NCBI GenBank assembly: GCA_028285005.1
Contig: JANQQP010000017.1
Coordinates: 1 to 64,000 of the forward strand
DNA: 64,000 nucleotides
DNA from: Dehalococcoidia bacterium
GTDB taxonomy: Bacteria; Chloroflexota; Dehalococcoidia; Lucifugimonadales; Lucifugimonadaceae
Reading direction: 5' to 3'
Below, one piece after another: positions 1-64,000 of this stretch; positions within the stretch are counted from its first letter, which is position 1, and every line of letters starts with the position of its first letter. A program made the translations under genes and the position numbers. The notes under the pieces are model-generated. The model saw only the letters and a program-made list of their open reading frames with translations. It was not told where the DNA came from and did no database searches.

Positions 1-239
1 GGGCTTTGCCCAGACCGGGCGCGGCAAGCAGCGCCCCTACCGGATCTGCGGCTGCCAGTCATAGGGATGACCCTCACCCTAGCCCTCTCCCAAGCTGGGA
101 GAGGGGATTGACCCTTCGACAGGCTCAGGATGGCGGCGATCTGTCATTCTGAACTTGATTCAGGATCTCTCGTTCACCGTTTATCCATGGCCAGATCCCT
201 GAGACCCGCAAGCGGGTACCCCTCGGTCGGGATGACAGA
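1..239. repeat. Composite intergenic repeat block (families C and B)
   Basis: Positions 1-112 are a copy, cut by the window edge, of a repeat seen again at about 12708-12822 and 59207-59316. It begins with a palindrome around GGGCTTTGCCCAGACCGGGC and ends in the hairpin-forming CCCTCTCCCAAGCTGGGAGA. Positions 142-238 are a copy of a second repeat that starts TGTCATTCTGAACTTGATTC and ends GGTCGGGATGAC; further copies lie at 12874, 41441, 46286 and 59372. No convincing gene lies before 475. Positions 240-474 are ordinary intergenic DNA leading to the DUF1800 gene. Confidence 0.75.
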
Positions 240-474
240 GTCCTCGGTCGAAACGTCGTACTCCCGGGCCTACACGCCACATATCCCCGTTTACCTCCCC
301 GTTTTCACTAATCTGCGGTATAGTCACGTCCAATTTCATTCGGCGCGCCGCAAGCGGCATCATCGGGCCGGTCCAACGGCCTGAAATCGACTTCGACGAC
401 GCACCAAAAACTGAATAGTTCCGAACCAAGAAGCCATCCTGAAGCCGATCCGTAGCACGATTGGGGAGATGTAA

Positions 475-1881
475 ATGGTCACTGAAGCCAAGACCGATCT
501 CGCACTGCTGGCGCACCTGTTCAGACGCGCCGGGTTCGGAGCGACTCGTGCCGAGTTGGAAAAGCACGCCAGCCGGTCCTATGAAGAGGTTGTCGACGAC
601 CTCGTGAATCCGGAGCGCTTGCCCGAGCCGGAAGACGAACTTCTTAAGCGCTACTACCCGCAGCTCTTTGCCAACCAGGACAATCCCGGCGTCTGGAACG
701 GCCGCTGGTTCTTCAGGATGGTTAATAGCGAACGACCGCTCGAAGAGAAGATGACTCTCTTCTGGCATGGCGTTTTCGCAACTGGATGGACCAAGAGCGA
801 GCACACCTACTCGATGGTCGACCACATCCAGATGCTGCGTGAGAACTGCCTGCAGCCCTTCACAACGCTGCTGCTTGAGCTCTCTAAAGACCCGGCCATG
901 ATCTACTGGCTGGACAATTGCGAGAACCACGGCTCGTCCATCAACGAGAACTACGGCAGAGAGATTCTCGAGCTGTTCTCGATGGGCATCGGCAACTACA
1001 CCGAAGACGACATCAAGTCCGCCGCACGAGCCTTCACCGGCTGGTCGTTCACGCAGCCATTGCCTCTCTACCCCTGGGGTCACTACGGCTCTGAGTTCCG
1101 ATACATAGCGGAAGACCACGACGACGGTGAGAAGACATTCCTCGGCCAGACTGGAAACTGGAACGGCGAGGACATCATTCGCATCATCGTGGAGCAGGAA
1201 GCGACAGCGCGTTTCATCTGCCGCCACATCTACAACTTCTTCGTAGCAGACGAGCCGCAGGTGCCGGCGTGGAGTATCCAGCCGCCTAACGACCCCGCGG
1301 CGATACAGGTCCTGGTTGACGCCTTCCAGGAATCGAACGGCGACATCCGTCATGTGATGAAGACGCTGTTCAACTCAGACTTCTTCAAGCAGGCCCGCTA
1401 CACGCACGTGAAGTCGCCAGCAGAGTTCGTCGCTGGAACGCTGAAGCTTTCCGGCGCATTCAGGGACGTCGTGCCCGGACTTGGCGCTCTCGAAGGCACC
1501 ATGATCGCCATGGGCCAGAAGCTGATGGACCCGCCGAGCGTCGAGGGTTGGCACACCGGCAAAGAGTGGATAGACGGCGGCACGCTCACCGAGCGAGTCA
1601 ACTTCGCAGTGGAGATCGTCTCCGACTCCTCGAACATTGGCGTGCAAGAGATCATCGATCACATAAAGGGCGATGGATCGCCACTCGAGCCGGAAGAGTT
1701 CGTCGACAAAGCTGTCGAACTGATGGGCCCGGTCAACGTTGCAGATGTAACCCGCCAGTCGCTGATCGACACCGCCGCTGAGGAAGGCGGTCTTACGTTC
1801 GACAACGCAAAGGGCGCGGAGCACAGGATCATCCGGATGCTGCAACTGATCGTGGCATCAAGGGAGTTCCAATTCGCCTGA
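475..1881 (+). CDS. DUF1800 family protein
   Basis: The 468-residue product matches the DUF1800 family: an N-terminal LFRRAGFGATRAELE segment, the central TLFWHGVFATGW block (family form FWHNHF), and the NYGREILELFSMGIG and AARAFTGW blocks. The family's biochemistry is unknown. The ATG at 475 is preceded by GGGGAGATGTAA, an acceptable ribosome site. The protein starts directly with the family's first helix and shows no signal peptide or Tat motif, so it appears cytoplasmic here. It lies 61 nt before the DUF1501 gene. The two families are very often adjacent and probably act together. Confidence 0.88.
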   Translation: MVTEAKTDLALLAHLFRRAGFGATRAELEKHASRSYEEVVDDLVNPERLPEPEDELLKRYYPQLFANQDNPGVWNGRWFFRMVNSERPLEEKMTLFWHGVFATGWTKSEHTYSMVDHIQMLRENCLQPFTTLLLELSKDPAMIYWLDNCENHGSSINENYGREILELFSMGIGNYTEDDIKSAARAFTGWSFTQPLPLYPWGHYGSEFRYIAEDHDDGEKTFLGQTGNWNGEDIIRIIVEQEATARFICRHIYNFFVADEPQVPAWSIQPPNDPAAIQVLVDAFQESNGDIRHVMKTLFNSDFFKQARYTHVKSPAEFVAGTLKLSGAFRDVVPGLGALEGTMIAMGQKLMDPPSVEGWHTGKEWIDGGTLTERVNFAVEIVSDSSNIGVQEIIDHIKGDGSPLEPEEFVDKAVELMGPVNVADVTRQSLIDTAAEEGGLTFDNAKGAEHRIIRMLQLIVASREFQFA

Positions 1882-1942
1882 TCGAGAGAACTTGCCCTCA
1901 CACCAGGTCGAAACGCCAGTACGACCGAAAGGAACAGCCGAA

Positions 1943-3106
1943 ATGGCAGCAGGAAACGGAACGAACGGCCACAAGAAGGACCCCGTCCTTGTAGTCGTGC
2001 AGCTAAGCGGCGGCAACGACTTCATGAACACGGTCGTTCCGTTCACGGAAGGCATCTACCACGACTCTCGGCCACTGGTCGGCATCTCTGAAGACAAGGT
2101 GCTGCCGATCACCGACACGCTCGGCTTCCACCCGTCGGCCAGCCCGTTCAAGGACATGTTCAATGACGGCGACATGGCGATTGTCCAGGGCATCGGCTAC
2201 GAGAACTCCAGCCGGTCGCACTTCCGGGCGATGGACATCTGGCACACCTGCGAGCCGAACAAGATCGCAACCGAAGGCTGGTTGGCCAAGGTGATCCGGG
2301 AGATCGACCCTGAAGGCGAGAACCCGCTGACCGCCGTTTCCATGGGCCGTGGCTTGCCAAGAGCGCTTGCGGCTCCCGGTGTCGCAGCAACATCGATTGG
2401 GGACCTGGACAGCTACGGCCTGATGTCCACGGTCGAGCTAGAAGAGGAGCGCACTAAAGACCTCGATGTCTTCAAGCGCATGTACACGCCGGCTGTCGGC
2501 TCAGGCCTAGTGATGGACTACCTGGCCCACACCGGACAAGACGTGCTTAAGGGCGCAGACATGCTGTCGGTCGCTCCGCAGATGTACAGCTCAACTGTCG
2601 AGTATGGAGACAACTCGATTGCGAAGGCGCTGCGGGACGTGGCTCGGATCCACACAGCCGGTCTCGGTACGCGCATCTTCTACACGAACCACATCGGCTA
2701 CGACCACCACGCACAGGAAGTGCCGACGCACGCAAAGCTGCTGACTGAGCTTTCGCACGCCATCGCCGACTTCCGCGCCGACCTGCGAGAGCACAACGCT
2801 GCGGAAGAGGTGGTGATCCTGGTCTTCACCGAGTTCGGCCGTCGTATCAAGGACAACGGCTCGGGCACAGACCACGGCTCAGGTGGTGGCGCGTTCATCA
2901 TTGGCGACAACGTGAAGGGCGGCCTCTACTCCGAGTATCCGTCACTTGCGCCTGCTGACTGGCTGTACGGCGAGGACATGAACCACACGATCGACTTCCG
3001 CTCCATCTACAGCACGCTGCTGAACCAGTGGATGGGCATCACGCCAAACGAGATCGTTGGAGGAGAGTTCGAGCAGATAAGCCCGTTCGAAGCAACGCTG
3101 GTGTAG
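1943..3106 (+). CDS. DUF1501 family protein
   Basis: DUF1501 proteins have a sulfatase/alkaline-phosphatase-like fold. The family opening appears as LVVVQLSGGNDFMNTVVPF and the C-terminal block as GSGTDHGSGGGAFIIG followed by VKGG. I chose the ATG at 1943 (387 residues) because GAAAGGA lies about 9 nt upstream; an in-frame TTG at 1892 would add 17 residues without a good ribosome site. Most relatives carry an N-terminal Tat signal, but none is visible from either start. This agrees with its DUF1800 partner also lacking one. The function is unknown; a joint role with the upstream gene is inferred from conserved pairing. Confidence 0.88.
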   Translation: MAAGNGTNGHKKDPVLVVVQLSGGNDFMNTVVPFTEGIYHDSRPLVGISEDKVLPITDTLGFHPSASPFKDMFNDGDMAIVQGIGYENSSRSHFRAMDIWHTCEPNKIATEGWLAKVIREIDPEGENPLTAVSMGRGLPRALAAPGVAATSIGDLDSYGLMSTVELEEERTKDLDVFKRMYTPAVGSGLVMDYLAHTGQDVLKGADMLSVAPQMYSSTVEYGDNSIAKALRDVARIHTAGLGTRIFYTNHIGYDHHAQEVPTHAKLLTELSHAIADFRADLREHNAAEEVVILVFTEFGRRIKDNGSGTDHGSGGGAFIIGDNVKGGLYSEYPSLAPADWLYGEDMNHTIDFRSIYSTLLNQWMGITPNEIVGGEFEQISPFEATLV

Positions 3107-3119
3107 CCGCCAACGGCGG

Positions 3120-3235
3120 TTTCCCCCCTCTCCCTCGATGGGAGAGGGATTGAGGGAGAGGGTGATGTCCGGCCTTGTCCGGACCGGGTGCAGCAAACGG
3201 CACCCCTGCCGCTGTCCCCGGCCACACCGGCCCGC
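3120..3235. repeat. Intergenic palindromic repeat (family A plus partial C)
   Basis: From about 3124 to 3172 the sequence is CCCTCTCCCTCGATGGGAGA followed by a near-repeat of GGGAGAGGG and TGATGTC. This is the family A hairpin, found also at 12513, 12560, 41357, 59468 and 60672. Positions 3170-3235 resemble a decayed family C unit (a short palindrome around GTCCGGCCTTGTCCGGAC). It sits between two genes on the same strand. Confidence 0.7.
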
Positions 3236-3303
3236 CACCCTGATCCTGTCGAAGCGTGGCGCGAACGTCCGGCAAAAGGCATTCGAAAATACGGAGTCAC
3301 AAC

Positions 3304-4320
3304 ATGAGCAAGCCATACGGACTGCTACGAGCAGGCTTTCCATATCTGACAACGCTCGGCATGCGCCGCGTCACCACCAACTGCATGGACGTTGCATTCG
3401 GCGACGACCGCGTGCTGTTCGTGCTCACTCGAACCGACGGCGCGGGTGGTGACATCCGCCGCATCAACTGGGAAGACGAAGACCTCGACACCATCGGCAC
3501 CGGGTTCGTCTGGCCGGTCCAGATAATCCGTGACGCTAACGAGACTTTCTTCGTTTCGGACGAAGGCAACCACACTATCTCGATGTGGGACCGCGACGGC
3601 GCAAGCAAGGGCAAATGGGGCGAAGAAGGCTCCGAAGACGGCCAGCTAAACCGGCCTTCAGGCATCGTGTTCGACAACGACGGAAACCTCGTCGTCGCTG
3701 ACACGATGAACCACCGCATCCAGACCTTCACTCCAGACGGCAAGTTCATCAAAAACTTCGGCACGTTCGGCTCAGACGAAGGTCAGCTCAACATGCCGTG
3801 GGGAGTCGCCATCGACGAAGACGGCACCGTTATCGTCGGCGACTGGCGTAACGACCGCGTCCAGCGCTTCACAGCAGACGGCGAGTTCATCGACTCCTTC
3901 GGCGACAGGCCAAGCGAAGGCTTTGAAGACGGAATTCTCAACCGCCCGGCTGGAGTCACAGTCGACCACCACGGCGACATCTACGTCGCAGACCGCGGCA
4001 ATCACCGCATCGTCCAGTACGACCGAAACGGCCGCTACGTCGACCGTTTCATCGGCGACTCGGTCCTCTCCAAGAGTGGACGCATCTACGTGATGTCGAA
4101 CGCTAAGGCGCTCACCGTGCGTGAGATGGCGCCGCTAGAGCCGACCAAGCGTCTGCGCGGCCCGTCCGCCGTCCGCTTCGAAGGCAACGGCGAGAACGGT
4201 CTGATGTACATCCCGGACTTCGGCTCGCACCGCATCCAGATCTACAAAAAAGAGGCGTACGAGCTGGGCGAGACGGACATCTGGGAGAAGCCGAAATCGC
4301 CTTTCCTGTTCACGGTCTGA
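3304..4320 (+). CDS. NHL-repeat beta-propeller protein
   Basis: The product (338 residues from the ATG at 3304) consists of NHL repeats. Each has a GQLNRPSGI- or GQLNMPWGV-like turn, then G-N/D-hydrophobic-VAD and NHRIQTF or NDRVQRF strands. At least five blades can be seen, which fits a six-bladed propeller of the kind found in peptidyl-alpha-hydroxyglycine lyase and many binding proteins. The frame extends upstream to a GTG at 3256, but that extension runs into the repeat; CGGAG lies just before 3304. No signal peptide is visible. It follows the DUF1800/DUF1501 pair and may be part of that unit. The ligand is unknown. Confidence 0.85.
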   Translation: MSKPYGLLRAGFPYLTTLGMRRVTTNCMDVAFGDDRVLFVLTRTDGAGGDIRRINWEDEDLDTIGTGFVWPVQIIRDANETFFVSDEGNHTISMWDRDGASKGKWGEEGSEDGQLNRPSGIVFDNDGNLVVADTMNHRIQTFTPDGKFIKNFGTFGSDEGQLNMPWGVAIDEDGTVIVGDWRNDRVQRFTADGEFIDSFGDRPSEGFEDGILNRPAGVTVDHHGDIYVADRGNHRIVQYDRNGRYVDRFIGDSVLSKSGRIYVMSNAKALTVREMAPLEPTKRLRGPSAVRFEGNGENGLMYIPDFGSHRIQIYKKEAYELGETDIWEKPKSPFLFTV

Positions 4321-4354
4321 TGCCGCTCAAGCGACTCGGAGCGCAGGATTCACG

Positions 4355-4693
4355 ATGCCGATAATGTTCGGTTTCGCAACTCAGCGACGCCAGATGCTCG
4401 ACGCAGAGCTGGAACGGCTGGTCTCAGAGATGCCTCAGCTCGGAATGATGCGCATGTGGGTAATTGGCGACCTCGCAATGGGCCGCGTCAACGCCGAATC
4501 GCTGCTCGATCTCGTCCTCATCCAGGAGACAGACGAGCCGTGGCAGCGTCGGGCCGACTTCTGGAACATCCACCTCAGGCCGCGCATCGGGGTGCGCTTC
4601 AATGTCTTCACTTCCGAAGAGTTCGATGGGGTGAGCGAAACGGACCCGCTGCTGATCGCGGCCGCAACCGAAGGCGAGCTCGTATATGGCTGA
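4355..4693 (+). CDS. MNT-type minimal nucleotidyltransferase domain protein (degenerate)
   Basis: The product is 112 residues, the size of a minimal nucleotidyltransferase (MNT). The core strand-turn reads VIGDLAMGRVNAESLLDLVLI in overlapping pieces, where active family members have GS-x(n)-SDxDL. Here GS has become GD, and the first catalytic Asp is Leu (SLLDL). The later strand VRFNVF has Asn where a third acid is expected. Catalysis is therefore doubtful. The gene overlaps the HEPN gene by 8 nt, the normal MNT/HEPN arrangement. In studied pairs the MNT partner restrains the HEPN toxin, often by AMP transfer. Here any restraint would more likely be by binding. Confidence 0.7.
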   Translation: MPIMFGFATQRRQMLDAELERLVSEMPQLGMMRMWVIGDLAMGRVNAESLLDLVLIQETDEPWQRRADFWNIHLRPRIGVRFNVFTSEEFDGVSETDPLLIAAATEGELVYG

Positions 4694-5099
4694 TGCCACC
4701 ACACGAAAGTCTGAAGCATGGATGTCGCAGGCCCGCCACGACCTCGAAGCTGCGCGGGCCAACGCGGCAGATGGCCGGCATGCGCTCGCCTGCTTCCTGT
4801 GCCACCAGTCCGCCGAAAAAGCGGTCACGGGATTTCTCTACGCCAGGGGAGCCGAGCAGGTCTGGGGTCATGCACTCGCCGACCTATGCGAGGACGCGCT
4901 GGCCTTCGACCAGTCATTCGACCTCGTGAAGTCGATCGCCGTGCTGCTGGACAAGCACTTCCTCGGCGCGCGCTATCCGGAAAGCCTGCCCGGCGGAGTG
5001 CCTGCTGAGGCCTATGAGGCTGCTGACTCGGAACGAGCGCTCGAAGTGGCAGGCGACGTGTTCGAAGCTGTGGCCCAGAGACTCGGAGCGGACGACTGA
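4686..5099 (+). CDS. HEPN domain protein, partner of the MNT protein
   Basis: The 137-residue helical protein shows the HEPN pattern: WMSQARHDLEAARAN near residue 12, CHQSAEKAVTGFLYARG near residue 37, and the HALADL segment near residue 61. HEPN proteins in MNT pairs are RNases or RNase-like toxins whose active site is an R-x(4-6)-H motif. The nearest candidate here is R50 and H58, with seven residues between, which is longer than the classical spacing. RNase activity is therefore uncertain. Its ATG (4686) lies inside the end of the MNT gene, so translation is probably coupled. Confidence 0.75.
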   Translation: MADATTRKSEAWMSQARHDLEAARANAADGRHALACFLCHQSAEKAVTGFLYARGAEQVWGHALADLCEDALAFDQSFDLVKSIAVLLDKHFLGARYPESLPGGVPAEAYEAADSERALEVAGDVFEAVAQRLGADD

Positions 5100-5102
5100 G
5101 CG

Positions 5103-5927
5103 ATGTACAAGCTCGACGGCAAAGTGGCGCTGGTGACCGGCGCAGGCGGGGAGCGCGGCATCGGTCGGGCCATCGCAGTGCGGCTCGCTCAGGAAGGAGC
5201 GAACGTTGTCGTCAACGACATCTCTGATGAGGGCAGAGGCGCGTGGGGCGGAATGCCTGCGGTCGTCGAGGAGATCAAAGCGCTGGGCCGGGAGTCGATC
5301 GGCGTCAAAGGCAGCGTCGCCGATTCGGACGAGGTCGATGCCATCACTGACGCTGCGCTGGCGAAATTCGGTCGCATTGACATCCTCGTCAACAACGCCG
5401 GCGCGCTCGCTGGGGCCGACCGTGTGCCTGTTGTCGATCTCCCAGAGTCCGAGTTCGACCGCATCATCTCGGTCAACCTCAAGGGCACGTTCCTAATGTC
5501 TCGATCGGTCGCCCGCCACATGCTGAGCCGTGAGCTCGGCGGCAAGATCATCAATCTTTCGTCCGTGTCCGGCAAGATCGGCAGCGCCCGCTTCGCCGCC
5601 TACTGCTCGTCCAAGTTCGGCGTCATCGGCTTTACGCAGGTCCTTGCGCAGGAACTCGCCCCGCACAAAGTCAACGTCAACGCCATCTGCCCGTCACTCG
5701 TCGAGACCGAACGCGTCTTTGGCATGGCTTCCGCGCTGAAACCTGACGGCGTGAGCACCGAAGAGTTCCGTGACGAGATGGTCGAGCGCTCGAACACCAA
5801 TGTGCCGCTTGGCCGCATTGCGCAGGCCGAGGACGCCGCCCGTACTGCAGCGTGGCTGGCCTCAGACGAATCCGACTACATCACCGGGGAGTCGATCATC
5901 CTCTCCGGTGGCTCATCGATGTTCTAG
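5103..5927 (+). CDS. Short-chain dehydrogenase/reductase (SDR)
   Basis: A classical SDR of 274 residues. It has the nucleotide-binding glycine motif TGAGGERGIG at 12-21, NNAG at 97-100, the active-site serine in NLSSVSG near 153, and the catalytic Y167-x3-K171 (YCSSK). The C-terminal ITGESIILSGG block closes the substrate pocket as in acyl-carrier-protein reductase-like members. It probably oxidises or reduces a hydroxyl/keto substrate with NAD(P)(H); the substrate cannot be read from sequence. It starts 3 nt after the HEPN gene, so it may share its transcript, although a functional link is not obvious. Confidence 0.88.
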   Translation: MYKLDGKVALVTGAGGERGIGRAIAVRLAQEGANVVVNDISDEGRGAWGGMPAVVEEIKALGRESIGVKGSVADSDEVDAITDAALAKFGRIDILVNNAGALAGADRVPVVDLPESEFDRIISVNLKGTFLMSRSVARHMLSRELGGKIINLSSVSGKIGSARFAAYCSSKFGVIGFTQVLAQELAPHKVNVNAICPSLVETERVFGMASALKPDGVSTEEFRDEMVERSNTNVPLGRIAQAEDAARTAAWLASDESDYITGESIILSGGSSMF

Positions 5928-5975
5928 CCGATCAGGTGTGAAGCCGATTTCATGGTTCTGGCGTAGGTCAGCTAC

Positions 5976-7052
5976 ATGGGGCCAATTCGCACGCGGGGTA
6001 CTCTCTTCTACAGGCGAACGGTGATCGGCGGCATTGTGATTTCGCTGGCCATCGCTGCTGCGGCATGCTCGAGCGGCGACGCACAGTCAGAGACGAGCGA
6101 CCTCCAACCCGTCGCGACATCAACCTCCGCTCCATCGTCAACTCCGACGACCGAGCCGCAGCCGACCGCAACACCGCAGCCAGCTTCTACACCTCTGCCG
6201 GTTCCTGATCTGCCGAACTTCGTTGAGGTCGCGGCCTGGGGTTCGGACCTCCGCGGCGACCTGCTCTTCGCTCGCCCCAACGGGATAGCCGTCGATTCAG
6301 ATGGAAACCTGTACACGACCGAGTTCCAGGGAAATCGAGTGCGAAAGCTCTCGCCGGAAGGCGAATTGCTGCTCGAATGGGGCGGTTCCGGCAGCAGCCC
6401 GGGCCAGTTCCTGGCGCCGACAGGTATCGCCGTCGGGCCAGACGGCAGCATCTACGTCTCCGAAAGCGGCGGATCCCAGTTCCAGAAGTTCACTCCAGAT
6501 GGTGAATGGCTCGGCTCCTTTGGATCATTTGGCGCTGCGCCCGGCGGTTTCCAGTCGGCCATGGTCATCGCGGTTGACGACGAGCAGCGCGTCTATGTCA
6601 CCGACTGGGGCAACAGTCGCATCAATGTATTCGCGACGGACGGCACATTCGTCGAGACGCTGACTGAATGGGGAATGGACCCTGGCAAGCTCTCGAACCC
6701 GACCGGCATCAAGATCGGGCCCGATAGCATGCTCTGGGTTGTCGACCGAGGCAATCACCGCATCCAGCGCTTCACCCGCGATGGCGAGTTGCTCGATGTC
6801 TGGGGCGAGAGTGGCAGTGGGCCCGGCCAGTTCAGAGTTCCAACAAGTATCAACTTCGACCGTGAAGGCAACTTCTACGTCTCGGAAGTCGACAACTCTC
6901 GCGTCCAGGCGTTCACGCCCGACGGACAGCTAATCGGCGAAGTCGCGCCGGGGACGTTCAGCGGGCCGCACGGCCTAACGTTCGATCAGGACGGTGCGCT
7001 CTACGTCATGGACACCGGCAACGACGTAGTGAGGAAGTTCGAGATCCAGTAA
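5976..7052 (+). CDS. NHL-repeat lipoprotein
   Basis: The 358-residue precursor has a basic N-terminus, a hydrophobic stretch (VIGGIVISLAIAAAAC) and a lipobox ending AAAC-SSG, so it should be anchored to the membrane by a lipid on Cys. A Thr/Pro/Ser-rich spacer (about residues 38-72) follows, then six NHL-type repeats with turns such as GQFLAPTGIAV and GKLSNPTGIKI and strands such as NHRIQRFTRDGE. It is a surface-displayed beta-propeller related in fold to the gene at 3304, which lacks export signals. The ligand is unknown. Confidence 0.87.
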   Translation: MGPIRTRGTLFYRRTVIGGIVISLAIAAAACSSGDAQSETSDLQPVATSTSAPSSTPTTEPQPTATPQPASTPLPVPDLPNFVEVAAWGSDLRGDLLFARPNGIAVDSDGNLYTTEFQGNRVRKLSPEGELLLEWGGSGSSPGQFLAPTGIAVGPDGSIYVSESGGSQFQKFTPDGEWLGSFGSFGAAPGGFQSAMVIAVDDEQRVYVTDWGNSRINVFATDGTFVETLTEWGMDPGKLSNPTGIKIGPDSMLWVVDRGNHRIQRFTRDGELLDVWGESGSGPGQFRVPTSINFDREGNFYVSEVDNSRVQAFTPDGQLIGEVAPGTFSGPHGLTFDQDGALYVMDTGNDVVRKFEIQ

Positions 7053-7067
7053 GCGGCGCACGCGCCC

Positions 7068-7892
7068 TCAGCAGAGAATTCGCTGGTCGCTCAGGTCCTT
7101 GCCGCCGATCGACCGCGTGACTGTCGCACCAAGCCACTCTTTCACTTCGAGGTCGGCGATGCCGTTCACGATGTTCCACTGCGTCGGCATGTCTTCCCAG
7201 CGCGCCCGGTTCCACGTCACGGTTCCATGGCCAGAATGTTGCTCAACTACACGAGCGTGTGAACCTGTCGACGGCGTCAGCACCGCGTACTCGACATCCG
7301 CCTTGCCCCACTCACCCGTGCGCGGCATGTACTTGTAGTGCAGTTGCCCATCCGAGTTAGCCATTCCAGGCGGCGCGTTGTCCGAGCCCTCTTTCATGTC
7401 GGTCAGGTCCATCTGCATGAACTGGAATCCCAGCCAGCTCGCCGTTGCCGTAACCGCGCTCCCATGAATCCGCGGGTCTGGCAACTCGCAGTAGATCTTC
7501 GAGAAGCCGAGTTCTTCGCGTCCCGTGATGATCGGGTCGGTCAGGTTCTCCCACAGCACGGTCAGGAACGAACCGGTCGCCGTGTCTCGCTCACCCGTAA
7601 AGGTCGCCGGGAACGAGACTCCGAGCACGTTGTAGCCGTGCCCGGCCAACCACTCGATCTCCTTCATGTAAGTGCCGGACACGGTGACGATAGGATCGCC
7701 TGCCACCTCGAAGCCGTCGGGCAGCATGCCATTCAGCTGGTCTGCGTTCGACATGAATGAGACGGAAACCGAAGTCGACTTCGGGCTGTTCTTGCCATCG
7801 AAGATGCGGCCTTCGGGACCTCGCCTCGGCCCGGTCGCCGGTCCGTAGACCACGGGCATCCGCCACATGTCCTGTCGTCGCTCAGCTTCCAT
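7068..7892 (-). CDS. Acetoacetate decarboxylase-like protein
   Basis: The 274-residue product resembles the acetoacetate decarboxylase (ADC) superfamily: the early LPDGFEVAGDPIVTV block, the middle GYNVLGVSFPATF block and the GREELGFSKIYCEL block, which corresponds to GREIWGFPKK in true ADC. One lysine of the ADC Lys-Lys pair is present in GFSK, followed by Ile. Homologues outside true ADC act as aldolase/dehydratases or have unknown substrates, so decarboxylation of acetoacetate should not be assumed. The start at 7892 has GGGAG about 8 nt upstream. It is convergent with the lipoprotein gene and follows the SDR gene on the same strand. Confidence 0.72.
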   Translation of the reverse strand: MEAERRQDMWRMPVVYGPATGPRRGPEGRIFDGKNSPKSTSVSVSFMSNADQLNGMLPDGFEVAGDPIVTVSGTYMKEIEWLAGHGYNVLGVSFPATFTGERDTATGSFLTVLWENLTDPIITGREELGFSKIYCELPDPRIHGSAVTATASWLGFQFMQMDLTDMKEGSDNAPPGMANSDGQLHYKYMPRTGEWGKADVEYAVLTPSTGSHARVVEQHSGHGTVTWNRARWEDMPTQWNIVNGIADLEVKEWLGATVTRSIGGKDLSDQRILC

Positions 7893-7980
7893 CTCGGTAC
7901 TCCCGCAGGGCTAGAACTGGAATCGCACGTGCGGGCCGACCATAACCGCGATTTGTACCAATTGCGAGTTGCGGGAGCGA

Positions 7981-8790
7981 CTAGCCGTTCTCGTTGATCA
8001 ACTCCCGGTACATCGAAAGCGGCATCGCGGCTAGAGTCCCCGCATCCACTGGCAGCTCGACACCAGTGATCCAGCGGGACTCGTCGCTCGCCAGGAACAC
8101 GGCGGCCCAGCCGATGTCCCACCCTGTGCCAACTGTGCCGAGCGGCCCGGCTTTGCGCCGCAGCTCACGGAATTCGTCAGGCAGCGCGCTCACCATTGGT
8201 GTGTCCAGGTGGCCCGGCACGATGCAGTTCGCTCGTACGCCCTCGCGGCCGTGGTGCACTGCCATCGCCCGCGTCATGCTGATCACGCCGCCCTTGGCAA
8301 CAGCGTACGGGATGTTGAAGAACGCGCCGGCGCGCACACCGTCGACAGATGACACGTTGATGATCGAGCCGCCGCCACCTTTCGACATCGCGGGCACGGC
8401 GTACTTCGAGATCATCGCCATGCTCTTTACATCGACCGCCTGCACTCGCTCCCACTCGTCGAAGTCGATCTCGGTGACCTTGCCGCGGCCGCCGATGCCG
8501 ACGTTGTTCATCAGCACATCGAGCTTGCCATAGCGTTCAACAGCCGCCTCCACCAGCGCCTGACAGTCGGCCTCAACAGACACATCTGCCTCGAAGACGC
8601 TCGCCTCTCCGCCCTCGGCTTCGATCTCGGCACGCGTCCGCTCTGCCGCCTCGATGTCACGGTCAACCAGCAGCACCTTCGCCCCTTCACGAGCGAACAG
8701 CACCGCACTGGCCCGACCAGTTCCTACACCCTCTTCTGCCCGTGTGCCGGCACCGGTCACGACAGCCACTTTGTTACTTAGACGGTTCAT
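7981..8790 (-). CDS. Short-chain dehydrogenase/reductase (SDR)
   Basis: A classical SDR of 269 residues: TGAG near 12-15, with the glycine-rich turn lengthened by a short insert (TRAEEGVGTGRAS), LMNNVG near 93-98, NVSSVDG near 145, and catalytic Y162-x3-K166 (YAVAK). Position 200 onward has a GPLG/WDIGWAAVFLASD block and a final ITGVELPVDAG. It is likely an NAD(P)-dependent alcohol/ketone oxidoreductase with unknown substrate. Its start codon overlaps the stop of the upstream HicB-like gene as ATGA (8787-8790), so the two are translationally coupled. Confidence 0.87.
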   Translation of the reverse strand: MNRLSNKVAVVTGAGTRAEEGVGTGRASAVLFAREGAKVLLVDRDIEAAERTRAEIEAEGGEASVFEADVSVEADCQALVEAAVERYGKLDVLMNNVGIGGRGKVTEIDFDEWERVQAVDVKSMAMISKYAVPAMSKGGGGSIINVSSVDGVRAGAFFNIPYAVAKGGVISMTRAMAVHHGREGVRANCIVPGHLDTPMVSALPDEFRELRRKAGPLGTVGTGWDIGWAAVFLASDESRWITGVELPVDAGTLAAMPLSMYRELINENG

Positions 8791-9383
8791 TTACGATCGT
8801 CTTCCTCTGTCGATGACGAAAGACTGCTTAACTGACTTCGGTGGATTCGCTCGCAGATGTCACCAATGTTTCCGTCTTCGATGTCAGAGACGTCGACGCC
8901 GAAAACATGACGAATTCTGGATTGATACTCGGAGACTGGATTGACGTTCTTGAGAAAACTGAGGCTCCATGAATCTGCGATGTGGCCGACGTGTTCCGGC
9001 TCGAACTCCAGCACCTCACGAAACAGTCGGTCTGCGATCTCTGAATAACGACGGATCTTATCGTTGGGCGCATATGTTGGGGCCACGAATGTGCCAGGTC
9101 GTGGCGCCACACCGCGTGTTCCTATGTAGGTGCGAATGTGCCTGTCAAGTTCTTCGCGAGCTTCCTGGCGGGTCTCACCGAGACCGATGAGCAACGGCCA
9201 CTTGACGATGTGAGCTGCCCATCGAGGCGGTGTGATTCCTCGATGTATCTCTTGGTCATCAACCGTCTCAATCTGCTCCCGGTAAACAACGGGGTAGTCG
9301 TCGACGGTCCATGGAGACCTAAGGAACGACATCAGCCATTTCCGATATACCAGCAATCTCGTCATCGATCCGTACCGATACAT
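8787..9383 (-). CDS. HicB-like domain protein with unknown C-terminal region
   Basis: The product is 198 residues from the ATG at 9383; an internal ATG would give MSFLRSPWTV. The central section PPRWAAHIVKWPLLIGLGET followed by RQEAREELDRHI follows the HicB pattern (a strand ending in W-P, then G-x-GET and an EA-containing helix). HicB proteins are antitoxins to HicA, but no HicA-sized gene lies next to it. The C-terminal 100 residues (around DRLFREVLEFEPEHVGHIAD) are not recognised. The ATGA overlap with the downstream SDR gene suggests that the pair is expressed together. The DNA in this stretch is somewhat less GC-rich than its neighbours, which may mean acquisition. Confidence 0.55.
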   Translation of the reverse strand: MYRYGSMTRLLVYRKWLMSFLRSPWTVDDYPVVYREQIETVDDQEIHRGITPPRWAAHIVKWPLLIGLGETRQEAREELDRHIRTYIGTRGVAPRPGTFVAPTYAPNDKIRRYSEIADRLFREVLEFEPEHVGHIADSWSLSFLKNVNPVSEYQSRIRHVFGVDVSDIEDGNIGDICERIHRSQLSSLSSSTEEDDRK

Positions 9384-9502
9384 GTCTCAAGTGGCGTGAT
9401 CAACTGAATCTCCGTCACCCGCACCCGCCTACGCCCTCTCCAGTTACAATCCCGCCCAACTCAACGAAACGGTCACTTGCGTCGAACACCGGAGAGAGCG
9501 AC

Positions 9503-10279
9503 ATGCCACGTGTACTGGAACGGACCAACCTGCGAGTCACACGCCACGACGAGATCAACGGCGACCACGATGGGTCAAACCCCTGGGCCGAGGTGATTCT
9601 AGAGGACGGCCGCAACCACGTGGTCTGGATCAACGGCCCGGCCGGCAACCCTCCGGACCCGCACATCCACCCGAACTTCAATGAGTGGTGGTTCATCCTC
9701 GACGGCAAGACCCGCTACCAGATCGGCCAGTATGAGCCGATCGAGGCCGAGTGGGGCGACATCGTCATGGCCCCGGCCGGATTCGCCCACGACATACGGC
9801 CCATCGAGAACGAGCGCCCCGGACGCGGCGCGATAAGAGTCGGCGTGACGCATCCCGAGAGCAACCACGACATCAAGGGAATTGCTCCTTGCAGACTCAT
9901 CCCGGTCGAGCGAGACCTCTCTGCTCCGAACCTGATCCACACCCGATTCGCAGACCTCAAAGCAAAGTACGGAACGGCCGAAAACTGGAAGCACATCGTC
10001 GTGCTCGACGAGCGCAACCGAGCCCTCATCACGCATGAGCTTCCCGGCACCGTGAACCGGCGCATGTGGCATCCCGACATGCACAAGTGGTGGGTCGTTT
10101 TGCAGGGCAGGCTGGAGTGGAGCATCGGCGACGACGAGAAGGTCGAGGCTGGTCCCGGCGACGTTGTGCTCGTGAAGTCGGAAGAGGTCCACGAGATTCG
10201 CACGGTAAGCGACGAGCCATCAGTGCGTCTGACCGTGACAGCGCCCGACATCGTGCACCACTACACGGACGAGAACTGA
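9503..10279 (+). CDS. Bicupin protein
   Basis: The 258-residue product has two cupin domains. The first holds HIHPNFNEWWFILDGKTRY and GDIVMAPAGFAHDI. The second holds WHPDMHKWWVVLQGRLEW and GDVVLVKSEEVHEI. The histidines and acids of the first motif, and His of the second, fit a divalent-metal site in each barrel. Bicupins include dioxygenases, isomerases and oxalate decarboxylases; the aromatic-rich WW pairs do not decide between these. GGAGAGAG lies just before the ATG. The next gene follows after 21 nt, so this is likely the first gene of a three-gene sugar-acid operon. Confidence 0.8.
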   Translation: MPRVLERTNLRVTRHDEINGDHDGSNPWAEVILEDGRNHVVWINGPAGNPPDPHIHPNFNEWWFILDGKTRYQIGQYEPIEAEWGDIVMAPAGFAHDIRPIENERPGRGAIRVGVTHPESNHDIKGIAPCRLIPVERDLSAPNLIHTRFADLKAKYGTAENWKHIVVLDERNRALITHELPGTVNRRMWHPDMHKWWVVLQGRLEWSIGDDEKVEAGPGDVVLVKSEEVHEIRTVSDEPSVRLTVTAPDIVHHYTDEN

Positions 10280-10300
10280 CAGGAGCGGCACGCCACTCAA

Positions 10301-11419
10301 ATGCGCATCGAAGAGATCGAGATCACGGTCGCTGACATCCCCGACCCCGGCACCGCAGATAGACCACATGCAGGGTCGTCGCGTTCAAATGAAGTGAAGC
10401 TCCCCCAGGTGGTCGTGGTGGCAGTGCGCACTGACACTGGTGTTGAAGGCCACGGCTTCGGCTGGGGTTCTAAGGGCGGAATGCGGACGGCCCACGCGAT
10501 AGCCGAGGTGTACCGGCCCGAGCTCATAGGCAAAGATCCGTTCGACAGAGAGCGCATCTGGCACGCAGCCCAGTGGGCCGACCGCCAGGGAGGCCACGCG
10601 CCGTTCAACGCCTACGGGCCGTTAGACGTCGCTCTCTGGGATATTGCGGCGAAATCGGCGAACGTCCCCCTGTACAAGTTCATTGGCGCATACCGAGATC
10701 GTATTCCCGCCTACGCAAGCTCGCCGTTCATGAAGGAACCCAGAGAGTACGCAGACCTTGCCCTCGAAGCTCGGAGAAAAGGTTTCACCGCGTTCAAGCT
10801 CCACCCACCGGGCGATGCCGAGTTAGACATCGAATGCTGCCTCGCAGTTCGTGACGCAGTGGGTCCGGACATGGTGCTTATGAGCGACCCGGTAGGCGGA
10901 GCCTACGACCACGAAGATGCGTTGAAAGTCGGACGAGCGCTCGAAAAGCTCGACTACCTGTGGCTCGAGGAACCACTGTTCGATCACGATCTGCATGGCC
11001 TGGAGCAATTGAGCCGCACACTGGACATCCCGATCTGCGCCGGTGAATGGAACTCGGACTTCTATTCGAAGATCAACTACCTGCGGACCGGAGCTGCGGA
11101 CATCATCAGGGCCGACGTCTCGTGGACCGGCGGGGTTACAGGCACCCTCAAGTCGGCGCACATTGCCGAAGGCTTCGGTGTCAACTGCGAAATCCATATG
11201 ACCGTGCTTTCGCTGATGGATGTCGCCAACCTGCATGTCGCACTCGCCATCAAGAACTGCCGCTACCTCGAGTTGCCGTTCCCGGACGGCGCTACCTTCG
11301 GCATCAAGCAGCAGCTCGAAGTCGACAGACAAGGATTCGTAGATGGCCCAACCGGGCCCGGTCTTGGCGTGGACATCGACTGGGAGGGGATTCGAGCGAA
11401 CGAAGTTGCGACGATCTAG
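10301..11419 (+). CDS. Mandelate racemase/muconate lactonizing enzyme family protein
   Basis: An enolase-superfamily protein of 372 residues. The metal ligands appear as D196 (MSDPVG), the Glu of WLEEP near 223 and E249 (ICAGEW), and the C-terminal general acid/base as H299 (CEIHMT). The first catalytic motif is FKLHP (K166-x-H168), where the mandelate racemase subgroup has K-x-K. Acid-sugar dehydratases commonly show variation here, so a dehydratase of a sugar acid is the best guess. Its place between a bicupin and a zinc-type dehydrogenase supports a sugar-acid pathway. AGGAG lies upstream of the ATG with somewhat long spacing. Confidence 0.86.
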   Translation: MRIEEIEITVADIPDPGTADRPHAGSSRSNEVKLPQVVVVAVRTDTGVEGHGFGWGSKGGMRTAHAIAEVYRPELIGKDPFDRERIWHAAQWADRQGGHAPFNAYGPLDVALWDIAAKSANVPLYKFIGAYRDRIPAYASSPFMKEPREYADLALEARRKGFTAFKLHPPGDAELDIECCLAVRDAVGPDMVLMSDPVGGAYDHEDALKVGRALEKLDYLWLEEPLFDHDLHGLEQLSRTLDIPICAGEWNSDFYSKINYLRTGAADIIRADVSWTGGVTGTLKSAHIAEGFGVNCEIHMTVLSLMDVANLHVALAIKNCRYLELPFPDGATFGIKQQLEVDRQGFVDGPTGPGLGVDIDWEGIRANEVATI

Positions 11420-11485
11420 CTCAACCTTCCGACGGCAACAACTAAGTAAAGCCCACAACAACCAGCAACACCCGGAGAAAAAGCA

Positions 11486-12499
11486 ATGAAAGCGGCCGTC
11501 ATGCGCGGCGAGCAGCGCATCGAGATAGAAGATGTTCCCACGCCTGAGCCGGGTCCGGGCCAGGTGCTCATCAAGGTCAAGTACTCCGGGCTTTGTGGCT
11601 CTGATGTGCACCGGTTTCAGTACGGAATGGCCGAGCCCGGCTCCATCATGGGCCATGAGTTCTGCGGCGAGGTCGCTGCCGTGGGGACGGACGTCAACGG
11701 CTGGAAAGAGGGCGACCGAGTCGTCGGTGGCGGCGGAGCAAACCCCGACGGTATTCCAAGACCGACGGCTGGCGCCCGCTACAGTGCTCGGACCGTTGGC
11801 TTCAAGTCGCCCGGCTGGGGAGGTTTCGCAGAGTTCGCACTCATGGACGATTGGCGGCCGCTGCGGCTCCCGGACAACGTTTCCTGGGAGACCGCCGTCC
11901 TGACCGAACCCTGCGCGATCGCCGTCCACGCCGTCCGTAGATCGGCATTCAGAGTTGGCGACCAGGTGGTCGTAATGGGCGCCGGACCGATTGGGCTTCT
12001 CACACAGCAGGTTTTGCAGGCAGGCGGCGCCAGTGCCGTGTATGTGTCCGAACCTGCTCCCGCCCGAGCAGAAGCCGCTCGCAAGCTCGGCGCGACAGAG
12101 GTGTTCGACCCGATCAAGACAGATGTGGTCTCGACCATAGTCGAGCTTTCAGACGGCCTCGGTGTGCCGCTGGCGTTCGATTGCGCCGCTGCGAGGCCGA
12201 CACTTCAGCAGGGGCTTGAGATGGTGCGGCGCGGCGGCGAGGTGACAGTGATCTCGATGGCATGGGAGGACGTGCCGCTGCTGACCGTTGAGTGGATCGG
12301 GCGCGAAGTTGAGATGAAGGCTTCTTACGGCTCGACGCCCGAAGACTGGCGGATCGTGCTCGGCCTCATGGAGCAGGGCAAGATCGACTCCGGCCCGATG
12401 GTCGGCCCCGAAAGCTTCATAAGCTTCGACGAAATGCAAGCCACGCTAACCCGCCTCATGACCCCACAAGACGACATCCAGAGCGTTCTGGCGCCGTAG
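11486..12499 (+). CDS. Zinc-type medium-chain alcohol dehydrogenase family protein
   Basis: A medium-chain dehydrogenase of 337 residues. The catalytic zinc ligands are C37 (GLCGSDVH) and H57-E58 (GHE), and the NAD(P) site is VVMGAGPIGLL near 163-173. The four-cysteine structural zinc lobe is absent: the region around 75-100 reads GGGGANPDGIPRPTAG with no CxxCxxC. This is also seen in some sorbitol- and threonine-dehydrogenase-like members. It probably oxidises a polyol or sugar-acid hydroxyl. It is the last gene of the bicupin-enolase-dehydrogenase set; CGGAGAAAAAGCA gives a clear ribosome site. Confidence 0.87.
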   Translation: MKAAVMRGEQRIEIEDVPTPEPGPGQVLIKVKYSGLCGSDVHRFQYGMAEPGSIMGHEFCGEVAAVGTDVNGWKEGDRVVGGGGANPDGIPRPTAGARYSARTVGFKSPGWGGFAEFALMDDWRPLRLPDNVSWETAVLTEPCAIAVHAVRRSAFRVGDQVVVMGAGPIGLLTQQVLQAGGASAVYVSEPAPARAEAARKLGATEVFDPIKTDVVSTIVELSDGLGVPLAFDCAAARPTLQQGLEMVRRGGEVTVISMAWEDVPLLTVEWIGREVEMKASYGSTPEDWRIVLGLMEQGKIDSGPMVGPESFISFDEMQATLTRLMTPQDDIQSVLAP

Positions 12500-12510
12500 G
12501 GTTCCCGTCT

Positions 12511-12955
12511 TTTCCCTCTCCCTCGATGGGAGAGGGATGTTGTGAGGGCCCTCGTGTTCCCCTCTCGCTCGATGGGAGAGGGATTGAGGGAGAGGGTGAT
12601 GTCGGCCAGAGGCTGACAGCTTGGCGACCCGAGGCCACCCTTCGACAGATTCAGGATGACCGCTTGTTCTCCCTCCCTGACAGGGAGGGAGTCAGAGGGT
12701 GGGTTGATGTCTGGGCTTTGCCCAGACCGGGCGCGGCGAGCAGTGCCCCTACCGTATCTGCGGCTGCCAGTCAGAGGGATGGCCCTCACCCTAGCCCTCT
12801 CCCAAGCTGGGAGAGGGGACTGTGCCGCCAGTGGGCTAAGGATGGCGGCACTTTCGGCCACGACCGCCGCAACCTGTCATTCTGAACTTGATTCAGAATC
12901 TCCCGCTTACCGTCCGTAGACGGTCAGATCCCTCCGCGCTGGTCGGGATGACATG
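12511..12955. repeat. Large composite repeat array (families A, C, B)
   Basis: This convergent intergenic region is made almost wholly of repeats. It holds a partial family A hairpin (12513-12538), a full family A hairpin (12560-12607), a palindromic unit around CTCCCTCCCTGACAGGGAGG (about 12667-12712), family C (about 12708-12822) and family B (12874-12953). The same order of modules recurs at 59150-59521. The hairpins may act as bidirectional terminators between the dehydrogenase gene and the aldolase gene, but no T-tract follows them. Confidence 0.8.
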
Positions 12956-13015
12956 TTGATGGGTCGAGACGACATTTCTCTCTGGCGGGAAGGGTGAGCG
13001 TGAGTCATCCTCCCC

Positions 13016-13789
13016 CTACTCCCGGATCCCCTTCACCACCTGCCGGTAGCCGTCCTGCAGCACCTGCACCTCTGACGTGTAGCCGATCAGCGTGACGCCC
13101 GCGTCCCGCCAACGCCGCGCTTCCTCGACACTGTTGACCATCATCGCCACTGTTTTTCCATGCCGCTTCGCCGCATCGATGATCATGTCGCGCCGTTCGT
13201 CCAGCGCTGGCCCCATCTCCGGCGTGCCGTACACTCCTAGGTCCTGCGCAAGGTCGGTCGGTCCAAGAGTAAGCGCATCGATGCCCGGCATCGCGGCAAT
13301 CTCCTCCAGGTGATCGAACGCACCACCGGACTCCAGCATCACCGTCACGAACACCTGCTCGTTCGCAAACGCCAGCCGCTCCTTTGGCGTCCCGCCAGAC
13401 TCGAAATCCGTGCCACCGCTCGGCCCCGTCATGCCACGAGATCCCATCGGCGCGTAGCGCGAGGCGGCCACGATTTCGGCCGCCTGCTCAGCGGTGTCCA
13501 CCTGGGGACAGTGCAGGTTCCAGACCCCTGCATCCAGCAGCCGTGTGATCCACTCCCGATTCGCAGCAGGCGGTCGCACCACGATCGGGAAGTCCAGAGC
13601 TCTTGCCAGCAAAGCCATGTCAGCAACTGTCTCGATAGACGGCGAGGCGTGCTCGATGTCCACCCGTGCGAAGTCCATTCCTGCCGCTTTCAGCAGTGGC
13701 AGAATCGCCGGGTTCCTCACCATGTTGATCCACGTGCCGATCTGCACGCGACCCTCAGTAACCGCGCTGCGAACAGGGTTCGTCTTCAT
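13016..13789 (-). CDS. HpcH/HpaI aldolase family protein
   Basis: The 257-residue product follows the HpaI/GarL class II aldolase pattern: RVDIEHASPSIETV near 42 (family form DxEHgpxd), LLDAGVWNLHCPQVDT near 85, the YAPMGSRGMTG block near 112 (family form PxGxRG), the metal Glu in VMLESGGAFDHL, and LGPTDLAQDLG. These enzymes cleave or form 2-keto-3-deoxy acids and related 4-hydroxy-2-oxo acids with a divalent metal. The arginine of SRG is present, as expected for pyruvate binding. The neighbouring dehydratase/dehydrogenase operon would supply a suitable keto-deoxy acid, though it lies on the other strand. Confidence 0.86.
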   Translation of the reverse strand: MKTNPVRSAVTEGRVQIGTWINMVRNPAILPLLKAAGMDFARVDIEHASPSIETVADMALLARALDFPIVVRPPAANREWITRLLDAGVWNLHCPQVDTAEQAAEIVAASRYAPMGSRGMTGPSGGTDFESGGTPKERLAFANEQVFVTVMLESGGAFDHLEEIAAMPGIDALTLGPTDLAQDLGVYGTPEMGPALDERRDMIIDAAKRHGKTVAMMVNSVEEARRWRDAGVTLIGYTSEVQVLQDGYRQVVKGIRE

Positions 13790-13893
13790 GCGATCTATCG
13801 CCTTTCTGGAACTGCGAGTCGAACTGTCGGGCGCAGTTTAGCCGTCAGTCGGCAGGTGTACAGCGCACCGAAGCTGTCCGCAATCAGACGCGA

Positions 13894-13929
13894 AGAGGGC
13901 AGGAAACGGCTGTCCGCTTCCTGCCCTCT
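13894..13929 (-). terminator. Hairpin terminator candidate after the acidic-tail protein gene
   Basis: A perfect 12-bp stem (13894-13905 with 13918-13929, core AGAGGGCAGGAA) encloses a 12-nt loop, 38 nt past the stop of the gene ending at 13968. No good T-tract follows on the minus strand. The flank TCAGACGCGAAGAGG is shared with the terminator at 35876, next to the other charged-tail protein gene. Confidence 0.6.
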
Positions 13930-13967
13930 CAGAAACTTTTCGTCAGTCAGACGAGAATCCTCGGACT

Positions 13968-14879
13968 CTAGTCGTCTTCCTCGTCCTCATCATCATCTTC
14001 GTCGTCATCCCGCTCGCGCTTCTTGCGGTCATCATCCTCATCGTCAGCCGGCTCAGGGTCGCCGACCACCGATGCCGTAGCCCGTGGGATCACGATGCTG
14101 CCGCCGAACTGACCCATCAGAGGGTTAGACACGGCGTTCACCTCAACCTTGCCCTTCAGTCCGAGGATGTCGGACATCGAGCCGATGCCCTGGCCGATCT
14201 CAAATCGTCCCTTGTCCTGCACATCCAGGAAGATCGGGAACAGCATGCCGCCTGTCTGCTCGATGCAGGACTGCAGGCTCGGCAGTGGGAGCGACGTTGT
14301 CGGGTCGAAACATGCGTAGCTGGCGATGCTGCCCTTGCGGATGCGCAGGTTCGCAGTGCCGGTAGCTGAGCCGGTCGAATTGCTCAGGGTAAAGACGCCG
14401 GACAGCTTGCCGCGGACATTGCCGCTGATCACTTCGATGTCACCGATGCCGGGAAAGCTCTTAACTTCCTGCGTCACCTGCCTGAGAGTCGCCTCTGAAT
14501 TGTGGAAGCTGGTGACCTGAGCGCCGGTCAGCAGCACTTCCAGGTCTTCACACGCAGTTCCCTTCCTGCGGTCCTTGCACTCTGTGATGGCGCTGCCACC
14601 GGCCGGGTTGCCAAGCACGCCCACAACCAGCTCGTTGGACGTCTTGATCTTCACGTTCCTGACCGTGCCATCACGTCTCAACTTGAACTCGGAGACGGTC
14701 GTTGTCGGAGCTGAAGGGTCCTGAGAAGGACCTGCGAATAGCACCTGCCCGACACCGCTCCACACAGCCTTGTCCGTGTTCGCTGAAACGGCGGCGGTCA
14801 GAACGACCATCATCGAGATGGCGGTGACTAGGGAGATAAGTAGCTTGCGGGAGCTTCGTGCTCGTCGTGCGATGCGCAT
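13968..14879 (-). CDS. Secreted protein with Asp/Glu-rich C-terminal tail
   Basis: The product is 303 residues from the ATG at 14879, chosen because GGAG lies 8-9 nt upstream; an in-frame start at 14942 would add a poor leader. It has a basic N-terminus (RIARRARSSRK), a hydrophobic signal (LLISLVTAISMMVVLTAAVSA) and a likely signal-peptidase site after VSA. The middle (about 30-270) is beta-rich with no recognised family and contains four cysteines. The last 35 residues are almost all Asp, Glu, Lys and Arg. A second protein with such a tail is encoded at 35966. The role is unknown; the tail could bind cations or a surface polymer. Confidence 0.72.
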   Translation of the reverse strand: MRIARRARSSRKLLISLVTAISMMVVLTAAVSANTDKAVWSGVGQVLFAGPSQDPSAPTTTVSEFKLRRDGTVRNVKIKTSNELVVGVLGNPAGGSAITECKDRRKGTACEDLEVLLTGAQVTSFHNSEATLRQVTQEVKSFPGIGDIEVISGNVRGKLSGVFTLSNSTGSATGTANLRIRKGSIASYACFDPTTSLPLPSLQSCIEQTGGMLFPIFLDVQDKGRFEIGQGIGSMSDILGLKGKVEVNAVSNPLMGQFGGSIVIPRATASVVGDPEPADDEDDDRKKRERDDDEDDDEDEEDD

Positions 14880-15296
14880 ATTGCGACTCCAGAGTGAAAA
14901 TCGTCGTGTTTGAACCAGGAACCGGGCGCTCCGGTGAGCCACTTGGCTACGGTCGAGGAACGATCAAAAACTGGGAGCCACTCGCAGCAATTTCGAGCTG
15001 GGATTCGTACTTGCGAGCCGTCTACTAAAACAGTGCCCGCTGACGCCTCACATGACCCACGCTAACGGGCTGTCCTGAGCCCGTCGACCCACTTCTCATG
15101 TGCCAAAAGACCGGGTCGAGTGAGCCAAAGGGCTCGCTTGATCTCAAACCCGGTTGTGGAATCTCCCGATTCGCACCAGTTGCAATCAGCCTACTTTCAT
15201 CTCAAGAGACTGCATGCAGGCACGGCGCACTTCGCTCGCGTACTTCACTGCAGTCCGGCATTGGGCCATGTCACAGGACCGTTCCGAAGTCGTGAG
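14880..15296. other. Divergent intergenic region
   Basis: This 417-nt stretch separates a minus-strand secreted-protein gene from the plus-strand GH3-like gene and should hold both promoters. A 7-bp hairpin (ACGGGCT 15065-15071 with AGCCCGT 15078-15084) is visible. An open frame continues through 15120-15296 in phase with the downstream gene, but its translation does not resemble that family. I see no other gene. Confidence 0.5.
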
Positions 15297-16913
15297 GTGA
15301 CCGAGATTTTCCTGAAATTTGCGCGCGGCGGGGCAGGGGAGCCTTATGGCGAAGGCTTCTGGTCAGATCGATATCGATTCCTCGACTACACGGGCTCCCG
15401 TTTTGTCGAAGTGCAGGAGAATCTGCTGAAGCAGCAGCTCGGTGAGATCGGCTCATTCCCGGGCGCCCACTCCTCTCTGAACGGCCACGCGCCAAAGACC
15501 GTCGCCGAGTTCATGCGTAGCGCGCCGATCACTTCGATCGAAGACTACGCAGCGGACATGGCGACCCTGAAGCGGTCACCGCGCGGCCGCAACTACGTAT
15601 GGGCCTACACGCTCTTCGGAGCTGGAGAAGAGAAGTGGGTCCCGTACACCCAGCGCAGCATCAAGGCGCTTGGCGAAAACACAATCGCAGCACTGGGAAT
15701 GGCCGTAACAGGCGCATCCGGCCACACAGACATCCGGCCCGGAGCCCGGGTTATCTACAATATTCCGCCGCGACCCTATCTGGCGGGACTCACCGCGTTT
15801 GAGCTGGTACGTAGGTTCGGCCTTAAGGGCGTAGTAGAACCTGCTGCCACCGAAGGCATGGAGTTCGAAGAGCGGATCAGCGAGCAGCTGCATGCAGCCC
15901 TCGATACCGGAGTCGACGTCCTGCTCTCCATGACCAGCGTGCTACGGCGAGTCAGCCAACGGTTCTCAGAAGGCCTGTCATCTGGCAGCGCCCGGTCCAG
16001 CAGCTCGAAGAGCCTGCGTACCGTGGCCCGATACGCGACAGCGCTCGGTAAGGCGAAGCTGGCCAGACGGGGCCTGAAGCCGCACGACCTATGGAAGCCG
16101 AAGGCGATCCTAGGCTGGGGTCTCGACACTCGCCACTTCAGAGAGCAGCTTGCCGATGACTGGGGGCGGCCCCCGTTTGAGATGTATGCCTCCACAGAGG
16201 GCGGAGTGATGGGCCTCCAGTACCGTCACAACGGAGGCATCGCCATCAATCCAGAGGCGGGCTTCTTCGAGTTCATGCCTGAATCGGAGATCGAGGCCTT
16301 GCGCAACGACTCGAAGTACACGCCGCAGACGGTCCTGTTGCCGGACGTAAGCACTGACGGCAGGTATGAGGTTGTCTTCACCAACTTCTACGGAATGCCG
16401 TTCATGCGGTACCGCACAGGACACATGGTCAGGTTCTCGGCCGGACAGCTCGGCTACGGACCCGACATGGAGCAGGTTGGCAGAGCGGACGACCGACTCG
16501 ATATCGGCGGCTTCACAAGGCTGGACGAATCGACGATCTGGAAAGCTGTCTCCGCTTCGGGCGTCCCCATCACTGACTGGATTGTGAGGAGGGAGACCGG
16601 CGGCGCAAATCCGGCTATTCGAATGTACGCAGAGTGTGGCCAGCCTCTCGACGACTCAGCGCTTGAAGAGAGCGTGCACAACGCACTGATCAGCAACGAC
16701 CCGCTGTATTCGGACCTTGTCGCCATGCTCCGCTGGCGTCCGTTCAGTGTCACGCAGCTCAGCCCAGGTACTTTCAGCGCCTTCTACGACGAGATGCGTA
16801 ACGCCGGTGAAGAGCTGCTTGCCCGCAAACCGCAGAGAGTCAATGCTCCGGATGCGGTCGTGGAGCAGCTACTCGAACTCAGTCGTCAGCTCGGAGAAAG
16901 GCGCGCAGCCTGA
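15297..16913 (+). CDS. GH3-family (acyl-adenylate-forming) protein
   Basis: The product matches the GH3/auxin-promoter-like branch of adenylate-forming enzymes, which join AMP-activated carboxylic acids to amino acids or other acceptors. Motifs include MAVTGASGHTD near 150, YASTEGGVMGLQYR near 298, TNFYGMPFMRYRTGHM near 364 and GRADDRLDIGG near 394. The C-terminal 130 residues form the usual mobile domain. The start is uncertain: GTG at 15297 gives 538 residues and begins near the region that looks conserved, but its ribosome site is poor; the frame is open to 15120. It lies 51 nt before a sensor kinase gene on the same strand. Confidence 0.75.
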   Translation: MTEIFLKFARGGAGEPYGEGFWSDRYRFLDYTGSRFVEVQENLLKQQLGEIGSFPGAHSSLNGHAPKTVAEFMRSAPITSIEDYAADMATLKRSPRGRNYVWAYTLFGAGEEKWVPYTQRSIKALGENTIAALGMAVTGASGHTDIRPGARVIYNIPPRPYLAGLTAFELVRRFGLKGVVEPAATEGMEFEERISEQLHAALDTGVDVLLSMTSVLRRVSQRFSEGLSSGSARSSSSKSLRTVARYATALGKAKLARRGLKPHDLWKPKAILGWGLDTRHFREQLADDWGRPPFEMYASTEGGVMGLQYRHNGGIAINPEAGFFEFMPESEIEALRNDSKYTPQTVLLPDVSTDGRYEVVFTNFYGMPFMRYRTGHMVRFSAGQLGYGPDMEQVGRADDRLDIGGFTRLDESTIWKAVSASGVPITDWIVRRETGGANPAIRMYAECGQPLDDSALEESVHNALISNDPLYSDLVAMLRWRPFSVTQLSPGTFSAFYDEMRNAGEELLARKPQRVNAPDAVVEQLLELSRQLGERRAA

Positions 16914-16964
16914 CGAAATTGCCGGGCCAAACGCAGCTAACTGCGCTCGACCCACGGAAGCTGA

Positions 16965-19697
16965 ATGAACGCAATCTACATAGCACTTCCGTTTGTGCAG
17001 TTCGCCCTGAGTCTGTTCCTGGCGAATATCGTCGTCGCGAGTGATCCGTCGAACAGGGTCAACCGCGTCTTCACACTCTTCCTGCTCGCCATGGCTGGCT
17101 GGGGAATCGCCATCTTCGGGATGCGCGACGCCTTCCCGGACGAGCCCCTGGCATTCACAAGAGAGAAGATCGCGCTGGCGGTAATTCCGTTCACCAGCGT
17201 CTTCTTCTACCACTTCACGCTGCGCTACACACAGGGCTCGGCACGCAACCGTACATTGCTTGTGTTCTATGCCCTGGCCACTGCAACGGCCGTTCTCTCG
17301 ATGACCAACCAGGTAGCGACCGGCATGGAAGTGAAGTTCTACGGCTTCGCTCCCGAACTCGGATGGGCATTTGGCCTGATGCTGCTAGCTGCATATCCGC
17401 CGATCTTTGCCTCGTACAGGCGGTTAGGCGCAGTTAAGAAGACGGAGACGGACGAACGTGTCCGCAAGCAGCTCACTCTGCTCAGGCTCGGTATCGTCGC
17501 ACTGGTACTTGGCGGCACGAGCGACTTCATCCCTTCTCTCGGCCTCGACATCTACCCGATGGGAATCGTCGGAAACATCTTCTTCGTAGGCCTCGCCACC
17601 TGGGGAGTCACTCGCTACCGCTTGATGGAGCTTCGACTTGTGCTCAGGAGAGGCCTTGCCTACTCAGCGGTGAGTTCGGCGCTCTTCGCGGCCTATGGCG
17701 CATCATTCGGAGCCGTGTTCCTGTTGGCCGGCAGCCTCAGCACACCTGCCCTCGTTATGACCGCCATAGGAGCGATTATCCTCGTCGGCGTCATCATTCA
17801 GCCCGCCATAAGCAGGCTGCAGTTAGCGGTCGATCGCATGTTTTTCAGGGAGCGAGGCGACCGCGTGGCCGGTTTGGCCCGGCTCAATGAACTGACCAAG
17901 GACATTACTGATTTCGGCGCGGTCGCCAGCGGTATCACTGAAACTGTCAGGCGCACCGTTCAGGCTGACTGGGCGGCCATCGCTTTGCCAGAAGGCAGGC
18001 AAGGCGGCTACGTCTCTATAGCCTCTACCGATCGTTTCGAAGCGCCTTTGACTCTCTCGCGGCGTGGCAACGTCATTTCCACACTTCGCAGGAACCGGGC
18101 GATATCGACCATCGCCGAACTGGATGTCCTCGAGTCGGCAACAGGTGAGGAGAGCACCGAAGACCGCGAACTCAAGCTGCTCAAGGAGTCGGGCGCTCGC
18201 CTGCTCGTTCCGATGGACGTTGGAGGCAGGCTCACCGGTGTGATGGTGCTTGGCGAGCGGCTAGTAGGTTCCGACTACGACTCCGAAGACCGCGGGTTTC
18301 TGACCGCAGCGGCCGACCAGGCATCGATCGCCGTCGAGAACGCCAGGCTCTACGCCAACACACGACGCGAGGCCGATGAACGAGCAGCGGTTGCCGAACT
18401 CGCCCGAGTCGTCGGCTCAACCCTTCAGACCATCGATGTACTGGAACGGTGCGCCCACCAGGTCCGCTCTCTGTTGAACGCTGACCGCGTTGAGATCACC
18501 AGGATCGACGACGAGGAGCGCTTCTTCCGCATTGCACACGTTGAAGGATTGGCGATCCAGGGCTGGGAACAGGGCTCAATGTCGAGCACCGAGGATGCCC
18601 ATTTCCAGGCAGCACTCGACTACAGACGAGGGGAACTGATCGATCTCACCTCGAACGAAGCGTCCCGCTCCTCCGCCGCCCGAGCCGCAGCGAAGCACGG
18701 CCTGCAGTCGATGATCTCCGTGCCGCTTATCAGCAAAGAGAAGATCATCGGCACCCTGAACATACTTTCACTCGATGCCGATGCCTACGCTCCCGAAGAC
18801 CTGGAGCTTGCCCAGCGCATCGGCGCACAGGTAACAAACGCCATCGCTAATTCGCTGCTGTACGAACAGGCGCTACAGCTCGCCGAAGAGAGGGAAGCAC
18901 GCGCCAGGCTCGACGCTGAAAACCGTGAGTTGCAGAGGATCAACGAAGCCAAGATCCAGTTCCTGTCGATGGTCTCTCATGAGCTTCGAACTCCGCTCAC
19001 AAGCATGATGGCCTTCGCCGACATCCTGAAGACCAATAAGAGCGGCAACCTCGTCGAAAAGGACATCTCTCGCCTGGACGTGATCCGCAGAAACGGCCGG
19101 CGGCTCTCGCTCCTCATTGGTGACCTGCTCGACGTCTCACGTATCGAGTCAGGAGCGCTCAAGCTCGATATCTCCGAGTTCGACATGAACCAGATGGTGG
19201 AAGAACTGCACGAAAGCTTCGTCCCGCTGGTCGAAGAGAAGAACCAGGTCGTAAACGTCGATATGCCGTCCGAGGTGATCACCTGCTTTGCGGACCGTGA
19301 CCGCATCGCGCAGGTCGTCTCGAACCTCATGAGCAACGCCTCGAAATACTCTCCTGAGTCTAAGGAGATCCTGGTCAAGATGTGGGCCGATGCTGACACG
19401 ATCTATGTTTCAGTCAAGGACGAAGGCATCGGCATATCGGAAGAGGACCAGAAGCAGCTCTTCACGTCGTTCTTCCGCGCTGACAACGATGAGACCCGCG
19501 CTGCGCCCGGCACCGGCCTCGGCCTGGTGATCGTGAAGGGCATCGTAGAGATGCACCGTGGCAAGATCTGGATTGAGAGCGAGTACGGTCACGGCACGAC
19601 CGCCAACATTCAGTTCTCACGTCGCTGCGACATCCCCGAGCCGGGTAGTCCGGAGACTGACAGCACAGACGCTGGCGATTCTGACCAGGCCGCGTAG
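16965..19697 (+). CDS. Membrane sensor histidine kinase with two GAF domains
   Basis: A 910-residue kinase. The first 290 residues contain about eight hydrophobic helices in the layout of the histidine-kinase N-terminal 7TM domain, including the LATWGVTRYRLMELRLVLRR boundary. Two GAF domains (about 305-465 and 480-640) and a coiled coil follow. The dimerisation domain has phospho-acceptor H672 (FLSMVSHELRTPLTSMM). The ATPase domain has NLMSNASKYSP, DEGIGISEEDQ and GTGLGLVIVKG. No response regulator is adjacent; the nearest ones are at 47669 and 49073. The signal is unknown and probably sensed by the membrane part and GAF domains. Confidence 0.93.
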   Translation: MNAIYIALPFVQFALSLFLANIVVASDPSNRVNRVFTLFLLAMAGWGIAIFGMRDAFPDEPLAFTREKIALAVIPFTSVFFYHFTLRYTQGSARNRTLLVFYALATATAVLSMTNQVATGMEVKFYGFAPELGWAFGLMLLAAYPPIFASYRRLGAVKKTETDERVRKQLTLLRLGIVALVLGGTSDFIPSLGLDIYPMGIVGNIFFVGLATWGVTRYRLMELRLVLRRGLAYSAVSSALFAAYGASFGAVFLLAGSLSTPALVMTAIGAIILVGVIIQPAISRLQLAVDRMFFRERGDRVAGLARLNELTKDITDFGAVASGITETVRRTVQADWAAIALPEGRQGGYVSIASTDRFEAPLTLSRRGNVISTLRRNRAISTIAELDVLESATGEESTEDRELKLLKESGARLLVPMDVGGRLTGVMVLGERLVGSDYDSEDRGFLTAAADQASIAVENARLYANTRREADERAAVAELARVVGSTLQTIDVLERCAHQVRSLLNADRVEITRIDDEERFFRIAHVEGLAIQGWEQGSMSSTEDAHFQAALDYRRGELIDLTSNEASRSSAARAAAKHGLQSMISVPLISKEKIIGTLNILSLDADAYAPEDLELAQRIGAQVTNAIANSLLYEQALQLAEEREARARLDAENRELQRINEAKIQFLSMVSHELRTPLTSMMAFADILKTNKSGNLVEKDISRLDVIRRNGRRLSLLIGDLLDVSRIESGALKLDISEFDMNQMVEELHESFVPLVEEKNQVVNVDMPSEVITCFADRDRIAQVVSNLMSNASKYSPESKEILVKMWADADTIYVSVKDEGIGISEEDQKQLFTSFFRADNDETRAAPGTGLGLVIVKGIVEMHRGKIWIESEYGHGTTANIQFSRRCDIPEPGSPETDSTDAGDSDQAA

Positions 19698-19703
19698 GGC
19701 CAA

Positions 19704-20543
19704 TCAGTGTCCAGCGTGAATGCCCGAGTCAAGCCAGAACTGCAGTCCGTGGCCAATCGCGACCATGCGGTTCACTGCAAATGGCTGGTGAACATAGCTC
19801 TCGATCGTCTCCAGGGCAGGGGCGGGAATAGTTGAGAGATCGGACGCGGAGGCGTCGATCTCACCACTGAGATCCTTGACGCGCTCCATCATCTCCAATA
19901 TTGAGTTTTGCAGTCTGCCGTCTTGCTGCATCGGCTCGTAGCCTGCAATCACCTGCTCCAGCAATCGAGGCCAGTGCGCGAGATGCCGCCAGAGGGTCGC
20001 CAGCGCGGAGTCTTCGCCATCTGCACCAAGATGCTTGATGCGTTCGAGCAGCGCCCACGTCGACGGCTCGATCTCATCTTTTTCAAGGAGCGTGGGCAAT
20101 TCAGGCCATGGAATGTGTTCTACCCGGCTGGCCGCGGCAGCGGACTCGCTGGTGCGTTTGTTAACGAGCGCGGTGAGAGCCACCAAGTTCAGGCCGTTCG
20201 ACCTGTTGTACGCACGGATGATCGCAAGCGCCGAACGGGCGTCGTCGATCGACATTCCCGCTGTTACGGGCCAGTCTGGCGACAAGGTGTCCGGCATCGG
20301 AGGCTTGCTGTGGCCAATGAGTTTGAAGAGTGCTCGGTCGGGCTGGCCTGAAAGCATGATCGGCCGGACGGCGGCCCACGTTGGTTCCAACGCACCCTCG
20401 ATGCCTGCCAGCCCGCGCCAGATCGAGGTGATCAGCGGTATCTGCATCGCCTCTCGGATGTCGGCGAAGATCTCCGCGGTTCGGCCCGTGGCCTCCGCTT
20501 CGGAAAGGGCCGAAACGGGGTCGTAGTGATGCGACGGTGTCAT
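19704..20543 (-). CDS. DehI-like (halocarboxylic acid dehalogenase family) protein
   Basis: The 279-residue helical protein begins with EAEATGRTAEIFADIREAM, then PLITSIWRGLAG and GALEPTWAAVRPIML, which follow the N-terminal repeat of the DehI family (group I 2-haloacid dehalogenases). A second, related half continues with RVEHIPWPELP and LWRHLAHWPRLLEQV, in keeping with DehI's internal duplication. DehI enzymes hydrolyse D- and L-2-haloacids using an activated water and a key Asp. I cannot align that Asp with certainty, so the activity is unproven. It is convergent with the kinase gene, 6 nt apart. Confidence 0.62.
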   Translation of the reverse strand: MTPSHHYDPVSALSEAEATGRTAEIFADIREAMQIPLITSIWRGLAGIEGALEPTWAAVRPIMLSGQPDRALFKLIGHSKPPMPDTLSPDWPVTAGMSIDDARSALAIIRAYNRSNGLNLVALTALVNKRTSESAAAASRVEHIPWPELPTLLEKDEIEPSTWALLERIKHLGADGEDSALATLWRHLAHWPRLLEQVIAGYEPMQQDGRLQNSILEMMERVKDLSGEIDASASDLSTIPAPALETIESYVHQPFAVNRMVAIGHGLQFWLDSGIHAGH

Positions 20544-20616
20544 CCAGCTATCTTCTCAGATAGCTGCGGAGTGCACTGCTGCCGAAAGGCTGGATACACG
20601 CGCACAGATACGCGCC

Positions 20617-20712
20617 AAAAAGAAGAGGGAGCCGTGCCGGAGTAGAAGAACACCGGGAACGGGGCGGTTCCCGGAAACAGACTGTGCGCAGGGGGACTGG
20701 GGCACGGCTCCC
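20617..20712 (-). ncRNA. Candidate structured RNA ending in a U-tract
   Basis: Within the 455-nt gap 20544-20998, a perfect 12-bp stem (20627-20638 with 20701-20712, GGGAGCCGTGCC) encloses a second perfect 8-bp hairpin (20653-20660 with 20667-20674, CCGGGAAC). Read on the minus strand, the outer stem is followed at once by CUUCUUUUU, like an intrinsic terminator, and preceded by TATTGTTATAC, a possible -10 region. This fits a small RNA of about 90 nt or a complex leader upstream of the DehI-like gene. It does not match the SRP RNA, RNase P or 6S consensus as I know them. The rest of the gap shows no gene. Confidence 0.4.
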
Positions 20713-20998
20713 TGTATAACAATACGTAGTGTGGATTAACACGGATGCGGGATCGTCCGGAATTAAGCGGTCTCACCGGTGAAATCCCAGGGAAACCTTT
20801 GAAACCCATCACGGTTGAACACCGTTCCTAATTCGAAAGCCAATTAGTATCGACAACTGTGCTGCGAGGCAACTGCGCCTGTTTACCACCCTGCAGACGT
20901 CGAAGCTGCTAACGACCGTACTCTGAGAACTCTGTCAGCCGGCGTATCAAGCTCATCCCGAGCCCTAATAACCAGTCGAAGTAACTCGATCTCAAACC

Positions 20999-23900
20999 TT
21001 GCTACTGGCATCGCTACGAATAAGCCTCCGTCGCACCGGACAGAACCTGCGGCTCACTCTCGCTGTCTTCTTCGGCATCGTGCTCGCAGTTGCCATAGTC
21101 GCGACCACAGTCGTCTACTTCGAAGCGCTGCGTGACGTCGCGCTGGCACGCTCACTCGAACGCGTTGAGCCCACGTCCCTCGATGTCTTCGTCAAGGCCG
21201 ATCAGACGCCGGTCCGCGCCGCCGAAGATGAGCAGCTGCGCGAGACCATCGAAGATGTCGTGCTGAACCGACTGAACCGGTACTCGGCAGACGACCACTT
21301 CGCCCTGCAATCGCTGACATTCCTGATCAACGAGCCGCCACCACTCGTGCCACTCGGCGAATGTCCGTGCAGGCCCAGCGGCATCGCGTCTGGCGAAGAC
21401 GACGTACCGGGCGTCGGCGCCGACGGTCAACCCGATCCTCGAGGTCTCGGCGCGCTGCTGGCTTGCGACTGCAGACGCATCACCTTCATGACAGTTCCTG
21501 ATTTCGAAGACTCGGTCCGAGTCGCTCAAGGCGCCATGCCGGTCGAAACACTCGAGCCGGCGCCACCTGGTGAATCGATGACCATAGAAGGCTTACTGGA
21601 TGCTCAAGCAGCAGCCGCATTCGGCCTTTCGGTTGGCGACACGATTCCGGCTGCGCCGTTCTGGGAGTCGCCGCGTGAAGATGTGAAGGTCAGGGTCTCA
21701 GGAATCTATGAGCGAGCCGACCCTGAGGCGAGGTTCTGGGAGATCCATGACCAGGAGTTCACCGATCGTACCGAGTCCCTGATGTTCGCCCGCTTCCTGA
21801 TTAGCGAGGACACATTCCTCTCTGGACTCGGACCCTACTTCCCGAACCTGGGCGCTCGCTACGTTTGGCTGGTCGACACCGACCCTGACCAGATTCACGC
21901 AACTGATACCGGCACTGTGCGTGGAGCTCTCCAGGACGGGGATCGCATCCTGCAGCCAGAGCTGGACGGGTTCCGCATTACGACCGACCTCGGAAACCGC
22001 CTCGCAGACTTCGAGGTCGACCTCTTCTTCAACCGCATCCCCATGCTGATCGTCCTTGCTCTCGTCGCCGCAGTTTCGCTCTACTACGCGGCGATGGTTG
22101 CCTCTGCGCTGCTTGCGACACAGCGTTCCGAGATTGCGCTAATGCGAAGCCGGGGCGCGACGCGTCCGCAGATCTTCGCCGTCTACACGATTGAAGCCAG
22201 TGTGGTGGCGATTCTGGCGCTCGTGCTCGGGCCGATCATCTCCATGTCCGTGGTGTCGGTCATCGGCGTCGTGCCGGTATTTGAGGACCTCAACTCCGGA
22301 GCGGCTTTGCCGGTGCAGTTCACCCGGAACGTGTTCCTGGCATCGGCCCTCGGAGCAGCCTTCGGGATGCTCACACTTCTCGTGCCGGCATTCAGGGCGA
22401 CCGGGCTCACAGTGCTTGCCGAGCGCCGAGGCAGAGGACGGCCCGGCAGACTGAACGTGATTCAGCGGTACTACCTCGACCTCGGGATGCTTGGGTTGGT
22501 GGCGGCACTGTTCTGGCAGCTTTCGCGACAGGGCTCATTCGTCGCCACCGACGTCTTTGGCGAGACTAGCGTCAACAACCTCACTCTCGCTGTGCCGGCG
22601 CTGCTGCTGCTAATGGCCGGAGTGGCTTTGCTCCGGCTGTTCCCCGTCATTGCAGACGGCGTGGCAAGACTGCTCGGCACCGATGTCGGTTCGAGGTTCG
22701 TGCCATCAGCGATGTTCCTCGGAATCAGGCAACTCTCACGCAATCCTGCTGGTCAGGCTCGGCTTTCATTGCTGCTTGTGCTGGTGTCGGCGCTCGGCGT
22801 GTTCGCAGCAACGTTCGCATCTACCCTTGAACGCAGCGCCAATGAGCAGGTGCTCTACGAGACCGGTGCGGAATTCCGCGCGACCAATGTGACGCACCGC
22901 TCAGGAGGCCTAAGCGTATCGGCCGAACAGGAGCTGCTTGAACTGGAAGGGCTCGAAACGGTCGCACCCGTGCTCAGGACAAGTGGTATCACGGATGCTC
23001 TCGCCGTTTCTGAGGCGGAGCGCTTCGACGTGCTCGGTGTCGACACCCGCAACCTTGGTGATGTCGCCTGGCACAGGTCCGACTTCTTTGGCGAGTCGAT
23101 GTCCGAGTTCCTGGAGGATATCCGCCCCGCCGTGCTGCCCGGGATTCCGCTGCTATCCGACTCACGTTTTGTGAGCGCACGCGTTAAGTCTCTGGTGCGC
23201 CGTGCCGATGTGATCGTGATCGCCCGCATGAGCGACCGCAACGGACGCTACTATTCGATACCGCTCGGCAACCTGGCGCCCAGCGCAACCGACCGCAACC
23301 GTTTCAACTGCCTGCCGCCAGACCCGAACGTGGAGCCAGACTGGTGCCGGCTCGGCTCAAGCATCTTCCCTCCGCCAACACCCGGAGTCGCAACGCTGGC
23401 TCCAGTTATGCCGGTCACTTTGCATTCCATTGGCGTGTTCAGCAACGATGGTGGCCTGTCGGCGGGGACAATCCTCATCGACGACATCGCCGTCCTAAAC
23501 AACATCGGCGAAAACCTGACGACGATCGAGGGCTTTGACGACCTAAGCGGACTTCGCACTCTGGAGCCAACGGCTGACTCGCTCGCAGACTCGATCACGT
23601 TCGAGCGTTCTCCAGACGGCGAGTTCCTGCAGGGAATCGCCGAGCTGCGCTGGACAGACGCGTCGCCCGGCGAATACCGCGGACTTGCCTTCGGCCGCGA
23701 GGAGCCCACGGTCCCTGCCATAGTGAGCGAGTCGCTCGCCGAATCACAGGGCGCGGGCATCGGAGATGTCATAACCACCGATGTCGAAGGGGTGCGAGTC
23801 AGGTTCGAGATCGTCCGAACGGTCGTCTCATTCCCGACCGTGAACAATGACGTGAGGCCGTTCCTCATCGCAGATCTGGAGCTGCTCAAGCAGCGGCTTA

Positions 23901-24544
23901 ACCTGGAGAGGCTGGGCAATGACATTCAGCCGGACGAGTACTGGCTGGACACGCTGCCGCTGCCCGCTGACTCCGAGGAACCGCCGCTCAGCGCTGACGA
24001 CATCAAGGTGGTGCTTGGCGAGCCCGGCGGTGGGAATCCATTCACGCTGAGCAGTGGACCGGTCATCGACCAGAAAGCGGAAGTTGCCGGCGTCAGCCTC
24101 GATCCACTGGTCACAACAGGCTGGCAGGCGCTGCTGGTAATCGCATTCTCATCCGTGCTGATTGTGAGTGCCGCCGGTTACACGGTCCACGCACGCACAT
24201 CTTTCATCCAGCGCCGCTCTGAGATGGCGCTGCTGCGCACTATGGGAATCTCCCGCGGGCAGGTGATCCTGTTCATCGCCGTTGAGCAGATTCTTGTCAT
24301 ATCCATCGCAGTCGCTATCGGCCTGTTTCTTGGCTCGCGGCTTGGCGACACGATTTTCCCGTTCCTCGCCGCATCCGGCCGGCTCGGCGCGGTCGCTCCG
24401 CCAATGGTCGTGCAGTTCGACTTCCGTGAGCTTGCACTCGTGTTCGGAGTCATGGCAGCCGTCATTCTGACCGTAATGGCGTTCGTAATCTGGTCTGCGT
24501 CAAGGACCGCCATCCACTCAGTTATGCGCGCCGGTGACACCTAA
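20999..24544 (+). CDS. Large FtsX-like ABC transporter permease
   Basis: The 1181-residue protein starts with one membrane helix (LRLTLAVFFGIVLAVAIVATTVVYFE), then a large extracytoplasmic region. Next come FtsX-like three-helix blocks near 350-480 (with the SEIALMRSRGATRPQIF coupling loop) and again at the C-terminus near 1040-1175 (RRSEMALLRTMGISRGQVI). Further helices lie near 495-620, before the second large extracellular region. This is the duplicated FtsX/MacB-type permease layout that moves lipids, peptides or lipoproteins. No ATPase gene is adjacent in the window. The start is a TTG at 20999 with a weak ribosome site, so the true start may differ slightly. Confidence 0.86.
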   Translation: MLLASLRISLRRTGQNLRLTLAVFFGIVLAVAIVATTVVYFEALRDVALARSLERVEPTSLDVFVKADQTPVRAAEDEQLRETIEDVVLNRLNRYSADDHFALQSLTFLINEPPPLVPLGECPCRPSGIASGEDDVPGVGADGQPDPRGLGALLACDCRRITFMTVPDFEDSVRVAQGAMPVETLEPAPPGESMTIEGLLDAQAAAAFGLSVGDTIPAAPFWESPREDVKVRVSGIYERADPEARFWEIHDQEFTDRTESLMFARFLISEDTFLSGLGPYFPNLGARYVWLVDTDPDQIHATDTGTVRGALQDGDRILQPELDGFRITTDLGNRLADFEVDLFFNRIPMLIVLALVAAVSLYYAAMVASALLATQRSEIALMRSRGATRPQIFAVYTIEASVVAILALVLGPIISMSVVSVIGVVPVFEDLNSGAALPVQFTRNVFLASALGAAFGMLTLLVPAFRATGLTVLAERRGRGRPGRLNVIQRYYLDLGMLGLVAALFWQLSRQGSFVATDVFGETSVNNLTLAVPALLLLMAGVALLRLFPVIADGVARLLGTDVGSRFVPSAMFLGIRQLSRNPAGQARLSLLLVLVSALGVFAATFASTLERSANEQVLYETGAEFRATNVTHRSGGLSVSAEQELLELEGLETVAPVLRTSGITDALAVSEAERFDVLGVDTRNLGDVAWHRSDFFGESMSEFLEDIRPAVLPGIPLLSDSRFVSARVKSLVRRADVIVIARMSDRNGRYYSIPLGNLAPSATDRNRFNCLPPDPNVEPDWCRLGSSIFPPPTPGVATLAPVMPVTLHSIGVFSNDGGLSAGTILIDDIAVLNNIGENLTTIEGFDDLSGLRTLEPTADSLADSITFERSPDGEFLQGIAELRWTDASPGEYRGLAFGREEPTVPAIVSESLAESQGAGIGDVITTDVEGVRVRFEIVRTVVSFPTVNNDVRPFLIADLELLKQRLNLERLGNDIQPDEYWLDTLPLPADSEEPPLSADDIKVVLGEPGGGNPFTLSSGPVIDQKAEVAGVSLDPLVTTGWQALLVIAFSSVLIVSAAGYTVHARTSFIQRRSEMALLRTMGISRGQVILFIAVEQILVISIAVAIGLFLGSRLGDTIFPFLAASGRLGAVAPPMVVQFDFRELALVFGVMAAVILTVMAFVIWSASRTAIHSVMRAGDT

Positions 24545-24717
24545 ACACAGCGCTGTCTCGAGACCCCGTCCTGCTAATCTATGTGTGCTCGCTCGTACGC
24601 GGCAGGCAAAGTACCGACATCGAAGTTCCGGAGCCTGCTCGCGACCATTGATCCGTAATTCATGAACCGCCGCGGCAACGTGAAATCGCCCTAAACGCCG
24701 CGGTCCCGGAAACGCAA

Positions 24718-26007
24718 TTGTCTGCAATCACGGTAATCGGCGCCGGATACGTCGGTCTCGTCACATCGGCATGCTTCGCCTCGCTCGGGCACAACGTCCG
24801 CTGCGTTGAGCCAGACAGCATGCGGCTTGACCAGATCCTCGAAGGGAAGCTGCCGATCTACGAACCGGGACTCGACAATCTTGTCGAGGAGACATCCGCG
24901 AACGGCAGTCTGCAGTTTGTCGGCGCCATTGAGGAGTCTCTGGGCGGAAGCGAGTTCGCGTTCCTGGCCGTGCCAACGCCGCCGATGTCGGACGGCAGCT
25001 CGGACCTGAGCGCAGTGATGTCGGTCACAGACCAGTTGAAGGAGCACGCTGAAGACGGAACAGTCGTCGTCATCAAGAGCACGGTCCCGGTTGGAACTGG
25101 TGACACTGTCGCCGCAACGCTCGATGGCAGGCTTCCGGTCGTGAGCAACCCTGAGTTCCTGCGTGAAGGGGCCGCCGTCAAGGAGTTCATGGAGCCGGAC
25201 CGAATCGTCATCGGCGCAGACGACGAAGCTCCTGCGAGCGCTGTCGCGTCTCTCTATGACGGACTCGAGTCCGAAGTGATTCTCACAGACAGGCGCAGCG
25301 CCGAACTGGCGAAATACGCCTCCAACGCTTACCTGGCAGTGCGGCTCTCATTTATGAACGAGATTGCGCGCATCAGCCAGGCGACAAATGCCGATATCGA
25401 CAGCATCACGAATGTGCTCGCGACCGATCACCGAATCGGTCCTTACTACCTGAAGACAGGAATCGGCTGGGGCGGGTCCTGCCTTCCGAAGGACGTCTCT
25501 GCGCTACAGCACAGCGGCGTCACCGCCGGCGTCGAGACACACATGCTCAAGGCCGCCCAAGTCGCGAATGCAGAGCAGATCGAGTTCCTTGTCTCGACCT
25601 TGAAGGACGAACTCGATGGACTGTCCGGCAAGTTGATCGGCATGCTTGGCACTGCGTTCAAGGCGGGTACAGACGATGTCCGCGAGTCTCCAGCGATAGC
25701 AGCAGCCAGGCGACTGGTTGAAGAAGGCGCTGAAGTCAGGGTGCATGATCCGCTGGCGCTCGAAAACACCGCGCGTGTAGCGCCTGAGCTAATTCAATTT
25801 GATGACACTGAAAAGCTGACAACTGGTACCGATGCGGTCATACTGTCAGCGGACTGGCCGGAATACGGGTCAATTGACTGGAACAAGGTCTCCCAGTCCA
25901 TGAGGGGAAACCTCGTTTTTGACGCCCGGAACGCGTTGGACGCAGGTACGCTTCGTACCGCAGGTCTTAAGTACGCTTCCTACGGCAGACGGGCGAGGCT
26001 GATCTGA
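24718..26007 (+). CDS. UDP-glucose/GDP-mannose dehydrogenase family protein (probably UDP-glucose 6-dehydrogenase)
   Basis: A 429-residue NAD-dependent nucleotide-sugar dehydrogenase. It has the Rossmann motif VIGAGYVGLV at 6-15, VPTPP near 85-89, NPEFLREGAA near 144-153, the KYASNAYLAVRLSF block near 199, and catalytic C255 in GGSCLPKD. It would oxidise UDP-glucose to UDP-glucuronate (or a related substrate) for capsule or exopolysaccharide. The start is a TTG at 24718, directly at the Rossmann strand. The adjacent sugar-phosphate transferase gene supports a polysaccharide role. Confidence 0.92.
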   Translation: MSAITVIGAGYVGLVTSACFASLGHNVRCVEPDSMRLDQILEGKLPIYEPGLDNLVEETSANGSLQFVGAIEESLGGSEFAFLAVPTPPMSDGSSDLSAVMSVTDQLKEHAEDGTVVVIKSTVPVGTGDTVAATLDGRLPVVSNPEFLREGAAVKEFMEPDRIVIGADDEAPASAVASLYDGLESEVILTDRRSAELAKYASNAYLAVRLSFMNEIARISQATNADIDSITNVLATDHRIGPYYLKTGIGWGGSCLPKDVSALQHSGVTAGVETHMLKAAQVANAEQIEFLVSTLKDELDGLSGKLIGMLGTAFKAGTDDVRESPAIAAARRLVEEGAEVRVHDPLALENTARVAPELIQFDDTEKLTTGTDAVILSADWPEYGSIDWNKVSQSMRGNLVFDARNALDAGTLRTAGLKYASYGRRARLI

Positions 26008-26010
26008 CCT

Positions 26011-26040
26011 GTAACAAGCGCGTAACGGTGTGGTTGTAAC
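26011..26040 (+). promoter_or_regulatory. Triple GTAAC direct repeat upstream of the sugar transferase gene
   Basis: GTAAC occurs at 26011, 26022 and 26036 in the 97-nt gap before the sugar transferase gene, and an AT-rich stretch (AATAAATT near 26092) lies just before its GTG. The repeats could be a regulator-binding array, but the spacing is not even. This is a weak call from pattern alone. Confidence 0.25.
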
Positions 26041-26104
26041 TATTGCTTTGCAAGTTGGGGATGGGGCACACTCGTCTCCACGGGTGTGAGAATAAATTCA
26101 CGCA

Positions 26105-26824
26105 GTGGCTATTAATCCCCAGCCGGAACACAACACCGAAAGTATGGCACTCCACAGGTCGGAATCCAGGCCAGGTCTGACGGCGCCCACGCTGCGCGTC
26201 GTCCACAGTGACGAGCCGATTCAGCCGTCACTGCTCTATCTCTCGTCGAAGCGCAAGCGCGTCCTCGACCTGGTAATCGGCTCCATCGGCCTAATGCTGC
26301 TGGCGATCATGTTCGTGCCGGTCGCGCTCATCATCAAGCTCTCTTCCCGCGGGCCAATCTTCTACAAACAGCGTCGCATGGGGCGGCACGGCAAAGAGTT
26401 CCAACTCTTTAAGTTCCGTACTATGACGGTCAACGCCGAATCGGCGAACGGCCCACAGTGGGCAAAGCCGAACGACCCGCGCATCACGCGCGTCGGCGCC
26501 ATCCTCCGACGCCTCTACATCGACGAGTTTCCGCAGTGGCTGAACGTCATCAAGGGCGACATGAGCGTTGTCGGTCCTCGTCCCGAGCGGCGCGAGCTGG
26601 CAGAGCAGATTCTGGACTTCGTCCCGAACTTCAACCGCAGACTACGCGCCAAGCCCGGCATCACCGGCATCGCGCAGGTCAACTACAAGTACACGAACAC
26701 GATGCTTGAGGCACGTAACAAACTCAGGCACGACGTCATCTACATCAACGCAGCGTCGTTCCTCGTCGACATCAGGCTGATTCTCCGCACGCTGCGAAGG
26801 GTATGGCTGTTCAAGGGCACGTAG
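26105..26824 (+). CDS. Polyprenyl-phosphate sugar-phosphate transferase (bacterial sugar transferase family)
   Basis: A 239-residue initiating glycosyl-1-phosphate transferase of the short PglC/WcaJ-core type. A membrane helix near 58-80 (GSIGLMLLAIMFVPVALII) is followed by the catalytic core: RGPIFYKQRRMGRHGKEF, FKFRTM, RRLYIDEFPQWLNVIKGDMS, VVGPRPE and KPGITGIAQV. It moves a sugar phosphate from a nucleotide sugar to undecaprenyl phosphate to start repeat-unit assembly. The start is GTG at 26105. The next gene begins inside its last codons, so the two are probably co-transcribed. Confidence 0.9.
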   Translation: MAINPQPEHNTESMALHRSESRPGLTAPTLRVVHSDEPIQPSLLYLSSKRKRVLDLVIGSIGLMLLAIMFVPVALIIKLSSRGPIFYKQRRMGRHGKEFQLFKFRTMTVNAESANGPQWAKPNDPRITRVGAILRRLYIDEFPQWLNVIKGDMSVVGPRPERRELAEQILDFVPNFNRRLRAKPGITGIAQVNYKYTNTMLEARNKLRHDVIYINAASFLVDIRLILRTLRRVWLFKGT

Positions 26825-28017
26825 CCAGCCGCTCGGGCACCTTCGTCATCGTCCGCACTCGCAATATTGTCGCGGCATTTCTTCCGCTATTAGTCATCGC
26901 GGTGCTCGCCTGCAGCTCAGGTGATCCAGCCACACCGCCGCCAACAGCAACACTCGCGGTCGGCCAGACACCAAGCCCGGCAGAATCACCCACGCCAACC
27001 ACAGCGTCTCCGACACCGACTCCGCTACCTATTTACACGATCGACCTGCCGCCTTGCGACCCCGGAGGTCAGAACAGTTCCGGCATACAGCTCGGCACCG
27101 CGCCCGGCCCGACACCGACGCCACTGCCGGAGGCTGGCCAACGAGACGCCTCGGTCATTAGCCAGGAACTCAGCGACTACTTCGCCTCGGCAAGTCCGGT
27201 GGCAGAACACCTTGCCGAATGGAGCGAATCATTCAACTCCGTTTGGTCATCGGACCTCACCGGAACCCAGGAGGCCGATCTGCTGCAGGTACTTGGCACT
27301 CGCGCTGCGCAGGCATGCGATGCAGTGCGTCAGATTACCCATCTGCCACCGGAGGTCACCGGCTTCGACTCACTACTGCGGCAGGCTGCCCGGACCCGGC
27401 ACGCATGGGTCGGCGTCGCGGCAGAACAGCTCGAATGCTGTGGCGCGGCGTCCTCATCGGTCATCGACGTCGGCAATATAGAAACGTCCGACGTTGTCGA
27501 TCAACTGGCGGTAGAGTCGGCTTCCCTCTTAGAGCGCTACAACTCGCAGCCCGCGGAACCACCGGTCCTGGTTGACGAGGCGTTCGGTATCGAGATCCTC
27601 CCTCGTCGCGGATGGCTCACTGCTGCCGATGGCCTCAACCCGGTCCTCTTCGCTCCCTTCGAGCTCAACCGCATCACAGTCAGCGGTCTGGGGCCAGATC
27701 GATGGCAGCAGGGCACTGCCGTCAGGGTGAGACGATTGCGTAACCCTGAAACCCTCGACGCAGAGACTGCCAGCAGCAGGTTCATTGCGCTGATAACCCA
27801 GCAGGGCAGCGTTTCTTCAGTCGAAACGGTGGAGGTCGATGGTGTTCCTGCGGCCCGTCATATTCTCGCCCCTGAAGATCCGCGGTGGTCGGCAACCATT
27901 ACGGTCTTTGTGGCCGGCGACTTCACATATTTCCTGGAAACCGGCTGCCCCTCAGAGGTCGACGGCGCGTGCGATGCCACCAACGCAGTAGCCACTTCGC
28001 TCAAGCTGATTCCCTGA
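26803..28017 (+). CDS. Lipoprotein of unknown function
   Basis: The 404-residue precursor has a basic start, a hydrophobic stretch (IVAAFLPLLVIAVLAC) and a lipobox LAC-SSGD, followed by a Pro/Thr/Ser-rich linker to about residue 120. The folded part (about 125-404) contains a helical region and a later alpha/beta region with FGIEILPRRGWL and a closing VAGDFTYFLETGC segment. I recognise no named family. It overlaps the sugar transferase gene by 22 nt in another frame, so it may belong to the polysaccharide locus. Confidence 0.72.
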   Translation: MAVQGHVASRSGTFVIVRTRNIVAAFLPLLVIAVLACSSGDPATPPPTATLAVGQTPSPAESPTPTTASPTPTPLPIYTIDLPPCDPGGQNSSGIQLGTAPGPTPTPLPEAGQRDASVISQELSDYFASASPVAEHLAEWSESFNSVWSSDLTGTQEADLLQVLGTRAAQACDAVRQITHLPPEVTGFDSLLRQAARTRHAWVGVAAEQLECCGAASSSVIDVGNIETSDVVDQLAVESASLLERYNSQPAEPPVLVDEAFGIEILPRRGWLTAADGLNPVLFAPFELNRITVSGLGPDRWQQGTAVRVRRLRNPETLDAETASSRFIALITQQGSVSSVETVEVDGVPAARHILAPEDPRWSATITVFVAGDFTYFLETGCPSEVDGACDATNAVATSLKLIP

Positions 28018-28114
28018 CCAACGGCCGCCACTGCCCACTGACGCAGCCTCGCGATCCGATGGGATAAGATGCCGCGCAATCGGCACACCTTAAGTCCACG
28101 GTAATCTTCGACCA

Positions 28115-28558
28115 ATGAAAGACTGGCTCAAGGAATTCCTCGACCGGCGAAGAGGGCTCGCGGACGGCCCTATCTACTTCATCCTTCCACCGATTCCCGG
28201 CCTTGGTGGAATCTCGCTGTGGCCCATCGGAATCTTCATGCGGCGGAAGTACAACTCAGACGAACTGTTCGCCACGGCCAAGCAGGCGCATGAGCAGTAT
28301 CACTGGGACGAACAGAAAGCGTGGCCGCTGTTCAGCTGGTACATCGCGTATCTCCTTACCTGGGTTTTCAGCGGCATCGTGACGCTGGTAACTCTAAAGA
28401 GCTGGAACCCGCTGACCTATCGCTATCACCCGATGGAGTGGACCGGGAACGCGCTCGAGGATTGGCTGGAGGAAGACGCAGCGAGAAAGCCGACTGATCC
28501 CGATGCACCGGGCTTCCTGCAGCGTCGCATCTGGGGAAGGCGCGGCTTCGAGATCTAG
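28115..28558 (+). CDS. Small membrane-associated protein with an HExxH motif
   Basis: The 147-residue product has a hydrophobic N-terminal segment (PIYFILPPIPGLGG), the zinc-protease-like motif AHEQYHWDEQK (H-E-x-x-H) near residue 58, a membrane helix just after it (FSWYIAYLLTWVFSGIV), and YHPMEWTGNALEDW near 108. The E of the last segment is well placed to be the third zinc ligand, as in small metallopeptidase-like families where HExxH is followed by a PxExxA motif. Proteolytic activity is inferred, not shown. Its stop shares the CTAG of the convergent PAP2 gene. Confidence 0.62.
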   Translation: MKDWLKEFLDRRRGLADGPIYFILPPIPGLGGISLWPIGIFMRRKYNSDELFATAKQAHEQYHWDEQKAWPLFSWYIAYLLTWVFSGIVTLVTLKSWNPLTYRYHPMEWTGNALEDWLEEDAARKPTDPDAPGFLQRRIWGRRGFEI

Positions 28559-29313
28559 CGACTATCCGCGCTCTCTCGTTTTGCCATAACCGGACCAAGC
28601 GTTTTCTCAAGAGTCAGGTAGACAGGAATCGCAACGGCCAGTCCAAGTACCCCAAGCAGCCAGGCGCCTGCTACATCCGACGGCCAGTGACGCACAAAGT
28701 AGAGCCGCGACAGGCCACTCGCGAACGTAAGCACAACGGCGAGAGCGATTAGTGGAACGCGCAGTTTCAGGTTCAGCGAGTGGTGCGTCATAAGGAATAT
28801 GGCGAACCCGAACACCACGAAGCCGCTCAGCGCGTGCCCGCTCGGAAAACTCAACGTGCCGGAGTAGTTGACCGGCCTCACCTGCCCGGCGGTCTGCGAC
28901 ATCATCAGCTGCATCGTGTAGAGCACCAGTCCCGAAACCAGAGCTGCTCCGAGAATCGCCACGCTGCGGTCCCGGTATCCGAGTACCCAGAACAGCACGA
29001 GCCCCAGCAAGCAGGTCGCTCCATGAAAGGTCCATCGAGTCACTGGTGAAACGCCATGGAACAGCGATTCCACGAAGCTCCAACGTTGGCCGGTGATCCA
29101 GGCAAGGACAGACCGGTCGATGCCGGCCGTATCGTCTGATCGAACCGCTAGAGTCAACACCACGATCAACGCCAGCGCCAGCAGTCCCGAAACGCGATAG
29201 CGTCTTCGTCCGAAAGCTTCCTTCGCCGACTGTCGCAGCAAGCCGATGCCGACATCTGCTCGCTCAGGCTTCGCGACGGCCCGATAGAAGCGGCCCGGCA
29301 GTGTTGTCAACAA
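28555..29313 (-). CDS. PAP2 superfamily phosphatase
   Basis: A polytopic protein of 252 residues with the PAP2 phosphatase motifs FPSGHALSG (motif 2) and SRLYFVRHWPSDVAGAW (motif 3, S-R-x5-H-x3-D). In motif 1 the usual K-x6-RP reads S-QTAGQV-RP, so the lysine is replaced by Ser. Such enzymes dephosphorylate undecaprenyl pyrophosphate or phosphatidic acids on the outer membrane face, a fitting role next to polysaccharide genes. The start is a TTG (two in tandem at 29308-29313) and remains uncertain. Confidence 0.85.
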   Translation of the reverse strand: MLTTLPGRFYRAVAKPERADVGIGLLRQSAKEAFGRRRYRVSGLLALALIVVLTLAVRSDDTAGIDRSVLAWITGQRWSFVESLFHGVSPVTRWTFHGATCLLGLVLFWVLGYRDRSVAILGAALVSGLVLYTMQLMMSQTAGQVRPVNYSGTLSFPSGHALSGFVVFGFAIFLMTHHSLNLKLRVPLIALAVVLTFASGLSRLYFVRHWPSDVAGAWLLGVLGLAVAIPVYLTLEKTLGPVMAKRESADSR

Positions 29314-29353
29314 TGCGCAAAGCCTCCCGGACCGTCAGACACGGCGGAAACGG

Positions 29354-30865
29354 CTACTCGGCCGGAGCCGAGTCCTCAAGCAACTCGGCATACAGCGCCT
29401 GGAAGCCCAGAGAGATCCCCACGGGCACCGCGGTGATCAGCAGCGTCAACAGGAACATGTACCAGATCTCCCAGCCGTCGGCCCACTCCCTAATCGAAAC
29501 CTGCGTCACCGCAACCCATGCCAGCCCTGTGTACAACAGAGCGAACGTGAAGAGCTTCAGCAGCCTGCCCGGGTCGTCCAGCGTAGGTCCAGTCGCTGCC
29601 CGCTGAGCTGCGTCGCGCAGGCCGCTCATACCGTTTGAAAGCATCGGTATGAGCGCCCGCAGTATCAGCAGAGTGCCGAGCCCGGCAAGGCCATAGAAGC
29701 CGTCCTCCAGAAGCGTTCTCCAGAAGTCGGACGGTGTGCGGTTGCGGTCAGACCATATGTCGATCAGGAAGAAAGATGCTCCCGAAATCGCCACGACGAG
29801 AATCGCAGCGTCCAGGCCAATCTTCGGCTGTTGCAGGACTCTGTCGGCCCATGCCCCAACCGACTCGTCAGCACCCTTCGCCATCTGATCGCTCGCCACA
29901 GATTGATGCGCCAGCCAGCTGACTATCAGTCGAGCGACAAGCAATAGCCCGACAGCCCCACCGACGACCGCCACCTGCTCGAACACCTGGCGCCATACGA
30001 ACGATGCACGCAGATCACTGTTCAGCTGGATAGTGAATATCAACTCCAGCAGACCGAAATATGCGAGCAGCACGATGCCGTAGGTCAGCAGCCTGCTCGG
30101 GTCGTTGACAAGGCCCTGTAGCCGGTCATTGATGCCGGGTCCATCTGACTCAGAACTCTCATCGTCATCGCTGTTGTCTGACTTCTCGTCGTCAGAATCT
30201 GCTTCAGCGCTACCTTCAGTCGATTCCGCATCCTCCGACGACTCTTCTTCCTCGTCTTCATCGTCGGACTCCGAGGCGGTCGCAAACGTGCTTCGTGAAG
30301 GGTCGATAGCGTCGGCCACAGCCTTCATCGTCAGCATGAATAGCACGGCCGCCGTCGTTGTGAACATCTTGCTGAAGAAGGTCCGCCAGATCGCCCAGTC
30401 GGAGCCTCCGGCGTCCCAGAGCATCAGGATCAGCTGACCCATCTTGATGCCGATGACCAGCAACGGTACAAACTGGAAAAGCCACTCCGCCGACGTGAAC
30501 CGGCCCTGCCAGTCAGTCGGGGATGAGTACTCGACGCCCGCCTTGCGCCTGCGAACGGCGTTCACGATCGCAATGACGCCGAGGATGAAGCCGGTTCCGG
30601 CAACCACGCCGAACGAGTCGTTGAATATCCCTTCCCACTGACCTTGCGCCGGGGCCGGAAACCCGAACATGTCAGTGAAGACGAACAGGACGCCGAGCGC
30701 GAAGAACAGGTATGCGGCCCTGGTCAGTAGCAGGTAAGGATCGTTGATGTATTGAGAAACGGTTGAAGGGCCGCTTGAACTGCTTTCGCCCGAGTTGTTG
30801 GCGGCATCGCCATTCGAGCCGGACTCGTCTTCACCGTCTTTCTGAGGAGCGTTCTCTTCTGGCAT
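29354..30865 (-). CDS. Internally repeated polytopic membrane protein with an acidic loop
   Basis: The product is 503 residues from the ATG at 30865. About twelve hydrophobic segments form a repeated unit: INDPYLLLTRAAYL, VNDPSRLLTYGIVL and LDDPGRLLKLFTFA start three copies, and WAIWRTFFSKMF, SFVWRQVFEQVA and DFWRTLLEDGF mark matching points between them. A stretch of some 60 residues in the middle (about 205-265) is nearly all Asp, Glu and Ser. No family is recognised. The gene begins 5 nt after the stop of a 49-residue membrane-protein gene, so the two form a unit. A transport or scaffold role is possible but not shown. Confidence 0.75.
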   Translation of the reverse strand: MPEENAPQKDGEDESGSNGDAANNSGESSSSGPSTVSQYINDPYLLLTRAAYLFFALGVLFVFTDMFGFPAPAQGQWEGIFNDSFGVVAGTGFILGVIAIVNAVRRRKAGVEYSSPTDWQGRFTSAEWLFQFVPLLVIGIKMGQLILMLWDAGGSDWAIWRTFFSKMFTTTAAVLFMLTMKAVADAIDPSRSTFATASESDDEDEEEESSEDAESTEGSAEADSDDEKSDNSDDDESSESDGPGINDRLQGLVNDPSRLLTYGIVLLAYFGLLELIFTIQLNSDLRASFVWRQVFEQVAVVGGAVGLLLVARLIVSWLAHQSVASDQMAKGADESVGAWADRVLQQPKIGLDAAILVVAISGASFFLIDIWSDRNRTPSDFWRTLLEDGFYGLAGLGTLLILRALIPMLSNGMSGLRDAAQRAATGPTLDDPGRLLKLFTFALLYTGLAWVAVTQVSIREWADGWEIWYMFLLTLLITAVPVGISLGFQALYAELLEDSAPAE

Positions 30866-30870
30866 GGCGG

Positions 30871-31020
30871 CTACTCGAACCGGGGACCGTCGTTGCCGCT
30901 GAACGATGCTACCAGCGCTAGCACGAATGCCAGGATCAGGAGTCCCAGCAACCCCCAAACGGCTAGAGACATTGCCAGGCTGCTGTTGGCGATAATCAGG
31001 CGCTTCTTCAACTCGTCCAT
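30871..31020 (-). CDS. Small single-pass membrane protein (49 residues)
   Basis: Reading the minus strand from the ATG at 31018-31020 to the TAG at 30871-30873 gives 49 residues. A charged N-terminus (MDELKKRLIIAN) is followed by one long hydrophobic helix (AVWGLLGLLILAFVLALVA) and a short polar tail (SGNDGPRFE). GGGGGA lies about 5 nt before the start. Only 5 nt separate it from the start of the large membrane protein gene, so they are likely co-translated and may form a complex. The length is below usual gene-calling limits. Confidence 0.65.
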   Translation of the reverse strand: MDELKKRLIIANSSLAMSLAVWGLLGLLILAFVLALVASFSGNDGPRFE

Positions 31021-31226
31021 GCGCGTCCCCCGAGTGTTGAGTTTTTCTTGCTGCCAGCCCCTTCAGATATCTGAAAATGCCCCGTTCGAATTCGCCGCAA
31101 GCCTAAACCATGCACGCAGGATGCACAAACCGACGGATTGGGGAGGCTCAGGTGGGCAAACTGGTCGGTAGTTCGCTCTTGAGTCTGAAGAGTCTCGAAT
31201 CAGCCTTTCGACACGTGCCCGCCCTG

Positions 31227-31255
31227 CTGCACGGTGCACCCACAACCGCTAGAAT
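31227..31255 (+). promoter_or_regulatory. Promoter of tRNA-Gly
   Basis: CTGCAC (31227-31232), a 17-nt spacer and TAGAAT (31250-31255) form a sigma-70-like promoter. The predicted start of transcription is 5-6 nt before the mature tRNA at 31267. Confidence 0.5.
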
Positions 31256-31266
31256 TACGGGAACGA

Positions 31267-31343
31267 GCGGCGGTAGCTCAGCTGGCCAGAGCGTCTGCCT
31301 TCCAAGCAGAATGTCGTGGGTTCGAATCCCATCCGCCGCTCCA
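31267..31343 (+). tRNA. tRNA-Gly (anticodon TCC)
   Basis: A full cloverleaf of 77 nt. The acceptor GCGGCGG pairs with CCGCCGC (31333-31339). The D arm contains AGCTCAGCTGG, and the anticodon stem TCTGC/GCAGA holds the loop CTTCCAA with anticodon TCC, reading GGA glycine codons. The T arm is GTGGGTTCGAATCCCAT. The CCA end is encoded (31341-31343). A strong terminator follows. Confidence 0.95.
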
Positions 31344-31352
31344 TATCGCTAA

Positions 31353-31389
31353 AGAATAGAGGCCGAGAGACAATCTCGGCCTCTATTCT
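31353..31389 (+). terminator. Intrinsic terminator after tRNA-Gly
   Basis: A perfect 16-bp stem (AGAATAGAGGCCGAGA, 31353-31368, with its complement at 31374-31389) closes a 5-nt loop and is followed by ATTTGTCT. It starts 10 nt after the tRNA. Confidence 0.85.
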
Positions 31390-31489
31390 ATTTGTCTAGG
31401 ATGTTCACATAATTGGTCCTCAACAGAACAGTTATTGCGTATTGCGCTCAGAAACTCTGACGATCATATGGAAACTTAGGAGGCTCAAC

Positions 31490-33667
31490 ATGCGGAAGTA
31501 CACACTCATCATTGCAGCGGTGATCTTTGCCGCTGCCGCTTTATTGATAGATGGGTCGATCAATGACGACGCTGTTGAAGCTTCACACTATGTCGATGTT
31601 AGTGCTGGAGGCACGCACACTTGTGCGTTGACTACTGGAAGTGGTGTGCAATGTTGGGGAGAAGGCTTCGGTAACTCGCCTGTTGAATTGGAGGGGCTAA
31701 ATTCCGGTATTGCTGCCATTTCGGCCGGATGGGACCACTCTTGTGCAATCACGAACGCTGGCGGACTGAAATGCTGGGGCGAAAACAATTACGGACAACT
31801 CGGTGATGGTTCCAACATTGACAGTATGACTCCAGTTGACGTATTCGGTCTCACGGTCGGTGTCACAGCCGTCTCCGCAGGATTGGACGGCCAGACCTGT
31901 GCCATAGTCGTTGGCGGGCTGAAGTGTTGGGGTAAGAATGAACGAGGCCAACTTGGTGATGGTTCCAACACCAACACGAATACGCCTGTGGATGTTGTGG
32001 GTCTTGGTTCCGGAGTTGCCTCGGTCTCTAGCGGTCATGAAGCCACATGCGCCGTGACGGATACTGGAGCGGCGAAGTGTTGGGGCTCTGGTCAACTATT
32101 GGGCAATGGCGGCAACGCCAACAGCAACATGCCGGTTGATGTGTCCGGGCTTAATACCGGAGTCACGGCGATAAGTGCTGGCGCAGCCGATGCATGCGCC
32201 ATCGTCTCCGGTGGAGTGAAATGCTGGGGATCTCGAACGCTCAGCAATGTGCCGGTCGACATCTTCGGTCTGGAAACAGGCGTCACGCAGATCGGCTCTG
32301 GCTTCGATCACATCTGCGCGCTGCTTGGCGACGCTGCGAAATGCTGGGGTCAGAACTATTTCGGACAATTGGGTAATGCTGGCACAGTTGATAGCACGGT
32401 CCCTGTCGACGTATTTGGGCTTGGATCAGGCGTCACTAACTTGTCGGTGGGGGGTGAGCACTCGTGCGCGATCGTCAATGGGAGTGTCCGTTGCTGGGGT
32501 GCTAATTTCCTCGGGCACCTCGGCAACGGCTCGGACGCCGACAGCACGATACCGGTCGACACGATCCATGTCGGTAGTCCAAACCTGATCGCTCACTTTA
32601 CTTTTGATGATGGGACAGCGGTCGACGACTCAGGGAATGCCAACGATGGGACAATCAGTGGTGCTCTACCGTCGCCAGGAAAGGTAGGTGCGAAGTCTCT
32701 TGGATTTGACGGGGTCGATGATCACGTCGATGTAGGCCCGATACTTAACTATCCGACCGAAAGCGTCTCGGTCGCCGCCTGGTTCAGTTCCGATGCCCTC
32801 GCGAACTGCGGCTCTTTCGACTGCCGTATTGCGTCCAAAGCTACAGACACATCGGAGTCGGAACACTATCTCATGTTGAGTACTGTCAAAATTGGCGGAG
32901 ATGTCCGTCTTAGGTTCCGATTGAAGGCTGGCGGCACGACACAGACTTTGATCGCATCGGTCGGAAACATCCAGAACGGCGTCTGGTATCACGTCGCCGC
33001 AACCTACGACGGTGCAACGATGAAGTTGTACATGGATGGCGTCGAGGTTGGCAGTGTTGTAAAGACCGGAATCATCGACCTGGCACCTGCGGTAGATTTC
33101 TGGATTGGCGGCAATCCGGACAGTCCAACCAGTAGACCGTGGGAAGGTCGCATTGACGATGTGCGAATCTACGACGGCGCGCTGACAAAGGATGAGATCG
33201 CAGCTCTGGTGGAATTGGCTCTATCGCCGGTCCCCACGCCCCCGCCGGCGAAGAGTTTCGGCTCATTGATGAGCGGATTCGCGGCACTGCTGCCAACATC
33301 CGACACTGCGTCCCCTCAGTGGTTCAGCCCGGTCGGGCTTGAACATCGAGGTGCAAGCGTGTCTCCAGCTCCGCTTATCCAGACTCAAACGCTGTCACCT
33401 GCTGTGGACGGTGTGGGGCGTGCGCTGGCCATGCGTTCCCTAACTCCTAACTCGGGGACTACGCCATGGACGTTCACGTTGCACGTGGATGGAGTCGCTA
33501 CCTCGCTGTCGTGCTTGATTCCAGTCGGAGCTTCCACGTGCGATTCGGGTGCTGAACTTGCGACGATCCCTGCGGGTTCGCTTATCGTATTCAGCTTCGA
33601 TCACTTGGAACAGCTGCCGACTGAAACGACCATCACGTTCGGCTGGCTTTGGCAAGAGTCGGAATGA
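31490..33667 (+). CDS. Secreted RCC1-repeat and LamG-domain protein
   Basis: I start this 725-residue protein at the ATG at 31490 because AGGAGG lies 7 nt upstream; an in-frame TTG at 31442 is less likely. A signal peptide (YTLIIAAVIFAAAALLIDG) comes first. Seven RCC1-type blades follow (about 30-355), each with HTCA/HSCAI, KCWG and GQLGDG elements. Then comes a LamG/concanavalin-like domain (about 365-560: FTFDDGTAVDDSGN, GFDGVDDHVDVG, WYHVAATYDG), and a 160-residue tail with no family I recognise. It is likely a surface adhesin or sugar-binding protein. Base composition is visibly less GC-rich than its neighbours, which hints at acquisition. Confidence 0.85.
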   Translation: MRKYTLIIAAVIFAAAALLIDGSINDDAVEASHYVDVSAGGTHTCALTTGSGVQCWGEGFGNSPVELEGLNSGIAAISAGWDHSCAITNAGGLKCWGENNYGQLGDGSNIDSMTPVDVFGLTVGVTAVSAGLDGQTCAIVVGGLKCWGKNERGQLGDGSNTNTNTPVDVVGLGSGVASVSSGHEATCAVTDTGAAKCWGSGQLLGNGGNANSNMPVDVSGLNTGVTAISAGAADACAIVSGGVKCWGSRTLSNVPVDIFGLETGVTQIGSGFDHICALLGDAAKCWGQNYFGQLGNAGTVDSTVPVDVFGLGSGVTNLSVGGEHSCAIVNGSVRCWGANFLGHLGNGSDADSTIPVDTIHVGSPNLIAHFTFDDGTAVDDSGNANDGTISGALPSPGKVGAKSLGFDGVDDHVDVGPILNYPTESVSVAAWFSSDALANCGSFDCRIASKATDTSESEHYLMLSTVKIGGDVRLRFRLKAGGTTQTLIASVGNIQNGVWYHVAATYDGATMKLYMDGVEVGSVVKTGIIDLAPAVDFWIGGNPDSPTSRPWEGRIDDVRIYDGALTKDEIAALVELALSPVPTPPPAKSFGSLMSGFAALLPTSDTASPQWFSPVGLEHRGASVSPAPLIQTQTLSPAVDGVGRALAMRSLTPNSGTTPWTFTLHVDGVATSLSCLIPVGASTCDSGAELATIPAGSLIVFSFDHLEQLPTETTITFGWLWQESE

Positions 33668-33839
33668 CGAGGCCGTACTCTTGGCTGCGATTCCGCGATT
33701 CGTGAGCGATCCTGTCCTTATCTGTGGCGCCACGGGGAGAAACTATGATGCGGTGGCACGGGCGGCCTCATCGCAGCGTTGCTTTCACTGACTTCGCCTG
33801 CCCCTGGGCCGCCGCCAACCGCCATCACATCCCGACTCA

Positions 33840-35819
33840 ATGATCAAATACCGACCTGAGATAGACGGCCTGCGGGCGGTGGCCGTCGTTCTCGTGGTGC
33901 TGTTTCACGCCCGAATTGGTGGTCTTGAAGGCGGTTTCATCGGCGTCGATGTCTTCTTCGTTGTCTCCGGGTTTCTGATCACATCCCTCATAGTCAGCGA
34001 CCTCTCACGCGGCCGTTTCTCGTTCCTCGACTTCTGGGCCCGGAGAGCACGTAGGATCCTGCCGGCGCTCATCGTCGTGGTCGTCGTTTCGATGGTCGCC
34101 GGCTGGTTCATCCTGTTGCCTGAGGACTACGCGACGCTGGGCCAGTCCGCAGCGGCCCAGGCGGTATTTGCCTCGAACTTCCTATTCTGGGACCTGTCAG
34201 GCTACTTCGGGCCGGACGCCGAAGCGCTGCCGCTGCTGCACACATGGTCGCTGGCGGTCGAAGAGCAGTTCTACCTGCTGTTCCCGACCCTGATGTTTGG
34301 AATTGGCATCGCGGCGTGGCGCCTCAGGATTCCGGTGATCCTCGTGATCACGGTCATCTCATTCCTCATTGGCGTCTCTATCGTTGAAGCTTCACCGGAC
34401 GCAGCGTTCTATCTTCTCCCGTCCCGCGCATGGGAGCTTGGAGTCGGCGCGCTACTCGCGATGTGGGTGATCGACCGGCCTGGCCAGGTTTCGCAGCTTC
34501 CAAAGCCCGTACGTGAAGCCACTTCAGTAGCAGGAATGGCGATGATCCTCTTCGCCGCCTTCTCGTTTGACTCCACCACGAGCTTTCCTGGCTACGCCGC
34601 GCTTCTCCCGGTCGGAGGCACTGCGCTGGTCATCTGGTCGAACTCCGGCACTACGACAATGACCGGCCGCGTACTGTCGCTTAAGCCCTTCGTTCTCGTT
34701 GGGCTGATCTCATACTCGCTGTACCTGTGGCACTGGCCGCTGCTGGTATTCGCTCTGTATCCAACCGGTTCGGTCGAGTTGCCTCCACTCGCACTGACAG
34801 CAGTTCTGTCGGCAAGTTTCGTGCTGGCGGCACTTTCCTGGCGATTCGTAGAGCAGCCGTTCCGGCAGCGCAAAGTGCTCGCGAAAAGGCCATTCCTGTT
34901 TGGCGGAGCAGCGGCATCCATGATCGTGATTGCTGTCGTTGGGCTTGCGCTGAATCAGCAGGACGGCGTTTCGTCCAGGCTCCCGGACGCCGTGGCGTAC
35001 TACCAGGTCACAGGCGGTGAGAGGTCCAACAGAGAACGCTCCTGTGTGCGGGACGCCTTCGAACTCCCTCCGATCACAGGCCCCGAATCGTTCTGCGTCT
35101 ACGGAGATGCGGATGAGCCTTCGTTCGTGCTCTGGGGGGACAGCCATGCCGATGTGCTGATCATCACGATGGATTCGCTCGCTGAGCAGACCGGGCTCTC
35201 TGGCCTGCATGCCGGATACACGTCATGCCCGCCGTTCCTGGGGATCAAGCGTGCGAACCGGGACAGCTGTGGTGAGTTCAATGACTCTGTGGTGCGCGTG
35301 ATGAAGGAGAACGGCATCGACACCGTCGCTCTCGCGGCGCGCTGGGGCAGCTACTTCAACGCGCCCGGCACGCTTATACCCATTGATGAACGGATCCCCG
35401 AGTATGCGAACTGGGAGACCGAGGATCTAGCTGTGCCGGCGCTCGAACACACGGCAGACACTCTGCTCAACGAAGGCTTCGACATATGGCTGGTGAGGGA
35501 CGTGCCTGCATTCAGCTTCAACCCTGTGCGCCGGCTGATGGGAGCTTTTGCGTTGAACCGAGGCGAGACCTCGGTTGGCATCGAATACAGCACGTACCTT
35601 GAGCTCGCTTCAGAGTTCGATGCGGTGGCGGAGCGGCTTCAAGAACGAGGTGTCAAGCTGATCGATCTTGCGGCACGAATGTGCGATGACTCGTTCTGTC
35701 CAACGGCTCGAGACGGCAGGCTGATGTACAGGGACAGCTCCCATCTTTCAGTCGATGGCGCTCACTACGTCGAGCCAGCGTTCCAGCCCATGTTCGACTC
35801 GCTGTTAGCGCGCCAGTAA
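33840..35819 (+). CDS. Acyltransferase 3 family protein with SGNH domain (OafA/YrhL type)
   Basis: A 659-residue protein. Residues 1-370 form the ten-helix acyltransferase-3 membrane domain, starting YRPEIDGLRAVAV and holding FFVVSGFLIT, FWARRARRILPA and HTWSLAVEEQFY, with the His used to relay acyl groups. The outer SGNH/GDSL-like domain (about 420-659) has the nucleophile block FVLWGDSHAD and the C-terminal DSSHLSVDGAHY (Asp-x2-His). Such proteins O-acetylate surface polysaccharide or peptidoglycan. It ends 57 nt before a bidirectional terminator. Confidence 0.92.
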   Translation: MIKYRPEIDGLRAVAVVLVVLFHARIGGLEGGFIGVDVFFVVSGFLITSLIVSDLSRGRFSFLDFWARRARRILPALIVVVVVSMVAGWFILLPEDYATLGQSAAAQAVFASNFLFWDLSGYFGPDAEALPLLHTWSLAVEEQFYLLFPTLMFGIGIAAWRLRIPVILVITVISFLIGVSIVEASPDAAFYLLPSRAWELGVGALLAMWVIDRPGQVSQLPKPVREATSVAGMAMILFAAFSFDSTTSFPGYAALLPVGGTALVIWSNSGTTTMTGRVLSLKPFVLVGLISYSLYLWHWPLLVFALYPTGSVELPPLALTAVLSASFVLAALSWRFVEQPFRQRKVLAKRPFLFGGAAASMIVIAVVGLALNQQDGVSSRLPDAVAYYQVTGGERSNRERSCVRDAFELPPITGPESFCVYGDADEPSFVLWGDSHADVLIITMDSLAEQTGLSGLHAGYTSCPPFLGIKRANRDSCGEFNDSVVRVMKENGIDTVALAARWGSYFNAPGTLIPIDERIPEYANWETEDLAVPALEHTADTLLNEGFDIWLVRDVPAFSFNPVRRLMGAFALNRGETSVGIEYSTYLELASEFDAVAERLQERGVKLIDLAARMCDDSFCPTARDGRLMYRDSSHLSVDGAHYVEPAFQPMFDSLLARQ

Positions 35820-35875
35820 CGATATCCCCAGCGCACGGCTCGAACGGCCTGAACTCCCACTTTCGGCTCAGACGC

Positions 35876-35914
35876 GAAGAGGCCCGCAGGGATTCTCACC
35901 TTGCGGGCCTCTTC
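35876..35914. terminator. Bidirectional terminator between convergent genes
   Basis: A perfect 13-bp stem (GAAGAGGCCCGCA, 35876-35888, with 35902-35914) and 13-nt loop lie between the acyltransferase gene (plus) and the charged-tail protein gene (minus). TTGTTC follows on the plus strand. Its left flank TCAGACGCGAAGAGG is the same as at 13885-13899. Confidence 0.75.
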
Positions 35915-35965
35915 TTGTTCGAACGGATTTAGAGTCAGACTGAATCAGAAGTGTGACTTCAGACT

Positions 35966-37237
35966 TTAGTCGTCGTCACCACCGCGGTAGTGGCGGTGCT
36001 TCTTCTTCTTGTCGTCGTCATCGTCGTCGTCCTCATCGTCATCGTCGTCGTCATCCTCATCTTCGTCGTCGTCGCCGTGACCTTCAGGCTTGCACTTCTT
36101 CTTGCCGTCACGGTCGCGCTTCTTGCGCTTCTTGTCACGGTCGTCGTCATCGTCGTCGTCGTGGTTGTTCACCCAGCGGTTGCGACGGTTCTTGCGGTTC
36201 TCCCGATCGTCGTCATCGTCCCATGACCAGTTCACCCAGTGACCGCGCTTCTTCTTCTTGTCGTCGTCATCGTCGTCGTCACCACCGCGCTTGCCCTTCT
36301 TCTTGTCGCCGTCCTTCTTCTTTTTCTTCTTCTTGTCGTCCGGCGGGCAGCGGTCAGGCGGTGCTACAGGCAGTGTCAGCGCAGCTGCGTTCCATGCGAA
36401 CGAAGCAGGCAGGTTGCCCGAGTCGTTGTCGTCACGAGACAGAGCCTGCACCGTAATGGATGTAGCTCCAGCAGGTACGTTAACGCTGAGTTCGACTGTG
36501 TCCCATTCCTCGCCGTCATTGCTGTCGAGGATGTTGCTGAACACGGTGGTGACGCCACCGCTCTCAACCTCGATGGACGAAGGACGCTCGTCTCCGGCTC
36601 CGCTTGCGTCACCGGAAACACTGGAGAAGAACATGTCCAGCGTTGCTGTCCGGTCTGCGTCGGTCGCGTCGAACGTGTAGGTCTGGGGGACAGTCGTGTC
36701 GATAGTAGGGTCGAAGTTGACGAACGCAAGGTCGTTGCCGTCCCTTAGTTCGATCACCTGCGACGAGCCATCGTCAACAATCACCAGGACGCCGGCGCCA
36801 CTGTTGGCGAAGTCGAAGTCCATGTCTGTGATCGTCAGCACGTTGGCGCCGTTGGAAACCAGTCCCAGGGAGCTGATGTCAGCCCGGAATGTCTGGCTCT
36901 TGACCTTAGGGTCACGTGCGCCGAAGAACTCAGTCGGTCCACCGATCGACGTTCCGGTCACGGAGTTTCCGTTTATGGAGATGGTGTCGTCGTTCGTGAC
37001 CTTGAACTGGCCTTCCCAGTAGAGCAGCACCTGTTCGATGGATGCGCCTGCGGGGATAGCGATGTTGATGTCTGCCGGCAGGTGCAGTGTTCCGGTACCT
37101 GCGGTTATGACATCTGTGCCATCTGCGATGGCGATGCTCGGTGTACCGAGCCCTTCAGTCCCGTCAGCCGCAACGGCCTGGGTTCCCAGGGCGGCCATCA
37201 GGACGACAGCCAGAAAGGCTGCCAGTCTTTTCCTCAT
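35966..37237 (-). CDS. Secreted beta-sandwich protein with long Asp/Lys-rich C-terminal tail
   Basis: A 423-residue precursor. A signal peptide (RLAAFLAVVLMAALGTQAVA) ends near residue 23. A region of about 270 residues follows, rich in beta strands and resembling DUF3344-type modules (VLLYWEGQF, NVLTITDMDFDFANSGAGVLVIVDD). The last 125 residues alternate runs of Asp (up to seven) with runs of Lys/Arg and contain a few Trp, Asn and His and one Cys. AGGAG lies 7 nt before the ATG. The tail is like that of the protein at 13968 but longer. It may bind metal ions or surface polymers, or hold the protein at the cell wall; none of this is shown. Confidence 0.78.
   Translation of the reverse strand: MRKRLAAFLAVVLMAALGTQAVAADGTEGLGTPSIAIADGTDVITAGTGTLHLPADINIAIPAGASIEQVLLYWEGQFKVTNDDTISINGNSVTGTSIGGPTEFFGARDPKVKSQTFRADISSLGLVSNGANVLTITDMDFDFANSGAGVLVIVDDGSSQVIELRDGNDLAFVNFDPTIDTTVPQTYTFDATDADRTATLDMFFSSVSGDASGAGDERPSSIEVESGGVTTVFSNILDSNDGEEWDTVELSVNVPAGATSITVQALSRDDNDSGNLPASFAWNAAALTLPVAPPDRCPPDDKKKKKKKDGDKKKGKRGGDDDDDDDKKKKRGHWVNWSWDDDDDRENRKNRRNRWVNNHDDDDDDDRDKKRKKRDRDGKKKCKPEGHGDDDEDEDDDDDDDEDDDDDDDKKKKHRHYRGGDDD
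35975..36345. repeat. Low-complexity trinucleotide tract encoding the charged tail
   Basis: This stretch is built from imperfect runs of GTC/ATC/TTC triplets (plus strand), which encode Asp and Lys runs on the minus strand. The triplet runs could change length by slippage without breaking the frame. Open frames seen on the plus strand here are by-products of this composition. Confidence 0.75.
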
Positions 37238-37493
37238 TGATTGGCTCCTGACTAACCTCTAGCCGGAGCAAACCCGTTCCGGCATACGAGGATCACTTCA
37301 TCGATATGCCGGGGGCGCAGGAATCTAGCACACCTTTTCCACACCTTCGATCAACGAGATGTGAAAGGAGGCTCATCTTCGTGTACCGAAAGGATCATGA
37401 TGTATTCAGCGGCGTGGTTATCGACCTAAAGTCGCTGAACACGCGCGGCCATTCCCTTTGGCCGCGAGTGGGCAAATTCGTACCATCGGTGGC

Positions 37494-38069
37494 ATGACAG
37501 TATCGTTCAAGCGCCACTACATCTTCCTCGGCCTGCTGCTCATCACCGGCTTACTCGTAGCGCTCGCAACACTTATCGGCCTAGATCGTCGAATCGGCTG
37601 GATTGCCGCCGGGTTCACCATCGGCGTACAGGTCGCGATTCACATGCAGCGCTCGGCAGAACTTCGCATCAACCGGGTTGTCAGAGACCTGAGTCCCGCC
37701 GACGGCCAGGCCCACTTCGATGTGGCGGTCTATCAGGCTCCAGCCGAACCTGCGCCCCTGGCAGCGATTGAAGAAGAGCAGCAACCTGCGGTGGTTCCTG
37801 CAACGGTTGTTGAACTCAGCGCCTACGCAAGTGAGGCGCCGCAAGTTGCGCCGGTTGCTGCAGTTGCCAGTGCGACTTGTGCGTGCGCCTGCGGCTGCGA
37901 GCAGAACTCCAACGGCGGCTTCGAAGGCCTCTGCGCCGACTGCCGTAGCTCCAGGCTGCAAGAGTCGTTGGCATGCGAGTGCGACTACTCCGAAACTGCG
38001 TCCTGCACCTGTGGCGTCATCAAGCACTGGCCGGACCCCGCAGAGCTTGACCTCGTCGCTGCAGGATAG
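37494..38069 (+). CDS. Membrane protein with cysteine-cluster C-terminus
   Basis: The product is 191 residues from the ATG at 37494. Two membrane helices lie at the N-terminus (YIFLGLLLITGLLVALATLIG and IGWIAAGFTIGVQVAI), followed by a Pro/Ala/Glu-rich linker. The last 65 residues contain ten cysteines: C-x-C-x-C-x-C, then C-x2-C, then C-x-C and C-x-C. The spacing recalls metallothionein or a cluster of zinc knuckles rather than a known zinc ribbon. No family is recognised. A 7-bp GC-rich hairpin (GCGGCCA, about 37445-37465) lies upstream. Confidence 0.7.
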   Translation: MTVSFKRHYIFLGLLLITGLLVALATLIGLDRRIGWIAAGFTIGVQVAIHMQRSAELRINRVVRDLSPADGQAHFDVAVYQAPAEPAPLAAIEEEQQPAVVPATVVELSAYASEAPQVAPVAAVASATCACACGCEQNSNGGFEGLCADCRSSRLQESLACECDYSETASCTCGVIKHWPDPAELDLVAAG

Positions 38070-38259
38070 CGAACAGGCGAAGTCCACATAGCTGAGATCC
38101 TCTCCGTTGACCCGCGTTCGCGAATATCTAGCTAGAATGCGCCCGGCCCTGACCGTTTAGTGGTGACGCACGCAACCACGTGCGCGAACAGCCTGGTCAG
38201 ACCTCCCGTTTTCCAGCAACCGCATCAAGGTGCTAGTAGTCCAAGTCACAGGAACAGCA

Positions 38260-38985
38260 ATGCCAGAATTCAACCGACCACCAAAGGAAATCGTCGACAA
38301 ACTTGCAGCTATCGGAAGTGCCACCGCCAGCGGTGAGCTCAAGAGGCTCGGCATCAGAAACCCGCACATCGTCGGGCCAGTGCCGCGCACGCCCGGCAAG
38401 GCCATCGCAGGTCCGGCCATGACCCTGCAGTTCATGCCCAAGCGAGAGGACATATATCCCGAAGGCGAATACGTCGAACCTGACAAGCAGGTGCACCGCC
38501 ACGCGCTCATCGACTCGCAGCCCGGTGATGTCGTCATCGTCGACGCCAAGGGCAGCATGAACAGCGGCGTTTTCGGCGAGATGATGCTCACCTATTTCAA
38601 GGGCAAAGGAGGCGCTGGAATCGTGATCGACGGCTGCATCCGCGACTTCCCTGAGGCTCAGAAGCTGGACCTGCCGATGTGGCTGCGCGGCACAACTCCC
38701 AACTTCCACACGCAGACCGACTACTTCCCAATGGTCCACAGCGTGCCGATCGCTTGCGGCGGCGTTCTCATCATGCCCGGCGACATCATTGTGGCGGACG
38801 ATGATGGAGCCGTCTGCGTACCGCAGGCGCTGGCTGAGGAGCTATCTCAGAAGGCCGGTGAACACGCCGAATGGGAAGTCTTCAGCCGCATGAAACTTGC
38901 CGAAGGCGGCGATCTGCGCAAGTACTACCCGCTCACGGACGAGGCCCGCGCCGAGTACGAGGAGTGGAAGAAGACCAACGGCTAG
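38260..38985 (+). CDS. RraA-like protein (HMG/oxaloacetate aldolase-decarboxylase family)
   Basis: The product is 241 residues from the ATG at 38260 (AGGAA 6 nt upstream; an in-frame GTG at 38230 is less likely). It follows the RraA/HMG-aldolase fold: IAGPAMTLQF near 48, PGDVVIVDAKG near 84, GVFGEMM near 99, and GAGIVIDGCIRDFPEAQ near 114, whose R-D pair binds substrate and metal. In this family, enzymes with the R-D pair act as 4-hydroxy-4-methyl-2-oxoglutarate aldolases and oxaloacetate decarboxylases. It is the first gene of a set with a four-carbon acid-sugar kinase and a PdxA-like dehydrogenase, 29 nt away. It may deal with a beta-keto acid of that pathway. Confidence 0.85.
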   Translation: MPEFNRPPKEIVDKLAAIGSATASGELKRLGIRNPHIVGPVPRTPGKAIAGPAMTLQFMPKREDIYPEGEYVEPDKQVHRHALIDSQPGDVVIVDAKGSMNSGVFGEMMLTYFKGKGGAGIVIDGCIRDFPEAQKLDLPMWLRGTTPNFHTQTDYFPMVHSVPIACGGVLIMPGDIIVADDDGAVCVPQALAEELSQKAGEHAEWEVFSRMKLAEGGDLRKYYPLTDEARAEYEEWKKTNG

Positions 38986-39014
38986 GCAGGCGAGTCACCC
39001 CGGAGAGGTCAGCG

Positions 39015-40346
39015 ATGCCCGATCGAGAGCGCCTGACCATCCTCGCCGACGACCTTACCGGCGCGCTTGACAGCGCCGCAGTGTTCGCCTCACGCGGGCG
39101 CAGCACGGCAGTCGTCCTCGGCCAATGGCCCGGCGATCTCGACGACTACGACGTGGTCTCCGTGAACATGGACACGCGGCGCGCCATGCCGGATGAGGCT
39201 ATACAGACCGTGTCCGAAACACTGCGTGTGCGCCGTGATGCGCGTCGCGACGTCAATATGCCGATCAGGTTCGTGAAGATCGATTCGACTTTGCGCGGAC
39301 ATCCAGGGATAGAGGTCGGTGTTTACGCCTCACTCAGCAGGGCGGCGGTAGCCTTGATGACTCCGTCGTTTCCCGCACAGGGACGGACCGTCACCGGTGG
39401 CGAGTTGCATGTACACGGGGTTCCACTGGCAGAGACTGAGGTTGGGAACGACCCGCTTAGCCCGCTGAAATCGAGTCGGGTCGCTGAGGTGATCAGCGAC
39501 TTCTCGGCATTCGAGACACACGAGATCCAGCTCGAACAGGTCCGGGACGGCCGTCTGACAGACAGACTGGTGGACTTGCCGGACGCCGGAGACCGCCCGG
39601 CTATCGTGCTCCTGGACGCCGAAACGGATGAGGATCTCGACCTGATAGTTGAGGCAGGCCTGCAGTTTGAATCGGCTACCACGCCGGTTGCTGCACGCAA
39701 GCGGTCAGGCGTCTTTTTTGCAGGCTCGGCGGGCCTCGCATCGGCTCTGGCGCGCAAGACTTCCGCGGCTGAGACAGATCAGGCCGCTGCGCCGCCCACA
39801 TTCAAAGCGCCGGTTCTACTCGTCACCGCCAGCCAACGGTCGCTGGCTGCAGATCAAATTCACGCCCTGGACTCTGAGTTCGATGTTGAGACTCACACAG
39901 TGGCGGTAAACGTGTACTCCAACGGCACGAGCACACCCGCTTCGCTCAACTCGAACGCGATCGGTAAATTACTCACCTCGCATCGAAACGTCGCCCTGCA
40001 AGTTACCGCTTCAGGCGACCTCGAATCGATGTCACCCCAGGCACTGAGACGTGCAGCAGACTCCATCACCGAACAACTCGGCCAGTTGGTCGCATCCCTC
40101 GTCCGGCAGCACCAGATCGGCGGCCTCATCATCATCGGCGGCGACACCGCCCGAGAAGTCCTGTTGTCCGTCGACGCCCGTGGTATCGTTCTCGCCGCTG
40201 AACCGCTGCCCGGAGTCCCTGTCGGAACTATCCTCGGTGGCACTCTCGGCGGCGTGCCGATCGCAACGAAGGCCGGCGCATTCGGCGATGAACAGACACT
40301 CGTTACGCTCTTCAACCAGCTTGATCTCGGCGGCAACAGCCAGTGA
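39015..40346 (+). CDS. Four-carbon acid sugar kinase (DUF1537 family)
   Basis: The product is 443 residues from the ATG at 39015, where GGAGAGG lies upstream. The N-terminal substrate domain starts ILADDLTGALDSAAVFA and has KIDSTLRGHPG near 94. The C-terminal nucleotide-binding domain has GSAGLASALA near 240, GGDTAREVL and LGGTLGG near the end. DUF1537 enzymes phosphorylate tetronates (threonate, erythronate or their keto forms) with ATP. The PdxA-like partner gene starts inside its stop codon (GTGA overlap, 40343-40346), the classic arrangement for 4-phospho-tetronate oxidation. Confidence 0.9.
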   Translation: MPDRERLTILADDLTGALDSAAVFASRGRSTAVVLGQWPGDLDDYDVVSVNMDTRRAMPDEAIQTVSETLRVRRDARRDVNMPIRFVKIDSTLRGHPGIEVGVYASLSRAAVALMTPSFPAQGRTVTGGELHVHGVPLAETEVGNDPLSPLKSSRVAEVISDFSAFETHEIQLEQVRDGRLTDRLVDLPDAGDRPAIVLLDAETDEDLDLIVEAGLQFESATTPVAARKRSGVFFAGSAGLASALARKTSAAETDQAAAPPTFKAPVLLVTASQRSLAADQIHALDSEFDVETHTVAVNVYSNGTSTPASLNSNAIGKLLTSHRNVALQVTASGDLESMSPQALRRAADSITEQLGQLVASLVRQHQIGGLIIIGGDTAREVLLSVDARGIVLAAEPLPGVPVGTILGGTLGGVPIATKAGAFGDEQTLVTLFNQLDLGGNSQ

Positions 40347-41344
40347 CAGACAATCCCATTATCGGAATCACCATCGGCGATGCTGCAGGTGTCGGCCCCG
40401 AAGTCACCGTCAAGGCGCTTCCCGATGAGATTGCCCTCAACCGCAGTCGGCCGATCGTATTCGGTGACGTCCGCACCGTGCAGCAGGCCGCAGATCAGTG
40501 GCTCGAAGGCTGGTCGGCCCGAGCTATCTCAGACCCTGAACAAGCCGCACCGCAACAGGGCGTCATCGATGTCCTCGACCTGCAGAACTGTGATCCGGCA
40601 AAGGTCAGGCTTGGCAAGGTCGACGCCTACACGGGTGAAGCCGCCTACCAGGCTGTGGTTCAGGCCACTGAGATGGCGAAAAGCGGTCGCATCGACGCCA
40701 TCGTTACAGCTCCGCTTAACAAGGAGGCGATGCACCTTGCAGGCCACAAGTTCGATGGGCACACGGGTCTGCTCGGCCACCTCTGCGGCACCAAGAATTA
40801 CTTCATGCTGCTCGGCTCGCCAAAGCTCCGTGCCATCCATGTGTCGACGCACGTTTCGGTCGGAGAAGCCGTCAAGCGGGTCAAGCGGGACCGTGTGCTC
40901 GCCACCATCCGGGCCGCAAACGACCACCTCAAGCAGCTTGGAATTGCCGAGCCTCGCATTGGCGTGTGCGGCCTGAACCCGCACGCTGGCGAAAACCGGC
41001 TGTTCGGTGCGGAAGACGAGGATGAGATCCGTCCCGCCTGCGAAGACGCGACCGCCGAGCGCATAAACGCCGTGGGCCCGCTACCCGCCGACTCAGGATT
41101 CCGTCAGGCGTACGAAGGCAGGTGGGACGTCATGGTCGTCATGTACCACGACCAGGGCCACGTCCCTATGAAGCTGATCGCATTTGACGAGGGCGTGAAC
41201 GTCACCGTCGGCCTGCCAATCATCCGCACATCCGTCGATCACGGCACCGCCTTTGACATAGCAGGGCAGGGCATCGCCAACCCCACCAACATGACCTCAG
41301 CCATCGACTACGCCTACAGACTGGCGACGGGAAGAGCGGAGTAG
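40343..41344 (+). CDS. PdxA-family dehydrogenase (4-phospho-threonate/erythronate type likely)
   Basis: A 333-residue member of the PdxA family, starting at a GTG that overlaps the kinase stop. Family blocks include ITIGDAAGVGPEV, APLNKEAMHLAGHKFDGHTG with a metal His, CGLNPHAGE, MYHDQGHVPMKL with the second His, and DHGTAFDIAG. Vitamin B6 PdxA uses 4-phosphohydroxythreonine, but copies next to DUF1537 kinases (PdxA2) oxidise 4-phospho-D-threonate or erythronate; the keto product then loses CO2 to give dihydroxyacetone phosphate. The operon context favours that role. Confidence 0.9.
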   Translation: MTDNPIIGITIGDAAGVGPEVTVKALPDEIALNRSRPIVFGDVRTVQQAADQWLEGWSARAISDPEQAAPQQGVIDVLDLQNCDPAKVRLGKVDAYTGEAAYQAVVQATEMAKSGRIDAIVTAPLNKEAMHLAGHKFDGHTGLLGHLCGTKNYFMLLGSPKLRAIHVSTHVSVGEAVKRVKRDRVLATIRAANDHLKQLGIAEPRIGVCGLNPHAGENRLFGAEDEDEIRPACEDATAERINAVGPLPADSGFRQAYEGRWDVMVVMYHDQGHVPMKLIAFDEGVNVTVGLPIIRTSVDHGTAFDIAGQGIANPTNMTSAIDYAYRLATGRAE

Positions 41345-41356
41345 TAGGCGTCCCCT

Positions 41357-41521
41357 CCCCTCTCCCTTGATGGGAGAGGGATTAAGGGAGAGGGTGATAT
41401 CGACCGGAGGCCGACAGCTTGCCGAAGGGTGGCCGAACGCTGTCATTCTGAACTTGATTCAGAATCTCTCGTTCGGCCAAGGAACCCCGGTCAGATCCCT
41501 CCGCTGCGGTCAGGATGACCC
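41357..41521. repeat. Intergenic repeats (families A and B)
   Basis: A family A hairpin (about 41357-41403, CCCTCTCCCTTGATGGGAGA core) is followed by a full family B copy (41441-41520). They lie between the PdxA-like gene and the helicase gene. An open frame through the repeats is in phase with the helicase, but the helicase proper starts after them. Confidence 0.75.
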
Positions 41522-41579
41522 TCACCAACTTCCGCCCTCCGATTTGGCCCTTGCGCGGCCTCTGCCGCATACTTGCCAG

Positions 41580-44500
41580 ATGGGGTCCAAACGCAAGAAT
41601 GCGGCGACTGCAAAGTCAGCGAAACCAGCCACCAACGGCTCGCTGAAAAGCTTCCTGCCGGCGACTCAGAAGTGGTTCACGGCTGAGATCGGCGAGCCGT
41701 CTCCGCCGCAGGTCCAGGCGTGGCCGCGCATTGCCAACGGCGAGAATGTCCTGATCCATGCGCCAACCGGGTCAGGGAAGACCTTCGCAGCTTTCCTCTC
41801 ATCGATTGATCAGCTCTTCGCCACTACAGAAACCGGCAAGCGCAACACCGGCGTCCAGGCCCTCTACATCTCACCGCTCAAAGCGCTCAACAACGACATC
41901 GAACGCAACCTGCGCGATCCGCTGAACGGCATTCGCCACGCCGCCGCCGAGCTTGGTGATGAGCTGCCAGAGATTACTGCCGAGGTCCGCACCGGCGACA
42001 CTCCGCAGTCAGCCCGCGCCCGTATGGTCCGCCGCCCGCCGCACATCCTCATCACGACGCCGGAGTCGCTCTACTTGATCCTCACCTCGCCGCAGGCCCG
42101 AAACATGCTGCGAGAGGTCAAGACCGTCATCGTCGACGAGATCCACTCGATTTCCGGCACCAAACGCGGCGTTCACCTCTCCCTCAGCCTCGAACGACTC
42201 GAGCAGTTATCGCCCGGATTCCAGCGAATCGGACTTTCTGCAACCCAGAAGCCGCTCGAAGAGGTCGCCCGATTTCTTGGTGGCCAACATGTCACCGAAA
42301 CGCCGGAAGGTCTCTCATCTGATCCGCGACCGGTCACGATCGTCGATGCGCAGTTCGAAAAGAAGCTCGAAGTCGGCGTAGTTGGCATGCCAGACAGAGA
42401 GATCGGCGAGAGTGCAGCCTCCGTCTGGCCGCAGATCATCCCGTCTGTGCTAAATGACATCGAAGCGAACCGCACCACGCTCGTATTCGCCAACTCCCGC
42501 AGGCAGGCGGAACAGGCCACAGACCGCCTCAACGAGCAGGTTCGGGTCGAACTGGATCCTTCGGCACAGCCTTCCGAAATGCACAGCGAATGGGCCGCGC
42601 CTCGAGAGACGGCCGAGTCCGAAGGCCCGTTCTTCGCTCACCACGGCTCGATTTCAGACGAGACCCGTCACACGCTCGAAGAGGCGCTGAAAGCAGGTGA
42701 GCTTCCAGCCCTCGTTGGCACCAGCTCGCTTGAACTTGGAATCGACATCGGCACCGTCGACCTCGTCGTGCAGTTGCAGTCTCCGAAGACCGTGACGCAA
42801 GGGCTGCAGCGAGTCGGCCGCTCCGGCCACCGTGTCGGCGAGACCAGCCGCTATCGCATCTACGCCACGCACGAGGAAGACCTGCTTGAGGCGGCCGTAG
42901 TCGCCCGCGGCATGGCTGACGGCGACGTCGAAGAGGTCTACACGCCGCAGAACGCGCTTGATGTCCTGTCACAGCAGGTGATCGCCGCCGTTGCCGTGGA
43001 CGACTGGCGAGTCGATGACCTGTTCCAGGTATTCAGAGGTGCCTATCCATATCACAAGCTCGAACGCTCCAGCTTCGATGCAGTGTTGAAGCTGGTCTCC
43101 GGCAAATACCCGCGCCACACCTTCAATACCTTGCGTGCCCGAGTGAACTGGGACGAAGCCGGCGGCATGCTCCGACCACTGCCTGGCACCCGCATGCATG
43201 CCGTTGACAATGGTGGAGCGATAGTCGACCGAGGCGCGTTTCCAGTCTATCTGCCAGATCGCAAGACCCGCATCGGCGAGCTGGACGAAGAGTTCGTCTA
43301 CGAGTCGAGAGCGGGCGATGTGTTCGTGCTCGGTAGCCAGGTGTGGCGAGCCGCCGACATCGATGACGATCGGGTGATTGTCGAGCCCGCGCCCGGCGCT
43401 GCGCCCCGCATGCCCTTCTGGCGCGGGGAGTTTCCGTGGCGTCCACTACAGCTTTCGAAGCGGTTAGCCGAGTTCAAGGCCGATGTTGCAGCGCGTCTTG
43501 AGCCCCATATTGATGACGAGTCCGACCCGCCCGAGGTGCGTGACTGGCTGCAGAGCGAATACTTCTGCGACGAGCCGGCCGCTCGCCAGATCATCAACTA
43601 CATCCGCCGACAGGTCCGCAGCACAGGCAACGTGGCGTCCAACAGGGCTCTGCTAGTCGAGACCTACAGCGACTCTGTCGGCGACCGTCGAGTCGTAGTC
43701 CATTCGTCGTTTGGAGGCAAGGTCAACGGCCCGTGGTCGGTCGCCCTCTCTGCCGTCATCAAGGAGCGGACAGGCGTCGAGCCGGAGGTAGAGGTCAACG
43801 ATGACGGCATCATGTTCAGGCTGCATGGCGCGGATGACGACTTCCCGGAAGACCTGCTGACCGCACTCACGCCCGAGCAGACCCGTGAACGGGTCCTCGC
43901 CGGGCTCACAGATTCCGCTCTGTTCGGCGCTCTATTCAGGCAGAACGCGCAACGGGCGCTGCTACTGCCCGGCATCCGGCGTGGCCGGCGAACTCCATTC
44001 TGGCTGCAGCGACTGCGCTCGAAAGATCTGCTCGCCGTCTCACGCAACTTCGCCGACTTCCCGGTCATGCTTGAGACCTTCCGGGACTGCCTCGAAGATG
44101 CGATGGACATGCCCGGCCTGATGGATCTGCTCGAATCGCTGCACGCAGGCGAGATCGAGGTGACGCACCACAGTTCCGCCGCTCCCAGCCCAGTCGCACG
44201 CGCCCTGAGCTTCGCGCTCGAAGCGTGGTACATGTACCAGTGGGACGCTCCCAAGGCCGAACGCTCGATGCAGCAGCTCGGCCTCGACCGGGAGCAGCTC
44301 GCCGCGCTGATGCGGGACCCGTCGTTCGCTGGCACCCTGCGGCCTGAAGCGCTGGATGAGGTCGGTGGCCAGGTCGCCCACACAATGCCGGGGCGGCGTG
44401 CGCGTTCGGCTACGGAATTGGCACAACTGCTCGAAGACCTAGGCGACCTGACACAGGCCGAGGTCGAAACCCGCGCAGACGGAGACTTCGCCGACTGGCT

Positions 44501-46274
44501 GGAGCGTCTGGAATCTGAGAACAGAGCGGCACGAGTGGAGCTGCCTTCAGGCGAGGTCTGGACTGCGCCTCAGCACGCCGCTGAGTACAGCGCCGTCACG
44601 TCTATCGGCGCTCAGGCCAGTCCTTCCGATCGCGAAGCGCTTCGCAATGTCCTTCGGCGAGCCCTTGGTCGCAGCGCTGCCTTGACCGAGGCTGAGCTAT
44701 CGGCCCGCTACGGCATCTCCTCCCAGCTCCTGACCGAAGAGCTTGAGGCGATGGCCGCTGACGATGAGCTCGCATGGGGCTACTTCACGGCTGAGGCAGG
44801 AGAGCGGGAGTGGGCGGTCCGACAGAACCTTGAGCGTATACAGGCTCGGACTCTATCGATCCTTCGATCCGAGATCAGGCCAGCCTCGCCGCTCCGCTAC
44901 CAGGCCGAGCTGCTCCACCTGCAGAGACTGACACCTGAACGACAGGTCACTGGCGCCGACGGTCTGATGCGGGTCCTCGAAGAGATGCAGGGCGTCGCGT
45001 TGCCACTGACAGAGTGGTCCTCCCGCGTGCTGCCCGCGAGGGTGGCAGGCTTCACGACCAGCATGCTCGACCAGATGCTGGGTAGCGGTGACTTCGTCCC
45101 GGCGCTCATCCCGGGGAGTGATTCCAATGGCGCGGGCTCAGAACGGGTCGTCTTCGTCCAGCGCGGGCTGGGAGCCACTTATCTCAATGAATCGGTGATC
45201 GAACGGGCGGGCCAGTCGCTGGACGACCTTAATGAGCAGTCGGCAAGAGTGATGGAGTTCATTAAGGTCGAGGGCACGGCCACGTCCGCAGAACTGCGCT
45301 CCGCGTTCTCGGATCTCCGCTTGAGCGAGCTCAGATCGGCACTCTCAACCCTGCTCAAATCCGGCCTGATCACGACCGACTCCTGGATCGCGCTCAATGC
45401 GGCGTTGCAACACGATCAGACTGTAGAGCGGGAAGTCCCTGAGACCCAGCATGCTCCGGCCGGGATCGCACGATCTGCAGCCCGCGCCGGTGCTGGAGTG
45501 CGAGGCCGAGCCGTCGCACGAGGGCAAGCGACCCGCCGCATGAGGGAACTGACCTCAAGCCTGCCTGAAGGTGCGAGCTGGTTTCCTGTCGACCGTTTCT
45601 CGGTCATGGGCAACCAGCCGGACAAGACCGCGCTGGCTAACGCTCGAGCGCTAGCATTGCTCAACCGCCATGGGGTCGTGAGCCGACATGTGCTGGCGCT
45701 TGAAAGCAACGGCTGGGACTGGCCGTCAATCATCAACTCGCTTTCTTTGATGGAGTTGCGAGGCGATGTCCGGCGAGGCTACTTCGTTCTCGGCCTTCCT
45801 GGCGTCCAGTTCGCCATGCCGGAGACCGTGGAGCGGCTGCGTGCCGGCCACAAGGGCAGCAAAGACAGCTTCACTGTGGTCTCTGCCAGCGACTTTGCAT
45901 ATGTGCTTGACCAGTCGCTTATTGACGCTTCGGATGCCGATGCAACCCTGCTCTCCGGGCTTTCGAGAATCCCATCGAACCACGTGGTCTTTCAGGGCGA
46001 GGAGCCGATTCTGCGGTCGGAGGCCAATGGTGAGCGTCTCACACCTGCGTCAGACGGGGCATCGAGAGTCGTCGCAGCAGCGGTTAGAGCGCTTCGAGAC
46101 CACTTCGTTCCTGCATCCGGCTCCTACGGCAACAGCATCTCAGTGCGCAGCTGGGACGGTAATGACATCCTCGGCTCACCCGGAGAACCAGTGCTGGAAG
46201 ACGCCGGCTTCAGACGAGATTTTCCAGCAATGACCTTCGACGCAGTACAGTCCAGAGCACTGAACAGCCGGTAG
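41580..46274 (+). CDS. lhr: Lhr-family DEAD/DEAH-box ATP-dependent helicase
   Basis: The product is 1564 residues from the ATG at 41580. It has the superfamily 2 helicase motifs: HAPTGSGKTFAAF (Walker A, near 60), ISPLKALNNDIERN, TTPESLYLIL, DEIHSISG (motif II), LSATQKP (motif III), then the second RecA domain with TSSLELGIDIG and QRVGRSGHRVG. The winged-helix, beta-barrel and long C-terminal domain of the long (Lhr-CTD) form follow. Lhr unwinds DNA and RNA:DNA hybrids in repair. The frame is open to 41367 through repeat DNA, but that stretch is not family-like. It stands alone, convergent with a kinase gene. Confidence 0.93.
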   Translation: MGSKRKNAATAKSAKPATNGSLKSFLPATQKWFTAEIGEPSPPQVQAWPRIANGENVLIHAPTGSGKTFAAFLSSIDQLFATTETGKRNTGVQALYISPLKALNNDIERNLRDPLNGIRHAAAELGDELPEITAEVRTGDTPQSARARMVRRPPHILITTPESLYLILTSPQARNMLREVKTVIVDEIHSISGTKRGVHLSLSLERLEQLSPGFQRIGLSATQKPLEEVARFLGGQHVTETPEGLSSDPRPVTIVDAQFEKKLEVGVVGMPDREIGESAASVWPQIIPSVLNDIEANRTTLVFANSRRQAEQATDRLNEQVRVELDPSAQPSEMHSEWAAPRETAESEGPFFAHHGSISDETRHTLEEALKAGELPALVGTSSLELGIDIGTVDLVVQLQSPKTVTQGLQRVGRSGHRVGETSRYRIYATHEEDLLEAAVVARGMADGDVEEVYTPQNALDVLSQQVIAAVAVDDWRVDDLFQVFRGAYPYHKLERSSFDAVLKLVSGKYPRHTFNTLRARVNWDEAGGMLRPLPGTRMHAVDNGGAIVDRGAFPVYLPDRKTRIGELDEEFVYESRAGDVFVLGSQVWRAADIDDDRVIVEPAPGAAPRMPFWRGEFPWRPLQLSKRLAEFKADVAARLEPHIDDESDPPEVRDWLQSEYFCDEPAARQIINYIRRQVRSTGNVASNRALLVETYSDSVGDRRVVVHSSFGGKVNGPWSVALSAVIKERTGVEPEVEVNDDGIMFRLHGADDDFPEDLLTALTPEQTRERVLAGLTDSALFGALFRQNAQRALLLPGIRRGRRTPFWLQRLRSKDLLAVSRNFADFPVMLETFRDCLEDAMDMPGLMDLLESLHAGEIEVTHHSSAAPSPVARALSFALEAWYMYQWDAPKAERSMQQLGLDREQLAALMRDPSFAGTLRPEALDEVGGQVAHTMPGRRARSATELAQLLEDLGDLTQAEVETRADGDFADWLERLESENRAARVELPSGEVWTAPQHAAEYSAVTSIGAQASPSDREALRNVLRRALGRSAALTEAELSARYGISSQLLTEELEAMAADDELAWGYFTAEAGEREWAVRQNLERIQARTLSILRSEIRPASPLRYQAELLHLQRLTPERQVTGADGLMRVLEEMQGVALPLTEWSSRVLPARVAGFTTSMLDQMLGSGDFVPALIPGSDSNGAGSERVVFVQRGLGATYLNESVIERAGQSLDDLNEQSARVMEFIKVEGTATSAELRSAFSDLRLSELRSALSTLLKSGLITTDSWIALNAALQHDQTVEREVPETQHAPAGIARSAARAGAGVRGRAVARGQATRRMRELTSSLPEGASWFPVDRFSVMGNQPDKTALANARALALLNRHGVVSRHVLALESNGWDWPSIINSLSLMELRGDVRRGYFVLGLPGVQFAMPETVERLRAGHKGSKDSFTVVSASDFAYVLDQSLIDASDADATLLSGLSRIPSNHVVFQGEEPILRSEANGERLTPASDGASRVVAAAVRALRDHFVPASGSYGNSISVRSWDGNDILGSPGEPVLEDAGFRRDFPAMTFDAVQSRALNSR

Positions 46275-46285
46275 AGTCCGAGGCC

Positions 46286-46364
46286 TGTCATTCTGAACTT
46301 GATTCAGAATCTTTCGGTTGACCGTCGTTCAGCGGTCAGATCCCTCCGCTTCGGTCGGGATGAC
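46286..46364. repeat. Family B intergenic repeat
   Basis: A full copy (TGTCATTCTGAACTTGATTC to GGTCGGGATGAC) between the convergent helicase and kinase genes. It shares about 30 nt at each end with the copies at 12874 and 41441, while the centre varies. Confidence 0.75.
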
Positions 46365-46381
46365 GGCCAGCAATCAGCGCC

Positions 46382-47584
46382 CTAAGCAGCCTCGGTCTGG
46401 CTGCCCTCGCCGGCTAGCACAACAGGCATATCGGCTTCGACAATCGTGCCCTTGCCGGTGCTGCTCTGGATAGTCAGGTCGCCGCCGTGTAGGCGAACAA
46501 GGCCGCGGGCGAGCACAAGGCCCAGGCCAGAACCGGCCTCAGTCTGATCGCTCTCGCTGCGCCTCGACGGCTGATCCGGGTCGAACGGCTCGAACACCTT
46601 CGCAATCTGACTGTCGCTCATCCCTCGTCCCTGGTCCACAACGCGAATCCGAAGACGGTTGCCCTCGGCCCACATCTCAAGATCCACTGGGAGGGCGTCC
46701 GCCGAGTAGCGGGAGGCATTTGAAACAAGCACATTCACGATCTGCAGAAGACGCACTCTGTCCGCCCACACAGTCACCTTCGTCGGCGGCGTGGTGGAAC
46801 GTAGAGCCTGCTGCCTGCCCTCGAGGATCGGCCCCATGTCCATGGACACCTGGGCCGCCAGGTCTCCAAGTTCGAACTCGGTGCGTTCAAGGCCGATCGT
46901 GCCGGACCGCAATCTTGCGAAATCTACGAAATCGTTTAGCAGCCTCAACAGCCTGCGCCCCGACCGGTTCGCCTTGTCAATGCGCCCGATCTGGTCGTCG
47001 TTAAGGTTCCCCGGCTTGTTCTTGGCGAGCAGGTCAAGGTAGGTCATGACGGTCGCCAGCGGACCCTTAAGGTCATGCGCCATCCGGCGCAGGAGCTGGT
47101 CATCTGTCGCACCGTTAGATCCGGTATCTGCCTGCTGCAGGCTCCCTCCAATTGCCAGTCCGGCAACCGCAGAAAGCGACTTCAAATAGTTGAGCGCAGA
47201 GACCGGGTAGACGTTCCCGGCAACCCCGTTTCCGGCCGCCAGCACGCCGATCAGTCCAGAGCCCGAATCTATGGGAGCGGCGAGCTGCACGCCATGCTCA
47301 GCGAAGAGCGCCTCGTCCCACTCATCCAGTTCCGTGCCCGGCTGCTCAAGGAATGGTTCGCCAGCGCGCAGCACCGCACCTTGCGTCTCCAGCCACTTTC
47401 CGATTCGACTGTTGTGCCTCAGCTTGATGAACGGAGCATCGGGTCGGGTGTCAGCCGAGGTGACGAACCACTCGGCGTCATCTGAGCGAAGCAGAACCGC
47501 AACCCAGTTCGACTGAATGGCCGACTGAGCCGACACAGCGATGCTGTGTACGAGTTCCGAGAAGCTGTTTGGGCCGTCTGACAT
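46382..47584 (-). CDS. Soluble sensor histidine kinase with GAF domain
   Basis: The product is 400 residues from the ATG at 47584; a GTG three codons upstream is also possible. A GAF-like domain (about 1-150) has no membrane helix. The HisKA domain has phospho-acceptor H170 (RRMAHDLKGPLATVM). The ATPase domain has VSNASRYSADA, DQGRGMSDSQIAKVFEPF and GSGLGLVLARG. It therefore senses a cytoplasmic signal. The OmpR-type regulator gene lies 84 nt upstream on the same strand and is its likely partner. Confidence 0.9.
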   Translation of the reverse strand: MSDGPNSFSELVHSIAVSAQSAIQSNWVAVLLRSDDAEWFVTSADTRPDAPFIKLRHNSRIGKWLETQGAVLRAGEPFLEQPGTELDEWDEALFAEHGVQLAAPIDSGSGLIGVLAAGNGVAGNVYPVSALNYLKSLSAVAGLAIGGSLQQADTGSNGATDDQLLRRMAHDLKGPLATVMTYLDLLAKNKPGNLNDDQIGRIDKANRSGRRLLRLLNDFVDFARLRSGTIGLERTEFELGDLAAQVSMDMGPILEGRQQALRSTTPPTKVTVWADRVRLLQIVNVLVSNASRYSADALPVDLEMWAEGNRLRIRVVDQGRGMSDSQIAKVFEPFDPDQPSRRSESDQTEAGSGLGLVLARGLVRLHGGDLTIQSSTGKGTIVEADMPVVLAGEGSQTEAA

Positions 47585-47668
47585 CAATGGCACACCCTGG
47601 CTAGTGATAGCTCGACCCGCCGCACTGGCAGCGAGCAGAACGTGGGATCAACAGAAAGCAGATCGTGG

Positions 47669-48379
47669 TTAGGCCGCAGCGGAGTTGGAGCGCTGCTCAA
47701 TGTAGACGTAGCCGAACCCGCGCCGTGTGATGATCAGCTTGGGGTGCGAAGGGTCTTCTTCGATCTTCCGGCGCAGGTGACCCACATGCCACTTCACAAG
47801 CTCCTCGGTGTCGTATTCACGGCCCCAGACGCTGTGAAGCAGCTGTTCGGCCGGCACCGGCTGACCCTTCTGGCGGACAAGCATCGAAAGCAGCTTGTAC
47901 TCCGTCGGCGTCAGGTCCGTGTCCTCGCCGCGCACCGAAACGGTTCGGCGGGCGAAGTCGATCTCGATCACATCGTCGCTGAACTTGTCGACGGTGGCGG
48001 GACTTGAAGCGCTGGTGGCTCGGCGCAGGCCGGCCTGGACCCTGGCCAGCAGCTCACCCATTCCAGTGCCCTTCACAACGTAGTCGTCAGCACCCTTCTC
48101 GAAGGCTCGGATCTTCTCGCGCTCATCAGCCAGGCCGCTGAGAATGATGACCGGGACGTTTGACATGGACCTGATGCGCTCGCACAGGTCGAAACCGGTC
48201 GTGCCGGGGAGCAGGACATCAAGCAGAACCAGGTCGGGCTGGAACTCATAGAACACTCGCAGAGCCTCATCACCATCGCCGACCGCCCTGGTTGAGTAGC
48301 CCTCTTCCGTCATGCTTTCGTCAAGTGCATCGCGCATGTCAGCAGAGTCTTCAACCACGAGTATTTTGTGAGTTGCCAT
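47669..48379 (-). CDS. OmpR-family response regulator
   Basis: The product is 236 residues from the ATG at 48379 (AGGTGG upstream). The receiver domain has the acidic pair E10-D11 (VVEDSADM), phospho-acceptor D54 (VLLDVLLPG) and K103 (VVKGTG). The winged-helix DNA-binding domain (about 130-230) has DLTPTEYKLLSML, VWGREYDTEELVKWHVGHLR and ITRRGFGYVY. It is followed by the GAF histidine kinase gene; together they form a two-component system. Targets are not known, but the pilus operon starts some 700 nt away on the opposite strand. Confidence 0.93.
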   Translation of the reverse strand: MATHKILVVEDSADMRDALDESMTEEGYSTRAVGDGDEALRVFYEFQPDLVLLDVLLPGTTGFDLCERIRSMSNVPVIILSGLADEREKIRAFEKGADDYVVKGTGMGELLARVQAGLRRATSASSPATVDKFSDDVIEIDFARRTVSVRGEDTDLTPTEYKLLSMLVRQKGQPVPAEQLLHSVWGREYDTEELVKWHVGHLRRKIEEDPSHPKLIITRRGFGYVYIEQRSNSAAA

Positions 48380-49072
48380 GTCCAAGTCCACCTGTAACGA
48401 ATATGACTGATGAGTCCCTACCGACTTATCCCAGTGTGGAGGGCTCAACTACCCTCATGCTTTGGGCAACATACCGGCGGAGGCTGTCGAAAGAATCAAT
48501 CGGCATGCGCGAACTCGCCTACCGATCTCTCTTAGCCTGTTTTGCGCTGCCGTACTCCCTTATGTGGAGGCCGCAACCTGGTGACTGAAAGGTGCCCGGA
48601 TCAGAGTCCGAGAACCGCCGAGAGCTACCCGCAGGGGCCAGTCAGTACAACAACGCCAGTTGAACACGCCGGTCTGCCGCGCCGCGGCCCTCGCTCACAC
48701 CGCCACTACACCCATTCTCAGCGCAATTCACCGGACACATGCGCCTGGCGCATAGGAAGATCGGGCACAGGCTGCTCCCGGTTGCTCCCCGACCCGGTCC
48801 GGTGGGTGAGGCACGGTATCACCCTTTCGTACCAGTGAGCGGATAGGTCCTCCAACTGAGAGCACTGGACTCATGGCACAGGCGCACACCCGTCTCACAC
48901 CCCTCTTCACCAGCGCCTCTACGTACGCCACTCCGCTGCCAACCCTGACTCCCAACACGGCACATGCACACTGACTCGTGTCGCAGATTAGCTGTGATCG
49001 AGCCCGGACCGTTACGCCAGCCAATGAGGCACTCGGTCCCTGCTCACAACCGACCGTTAGGAGTTCACCCCG
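48380..49072. other. Long divergent intergenic region
   Basis: These 693 nt separate the response regulator (minus) from the pilus operon (plus) and should hold both promoters. Short open frames here have unlike-protein composition. I see no RNA gene and no repeat of families A-C, and no clear promoter that I would defend. Confidence 0.5.
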
Positions 49073-49807
49073 ATGCCCGCCATCAGGCTGTTGATAGTCG
49101 ATTCGGAAGACCGCTACTGGAAAGATACCGAACCAGAGTTCATATCAGACCCACGGTTCGAACAGGTGAGCAGAGCCGTCACCGCTGAACAGGCGCTGAT
49201 GAAGCTCCACGCAGCACGGCCCTCGGTGGCGATAGTGGACATGACAGTGCCATCCCCTGCTACCAGCGAACTGCTGCACAGGCTCACGACAACCACTTCT
49301 CCGGTGCCCATCGTCGCAATCTGTGAACTCCTCGATGACGGACATGTCGGCTACGCAGTTGGAGTGGGCGCATGCGCGGTGCTGTCTCGCATGTCACCGC
49401 CCAAGCAGGTCCGTGGAGTCGTGCTCGAGGCCTCCTCAGGCGCGATGCCCATACAGCGAGACATCGCTGAACGGCCGGACCTGCTCAGGCACCTGATCTC
49501 AGAGTTCCAGCGCAGGCTGCGAGGCAGCGGGCCTTCGTCAGCCACGCAGTGTCCGCTCACGGAGCGTGAGCGGACCATCCTCGAACTGGTCGCATCAGGC
49601 CACGCCAACAAAGAGGTGGCGTTCGAGCTCGGCATATCTGAGCGCACCGTCAAGAACCACATGACCAACATCCTTGCCAAGCTCTCAGCAAAGGACCGCG
49701 CCCACGCCGTCCGCATCGGCATCCAGAGCGGCTGGATCTGCCGTGACCAGTGGGAACCGGCACTTGCGCCTCGCCCGGCGGCACAATCCGTCATGAGGGC
49801 TGCGTAA
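49073..49807 (+). CDS. NarL/LuxR-type response regulator with atypical receiver
   Basis: A 244-residue regulator. The receiver domain (about 1-125) keeps a phospho-acceptor-like Asp (VAIVDMTVP, near 54). The acidic pair is D-S (IVDSED), the switch Thr/Ser position reads Cys (VAICE), and the conserved Lys position is Ser (AVLSRM). The LuxR helix-turn-helix (about 160-225) is canonical: LTERERTILELVASGHANKE and ISERTVKNHMTNILAKL. The stop TAA shares an A with the ATG of the pilus ATPase gene (TAATG, 49805-49809), so it heads the pilus operon and probably controls it. Confidence 0.9.
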   Translation: MPAIRLLIVDSEDRYWKDTEPEFISDPRFEQVSRAVTAEQALMKLHAARPSVAIVDMTVPSPATSELLHRLTTTTSPVPIVAICELLDDGHVGYAVGVGACAVLSRMSPPKQVRGVVLEASSGAMPIQRDIAERPDLLRHLISEFQRRLRGSGPSSATQCPLTERERTILELVASGHANKEVAFELGISERTVKNHMTNILAKLSAKDRAHAVRIGIQSGWICRDQWEPALAPRPAAQSVMRAA

Positions 49808-51429
49808 TGACAACAGCTAAGAGCAAGGAAGCCGAGCACAACGACTCGGAAGACAAGCAGCAGCTGATCACCGACGACGAACAGCAACTCAACCCGGATG
49901 TCGAATTCGACTGGACAACGCTAGAGGCGGGTGAGACCGCTACATCTGTCATACCGGAATCGCTCGCACGCAAGTACGTCGCCTTCCCCGCAAGGATCGA
50001 AGAAGGCAAGCTGCTTGTGGTCATGGCGAACCCGAAGGACTACCGAGCCCTTCAGTCGCTTGAGATGCGCGCCAGGATGGAGGTCATTCCGATCGCCAGC
50101 CCGGCCGATGACATCATCAACGCCATCGACCTGCATTACTCGTCCTCCATGCCAGACTCGATCTCGTCCGCCATGGACAACCGCTATGTAGCCAAGGCCG
50201 GAGAGCACGAAGAGGTCCGTGAGATACCGCTGGTACTGGGCACCGAGGAAGAGGACGAAGACTCAGACTCAAGCCCAGTCATCCAGGCCATCGACTCGCT
50301 CATATCGCAGGCGGTGAAGGCCCGTTCGACGGACATCCACATTGAGCCCATGGAAGACCGCGTCAGGGTCCGTTTCAGGATTGACGGCTTCCTGCAAGAG
50401 GTCGCCCGGCTTCCGCTTGCGGCACACGGCGCGCTCATATCCAGGCTCAAGATCATGTCCGGTATGGACATCGCCGAACGCAGGCGGCCGCAGGACGGTC
50501 ACTTCGCGGTGAAAGTCGGTGAGTCGAGCATTGAGGTACGTTCAGCGACCTCGGACACCGTGCACGGCGAGATGGCGGTGCTCAGAATCCTGAACAAGAG
50601 CCTCAAGCTGTTCTCGCTCAACGACCTCGGCATGATGGAGCACTCCACCGAAGCTATGCGACGGCTGCTGGGCGCTCCGTACGGGATCCTGCTCGTATCA
50701 GGCCCGACCGGTGCCGGTAAGACAACCACGCTCTATGCGGCGCTCAACGAAATGGACTCCCGCCGCACCAACATCATCACGATCGAAGATCCGGTTGAGT
50801 ACCGCTTCCCCGGAGTCAACTCGATCCAGATCAACGAAAAGGCAGGTCTCACTTTCCCTGCAAGCCTGCGTGCTGTCCTCCGTATGGACCCGGACACTGT
50901 GCTAGTCGGTGAGATCCGTGACGCAGAGACGGCCCGCATCGCGGTACAGGCCGCTCTGACAGGTCACCTCGTGATGTCATCAGTCCACGCCAATGACGCC
51001 GTCAGGGCGGTCAGCAGAATGGTCGACCTTGGAGTTGAGCCATTCCTGCTTTCATCAGCCTTGCTCGGAGTCGTCTCCCAGCGCATGGTCCGCATGATCT
51101 GCGACCACTGCGAGAAGGAGCTCGAGCCGGACGGTGACGAGGCGAACGCCGCTCTCGAGATGGGCTTCGAGCCCGGCACGAAGCTTAAGCAGGGCGAGGG
51201 CTGCTACTTCTGCTCTTTCACTGGCTACCGCGGCCGCACAGGACTGTACGAAATCCTGGTTGCAACCGAGGAATTCAGGCAGCAGATCCTGGTAGAAACC
51301 GATAACGCGAAGCTGCTCGAAACGGCCCGAGGCAACGGGTTCAGGAGCATGAGGGACGACGGCCTGGAAAAGGTTCAGAAGGGCCTAACTTCACCATCTG
51401 AAGTCATGAGGAGCGTGTACTCGCTATGA
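49807..51429 (+). CDS. pilB: Type IV pilus/type II secretion assembly ATPase (PilB/GspE family)
   Basis: The product is 540 residues. After an acidic N-terminus and a GspE N-terminal-like domain (about 45-130), the ATPase core has SGPTGAGKTTTLYA (Walker A, 298-310), the Asp box TIEDPVEYRFPG, TVLVGEIRD (Walker B, 364-372), the His box SSVHAND and a four-cysteine zinc site (C432, C435, C466, C469) typical of PilB/GspE and absent from PilT. It powers polymerisation of pilin at the inner membrane. The gene overlaps both neighbours (TAATG with the regulator, ATGA with the PilC-like gene). Confidence 0.94.
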   Translation: MTTAKSKEAEHNDSEDKQQLITDDEQQLNPDVEFDWTTLEAGETATSVIPESLARKYVAFPARIEEGKLLVVMANPKDYRALQSLEMRARMEVIPIASPADDIINAIDLHYSSSMPDSISSAMDNRYVAKAGEHEEVREIPLVLGTEEEDEDSDSSPVIQAIDSLISQAVKARSTDIHIEPMEDRVRVRFRIDGFLQEVARLPLAAHGALISRLKIMSGMDIAERRRPQDGHFAVKVGESSIEVRSATSDTVHGEMAVLRILNKSLKLFSLNDLGMMEHSTEAMRRLLGAPYGILLVSGPTGAGKTTTLYAALNEMDSRRTNIITIEDPVEYRFPGVNSIQINEKAGLTFPASLRAVLRMDPDTVLVGEIRDAETARIAVQAALTGHLVMSSVHANDAVRAVSRMVDLGVEPFLLSSALLGVVSQRMVRMICDHCEKELEPDGDEANAALEMGFEPGTKLKQGEGCYFCSFTGYRGRTGLYEILVATEEFRQQILVETDNAKLLETARGNGFRSMRDDGLEKVQKGLTSPSEVMRSVYSL

Positions 51430-52586
51430 CAACCTCACCAGCACGCCGCCGAGTTACAGACAACATGCGCCGACGCAGGCGCCGCAGGGCACCGGTCAAG
51501 AAGTCGCTGTGGCAGCGGCTCAATGACTCCGAGATCTTCTCGAAGAAGAAACCGAAGAAGACCGAAGTCATTGCATTCACTCGTGAGCTGTCGACTCTGC
51601 TCGACTCGGGTATCGGCATGGGCCCGGCTCTGTTAATGCTCGCGGAAGGCCGCAAAGGCACGATGCTGGGCGATGCCATCGCTCAGATGGCCGAGGACCT
51701 GAACTCAGGTCTCACCATCGCTGAATCGATGGCCAAGCACCCGGACGTGTTCCCGAAGATCTATGTCAGGACAGTGTCGGCCGCAGACCGGGGCGCGCCA
51801 CTCTCGACGTCGCTGAAGCAGGCGGCTGACTTCATGGACACCGCCGCATCGGCTATCGCGCAGGCGAAACGGGCGTTGGTCTATCCAGCGTTGATCCTGT
51901 CCGTAGGTATCGGAGTTGTGATTCTGCTGCTGACCGTTTCGCTGCCGCAGATGATCTCACTGTTCGAGAACCTGGAGACCGAGCTTCCAGTTCCCACCAA
52001 GATCCTGATCGCATTCTCTGACTTCCTCCGTACTTATCCGCTGTTTATCTTCGGCGGACTGCTCGCCCTTGTCGCTGGGCTGTTCAAGCTCAGGAGCACT
52101 GAGAAGGGCCGCGAGGTCATGCACAAAGGCATGCTGAGGCTGCCCCTGATGAGCGGAGTTGTCGTCTCAAGCGACGTGGCCCGCGCATCGGGAGCGCTTG
52201 CCGCACTCACCGAAGTCGGCATGCCCGTGCCCGATGCTCTGGACGTGGCTCGTGAGACGGTTGGTAACGACATCATCCGTCACGCACTCAGCGATGCCCG
52301 CCAGGGCCTGATCGCGGGTGAAGGACTTGCCGGCCCGCTTGAGAAGGCCGCGATCTTCCCGGCCACGTTCATCCAGACGCTGAAGGTGGCGGAGGACACA
52401 GGAACGCTGGACGCGAACCTGAAGCGAATGTCCGAGTTCTATCAGCTGGATGCGCAGGAGAAGGTCAAGAGCATGGTGAGCCTGATCGAGCCGATGTCCA
52501 CGGTCATCGTGGCTCTTGCCGTCGGCTTCGTCGCTCTCTCCGTGATCATGCCGATGTACTCGGCCCTCGGCGCCCTGCAGGAGTAG
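51426..52586 (+). CDS. pilC: Type IV pilus/type II secretion inner-membrane platform protein (PilC/GspF family)
   Basis: The 386-residue protein has two GspF domains: FTRELSTLLDSGIGMGPALLML near residue 45 and ASGALAALTEVGMPVPDALD near 255. Membrane helices follow each of them (VYPALILSVGIGVVILLLTVSLP near 160, FIFGGLLALVAGLFKL near 205, and STVIVALAVGFVALSVIMPMYS at the end). It forms the rotor/platform that the PilB ATPase turns. The ATG overlaps the pilB stop (ATGA). About 250 nt with no clear gene follow before the first pilin-like gene. Confidence 0.93.
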   Translation: MTTSPARRRVTDNMRRRRRRRAPVKKSLWQRLNDSEIFSKKKPKKTEVIAFTRELSTLLDSGIGMGPALLMLAEGRKGTMLGDAIAQMAEDLNSGLTIAESMAKHPDVFPKIYVRTVSAADRGAPLSTSLKQAADFMDTAASAIAQAKRALVYPALILSVGIGVVILLLTVSLPQMISLFENLETELPVPTKILIAFSDFLRTYPLFIFGGLLALVAGLFKLRSTEKGREVMHKGMLRLPLMSGVVVSSDVARASGALAALTEVGMPVPDALDVARETVGNDIIRHALSDARQGLIAGEGLAGPLEKAAIFPATFIQTLKVAEDTGTLDANLKRMSEFYQLDAQEKVKSMVSLIEPMSTVIVALAVGFVALSVIMPMYSALGALQE

Positions 52587-52837
52587 CAGCCAAACTCACA
52601 TCTGCTGCAGCCGGTCCTCCCAGATCGACCGGTCGACCGCACCTGCCCTTATCCGGTCCCGTGTGGATTCTCTTTCCGGCCGCTACGGCCTGTGGGCGGA
52701 CTTTGCACGCCTCGTCAACTGGCATCAAATTGACCTGCCGGCTACCGGGGGAGGCTCCTTTAAGAGCCGAAACGATGTGCTGACCACACCTTCGGCACAC
52801 AATCGCCAGCCCTCGTCCCACTGGTTCAGGCGAGATC

Positions 52838-53278
52838 ATGTTCCAGATGACCTCAAATGGCCGAATGGAGACATCTGTGGCAATCCGAGGGAACAGGTCA
52901 GTGCGGAACGCCGCTCGGCGCAACTTGCGTCAGAGCGGCGTGATTCTGCTCGAGACGCTCGTAGGAGTCGCCGTCATTAGTACGACGGTGCTCGCCGCCC
53001 TCGTCGCCCTCTCCACAGCTTCTGTGGCCTCGCAGCAGGTCCAGGACGACACGAGGGGCGCAGTTGTGGCCGTATCGCAGATCGAACTGATCCGCACACT
53101 GCCATTCGTCGCGACGCCGGGGACATACACCTCGGTCACGCCACCGGCCGGCTACGCGGTGTCGAACACCACGGCAGCCTACCCGGGAGGCAACGCAAAT
53201 ATCCAGAACGTCACCGTGACCGTCACTTTCGGCGGTGATGTCGTCCAGGAACAGACGATCGTCAAGATCAACCGTTGA
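52838..53278 (+). CDS. Type IV pilin-like minor (pseudo)pilin
   Basis: The product carries a class III-type prepilin signal: basic leader (RRNLRQSG), then VILLETLVGVAVISTTVLAA with the Glu at position 5 after the likely cleavage Gly. The remainder (about 90 residues) is a small beta-rich domain. The start is unclear: ATG at 52838 has AGGCGAG upstream and gives 146 residues; GTG at 52900 would give the short 13-residue leader typical of the family. The 250 nt upstream (52587-52837) hold a small hairpin (GGCTC/GAGCC near 52753-52768) but no gene. Confidence 0.78.
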   Translation: MFQMTSNGRMETSVAIRGNRSVRNAARRNLRQSGVILLETLVGVAVISTTVLAALVALSTASVASQQVQDDTRGAVVAVSQIELIRTLPFVATPGTYTSVTPPAGYAVSNTTAAYPGGNANIQNVTVTVTFGGDVVQEQTIVKINR

Positions 53279-53282
53279 AGCC

Positions 53283-53789
53283 ATGAATCAACAGGCCACA
53301 ACACGAGTCAGCTCGACGAAGAGCAAGCGCAAGCAGCGGGGATTCTCGCTGCTTGAGCTCATCATCTCCATCGGCTTCATGGCGTCACTCGCCGGACTGA
53401 TCTCTGGGAGCACGTTCCTCTCGATCAGGACACGAGTAGAGACCGGAGCAGTCGCCGATGTGGCAGTTGAGACCGCGAAGACGACCCGCTGGCTGGTGAG
53501 AGATGTTCACAGGGCCGAGAGCACAAACCTCGTCGACCCATCGACCGGCTCCACCTCAGCAACCTTCAGCTGGGACGACGGCGGCCCCGTCAGCTGCACA
53601 TTTGCACTCTCGGGAACAGATATGACGAGGACCTGCGGCGGAGCAGCAACGACCGTCGGCAAGTTCATCAACAACCTCACGTTTGATAGATCAGGCAACT
53701 TGATAACTGTCCACTACCAGATCGTTCCGCCAGATGCGGTGGACCGGGCGGAACAGCTGGACCTGAACATTGCACTGGGAGGCGGATAA
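53283..53789 (+). CDS. Type IV pilin-like (pseudo)pilin
   Basis: The product is 168 residues from the ATG at 53283. The prepilin motif KRKQRGFSLLELIISIGFMA gives cleavage after RG, F at +1 and E at +5, followed by the hydrophobic helix. The body has beta-rich features (WLVRDVHRAES, FSWDDGGPVSCTF) and two cysteines (in SCTF and RTCGG) able to form a disulfide, similar to PilW/GspJ-type minor pilins. The next gene starts in its stop codon (TAATG at 53787-53791). Confidence 0.85.
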   Translation: MNQQATTRVSSTKSKRKQRGFSLLELIISIGFMASLAGLISGSTFLSIRTRVETGAVADVAVETAKTTRWLVRDVHRAESTNLVDPSTGSTSATFSWDDGGPVSCTFALSGTDMTRTCGGAATTVGKFINNLTFDRSGNLITVHYQIVPPDAVDRAEQLDLNIALGGG

Positions 53790-55150
53790 TGATGAAGAAA
53801 TTCGCTAAGTCCATCATCCGGTTCTTCAGACTCGAAAAGAAGGCGGAAGACGTCACCCGCCAGGGTGGCTATGTAGTCATCTCTCTGGCAGCCATCGGAC
53901 TCTTCGGAGGCGCGGCAGCTGCCGCACCGGTGCTCAACAGGGTTGTTGGCTCGCTAAACGCGGGCGATACCGCGCCCGTCGACCAGTCTGGAGCCTCCTG
54001 TGCAGCCGAGCACGCGCTCTGGCGCATCGAGAACGACCCCGGCCTCTGGACCGGCATGAGCGGTTCGCCTCCCACGATCAACTACCAGCACCCGGCCTGT
54101 GGCGTGCTTTCGGACGCCGACATCAGCATTACGGCGCTCGATGACCCGCCAACTGGCGCCGACCGCTTCGAGATCGCCCTGGAGGTCGCACCGGACACTC
54201 TGCCGACCAACACCGATGTTCAGTTCATCTACACGCTGACGATCACGAATGATGACATCGTTCCTCACGACATCACGCGCATCATCATCGACCCGAAGTG
54301 GTTCTTCGCACCTGACACGGTTGCGGGCACCACAACCGGTCTGACCACAGATGACCCGGTCAGGATCGGTGGTTCGTTCTTCGGTCTCGAATACGCCAAG
54401 TTCCAATGGGACATATTCCCCCACATTGAGGTTCCGGCATTCGGTGGCGAAGTTCAGTTGAACTTCACGGCCCAGGACAACCGCGGAACTGGTTCGCACT
54501 TCAACGGCGCATCGGTCAGGTTCGACGGTGAAGGCGAGTACCACGCTCCCAACTCGGCACGTGTTCGCTTCCAGAGCAGCAACGATCTGCTCATCGAGCA
54601 GTTCGTGACTCCTGGAGTGTCGTCCGCTGGCAATAACACGACTTACGACTACACGATCCGTGCAACTAACACGGACGACGACGCACCCATTACGCTCGAG
54701 TGGGTGCGGGCATGGCACGACCAGACTTTCAACTACGTATTCGGCTCCTCCATGTTCGATGGAGCCAGCTTCGCTGACCCTTCCACGGTCTCGTCAGGCT
54801 GGCTGTTCGACTGGTTCGCCGAATTCGTCACTCTGGACTCTCGTGCCAGGCACCGCTGGGATGTGCCGCCAACCACAATCAACCCTGGCTCCAGTGTTGA
54901 TCTGACGTACCAGATGCAGGCTTCACTAGAGCCGGGCACGTACTTCTCACGTGCTTCGGGCTACGTGTCTGAACAGCCCGGTGGAATCTGGGCGCTGTTG
55001 GAGCTTTCCACTTCAACATCGGGTGAGACCGCTCCAGTTGAGGTGTTCCAGGGCTTCACCGTTTTGGCCGTGCACGAAGGCACGACGGTTGAGGTGACCG
55101 GAACCATCACGGAGAACGGCGTCGAAGTCACTTCCTGGAAGGAGTTCTAG
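53789..55150 (+). CDS. Large pilus-operon surface protein with N-terminal helix
   Basis: A 453-residue product. The leader is basic (KKFAKSIIRFFRLEKK), then TRQGGYVVISLAAIGLFGGA and a hydrophobic stretch to about residue 55. This recalls a prepilin segment but lacks E5. The extracytoplasmic part (55-453) is beta-rich with repeated immunoglobulin-like strands (FIYTLTITNDDIVPHDITRI, TYDYTIRATNTDDDAPITL) of the DUF11 or bacterial-Ig kind. It may be a tip or minor pilus component, or an adhesin displayed with the pilus. It sits between two pilin-like genes and the PilO-like gene. Confidence 0.72.
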   Translation: MMKKFAKSIIRFFRLEKKAEDVTRQGGYVVISLAAIGLFGGAAAAAPVLNRVVGSLNAGDTAPVDQSGASCAAEHALWRIENDPGLWTGMSGSPPTINYQHPACGVLSDADISITALDDPPTGADRFEIALEVAPDTLPTNTDVQFIYTLTITNDDIVPHDITRIIIDPKWFFAPDTVAGTTTGLTTDDPVRIGGSFFGLEYAKFQWDIFPHIEVPAFGGEVQLNFTAQDNRGTGSHFNGASVRFDGEGEYHAPNSARVRFQSSNDLLIEQFVTPGVSSAGNNTTYDYTIRATNTDDDAPITLEWVRAWHDQTFNYVFGSSMFDGASFADPSTVSSGWLFDWFAEFVTLDSRARHRWDVPPTTINPGSSVDLTYQMQASLEPGTYFSRASGYVSEQPGGIWALLELSTSTSGETAPVEVFQGFTVLAVHEGTTVEVTGTITENGVEVTSWKEF

Positions 55151-55158
55151 GCCAGACT

Positions 55159-55896
55159 ATGGTTGCAGATGCCATTGGCAGACCGCCTGCTCCAAGTCCT
55201 GTAAGCAGCGAGGAAGAAGTACTCGAGTCCGGGCTCCGAGAGAACCTGGAACGACGACTTGCGCCGCTGCTGCGTCACCTGCAGAACCCCTGGGTCATTG
55301 TGGCGATCTTCGTGTTCGCCCTCGCCCCGTTCGGCGCCAGGTACTGGTACGCCTATCAGGACCTCACTGACCTGAACACCCAGATAGACGCCCGCGAGGC
55401 GCTGCTGGCTGAGCCTGAGCCGCCTGCTGAAGACATTGAGGCGGGACTGCAGACCTGGACAGCCGCCCTTGAGGCGGCGAGTGAGGCCCAGATCCTCGAG
55501 CTGGAAGACTCGGTCTTGATCGAAAGGCTGATCGACACGGCCGACCGCACCGGCATCTTCATCCAGTCCGTCTCCACCTCGTCCAGCATCATCGTGCCGG
55601 TTGGGACCGAGGTTTACGACGCCACGCCATTTATCGTTCGCGTATCAGGCACAGCAGCGCAGATCGAAAGCTTCGTGGCCCTGCTTGAAGGCGATGTCAT
55701 AGAAGCGCTTGAGATCCAAAGCTTGCTCCTTTCGCCAACAGAAGACGATGTTTTCTCCGGCAATGTCCGCGCAATCGTATTTAACCGGCCTGTAGACAGG
55801 TCCGAGCTTGACCCGGAAGAGCTCGAAGCGCTCTCGCGACGAGTGACTGACGAAGAGCTTGATGCCGCGGCTAGCGGCGGCAGGAGCAGCCAATGA
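55159..55896 (+). CDS. PilO-like pilus assembly protein
   Basis: The 245-residue protein has a cytoplasmic N-terminus, one membrane helix (WVIVAIFVFALAPFGARYWYA, about 45-65), a coiled coil (DLNTQIDAREALL) and a ferredoxin-like region (about 115-205: LIDTADRTGIFIQSV, PFIVRVSGTAAQIESFVALL) that fits PilO/GspM. PilO pairs with PilN on the outer face of the membrane and links to PilM in the cytoplasm. The next gene starts in its stop (ATGA, 55893-55896) and encodes both PilM- and PilN-like parts, supporting this call. Confidence 0.78.
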   Translation: MVADAIGRPPAPSPVSSEEEVLESGLRENLERRLAPLLRHLQNPWVIVAIFVFALAPFGARYWYAYQDLTDLNTQIDAREALLAEPEPPAEDIEAGLQTWTAALEAASEAQILELEDSVLIERLIDTADRTGIFIQSVSTSSSIIVPVGTEVYDATPFIVRVSGTAAQIESFVALLEGDVIEALEIQSLLLSPTEDDVFSGNVRAIVFNRPVDRSELDPEELEALSRRVTDEELDAAASGGRSSQ

Positions 55897-57842
55897 TCAG
55901 CCGCCGCTGGAGACGCGTCGAGTCCAACGGCCAGGGTGGAAACTGGCTGGACAGGGCCGACCGCTGGATCAAGGACAGGTTGCTATTCCTGGGCCGCACT
56001 TTCCTGTGGCACGAGATGGACACGAGGTCTTTCAGTCTCCCCGACGAGATGGAAGACCACGGTCCGTTCGGACAGATAGGCCCGAAGAGCATGAGCTCTG
56101 TCCGGACGGCGGCAGCCGCAGCCGGCCGGGCCGCTGCCTCTCCGTTTGGAGCGTTCATCACCGTCACCATCGGTGACTCAGCGATTCGGGTCCTCGTTGC
56201 ACGAGGTAACCGTGTTCGCGGTTGGGCCGAAGCGCACCTGCCAGTTGGAGTGGTGCAGGACGGCCTGATTGTGGACGAGACCACCTTCTCGGAAGCGATG
56301 AACAGAGTCATCGACGAGATCGGGAAGGGCGCCAAGCTAAGCAGCGCCAAGGTCGCCGTGGCCATCACAGGCCGCAACGTGGTACAGCGTCGCTTCACCG
56401 TGTTCCTGGAGCCGGGTGAGGACCTCACTGAGGCCATTATCGACTCCAGCGCAGAGCGAATGTCCATCCGGCCCGAAGAGCTCCAGTTGGCCTGGGATGC
56501 TGCGCTGGCAGACTACGACGCCCCGCTGATGGACGACGATGAAGACGAAGAATCGGACGGGATATTTGATGACATCGATACAGGTCTAGAGCCTGACGTC
56601 GATGGTGATCCGTATGACGTCTATGCCTTCGGCATGTACAGGCATGTGCTGCGCCGCAACCTGCGCACGCTGTCAGACACCGGAGCGAAGTTCTCAACTG
56701 TCCAGCCAAAGGCCATCGCTCTGGCTGCAGCGGCCAACGAGCGTTCCGGTGTAGTGCTCGATATCGAATCCAACTCAGTCACGGTCATCGTGCTGCGAGA
56801 CGGTCTCCCGGAGGTTGTCCGAGAGGTTGGTATCGACCAGAAGATGACTGAGGAGCAGTGGGTGCAGTCGGTCACCACACAGGTCAGCCGCACAGTCGCA
56901 TTCCACGACTCCATGTACCCGGATACGCCTCTGTCAGAGCACAGCAACCTGTACCTGACAGGAGCGGCAGAGTCCATTGTTGGGACTGCCGAGGCGGTGG
57001 CGAACGCCATTCCGTACCGCCGCAATGAACTCCCTGGAACGCTGCGCGCTCCTGAAGACTTCCCATTTGCACGCTATGCCGCGAACGTCGGCCTGGCGCT
57101 GGTCACCGGTAAACACTGGTGGCAGCGGACACCGACATCTATCATCGCTCGCCCTGAACTGGACTTCCGGCCAACGGAGTTCAAGCCGAAGCCGTTCCCG
57201 GTGCAGGCTGCAATGAAGGTATCGATGGCCGTCGTGCTGGCAGCGGTCGTCGGTGTGACAGCGCAGCTCTCACTGTCTGAAGAGGGCAAGGTGGCCCGCG
57301 CCGAGGATCAGCTCGGCACTCTTGATCGGCAGGTTGGGCTGAAGGACTTGCGCAAGGCCCGTGCCGAGGAGCAGAGCGCAGAGATAGCACGTCTCCGGAC
57401 CGAGCGCGAGGTGCTGCTGGAAAAGATCAGCCTGGTCAAGGACCGTGAAGGCGGCTTCGCAAGAGTGGTCGATGTCGTGACCGACCACGCTGCATCTCTG
57501 GCGGACGTCGACGTGCTTCAGATCGACGACGATGGTTCCCTTGTCTCACTTACCATCGGTGGCATCGAATTCAATGGCGTACTGAGATACGTCAAGCTAC
57601 TAGAGGCTGAACCGGGCTTCAGCGATGTCCACATCAGGTCAGTATCAGCGCGTGAGGACGAAGAAGAGGACGAGGGCGAAGGGGAAGGCAGTGGCGGCTC
57701 AGGTGGCAGCGGCATCGGTATTCCGGATGAACCGGAGATCAATCACCCGATCACCTTCACGATCACGATGAACAGGACGGCGACGTTCGCGGCCGAGGAA
57801 GAGGACTTCCAGCTCGACGTCGGTTTCGAAACCGGCGGCTAA
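55893..57842 (+). CDS. PilM-PilN fusion protein
   Basis: A 649-residue protein with two parts. Residues 86-408 form an actin-like PilM domain: FGAFITVTIGDSAIRVL, VAVAITGRNVVQRRF, GVVLDIESNSVTVIVLRDG (phosphate-2-like) and LYLTGAAESIVG (adenosine-like). An acidic insert lies at 213-241. A membrane helix (about 439-460: AMKVSMAVVLAAVVGVTAQL), a coiled coil (461-515) and a ferredoxin-like PilN region follow. These two proteins are normally separate; PilN's N-terminal peptide docks on PilM. Here the docking is replaced by covalent linkage. The order (PilO before PilM-PilN) is also unlike pilMNOPQ. No pilP or pilQ follows. Confidence 0.82.
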   Translation: MISRRWRRVESNGQGGNWLDRADRWIKDRLLFLGRTFLWHEMDTRSFSLPDEMEDHGPFGQIGPKSMSSVRTAAAAAGRAAASPFGAFITVTIGDSAIRVLVARGNRVRGWAEAHLPVGVVQDGLIVDETTFSEAMNRVIDEIGKGAKLSSAKVAVAITGRNVVQRRFTVFLEPGEDLTEAIIDSSAERMSIRPEELQLAWDAALADYDAPLMDDDEDEESDGIFDDIDTGLEPDVDGDPYDVYAFGMYRHVLRRNLRTLSDTGAKFSTVQPKAIALAAAANERSGVVLDIESNSVTVIVLRDGLPEVVREVGIDQKMTEEQWVQSVTTQVSRTVAFHDSMYPDTPLSEHSNLYLTGAAESIVGTAEAVANAIPYRRNELPGTLRAPEDFPFARYAANVGLALVTGKHWWQRTPTSIIARPELDFRPTEFKPKPFPVQAAMKVSMAVVLAAVVGVTAQLSLSEEGKVARAEDQLGTLDRQVGLKDLRKARAEEQSAEIARLRTEREVLLEKISLVKDREGGFARVVDVVTDHAASLADVDVLQIDDDGSLVSLTIGGIEFNGVLRYVKLLEAEPGFSDVHIRSVSAREDEEEDEGEGEGSGGSGGSGIGIPDEPEINHPITFTITMNRTATFAAEEEDFQLDVGFETGG

Positions 57843-57857
57843 CACCGCTAAGGGCCG

Positions 57858-59030
57858 CTAGCTCTTAGCTGCCATCTCTTCGTGCACAGTCTGCATCGCC
57901 TGATGGTGCGGCACGCCATCATCCCGCAACGCCTTGTAGCGGGCCTCGTCGATCCCTTCCCGGTTCAGGAAGCCGCGGATGTCGTACCTGCCTTCCACCT
58001 CGACCGGAAGCTTGCCCTCCTCGATCATCAGCTCGAGCGGGTACTCCTTCTCCTCAAGCGGCAGGTGAATGACCTTGTTGTGACGGGCCGACTCGTACAT
58101 CGCCATCATCACTTCGACCGTGTCTCGCGCCTTCCTGCCTGAGCCGCGGTGCTCTGGACCGCCCTCGATCCACTCGATCAGCTCCCTCGTCTGGGCGGCG
58201 TTCATGTTGCCGCCAATCGCCCGGTCTCCTGCCTGCAGCCCGAGCGGCACCTCGACCCAACCCGCAGTAGATGCGTTGAAGAGCTGTAGCTTCGTCTCGG
58301 TCACATGCAACAGTCCCTCAGTTCCACGCAGGAGGAACTTGCCGGCATCACAGTTGCGGTCCCACAGGTCCGACTGAATGAAGAACTGCAGGCTAGGCCC
58401 GAAGTGGATCAGGCCCATGCAGGAATCTTCGATCGCCGTGTCCCGCTCGTGCTTGTCAGTCCGACGTTCAACAGCGCCCATCACCCACTGCGCCGTTGGG
58501 TCGCCCGTGATGAAACGAGCGCCGTCTATCGAATGCGTGCCCCAGTTAGCCAGGCCGTCCTTCACACGCAGGTCGGCGCGGATCACCTCGCCAATCGCGC
58601 CGTCTTCAACGAGTTCTTTCGCCTTCTCCCAGCCGGGCGTGAAACGGCGCTGGTGGCTGATCACTAGCTTCGTGTCGTTCGCCTCGCACGCCTCAACCAT
58701 GCGATCCGCACGGGCCATGCCGATCGCCATCGGCTTCTCACAGATGATGCCCTTCACGCTCGGCCCCTCGGCCGCCTCAACCGTCACCGGGTCGTGCAGC
58801 AGGTGCCAGACGCACACGCTCACGATGTCCGGCTCTTCCTTCTCGAGCGCCTCGGCAAGCGTCGCGTAGCCGCGCGGGATGCCGTAATCGTTCATGTAGG
58901 TCTGGCGCGCCGGCTCGATGGGGTCGACAACGGCGACCACGTCCACCTCATCGACCCGGTTGTAGCCGTCCATGTGCGCGTTGCCGATAGAACCGGCTCC
59001 GACGATGATCGCTTTGTACTGCTTCGGCAT
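57858..59030 (-). CDS. Gfo/Idh/MocA family oxidoreductase
   Basis: The product is 390 residues from the ATG at 59030 (GGAG 6-7 nt upstream; the frame is open to 59138 but into the repeat side). The Rossmann motif AIIVGAGSIGNAHMDGYNRV starts near 7, EKPMAIGMARAD near 99 carries the catalytic Lys of the family E-K-P motif, and GTHSIDGARFITGD near 177 holds the second conserved His. It probably oxidises a sugar, inositol or derivative with bound NAD(P). The substrate is unknown. It stands alone between the pilus operon and a repeat array. Confidence 0.88.
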   Translation of the reverse strand: MPKQYKAIIVGAGSIGNAHMDGYNRVDEVDVVAVVDPIEPARQTYMNDYGIPRGYATLAEALEKEEPDIVSVCVWHLLHDPVTVEAAEGPSVKGIICEKPMAIGMARADRMVEACEANDTKLVISHQRRFTPGWEKAKELVEDGAIGEVIRADLRVKDGLANWGTHSIDGARFITGDPTAQWVMGAVERRTDKHERDTAIEDSCMGLIHFGPSLQFFIQSDLWDRNCDAGKFLLRGTEGLLHVTETKLQLFNASTAGWVEVPLGLQAGDRAIGGNMNAAQTRELIEWIEGGPEHRGSGRKARDTVEVMMAMYESARHNKVIHLPLEEKEYPLELMIEEGKLPVEVEGRYDIRGFLNREGIDEARYKALRDDGVPHHQAMQTVHEEMAAKS

Positions 59031-59149
59031 TCTCTGCTCCGTGATGTGCGGCATTCTGGGGATAAGCAATCTGGCAGCCGAGAAAGATACTCCAAATGCA
59101 GCGCGCCTGCTGATGGAGGAGCTGCGACCGTTCTGCACGTCCAGGGAGG

Positions 59150-59521
59150 CTGCTTGTTCTCCCTCTCTGTCAGGGAGGGAGGGAGTTAGAGGGTGGGTTG
59201 ATGTCCGGACTTTGTCCGGACCGGGCGTAGCAAGCAGCGCCCCTACCGGATCTGCGGCTGCCAGTCAGAACGATGACCCTCACCCTAACCCTCTCCCAAG
59301 CTGGGAGAGGGGATTGAGCCTTGGATCCCGCAAGCTGCCGCCATCCTGGGCCCGTCGAAGGGTGGCAACGCTGTCATTCTGAACTCGATTCAGAATCTCC
59401 CGCCCGACGAAGGATCAACGGTCAGATCTCTCCGCTACGGTCGAGATGACATGCTGATGGGTCGTCTTCTCCCTCTCCCTTGATGGGAGAGGGACTAAGG
59501 GAGAGGGTGATATCGGCCGGG
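59150..59521. repeat. Large composite repeat array (families C, B, A)
   Basis: It contains the palindromic CTCCCTCTCTGTCAGGGAGG unit, family C (about 59207-59316), family B (59372-59450) and family A (about 59468-59520), in nearly the same order as at 12511-12955. It lies between the divergent oxidoreductase and dipeptidase genes. The repeats therefore are not confined to convergent gaps. Only a short stretch (59522-59610) remains for the dipeptidase promoter. Confidence 0.8.
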
Positions 59522-59610
59522 ATGGCCGACCACTCGCCAATGTGTCGGGCGACTTCATCATTCGTCAGGTACGCTCTCGTTGCACATAACGCACTCAAGG
59601 CGCAGCTCAC

Positions 59611-60666
59611 ATGAACCCTGCAGAACTCCACCGCACATCACTCGTCGTCGACACGCACGTCGACACCGCCACTCATCTGCTCTGGCGCTGGCCGGACTTC
59701 TCGCAACGCCTCGAAGAGGGACACCTCGATATCCCGCGGCTTCGTGAGGGCGGTGTAGATGCCGTCATGTTTGCAGTCTGGATCGACGAAGGCTTCTCGA
59801 ACGAGGCGGCGCTGAAGTTGTGCCTGCGAGGCATCGACACGATCCACAGGGCGATCGACACATACAGTGATGACCTCGCATTCGCCCGCACAGCCGCAGA
59901 CGTAACGGCAGCCCATGAGGCAGGCAAGATCGCAATCCTGATAACCATCGAAGGCGGCCGCGTGATCTGTGACGACCTCGGCATACTGCGCATGCTCGAA
60001 AGCCTCGGTGTGTGCTCCATCACGCTGGCCTGGGGCGCCGCGACCGCATGGGTCGACGCTCACAACCATCAACGGCACGGCGGGCTGACGGACTTCGGCA
60101 GGGACGTGGTAAGGGAGATGCAGCGGCTCAACATGCTGGTCGACATCTCGCACCTCTCAGATCCTGCCTTCTGGGACGTTATCGAGGTTGCCGAGAGGCC
60201 TGTGTTCGCTTCCCATTCGTCCTGCCACGCGCTGCAGCCTCACACCCGCAACATGAAGGACGACATGATCGAGGCGCTGGCGAAGAACGGTGGCGTGATG
60301 AATATCAACTTCTTCGGCGGGTTCATTGGCGCCAACCCTGAGACCGGCCATGTTGAGCCAACCCTAAGGAAACCGCCGGTTTACCGAGACCCGTTCGACC
60401 GCATCGCCTATATGGTGCCGGAGCCCGGTCCGCCACTCAGCCGCTTGATCGACCACTACAACCATGCGATCAAGCTGGCCGGGGCCGAGCACGTCGGCAT
60501 AGGCTCAGACTTCGATGGTGTGACTCAGCTCCCACAGGGCATGGAAGACGCCTCAAACCTGCCATCGCTCACGGCTGGACTCCTCGAAGCCGGCCACAGC
60601 GAACATGACGTCACCCAGATCCTCGGCGCCAACAACCTGCGCCTCTTCGAACAAACCCTGAGCTAG
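59611..60666 (+). CDS. Membrane dipeptidase family (M19) metallopeptidase
   Basis: A 351-residue M19 peptidase. The binuclear zinc ligands appear in order: VVDTHVDT (H-x-D, near 14-18), ITIEGG (the bridging Glu near 114), DISHLS (His near 180) and FASHSSCHAL (His near 198-203). The later blocks NINFFGGF and GIGSDFDGV carry the final Asp. No signal peptide is visible, so it should be cytoplasmic. Family members hydrolyse dipeptides, including ones with D-residues, and sometimes beta-lactams. Confidence 0.92.
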   Translation: MNPAELHRTSLVVDTHVDTATHLLWRWPDFSQRLEEGHLDIPRLREGGVDAVMFAVWIDEGFSNEAALKLCLRGIDTIHRAIDTYSDDLAFARTAADVTAAHEAGKIAILITIEGGRVICDDLGILRMLESLGVCSITLAWGAATAWVDAHNHQRHGGLTDFGRDVVREMQRLNMLVDISHLSDPAFWDVIEVAERPVFASHSSCHALQPHTRNMKDDMIEALAKNGGVMNINFFGGFIGANPETGHVEPTLRKPPVYRDPFDRIAYMVPEPGPPLSRLIDHYNHAIKLAGAEHVGIGSDFDGVTQLPQGMEDASNLPSLTAGLLEAGHSEHDVTQILGANNLRLFEQTLS

Positions 60667-60671
60667 CCGTC

Positions 60672-60728
60672 CCTTAATCCCTCTCCCATCAAGGGAGAGG
60701 GATTAAGGGAGAGGGTGATGTCGGCCGC
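60672..60728. repeat. Family A palindromic repeat
   Basis: Near-perfect palindrome CCCTTAATCCCTCTCCC, then ATCA, then its reverse complement, followed by a third GGGAGAGGG and TGATGTCGG. The loop is in the opposite sense (ATCAA) to other copies (TTGAT), so the hairpin appears flipped here. It lies between two convergent genes and may terminate both. Confidence 0.75.
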
Positions 60729-60751
60729 AAGGCCGACCACCAACCCTCCCA

Positions 60752-61168
60752 TCACTCCGGATCCTTGAACCACCTGGCGAACCTGCCTCTGTTCCGAGCG
60801 AACAGCCTGTAACCCGGCTCAAATAGCAGGCTCACCGGCTTTGGTGACAGCAATCGCCCAACCACCCCTGTAAACCCGCCCACCTGTCCCGCAATAGTGA
60901 AGATCGCTTGCGCACCCGTCCGTACACGGCCATCGCGGTCTACAACGACAATCGTGCGCTTAGTTAGCTCCGGCACCACCGTATCGTTTGCAGCACGCAC
61001 CGTCTCAGCATCATTCGTCAGCAGCCGAATCGAGCCATGAACATCTCTCCGCTGGACCCAGCGGCTGAAGGCGCGTCAGACCGGTCAACCACCGTCGTAG
61101 AAAACGGTCAGCTGCCAGGACTCGGGCTTGGGTGCTTCGTCGATGAGATCGCTCCTCGTCTCAGTCAA
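60752..61168 (-). CDS. DUF393/DCC-family thiol-disulfide oxidoreductase-like protein; probable selenoprotein with UxxU motif
   Basis: From 61000 (GTG) to the stop at 60752 the product is only the C-terminal part of a DUF393 protein, ending PGYRLFARNRGRFARWF. Reading upstream in the same frame gives FSRWVQRRDVHGSIRLLTND and, before it, LTVFYDGG-x-PV-x-RAF, where each x is a TGA (61085-61087, 61076-61078). In the family both are the redox cysteines of YDGxCxxC. With Sec at both, the protein is 138 residues from a TTG at 61168 (Sec28, Sec31), a normal family length. A hairpin suited to a SECIS lies just after. The start is uncertain (GTG at 61192 also possible). A damaged pseudogene is less likely, since the two changes hit only the two cysteine codons. 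Confidence 0.72.
61049..61064 (-). promoter_or_regulatory. Candidate bacterial SECIS hairpin inside the DUF393 gene
   Basis: On the minus strand the sequence CCGCUGGGUCCAGCGG forms a perfect 6-bp stem with a GGUC loop (or 7 bp around GU). The first loop G is 17 nt after the second UGA and 26 nt after the first, within the spacing known for bacterial SECIS elements, which also prefer G at the start of the loop. It lies in the SRWVQR codons. Confidence 0.6.
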
Positions 61169-61206
61169 CGCTGGCAGCGGGCAGGGGCACACTGTACCGT
61201 CATCGT

Positions 61207-61728
61207 ATGCCCGAGCTTCCCGACCGGCTCAAACAGATTCTCAGCGACAGCTTCTACCTGCGCACCGCGCTCAAGCGCAGGGATGGCTCGCCGCGTGTCA
61301 TCGAGACCACATACTACTGGGATGGCGCAGATAAGATCGTGCTTTCGGGCTATCCGGGGAAGCGCGACTGGGTCGCCAGCATGGCCCGCAACTCGGACGT
61401 AACCGTGCATACAGTCGAATTCGAGCCGGTCTACGAAATCGCTGCCTCGGCCAGGGTGCTCCGAGACCGTGAAGAGCGCATTCCGCACCTTTTCAACTTC
61501 ATAGAGCACTGGGCGCAGCGGCCTGGATTCCCACGCCGCCGGTTCCAGTTCCTGCTCGGCGCCGTGAAGATCAATCGCAGTCTGCGACTGCCCTGGTGGG
61601 GCCCGTTCATCATCGCTCGACGCATCTTCGACCGGATGCCCTGCGTGGTGATCACGCTGACCGGCGAGCCGGTCGAACGCGAGTCAACGCCACCTCTTTC
61701 TGAGCCGCAGCGAGGCCGGCCGTTCTAG
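61207..61728 (+). CDS. Deazaflavin (F420)-dependent nitroreductase family protein
   Basis: A 173-residue protein of the DUF385/F420-dependent nitroreductase-quinone reductase fold: RDGSPRVIETTYYWDG, KIVLSGYPGKRDWVASM, NSDVTVHTVEFEP and the final RMPCVVITLTGEP. The split-barrel fold binds F420 or flavin and reduces quinones or other acceptors. It is divergent from the DUF393 gene, with only about 40 nt between starts. Its stop shares CTAG with the convergent exonuclease gene. Confidence 0.82.
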   Translation: MPELPDRLKQILSDSFYLRTALKRRDGSPRVIETTYYWDGADKIVLSGYPGKRDWVASMARNSDVTVHTVEFEPVYEIAASARVLRDREERIPHLFNFIEHWAQRPGFPRRRFQFLLGAVKINRSLRLPWWGPFIIARRIFDRMPCVVITLTGEPVERESTPPLSEPQRGRPF

Positions 61729-62564
61729 TCGTAGCCGTCGGTCTGCTTCATCTCGAGTTCGGCAAGTGCGTCTGTCGCAACCGCCCGTGAGTCCGGGCCG
61801 AAGTCGGGGTTTGACGCTACCCACGCAACGTAGGCGGTGTCGCTTTCGGCTACCTTCGCCAGCTCCTCGCCGGCGTACTTGCCAAAGTTGAAGGCGATGT
61901 CACCGGAGTCGAGATAGGTGAAGCGGCCCTGTTCGTCGACCGCGTCGTCTGGCACACCACGCGCCCAGCGAGACAGCTTGTGAGGCTCAAGGGGCAACTC
62001 GTCGCTCGAATTCAACTGCCCCAGCAGGATCTCCAACGCCGCCCCACTGCGCTCACCTGAAGCCCTGTCCGGCAGGTCATCCGCGACGAACCGGCGATAG
62101 GCTGCGTCGAAGTCCCGCGGCTCCAGCCGGTGGTAGATCGACATGATGTCGATCACGGCGCGGTTTTCGATGGAGAATTCGACTCCGGCGCGTCGGAACT
62201 CTGCAATCAACAGCGGCAGATGAAAGCGCTCAACAGCGAACCCTGCGATGTCGCACTCGTCCAGCGACTCCGCAAGCGCCCGTGCGTACGCCCTGAACGG
62301 CGGCCGGTCCGCCACATCTTCGTCCGTGATGCCGTGAACGGCGGTCGCGCCTGCAGGAATTGGCACTCCCGGGTCCACTATTTCGGACCGCAGTGAACGC
62401 CTGCCGTCTGGCTCCAATCGCAGCACGCTGATCCGCACGATGCGCGCGGTGTCAGGGTTGAGTCCGGTCGACTCTGTGTCGATCACTGCGAGCGGCCTTG
62501 ACAGTGAGAGCTCTCGCTCGCCTGCGGAGCCTTCGTCGCTAACGTTTCCGCCCTGTTCGCTCAT
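61725..62564 (-). CDS. DEDD exonuclease-like protein, probably catalytically degenerate
   Basis: The product is 279 residues from the ATG at 62564 (GGAAG upstream; a TTG at 62597 would add 11). The fold of a DnaQ-like 3'-5' exonuclease is clear: AVIDTESTGLNPDTARIVRI (first D-x-E) and ATAVHGITDEDVADRP. The next site reads GFAVERFHLPLL where active members have N-x2-FD, so Asp is His. The final H-x4-D block reads ERSGAALEILL and lacks both. The C-terminal part (SGDIAFNFGKYAGEELAKV, YVAWVASNPDF) is the small domain found after exonuclease domains in some DNA polymerase III epsilon-like proteins. It may bind DNA without cutting it. Confidence 0.75.
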   Translation of the reverse strand: MSEQGGNVSDEGSAGERELSLSRPLAVIDTESTGLNPDTARIVRISVLRLEPDGRRSLRSEIVDPGVPIPAGATAVHGITDEDVADRPPFRAYARALAESLDECDIAGFAVERFHLPLLIAEFRRAGVEFSIENRAVIDIMSIYHRLEPRDFDAAYRRFVADDLPDRASGERSGAALEILLGQLNSSDELPLEPHKLSRWARGVPDDAVDEQGRFTYLDSGDIAFNFGKYAGEELAKVAESDTAYVAWVASNPDFGPDSRAVATDALAELEMKQTDGYD

Positions 62565-62638
62565 CGTCACTTCCAGGTTGCTGAACTTGATCGGCAACTG
62601 CCACGATTATCGTTGATGTCGCGCCAAAGCGCGATGAT

Positions 62639-62929
62639 ATGGCACGTCTCAATGACGAACTGGCGAGAAACATGAGCGCTGAAACAGACTGGTCAAAACT
62701 CACCCGCCCGCGCTACGAGATGCCAGACGATGTTGCGCAACGGCTCGGCGAGAGCGGCCTGCGTGATCTGTATGAAGCGCGTCCGGCGTACCAGCAGAAC
62801 GATTACATCGGCTGGATCAACAGAGCGAAGCGGCCCGCTACAAGAGAGAAGCGCATAGCGCAGATGCTCGAAGAGCTGAAGCTCGGCGACGTCTACATGA
62901 ACATGGACTGGAAGCCTAAGTCCGGCTGA
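62639..62929 (+). CDS. YdeI/OmpD-associated-like small protein
   Basis: The 96-residue protein has the C-terminal module of the YdeI/OmdA family: LYEARPAYQQNDYIGWINRA followed by KRPATREKRIAQMLEEL, as in bacteriocin-protection YdeI-like proteins. The role is unknown. It stands alone, just downstream of and divergent from the exonuclease-like gene. The following 110 nt before tRNA-Leu show no gene. Confidence 0.7.
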   Translation: MARLNDELARNMSAETDWSKLTRPRYEMPDDVAQRLGESGLRDLYEARPAYQQNDYIGWINRAKRPATREKRIAQMLEELKLGDVYMNMDWKPKSG

Positions 62930-63039
62930 TAGTAGCTCGCTCTGCGAGGCCGACGAGACCCCATTCTGACCACAGCTCGCCTTCTGCATCGAGGCAGAAT
63001 CGGTCTACCATATAGAGGCGCTCAAACTGGGCGATGCAT

Positions 63040-63125
63040 GCCGGGGTGGCGGAACGGTAGACGCGCCGCACTCAAAATGCGGTGAGGGAAACCTCGTGCG
63101 GGTTCGATTCCCGCCCTCGGCACCA
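63040..63125 (+). tRNA. tRNA-Leu (anticodon CAA)
   Basis: A class II tRNA of 86 nt. The acceptor GCCGGGG pairs with CCTCGGC. The anticodon stem CCGCA/TGCGG holds CTCAAAA with anticodon CAA (reading TTG). A long variable arm (TGAGGGAAACCTCGT) and the T arm GCGGGTTCGATTCCCGC follow. The CCA end is encoded (63123-63125). Confidence 0.94.
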
Positions 63126-63138
63126 ACTCCACGATCGC

Positions 63139-64000
63139 CTACGCGCTGATATCGAAGCCCTCGTCCAGCGGTGACTCTTCCAGCGGCAACTGCGAGTCGA
63201 CTTCATCGTCACTCGCCATCGCACCGGCAGCCACAGCCGCCGCAGCGCCTGCTCCTGTAGCAACTACAGCAGGCTGATATCGACGCACGAACATCAGCGT
63301 CTTGATGCCATTCCCGGCCCAGAACGCAACGAAGAACCCGGCCACGAGCGCCAGCGGTATCAGGCCGAACATCACGCCCCAGGTGCGAGTATCGACCGCC
63401 CACTGCCCCCAGAGCGCAATCGCCGGGCTTGCGGCCAGTGCGTAGATCACCGGCAGGAACATCGCCCACACGAGGCCACCGGTGCCTCGCAGCCAGAACC
63501 TGCGCTCGCTGCGCAGCCCGACGCCCGCTCTGGTCACCGTCCTCAGCACGTTGCTCGCCCGCCACAGGAACAGCACGGCGGCGAGAGTCGTCATAGTCAG
63601 CACGAGCACTAGGAACGCCAGCGCGATGCCCGTGCAGAACAGGATCAGCCCCGGCTGCGCTCCGGCTTCGGTCTGCGCATAGATCATCGCCGCGATGATG
63701 TAGTTCAGGATGATCTCCAGCGCAGGCTCGATCGCGCCTCGGCCAACGCTAGAAATGATCAGCGTCAGCACCAGCAGCACAGCGATCACGCCAAGCGCGT
63801 AGAGCAACTCCTGCTTGATGTTCGTCACGGTTGTGCGAGCCGTCATCCTCGCCACCCGCGGCTGCCCCTGCGCCGCACGTCCGGGCAGCTTGATGATCTC
63901 CTTCAGCGTCGGAATCGAGTTGCGGATGAACAGCACGAACGCAACCACGAGCAACGCCAGAGGCAGGAACGAGAACAGGATGTTGATGCCCTGCGCAAGC
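63139..64000 (-). CDS. Polytopic membrane protein, partial at window edge
   Basis: The frame is open to the window end (64000), so the N-terminus lies outside. The visible 286 residues include a start-side hydrophobic helix (FSFLPLALLVVAFVLFI), further helices (LLYALGVIAVLLVLTLII, LIPLALVAGFFVAFWAG) and a C-terminal Ala-rich then acidic tail (DDEVDSQLPLEESPLDEG). About six helices are seen. No family is recognised. Confidence 0.65.
   Translation of the reverse strand, partial: LAQGINILFSFLPLALLVVAFVLFIRNSIPTLKEIIKLPGRAAQGQPRVARMTARTTVTNIKQELLYALGVIAVLLVLTLIISSVGRGAIEPALEIILNYIIAAMIYAQTEAGAQPGLILFCTGIALAFLVLVLTMTTLAAVLFLWRASNVLRTVTRAGVGLRSERRFWLRGTGGLVWAMFLPVIYALAASPAIALWGQWAVDTRTWGVMFGLIPLALVAGFFVAFWAGNGIKTLMFVRRYQPAVVATGAGAAAAVAAGAMASDDEVDSQLPLEESPLDEGFDISA

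What the first reader, a model, noticed from the sequence alone, without database searches (positions are those of the whole stretch)
60752..61168. Likely UxxU selenoprotein of the DUF393/DCC family, hidden behind two in-frame TGAs
The minus-strand frame from 61000 to 60752 encodes only the C-terminal part of a DUF393 protein. In the same frame upstream, the family's N-terminal redox segment is intact (LTVFYDGG, then RAFSRWVQRRD), except that the two cysteine codons of CxxC are both TGA. Two independent mutations hitting exactly the two catalytic cysteines, with no other stop or frameshift, are hard to explain as decay. Selenocysteine at both positions (U-P-V-U) explains them. I know of no described DUF393 protein with a double Sec motif, but have not searched. 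The product would be a membrane-associated or soluble thiol/selenol redox protein.
Basis: partly seen in the sequence, partly recalled or inferred. Interest (0 to 1): 0.93.

Follow-up and report, generated by a model that had tools for sequence, protein, structure and literature searches.

The report
Double-selenocysteine DCC thioredoxin-like protein
A small thioredoxin-like redox gene of a SAR202-type Chloroflexota bacterium has the codon TGA at both of its catalytic cysteine positions and is predicted to make a protein with two selenocysteines (U-P-V-U), both likely inserted with the help of one RNA hairpin; relatives carry every cysteine/TGA combination at the same two positions.

Summary
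On the minus strand, 61168-60752, one frame encodes a whole DCC1-like (PF04134/DUF393) protein interrupted only by two TGAs (61087-61085, 61078-61076), at the two cysteines of DxxCxxC. Its genome has tRNA-Sec, SelA, SelB and a SelD that itself carries an in-frame TGA at its Sec site. In Chloroflexota I found 27 such genes, this one included: 10 UxxU, 14 CxxU, 3 UxxC. All 37 TGAs sit at the two motif codons; the partner codon is otherwise TGT or TGC. A hairpin with a GGU loop lies 17 nt after the second UGA and 26 nt after the first, both inside the bacterial SECIS range; it covaries in CxxU/UxxU relatives. CxxU and UxxC relatives use near and far spacing alone. UxxU occurs in two separated branches. 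My searches found no DCC selenoprotein in print or in NCBIfam. Most likely it is a thiol/selenol-disulfide oxidoreductase that forms a diselenide. Selenium incorporation and substrate are untested. For the window's gene alone about 9% of synonymous recodings reach as good a hairpin; the SECIS case rests on the family.

The parts
60752..61168 (-). DCC1-like (PF04134) selenoprotein gene, read with TGA as Sec at two codons; 138 aa if it starts at TTG 61168 (start codon uncertain)
   Evidence: purifying selection over the frame, dN/dS 0.16-0.21 in 6 of 6 pairs among four same-genus copies
61085..61087 (-). first in-frame TGA, predicted Sec, at the first Cys of DxxCxxC
   Evidence: TGA also in G103 and G105 of the genus, TGC in G102 and TGT in G106
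61076..61078 (-). second in-frame TGA, predicted Sec, at the second Cys of DxxCxxC
   Evidence: TGA in all 5 same-genus copies found; two further genomes of the genus, G101 and G104, have no DCC match
61049..61064 (-). predicted bacterial SECIS hairpin CCGCUG-GGUC-CAGCGG, spanning the RWVQR codons; apical loop 61058-61055, 17 nt after the second UGA and 26 nt after the first
   Evidence: covariation; model limits from PMC13188914 section 5
60752..60754 (-). terminal stop, also TGA
60670..60710 (-). 18-nt-arm inverted repeat beginning 41 nt after the stop codon, a copy of a dispersed repeat; beyond the SECIS distance, possible terminator (inference)
61207..61728 (+). divergent neighbour, 173 aa; no Pfam match itself; of three same-genus counterparts scanned, one matches PNPOx_N over its cut-off, one below it, one not at all
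59611..60666 (+). convergent neighbour, membrane dipeptidase (Peptidase_M19)

Best explanation
The gene carries TGA at both catalytic positions of a DCC1-like, likely thioredoxin-fold domain and is predicted to be translated into a UPVU selenoprotein, with a single hairpin in the coding sequence likely acting as the SECIS for both UGAs. Inferred steps: SelB with Sec-tRNA would bind the GGU-loop hairpin, decode the first UGA at 26 nt and the second at 17 nt, and the protein would work as a thiol/selenol-disulfide oxidoreductase whose oxidised form is an intramolecular diselenide (or, in CxxU and UxxC relatives, a selenenylsulfide). Shown by computation here: both TGAs, their conservation, the machinery genes, the hairpin and its covariation in relatives. 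Not shown: selenium incorporation, diselenide, partner reductase and substrate.
For: Pfam PF04134 70.2 bits over the whole domain. Own genome: tRNA-Sec 69.7 bits, over cut-off and called SeC by ARAGORN; SelB 326 bits; SelA 549.5 bits; SelD 367.4 bits with 1 in-frame TGA in CAGUAGK. Of 250 genomes of the order, 13 have in-frame TGA in a DCC hit, all 13 at the motif; of 400 genomes sampled from the phylum, 14 further ones, all in family f82, have it at the motif. All 37 TGAs of these 27 genes are at the two motif codons, the rest of which are TGT or TGC. SelB is over cut-off in 12 of 12 U-type genomes of the window's family; the Cys-type genus g5 has neither SelA nor SelB over cut-off in 4 of 4. 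In a further set of 62 genomes all 15 U-type ones have SelA over cut-off, and of the 11 without SelA the 10 whose hit covers the motif have no TGA in it. A hairpin meeting the published bSECIS limits is found in 26 of 27 U-type genes against 4 of 34 Cys homologues. In 16 aligned genes (15 distinct) 100% of stem cells pair, 8 cells have changes on both sides, and 0 of 500 shuffles reach the covariation score. dN/dS 0.16-0.21 in 6 of 6 close pairs. The AlphaFold2 model, pLDDT 89.1, has the motif at the N-terminus of helix 1 after strand 1.
Confidence: 0.92

Rival explanations
1. Only the second UGA is efficiently read as Sec; the first mostly terminates or regulates, so that UxxU protein is rare and the first TGA is close to neutral.
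For: In the window's genus only 3 of 5 copies have the first TGA, and the hairpin is 26 nt away from it against 17 nt for the second.
Against: UxxC relatives G336, G423 and G500 have TGA only at position 1, with a hairpin at 27 nt, so the far spacing occurs alone. UxxU is kept in 7 f82 genomes and 3 of the window's genus.
Confidence: 0.05
2. Decayed gene: the two TGAs are nonsense mutations in a pseudogene.
For: The conventional ORF is only a C-terminal fragment.
Against: dN/dS 0.16-0.21 in the genus; same codons in many genomes; no other stop in the domain in 27 of 27 genes.
Confidence: 0.01
3. TGA is read as tryptophan or by general read-through.
For: Public protein predictions P0010 and P0040 carry W at the second motif position.
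Against: Where the motif codon is not TGA in the 27 genes it is TGT or TGC, never TGG; TGA is also the terminal stop of this gene; tRNA-Sec, SelA, SelB and Sec-type SelD are present.
Confidence: 0.01
4. Sequencing or assembly error at the two codons.
For: The genome is held as 46 contigs, 87.7% complete, and looks like a metagenome assembly (inference).
Against: The same TGAs in many genomes, among them, for position 2, the closed PacBio genome of the cultured Ca. Lucifugimonas marina JH1073.
Confidence: 0.01

Closest known systems
DCC1-like thiol-disulfide oxidoreductases (PF04134, DUF393), e.g. Arabidopsis DCC1
   Same: Whole-domain Pfam match and DxxCxxC position. DCC1 is described as a functional thioredoxin with a conserved DxxCxxC motif (passages of PMC6603150 and PMC7598583).
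   Different: Both Cys codons are TGA here; no DCC selenoprotein found in the searches made.
SelL and Prx-like UxxU selenoproteins
   Same: UxxU redox motif in thiol-oxidoreductase-type proteins; the two Sec of fish SelL are inserted with a single SECIS (passage of PMC3316567); UxxU in marine Prx-like 2 sequences (passage of PMC2398784). Diselenide: seen only as the title of Shchedrina 2007 in reference lists; paper not held.
   Different: Different protein family; here the hairpin lies inside the coding sequence next to the UGAs, as in bacteria.
Other UxxU entries of the 2026 prokaryotic selenoproteome list: NF041115 metal-binding protein, FmdB family TIGR02605
   Same: Two Sec in UxxU (Table 1 of PMC13188914).
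   Different: Neither model is matched by this protein or four relatives in an NCBIfam scan.
CxxU selenoproteins of the SelW-like type
   Same: CxxU motif as in most U-type SAR202 relatives; listed in the same table.
   Different: Different Pfam family (PF10262), not matched by this protein.

Membership tests
DCC1-like PF04134 | profile match over the curated cut-off | tested here: met
   70.2 bits, cut-off 27.8, positions 1-112 of 113 (with C at the TGAs)
DCC1-like PF04134 | DxxCxxC motif near the N-terminus | tested here: met
   DGG-TGA-CCG-GTC-TGA; Cys at these positions in relatives. Met only if TGA stands for Sec
DCC1-like PF04134 | thioredoxin-like fold with the motif at the start of helix 1 | tested here: inconclusive
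DCC1-like PF04134 | thiol-disulfide oxidoreductase activity | not testable with these tools
   needs assay
bacterial selenoprotein | in-frame TGA aligned with Cys of homologues | tested here: met
   37 of 37 TGAs in 27 genes; other motif codons TGT/TGC
bacterial selenoprotein | SECIS hairpin downstream within 16-37 nt, G in first two loop bases, energy at or below -7.5 kcal/mol | tested here: met
   window: -9.2 kcal/mol, loop GGUC at 26 and 17 nt; family 26 of 27; limits from PMC13188914
bacterial selenoprotein | selA, selB, selC, selD in the genome | tested here: met
bacterial selenoprotein | selenium in the protein | not testable with these tools
   needs labelling or mass spectrometry
Prx-like / SelL UxxU selenoproteins | AhpC/TSA (PF00578) or SelP-N type (PF04592) domain | tested here: not met
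   Pfam scan gives only PF04134 over its cut-off and neither of these at E up to 1

The most novel reading that the evidence does not exclude
A bacterial selenoprotein family in which all four active-site states (CxxC, CxxU, UxxC, UxxU) are alive in one phylum, with UxxU reached at least twice, and in which a single in-frame SECIS hairpin decodes two UGAs at two different distances (17-18 and 26-27 nt), the single-Sec relatives using one or the other distance alone. The stretch RWVQR after the motif would be kept as much for the RNA hairpin as for the protein.
Probability: 0.75. Interest if true: 0.78.

Novelty: new variant of a known kind. Interest (0 to 1): 0.74.

Why it matters
It adds a redox family that I could not find among the listed selenoprotein families, with the rare double-Sec motif, in a lineage described as ubiquitous in the ocean (abstract of PMC10444878). 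Public predictions of U-type copies that I read are C-terminal fragments (P0009, P0019, P0030), so the trait is easily overlooked. The natural series of CxxC, CxxU, UxxC and UxxU in one domain makes two questions directly testable: what a diselenide active site gains over a disulfide, and how strictly SelB needs a fixed distance between UGA and SECIS, since here one hairpin appears to serve two. A cultured relative (Ca. Lucifugimonas marina) carries the CxxU form.

Tried and rejected

Limits and dropped rows. The phylum search took 400 genomes out of a larger group and scored at most 11 first-look candidates in a genome, so its counts are lower bounds. The covariation count used 16 of 27 U-type genes; G207 (hairpin shifted by one) and the 10 f82 UxxU/UxxC genes (other hairpins, G619 none by the strict rules) were left out. 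The tree used 50 of the 61 DNA-derived genes, 11 other DCC subtypes being left out, plus 3 database proteins. Of the hits every TGA-bearing one was fetched and read; G276's TGA turned out to be its own terminal stop. Most TGA-free hits were not read. G573, without SelA, has a hit that begins after the motif and says nothing.

Full report
OBSERVATION. On the minus strand of the window the frame 61168-60752 encodes a complete small protein if two TGAs are read through: LTVFYDGG-U-PV-U-RAFSRWVQRRD and onward to the terminal TGA at 60754-60752. The conventional ORF is only 61000-60752. With C for U the protein matches PF04134, DCC1-like thiol-disulfide oxidoreductase, at 70.2 bits (cut-off 27.8) over positions 1-112 of 113. 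A profile search of the whole genome finds one PF04134 place, this one, with 2 TGA inside and no other stop. The start codon is open: TTG 61168, GTG 61192 or CTG 61111. In 8 of the 24 genes listed an ATG or TTG stands where this gene has CTG 61111; G102 and G105 have CTG there too.

MACHINERY. The genome (3.29 Mb, 46 contigs, 87.7% complete) has a tRNA-Sec over the Rfam cut-off (69.7 bits; ARAGORN calls it SeC with anticodon tca), SelB (326 bits), SelA (549.5 bits) and SelD (367.4 bits). SelD itself has one in-frame TGA, in SCAGUAGKLS; the review table gives the SelD motif as UxxK. So TGA as Sec has a second witness in the same genome.

RELATIVES. Among 250 genomes of the order, 117 have a PF04134 match; 13, the window's own included, have TGA inside it. 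Read out, all 13 are at the motif: UxxU in G000, G103, G105 (the window's genus), CxxU in G102, G106 (same genus), in seven genomes of genus g8 and in G207 of another family. G101 and G104 of the genus have no match. In a 400-genome sample of the phylum 62 match an alignment profile at E 1e-8 or better and 15 besides the window have TGA; 14 of these, all in family f82, have it at the motif: 7 UxxU, 3 UxxC, 4 CxxU; the fifteenth, G276, is CxxC and its TGA is the terminal stop. Over the 27 U-type genes position 1 is TGA 13, TGT 8, TGC 6 and position 2 is TGA 24, TGC 3; no other in-frame stop lies in the domain before its end. By exact contig length G107 is the complete chromosome of Ca. Lucifugimonas marina JH1073, CP046147.1, a cultured SAR202 strain (passages of PMC10444878). 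G107 is of the same family as the window's genome.

LINK TO SEC MACHINERY. In the window's family (76 genomes) SelB is over its cut-off in all 12 U-type genomes and SelA in 11 of 12; the miss, G102, is 74% complete. Genus g5 (G086-G089), whose genes are CVVC, has neither SelA nor SelB over cut-off in 4 of 4. A further set of 62 genomes (61 of the 62 matching ones, without the window's, plus G207) has SelA over cut-off in 51; all 15 U-type genomes are among these. Of the 11 without SelA, 10 have a hit that covers the motif and none of these has TGA in it; G573's hit starts after the motif. Genomes are related, so these are counts, not independent events. Cys-type genes also occur in Sec-using genomes: G108 has SelA and SelB, and 5 of the 7 g10 genomes read have SelA over cut-off.

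SELECTION. Among four same-genus copies all six pairs give dN/dS 0.16-0.21 over 109 codons on both sides of the motif, TGA codons left out. Of the four other pairs run, G110/G120 gives 0.11, G119/G122 0.19, G107/G123, nearly identical, 0.97 on very few changes, and G000/G106 gave no usable dS. Of the five genus copies four were scanned for neighbours: the exonuclease X-like gene and, between it and DCC, a PNPOx-like or unmatched gene recur in 4 of 4; a dipeptidase was found on the other side in the 2 where that side was scanned.

SECIS. The published bacterial model asks for a 3-9 nt loop, a 4-16 bp stem, G in the first two loop bases, 16-37 nt from UGA to loop, and -7.5 kcal/mol or lower (PMC13188914 section 5, read in full). 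In the window CCGCUG-GGUC-CAGCGG (61064-61049) meets all of it for both UGAs, at 17 and 26 nt, -9.2 kcal/mol. 26 of 27 U-type genes have such a hairpin (G120 just at -7.5); G619 does not. Of 34 Cys homologues 4 do, G454 among them. All 14 CxxU genes have a hairpin of this form, the loop at 17 nt in 13 and 16 nt in G207; the 3 UxxC genes have an 8-bp hairpin, CGCGCUGG-GUCCG-CCGGCGCG, at 27 nt from their only UGA; the 5 f82 UxxU genes of the UGVU type have nearly that hairpin at 18 and 27 nt; G639 (UGFU) has another at 16 and 25 nt. This is a natural control: each spacing occurs alone, and UxxU genes have both. In 16 aligned genes the 6 pairs are standard in 100% of cells, with both-side changes in 8 cells at two pairs (C-G to U-A or G-C); no shuffle of 500 reaches the paired percentage, the number of such cells or the covariation score, though 55 of 500 reach the number of pairs with double changes and 28 of 500 the number of types. 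Against codon-usage-weighted synonymous recoding, 5% or fewer of 500 recodings reach the observed hairpin in 24 of 37 UGA tests (19 of 27 genes); the window's own tests give 8.6 and 9.0%, so the window alone would not be significant (codon counts came from short loci except for the window, and for G123 none were available, so codons were drawn evenly). The stem spans the RWVQR codons, so part of that conservation may belong to the RNA (inference).

EVOLUTION. A tree of 53 proteins with the motif masked needs 11 changes of motif state. The group with the f82 genes is set apart from the SAR202 genes by well-supported branches (99/96, 99/99), so UxxU in the two groups has separate origins or there were repeated losses; starred branches force at least 4 changes of the UxxU label. 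In SAR202 the UxxU genes lie beside CxxU genes; in f82 the UGVU genes lie with UxxC genes, while the two UGFU genes lie apart from them. G454, CxxC, is nested among UGVU genes; its hairpin stretch has changed and it lacks a few residues just after it, which reads as a return to Cys (inference).

STRUCTURE AND FUNCTION. The AlphaFold2 model (pLDDT 89.1, pTM 0.81) has strand 2-5, motif 9-12 and helix 10-22, the active-site arrangement of thioredoxin-fold oxidoreductases (general knowledge). PDB matches are mostly of GST, glutaredoxin and thioredoxin type but weak. I take the protein to be a thiol/selenol-disulfide oxidoreductase with a diselenide/diselenol cycle; this is inference from the family name, from Arabidopsis DCC1, described as a thioredoxin with a DxxCxxC motif (passages), and from the UxxU motif of SelL. 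Substrate and electron donor are unknown.

KNOWN OR NEW. Table 1 of the 2026 review (PMC13188914; section 7 parts 1 and 2 of 3 read) lists, by its text, 119 prokaryotic selenoprotein families or subfamilies; PF04134, DUF393 and DCC do not occur in its main text, nor DCC in that of the 2022 review PMC9312934 (passages). UxxU is listed for Prx-like, NF041115 and FmdB proteins. Full-text searches for selenoprotein with DUF393, selenoproteome with DCC and thiol-disulfide, and any two of selenocysteine, PF04134, DUF393, DCC family, DCC1-like gave 0 papers. Only open-licence papers are held, so a report elsewhere cannot be excluded. NCBIfam has no model over cut-off for the five proteins scanned. 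I rate it a new variant of a known kind: a DCC oxidoreductase with Sec predicted at one or both catalytic positions.

Noticed in passing
window 83, 3126, 12514, 12560, 12795, 41358, 59289, 59471, 60679: A dispersed 23-nt palindrome, CCCTCTCCC-n5-GGGAGAGGG type, at 9 places in the window (12 matches on both strands with up to 3 mismatches; 0 in 100 shuffles). One copy lies just after the selenoprotein gene.
   Followed up: partly
L145 (G000:C34:5758-6684): SelD of the window's genome is itself Sec-type, with TGA in SCAGUAGK.
   Followed up: yes
P0010, P0040: Public metagenome protein predictions of the same family carry W at the second motif position, which looks like TGA translated as Trp by a gene caller.
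   Followed up: no
L137 and L144 (G639): G639 has two DCC genes, one UGFU and one CGPC, in one genome.
   Followed up: partly
L143 (G454): CxxC gene nested among UxxU genes, with a changed hairpin stretch and a few residues missing just after it: a likely return from Sec to Cys.
   Followed up: partly
L065 (G091) and G217: DCC hits with in-frame TAA or TAG, outside the U-type group; possibly decayed or wrongly assembled.
   Followed up: no
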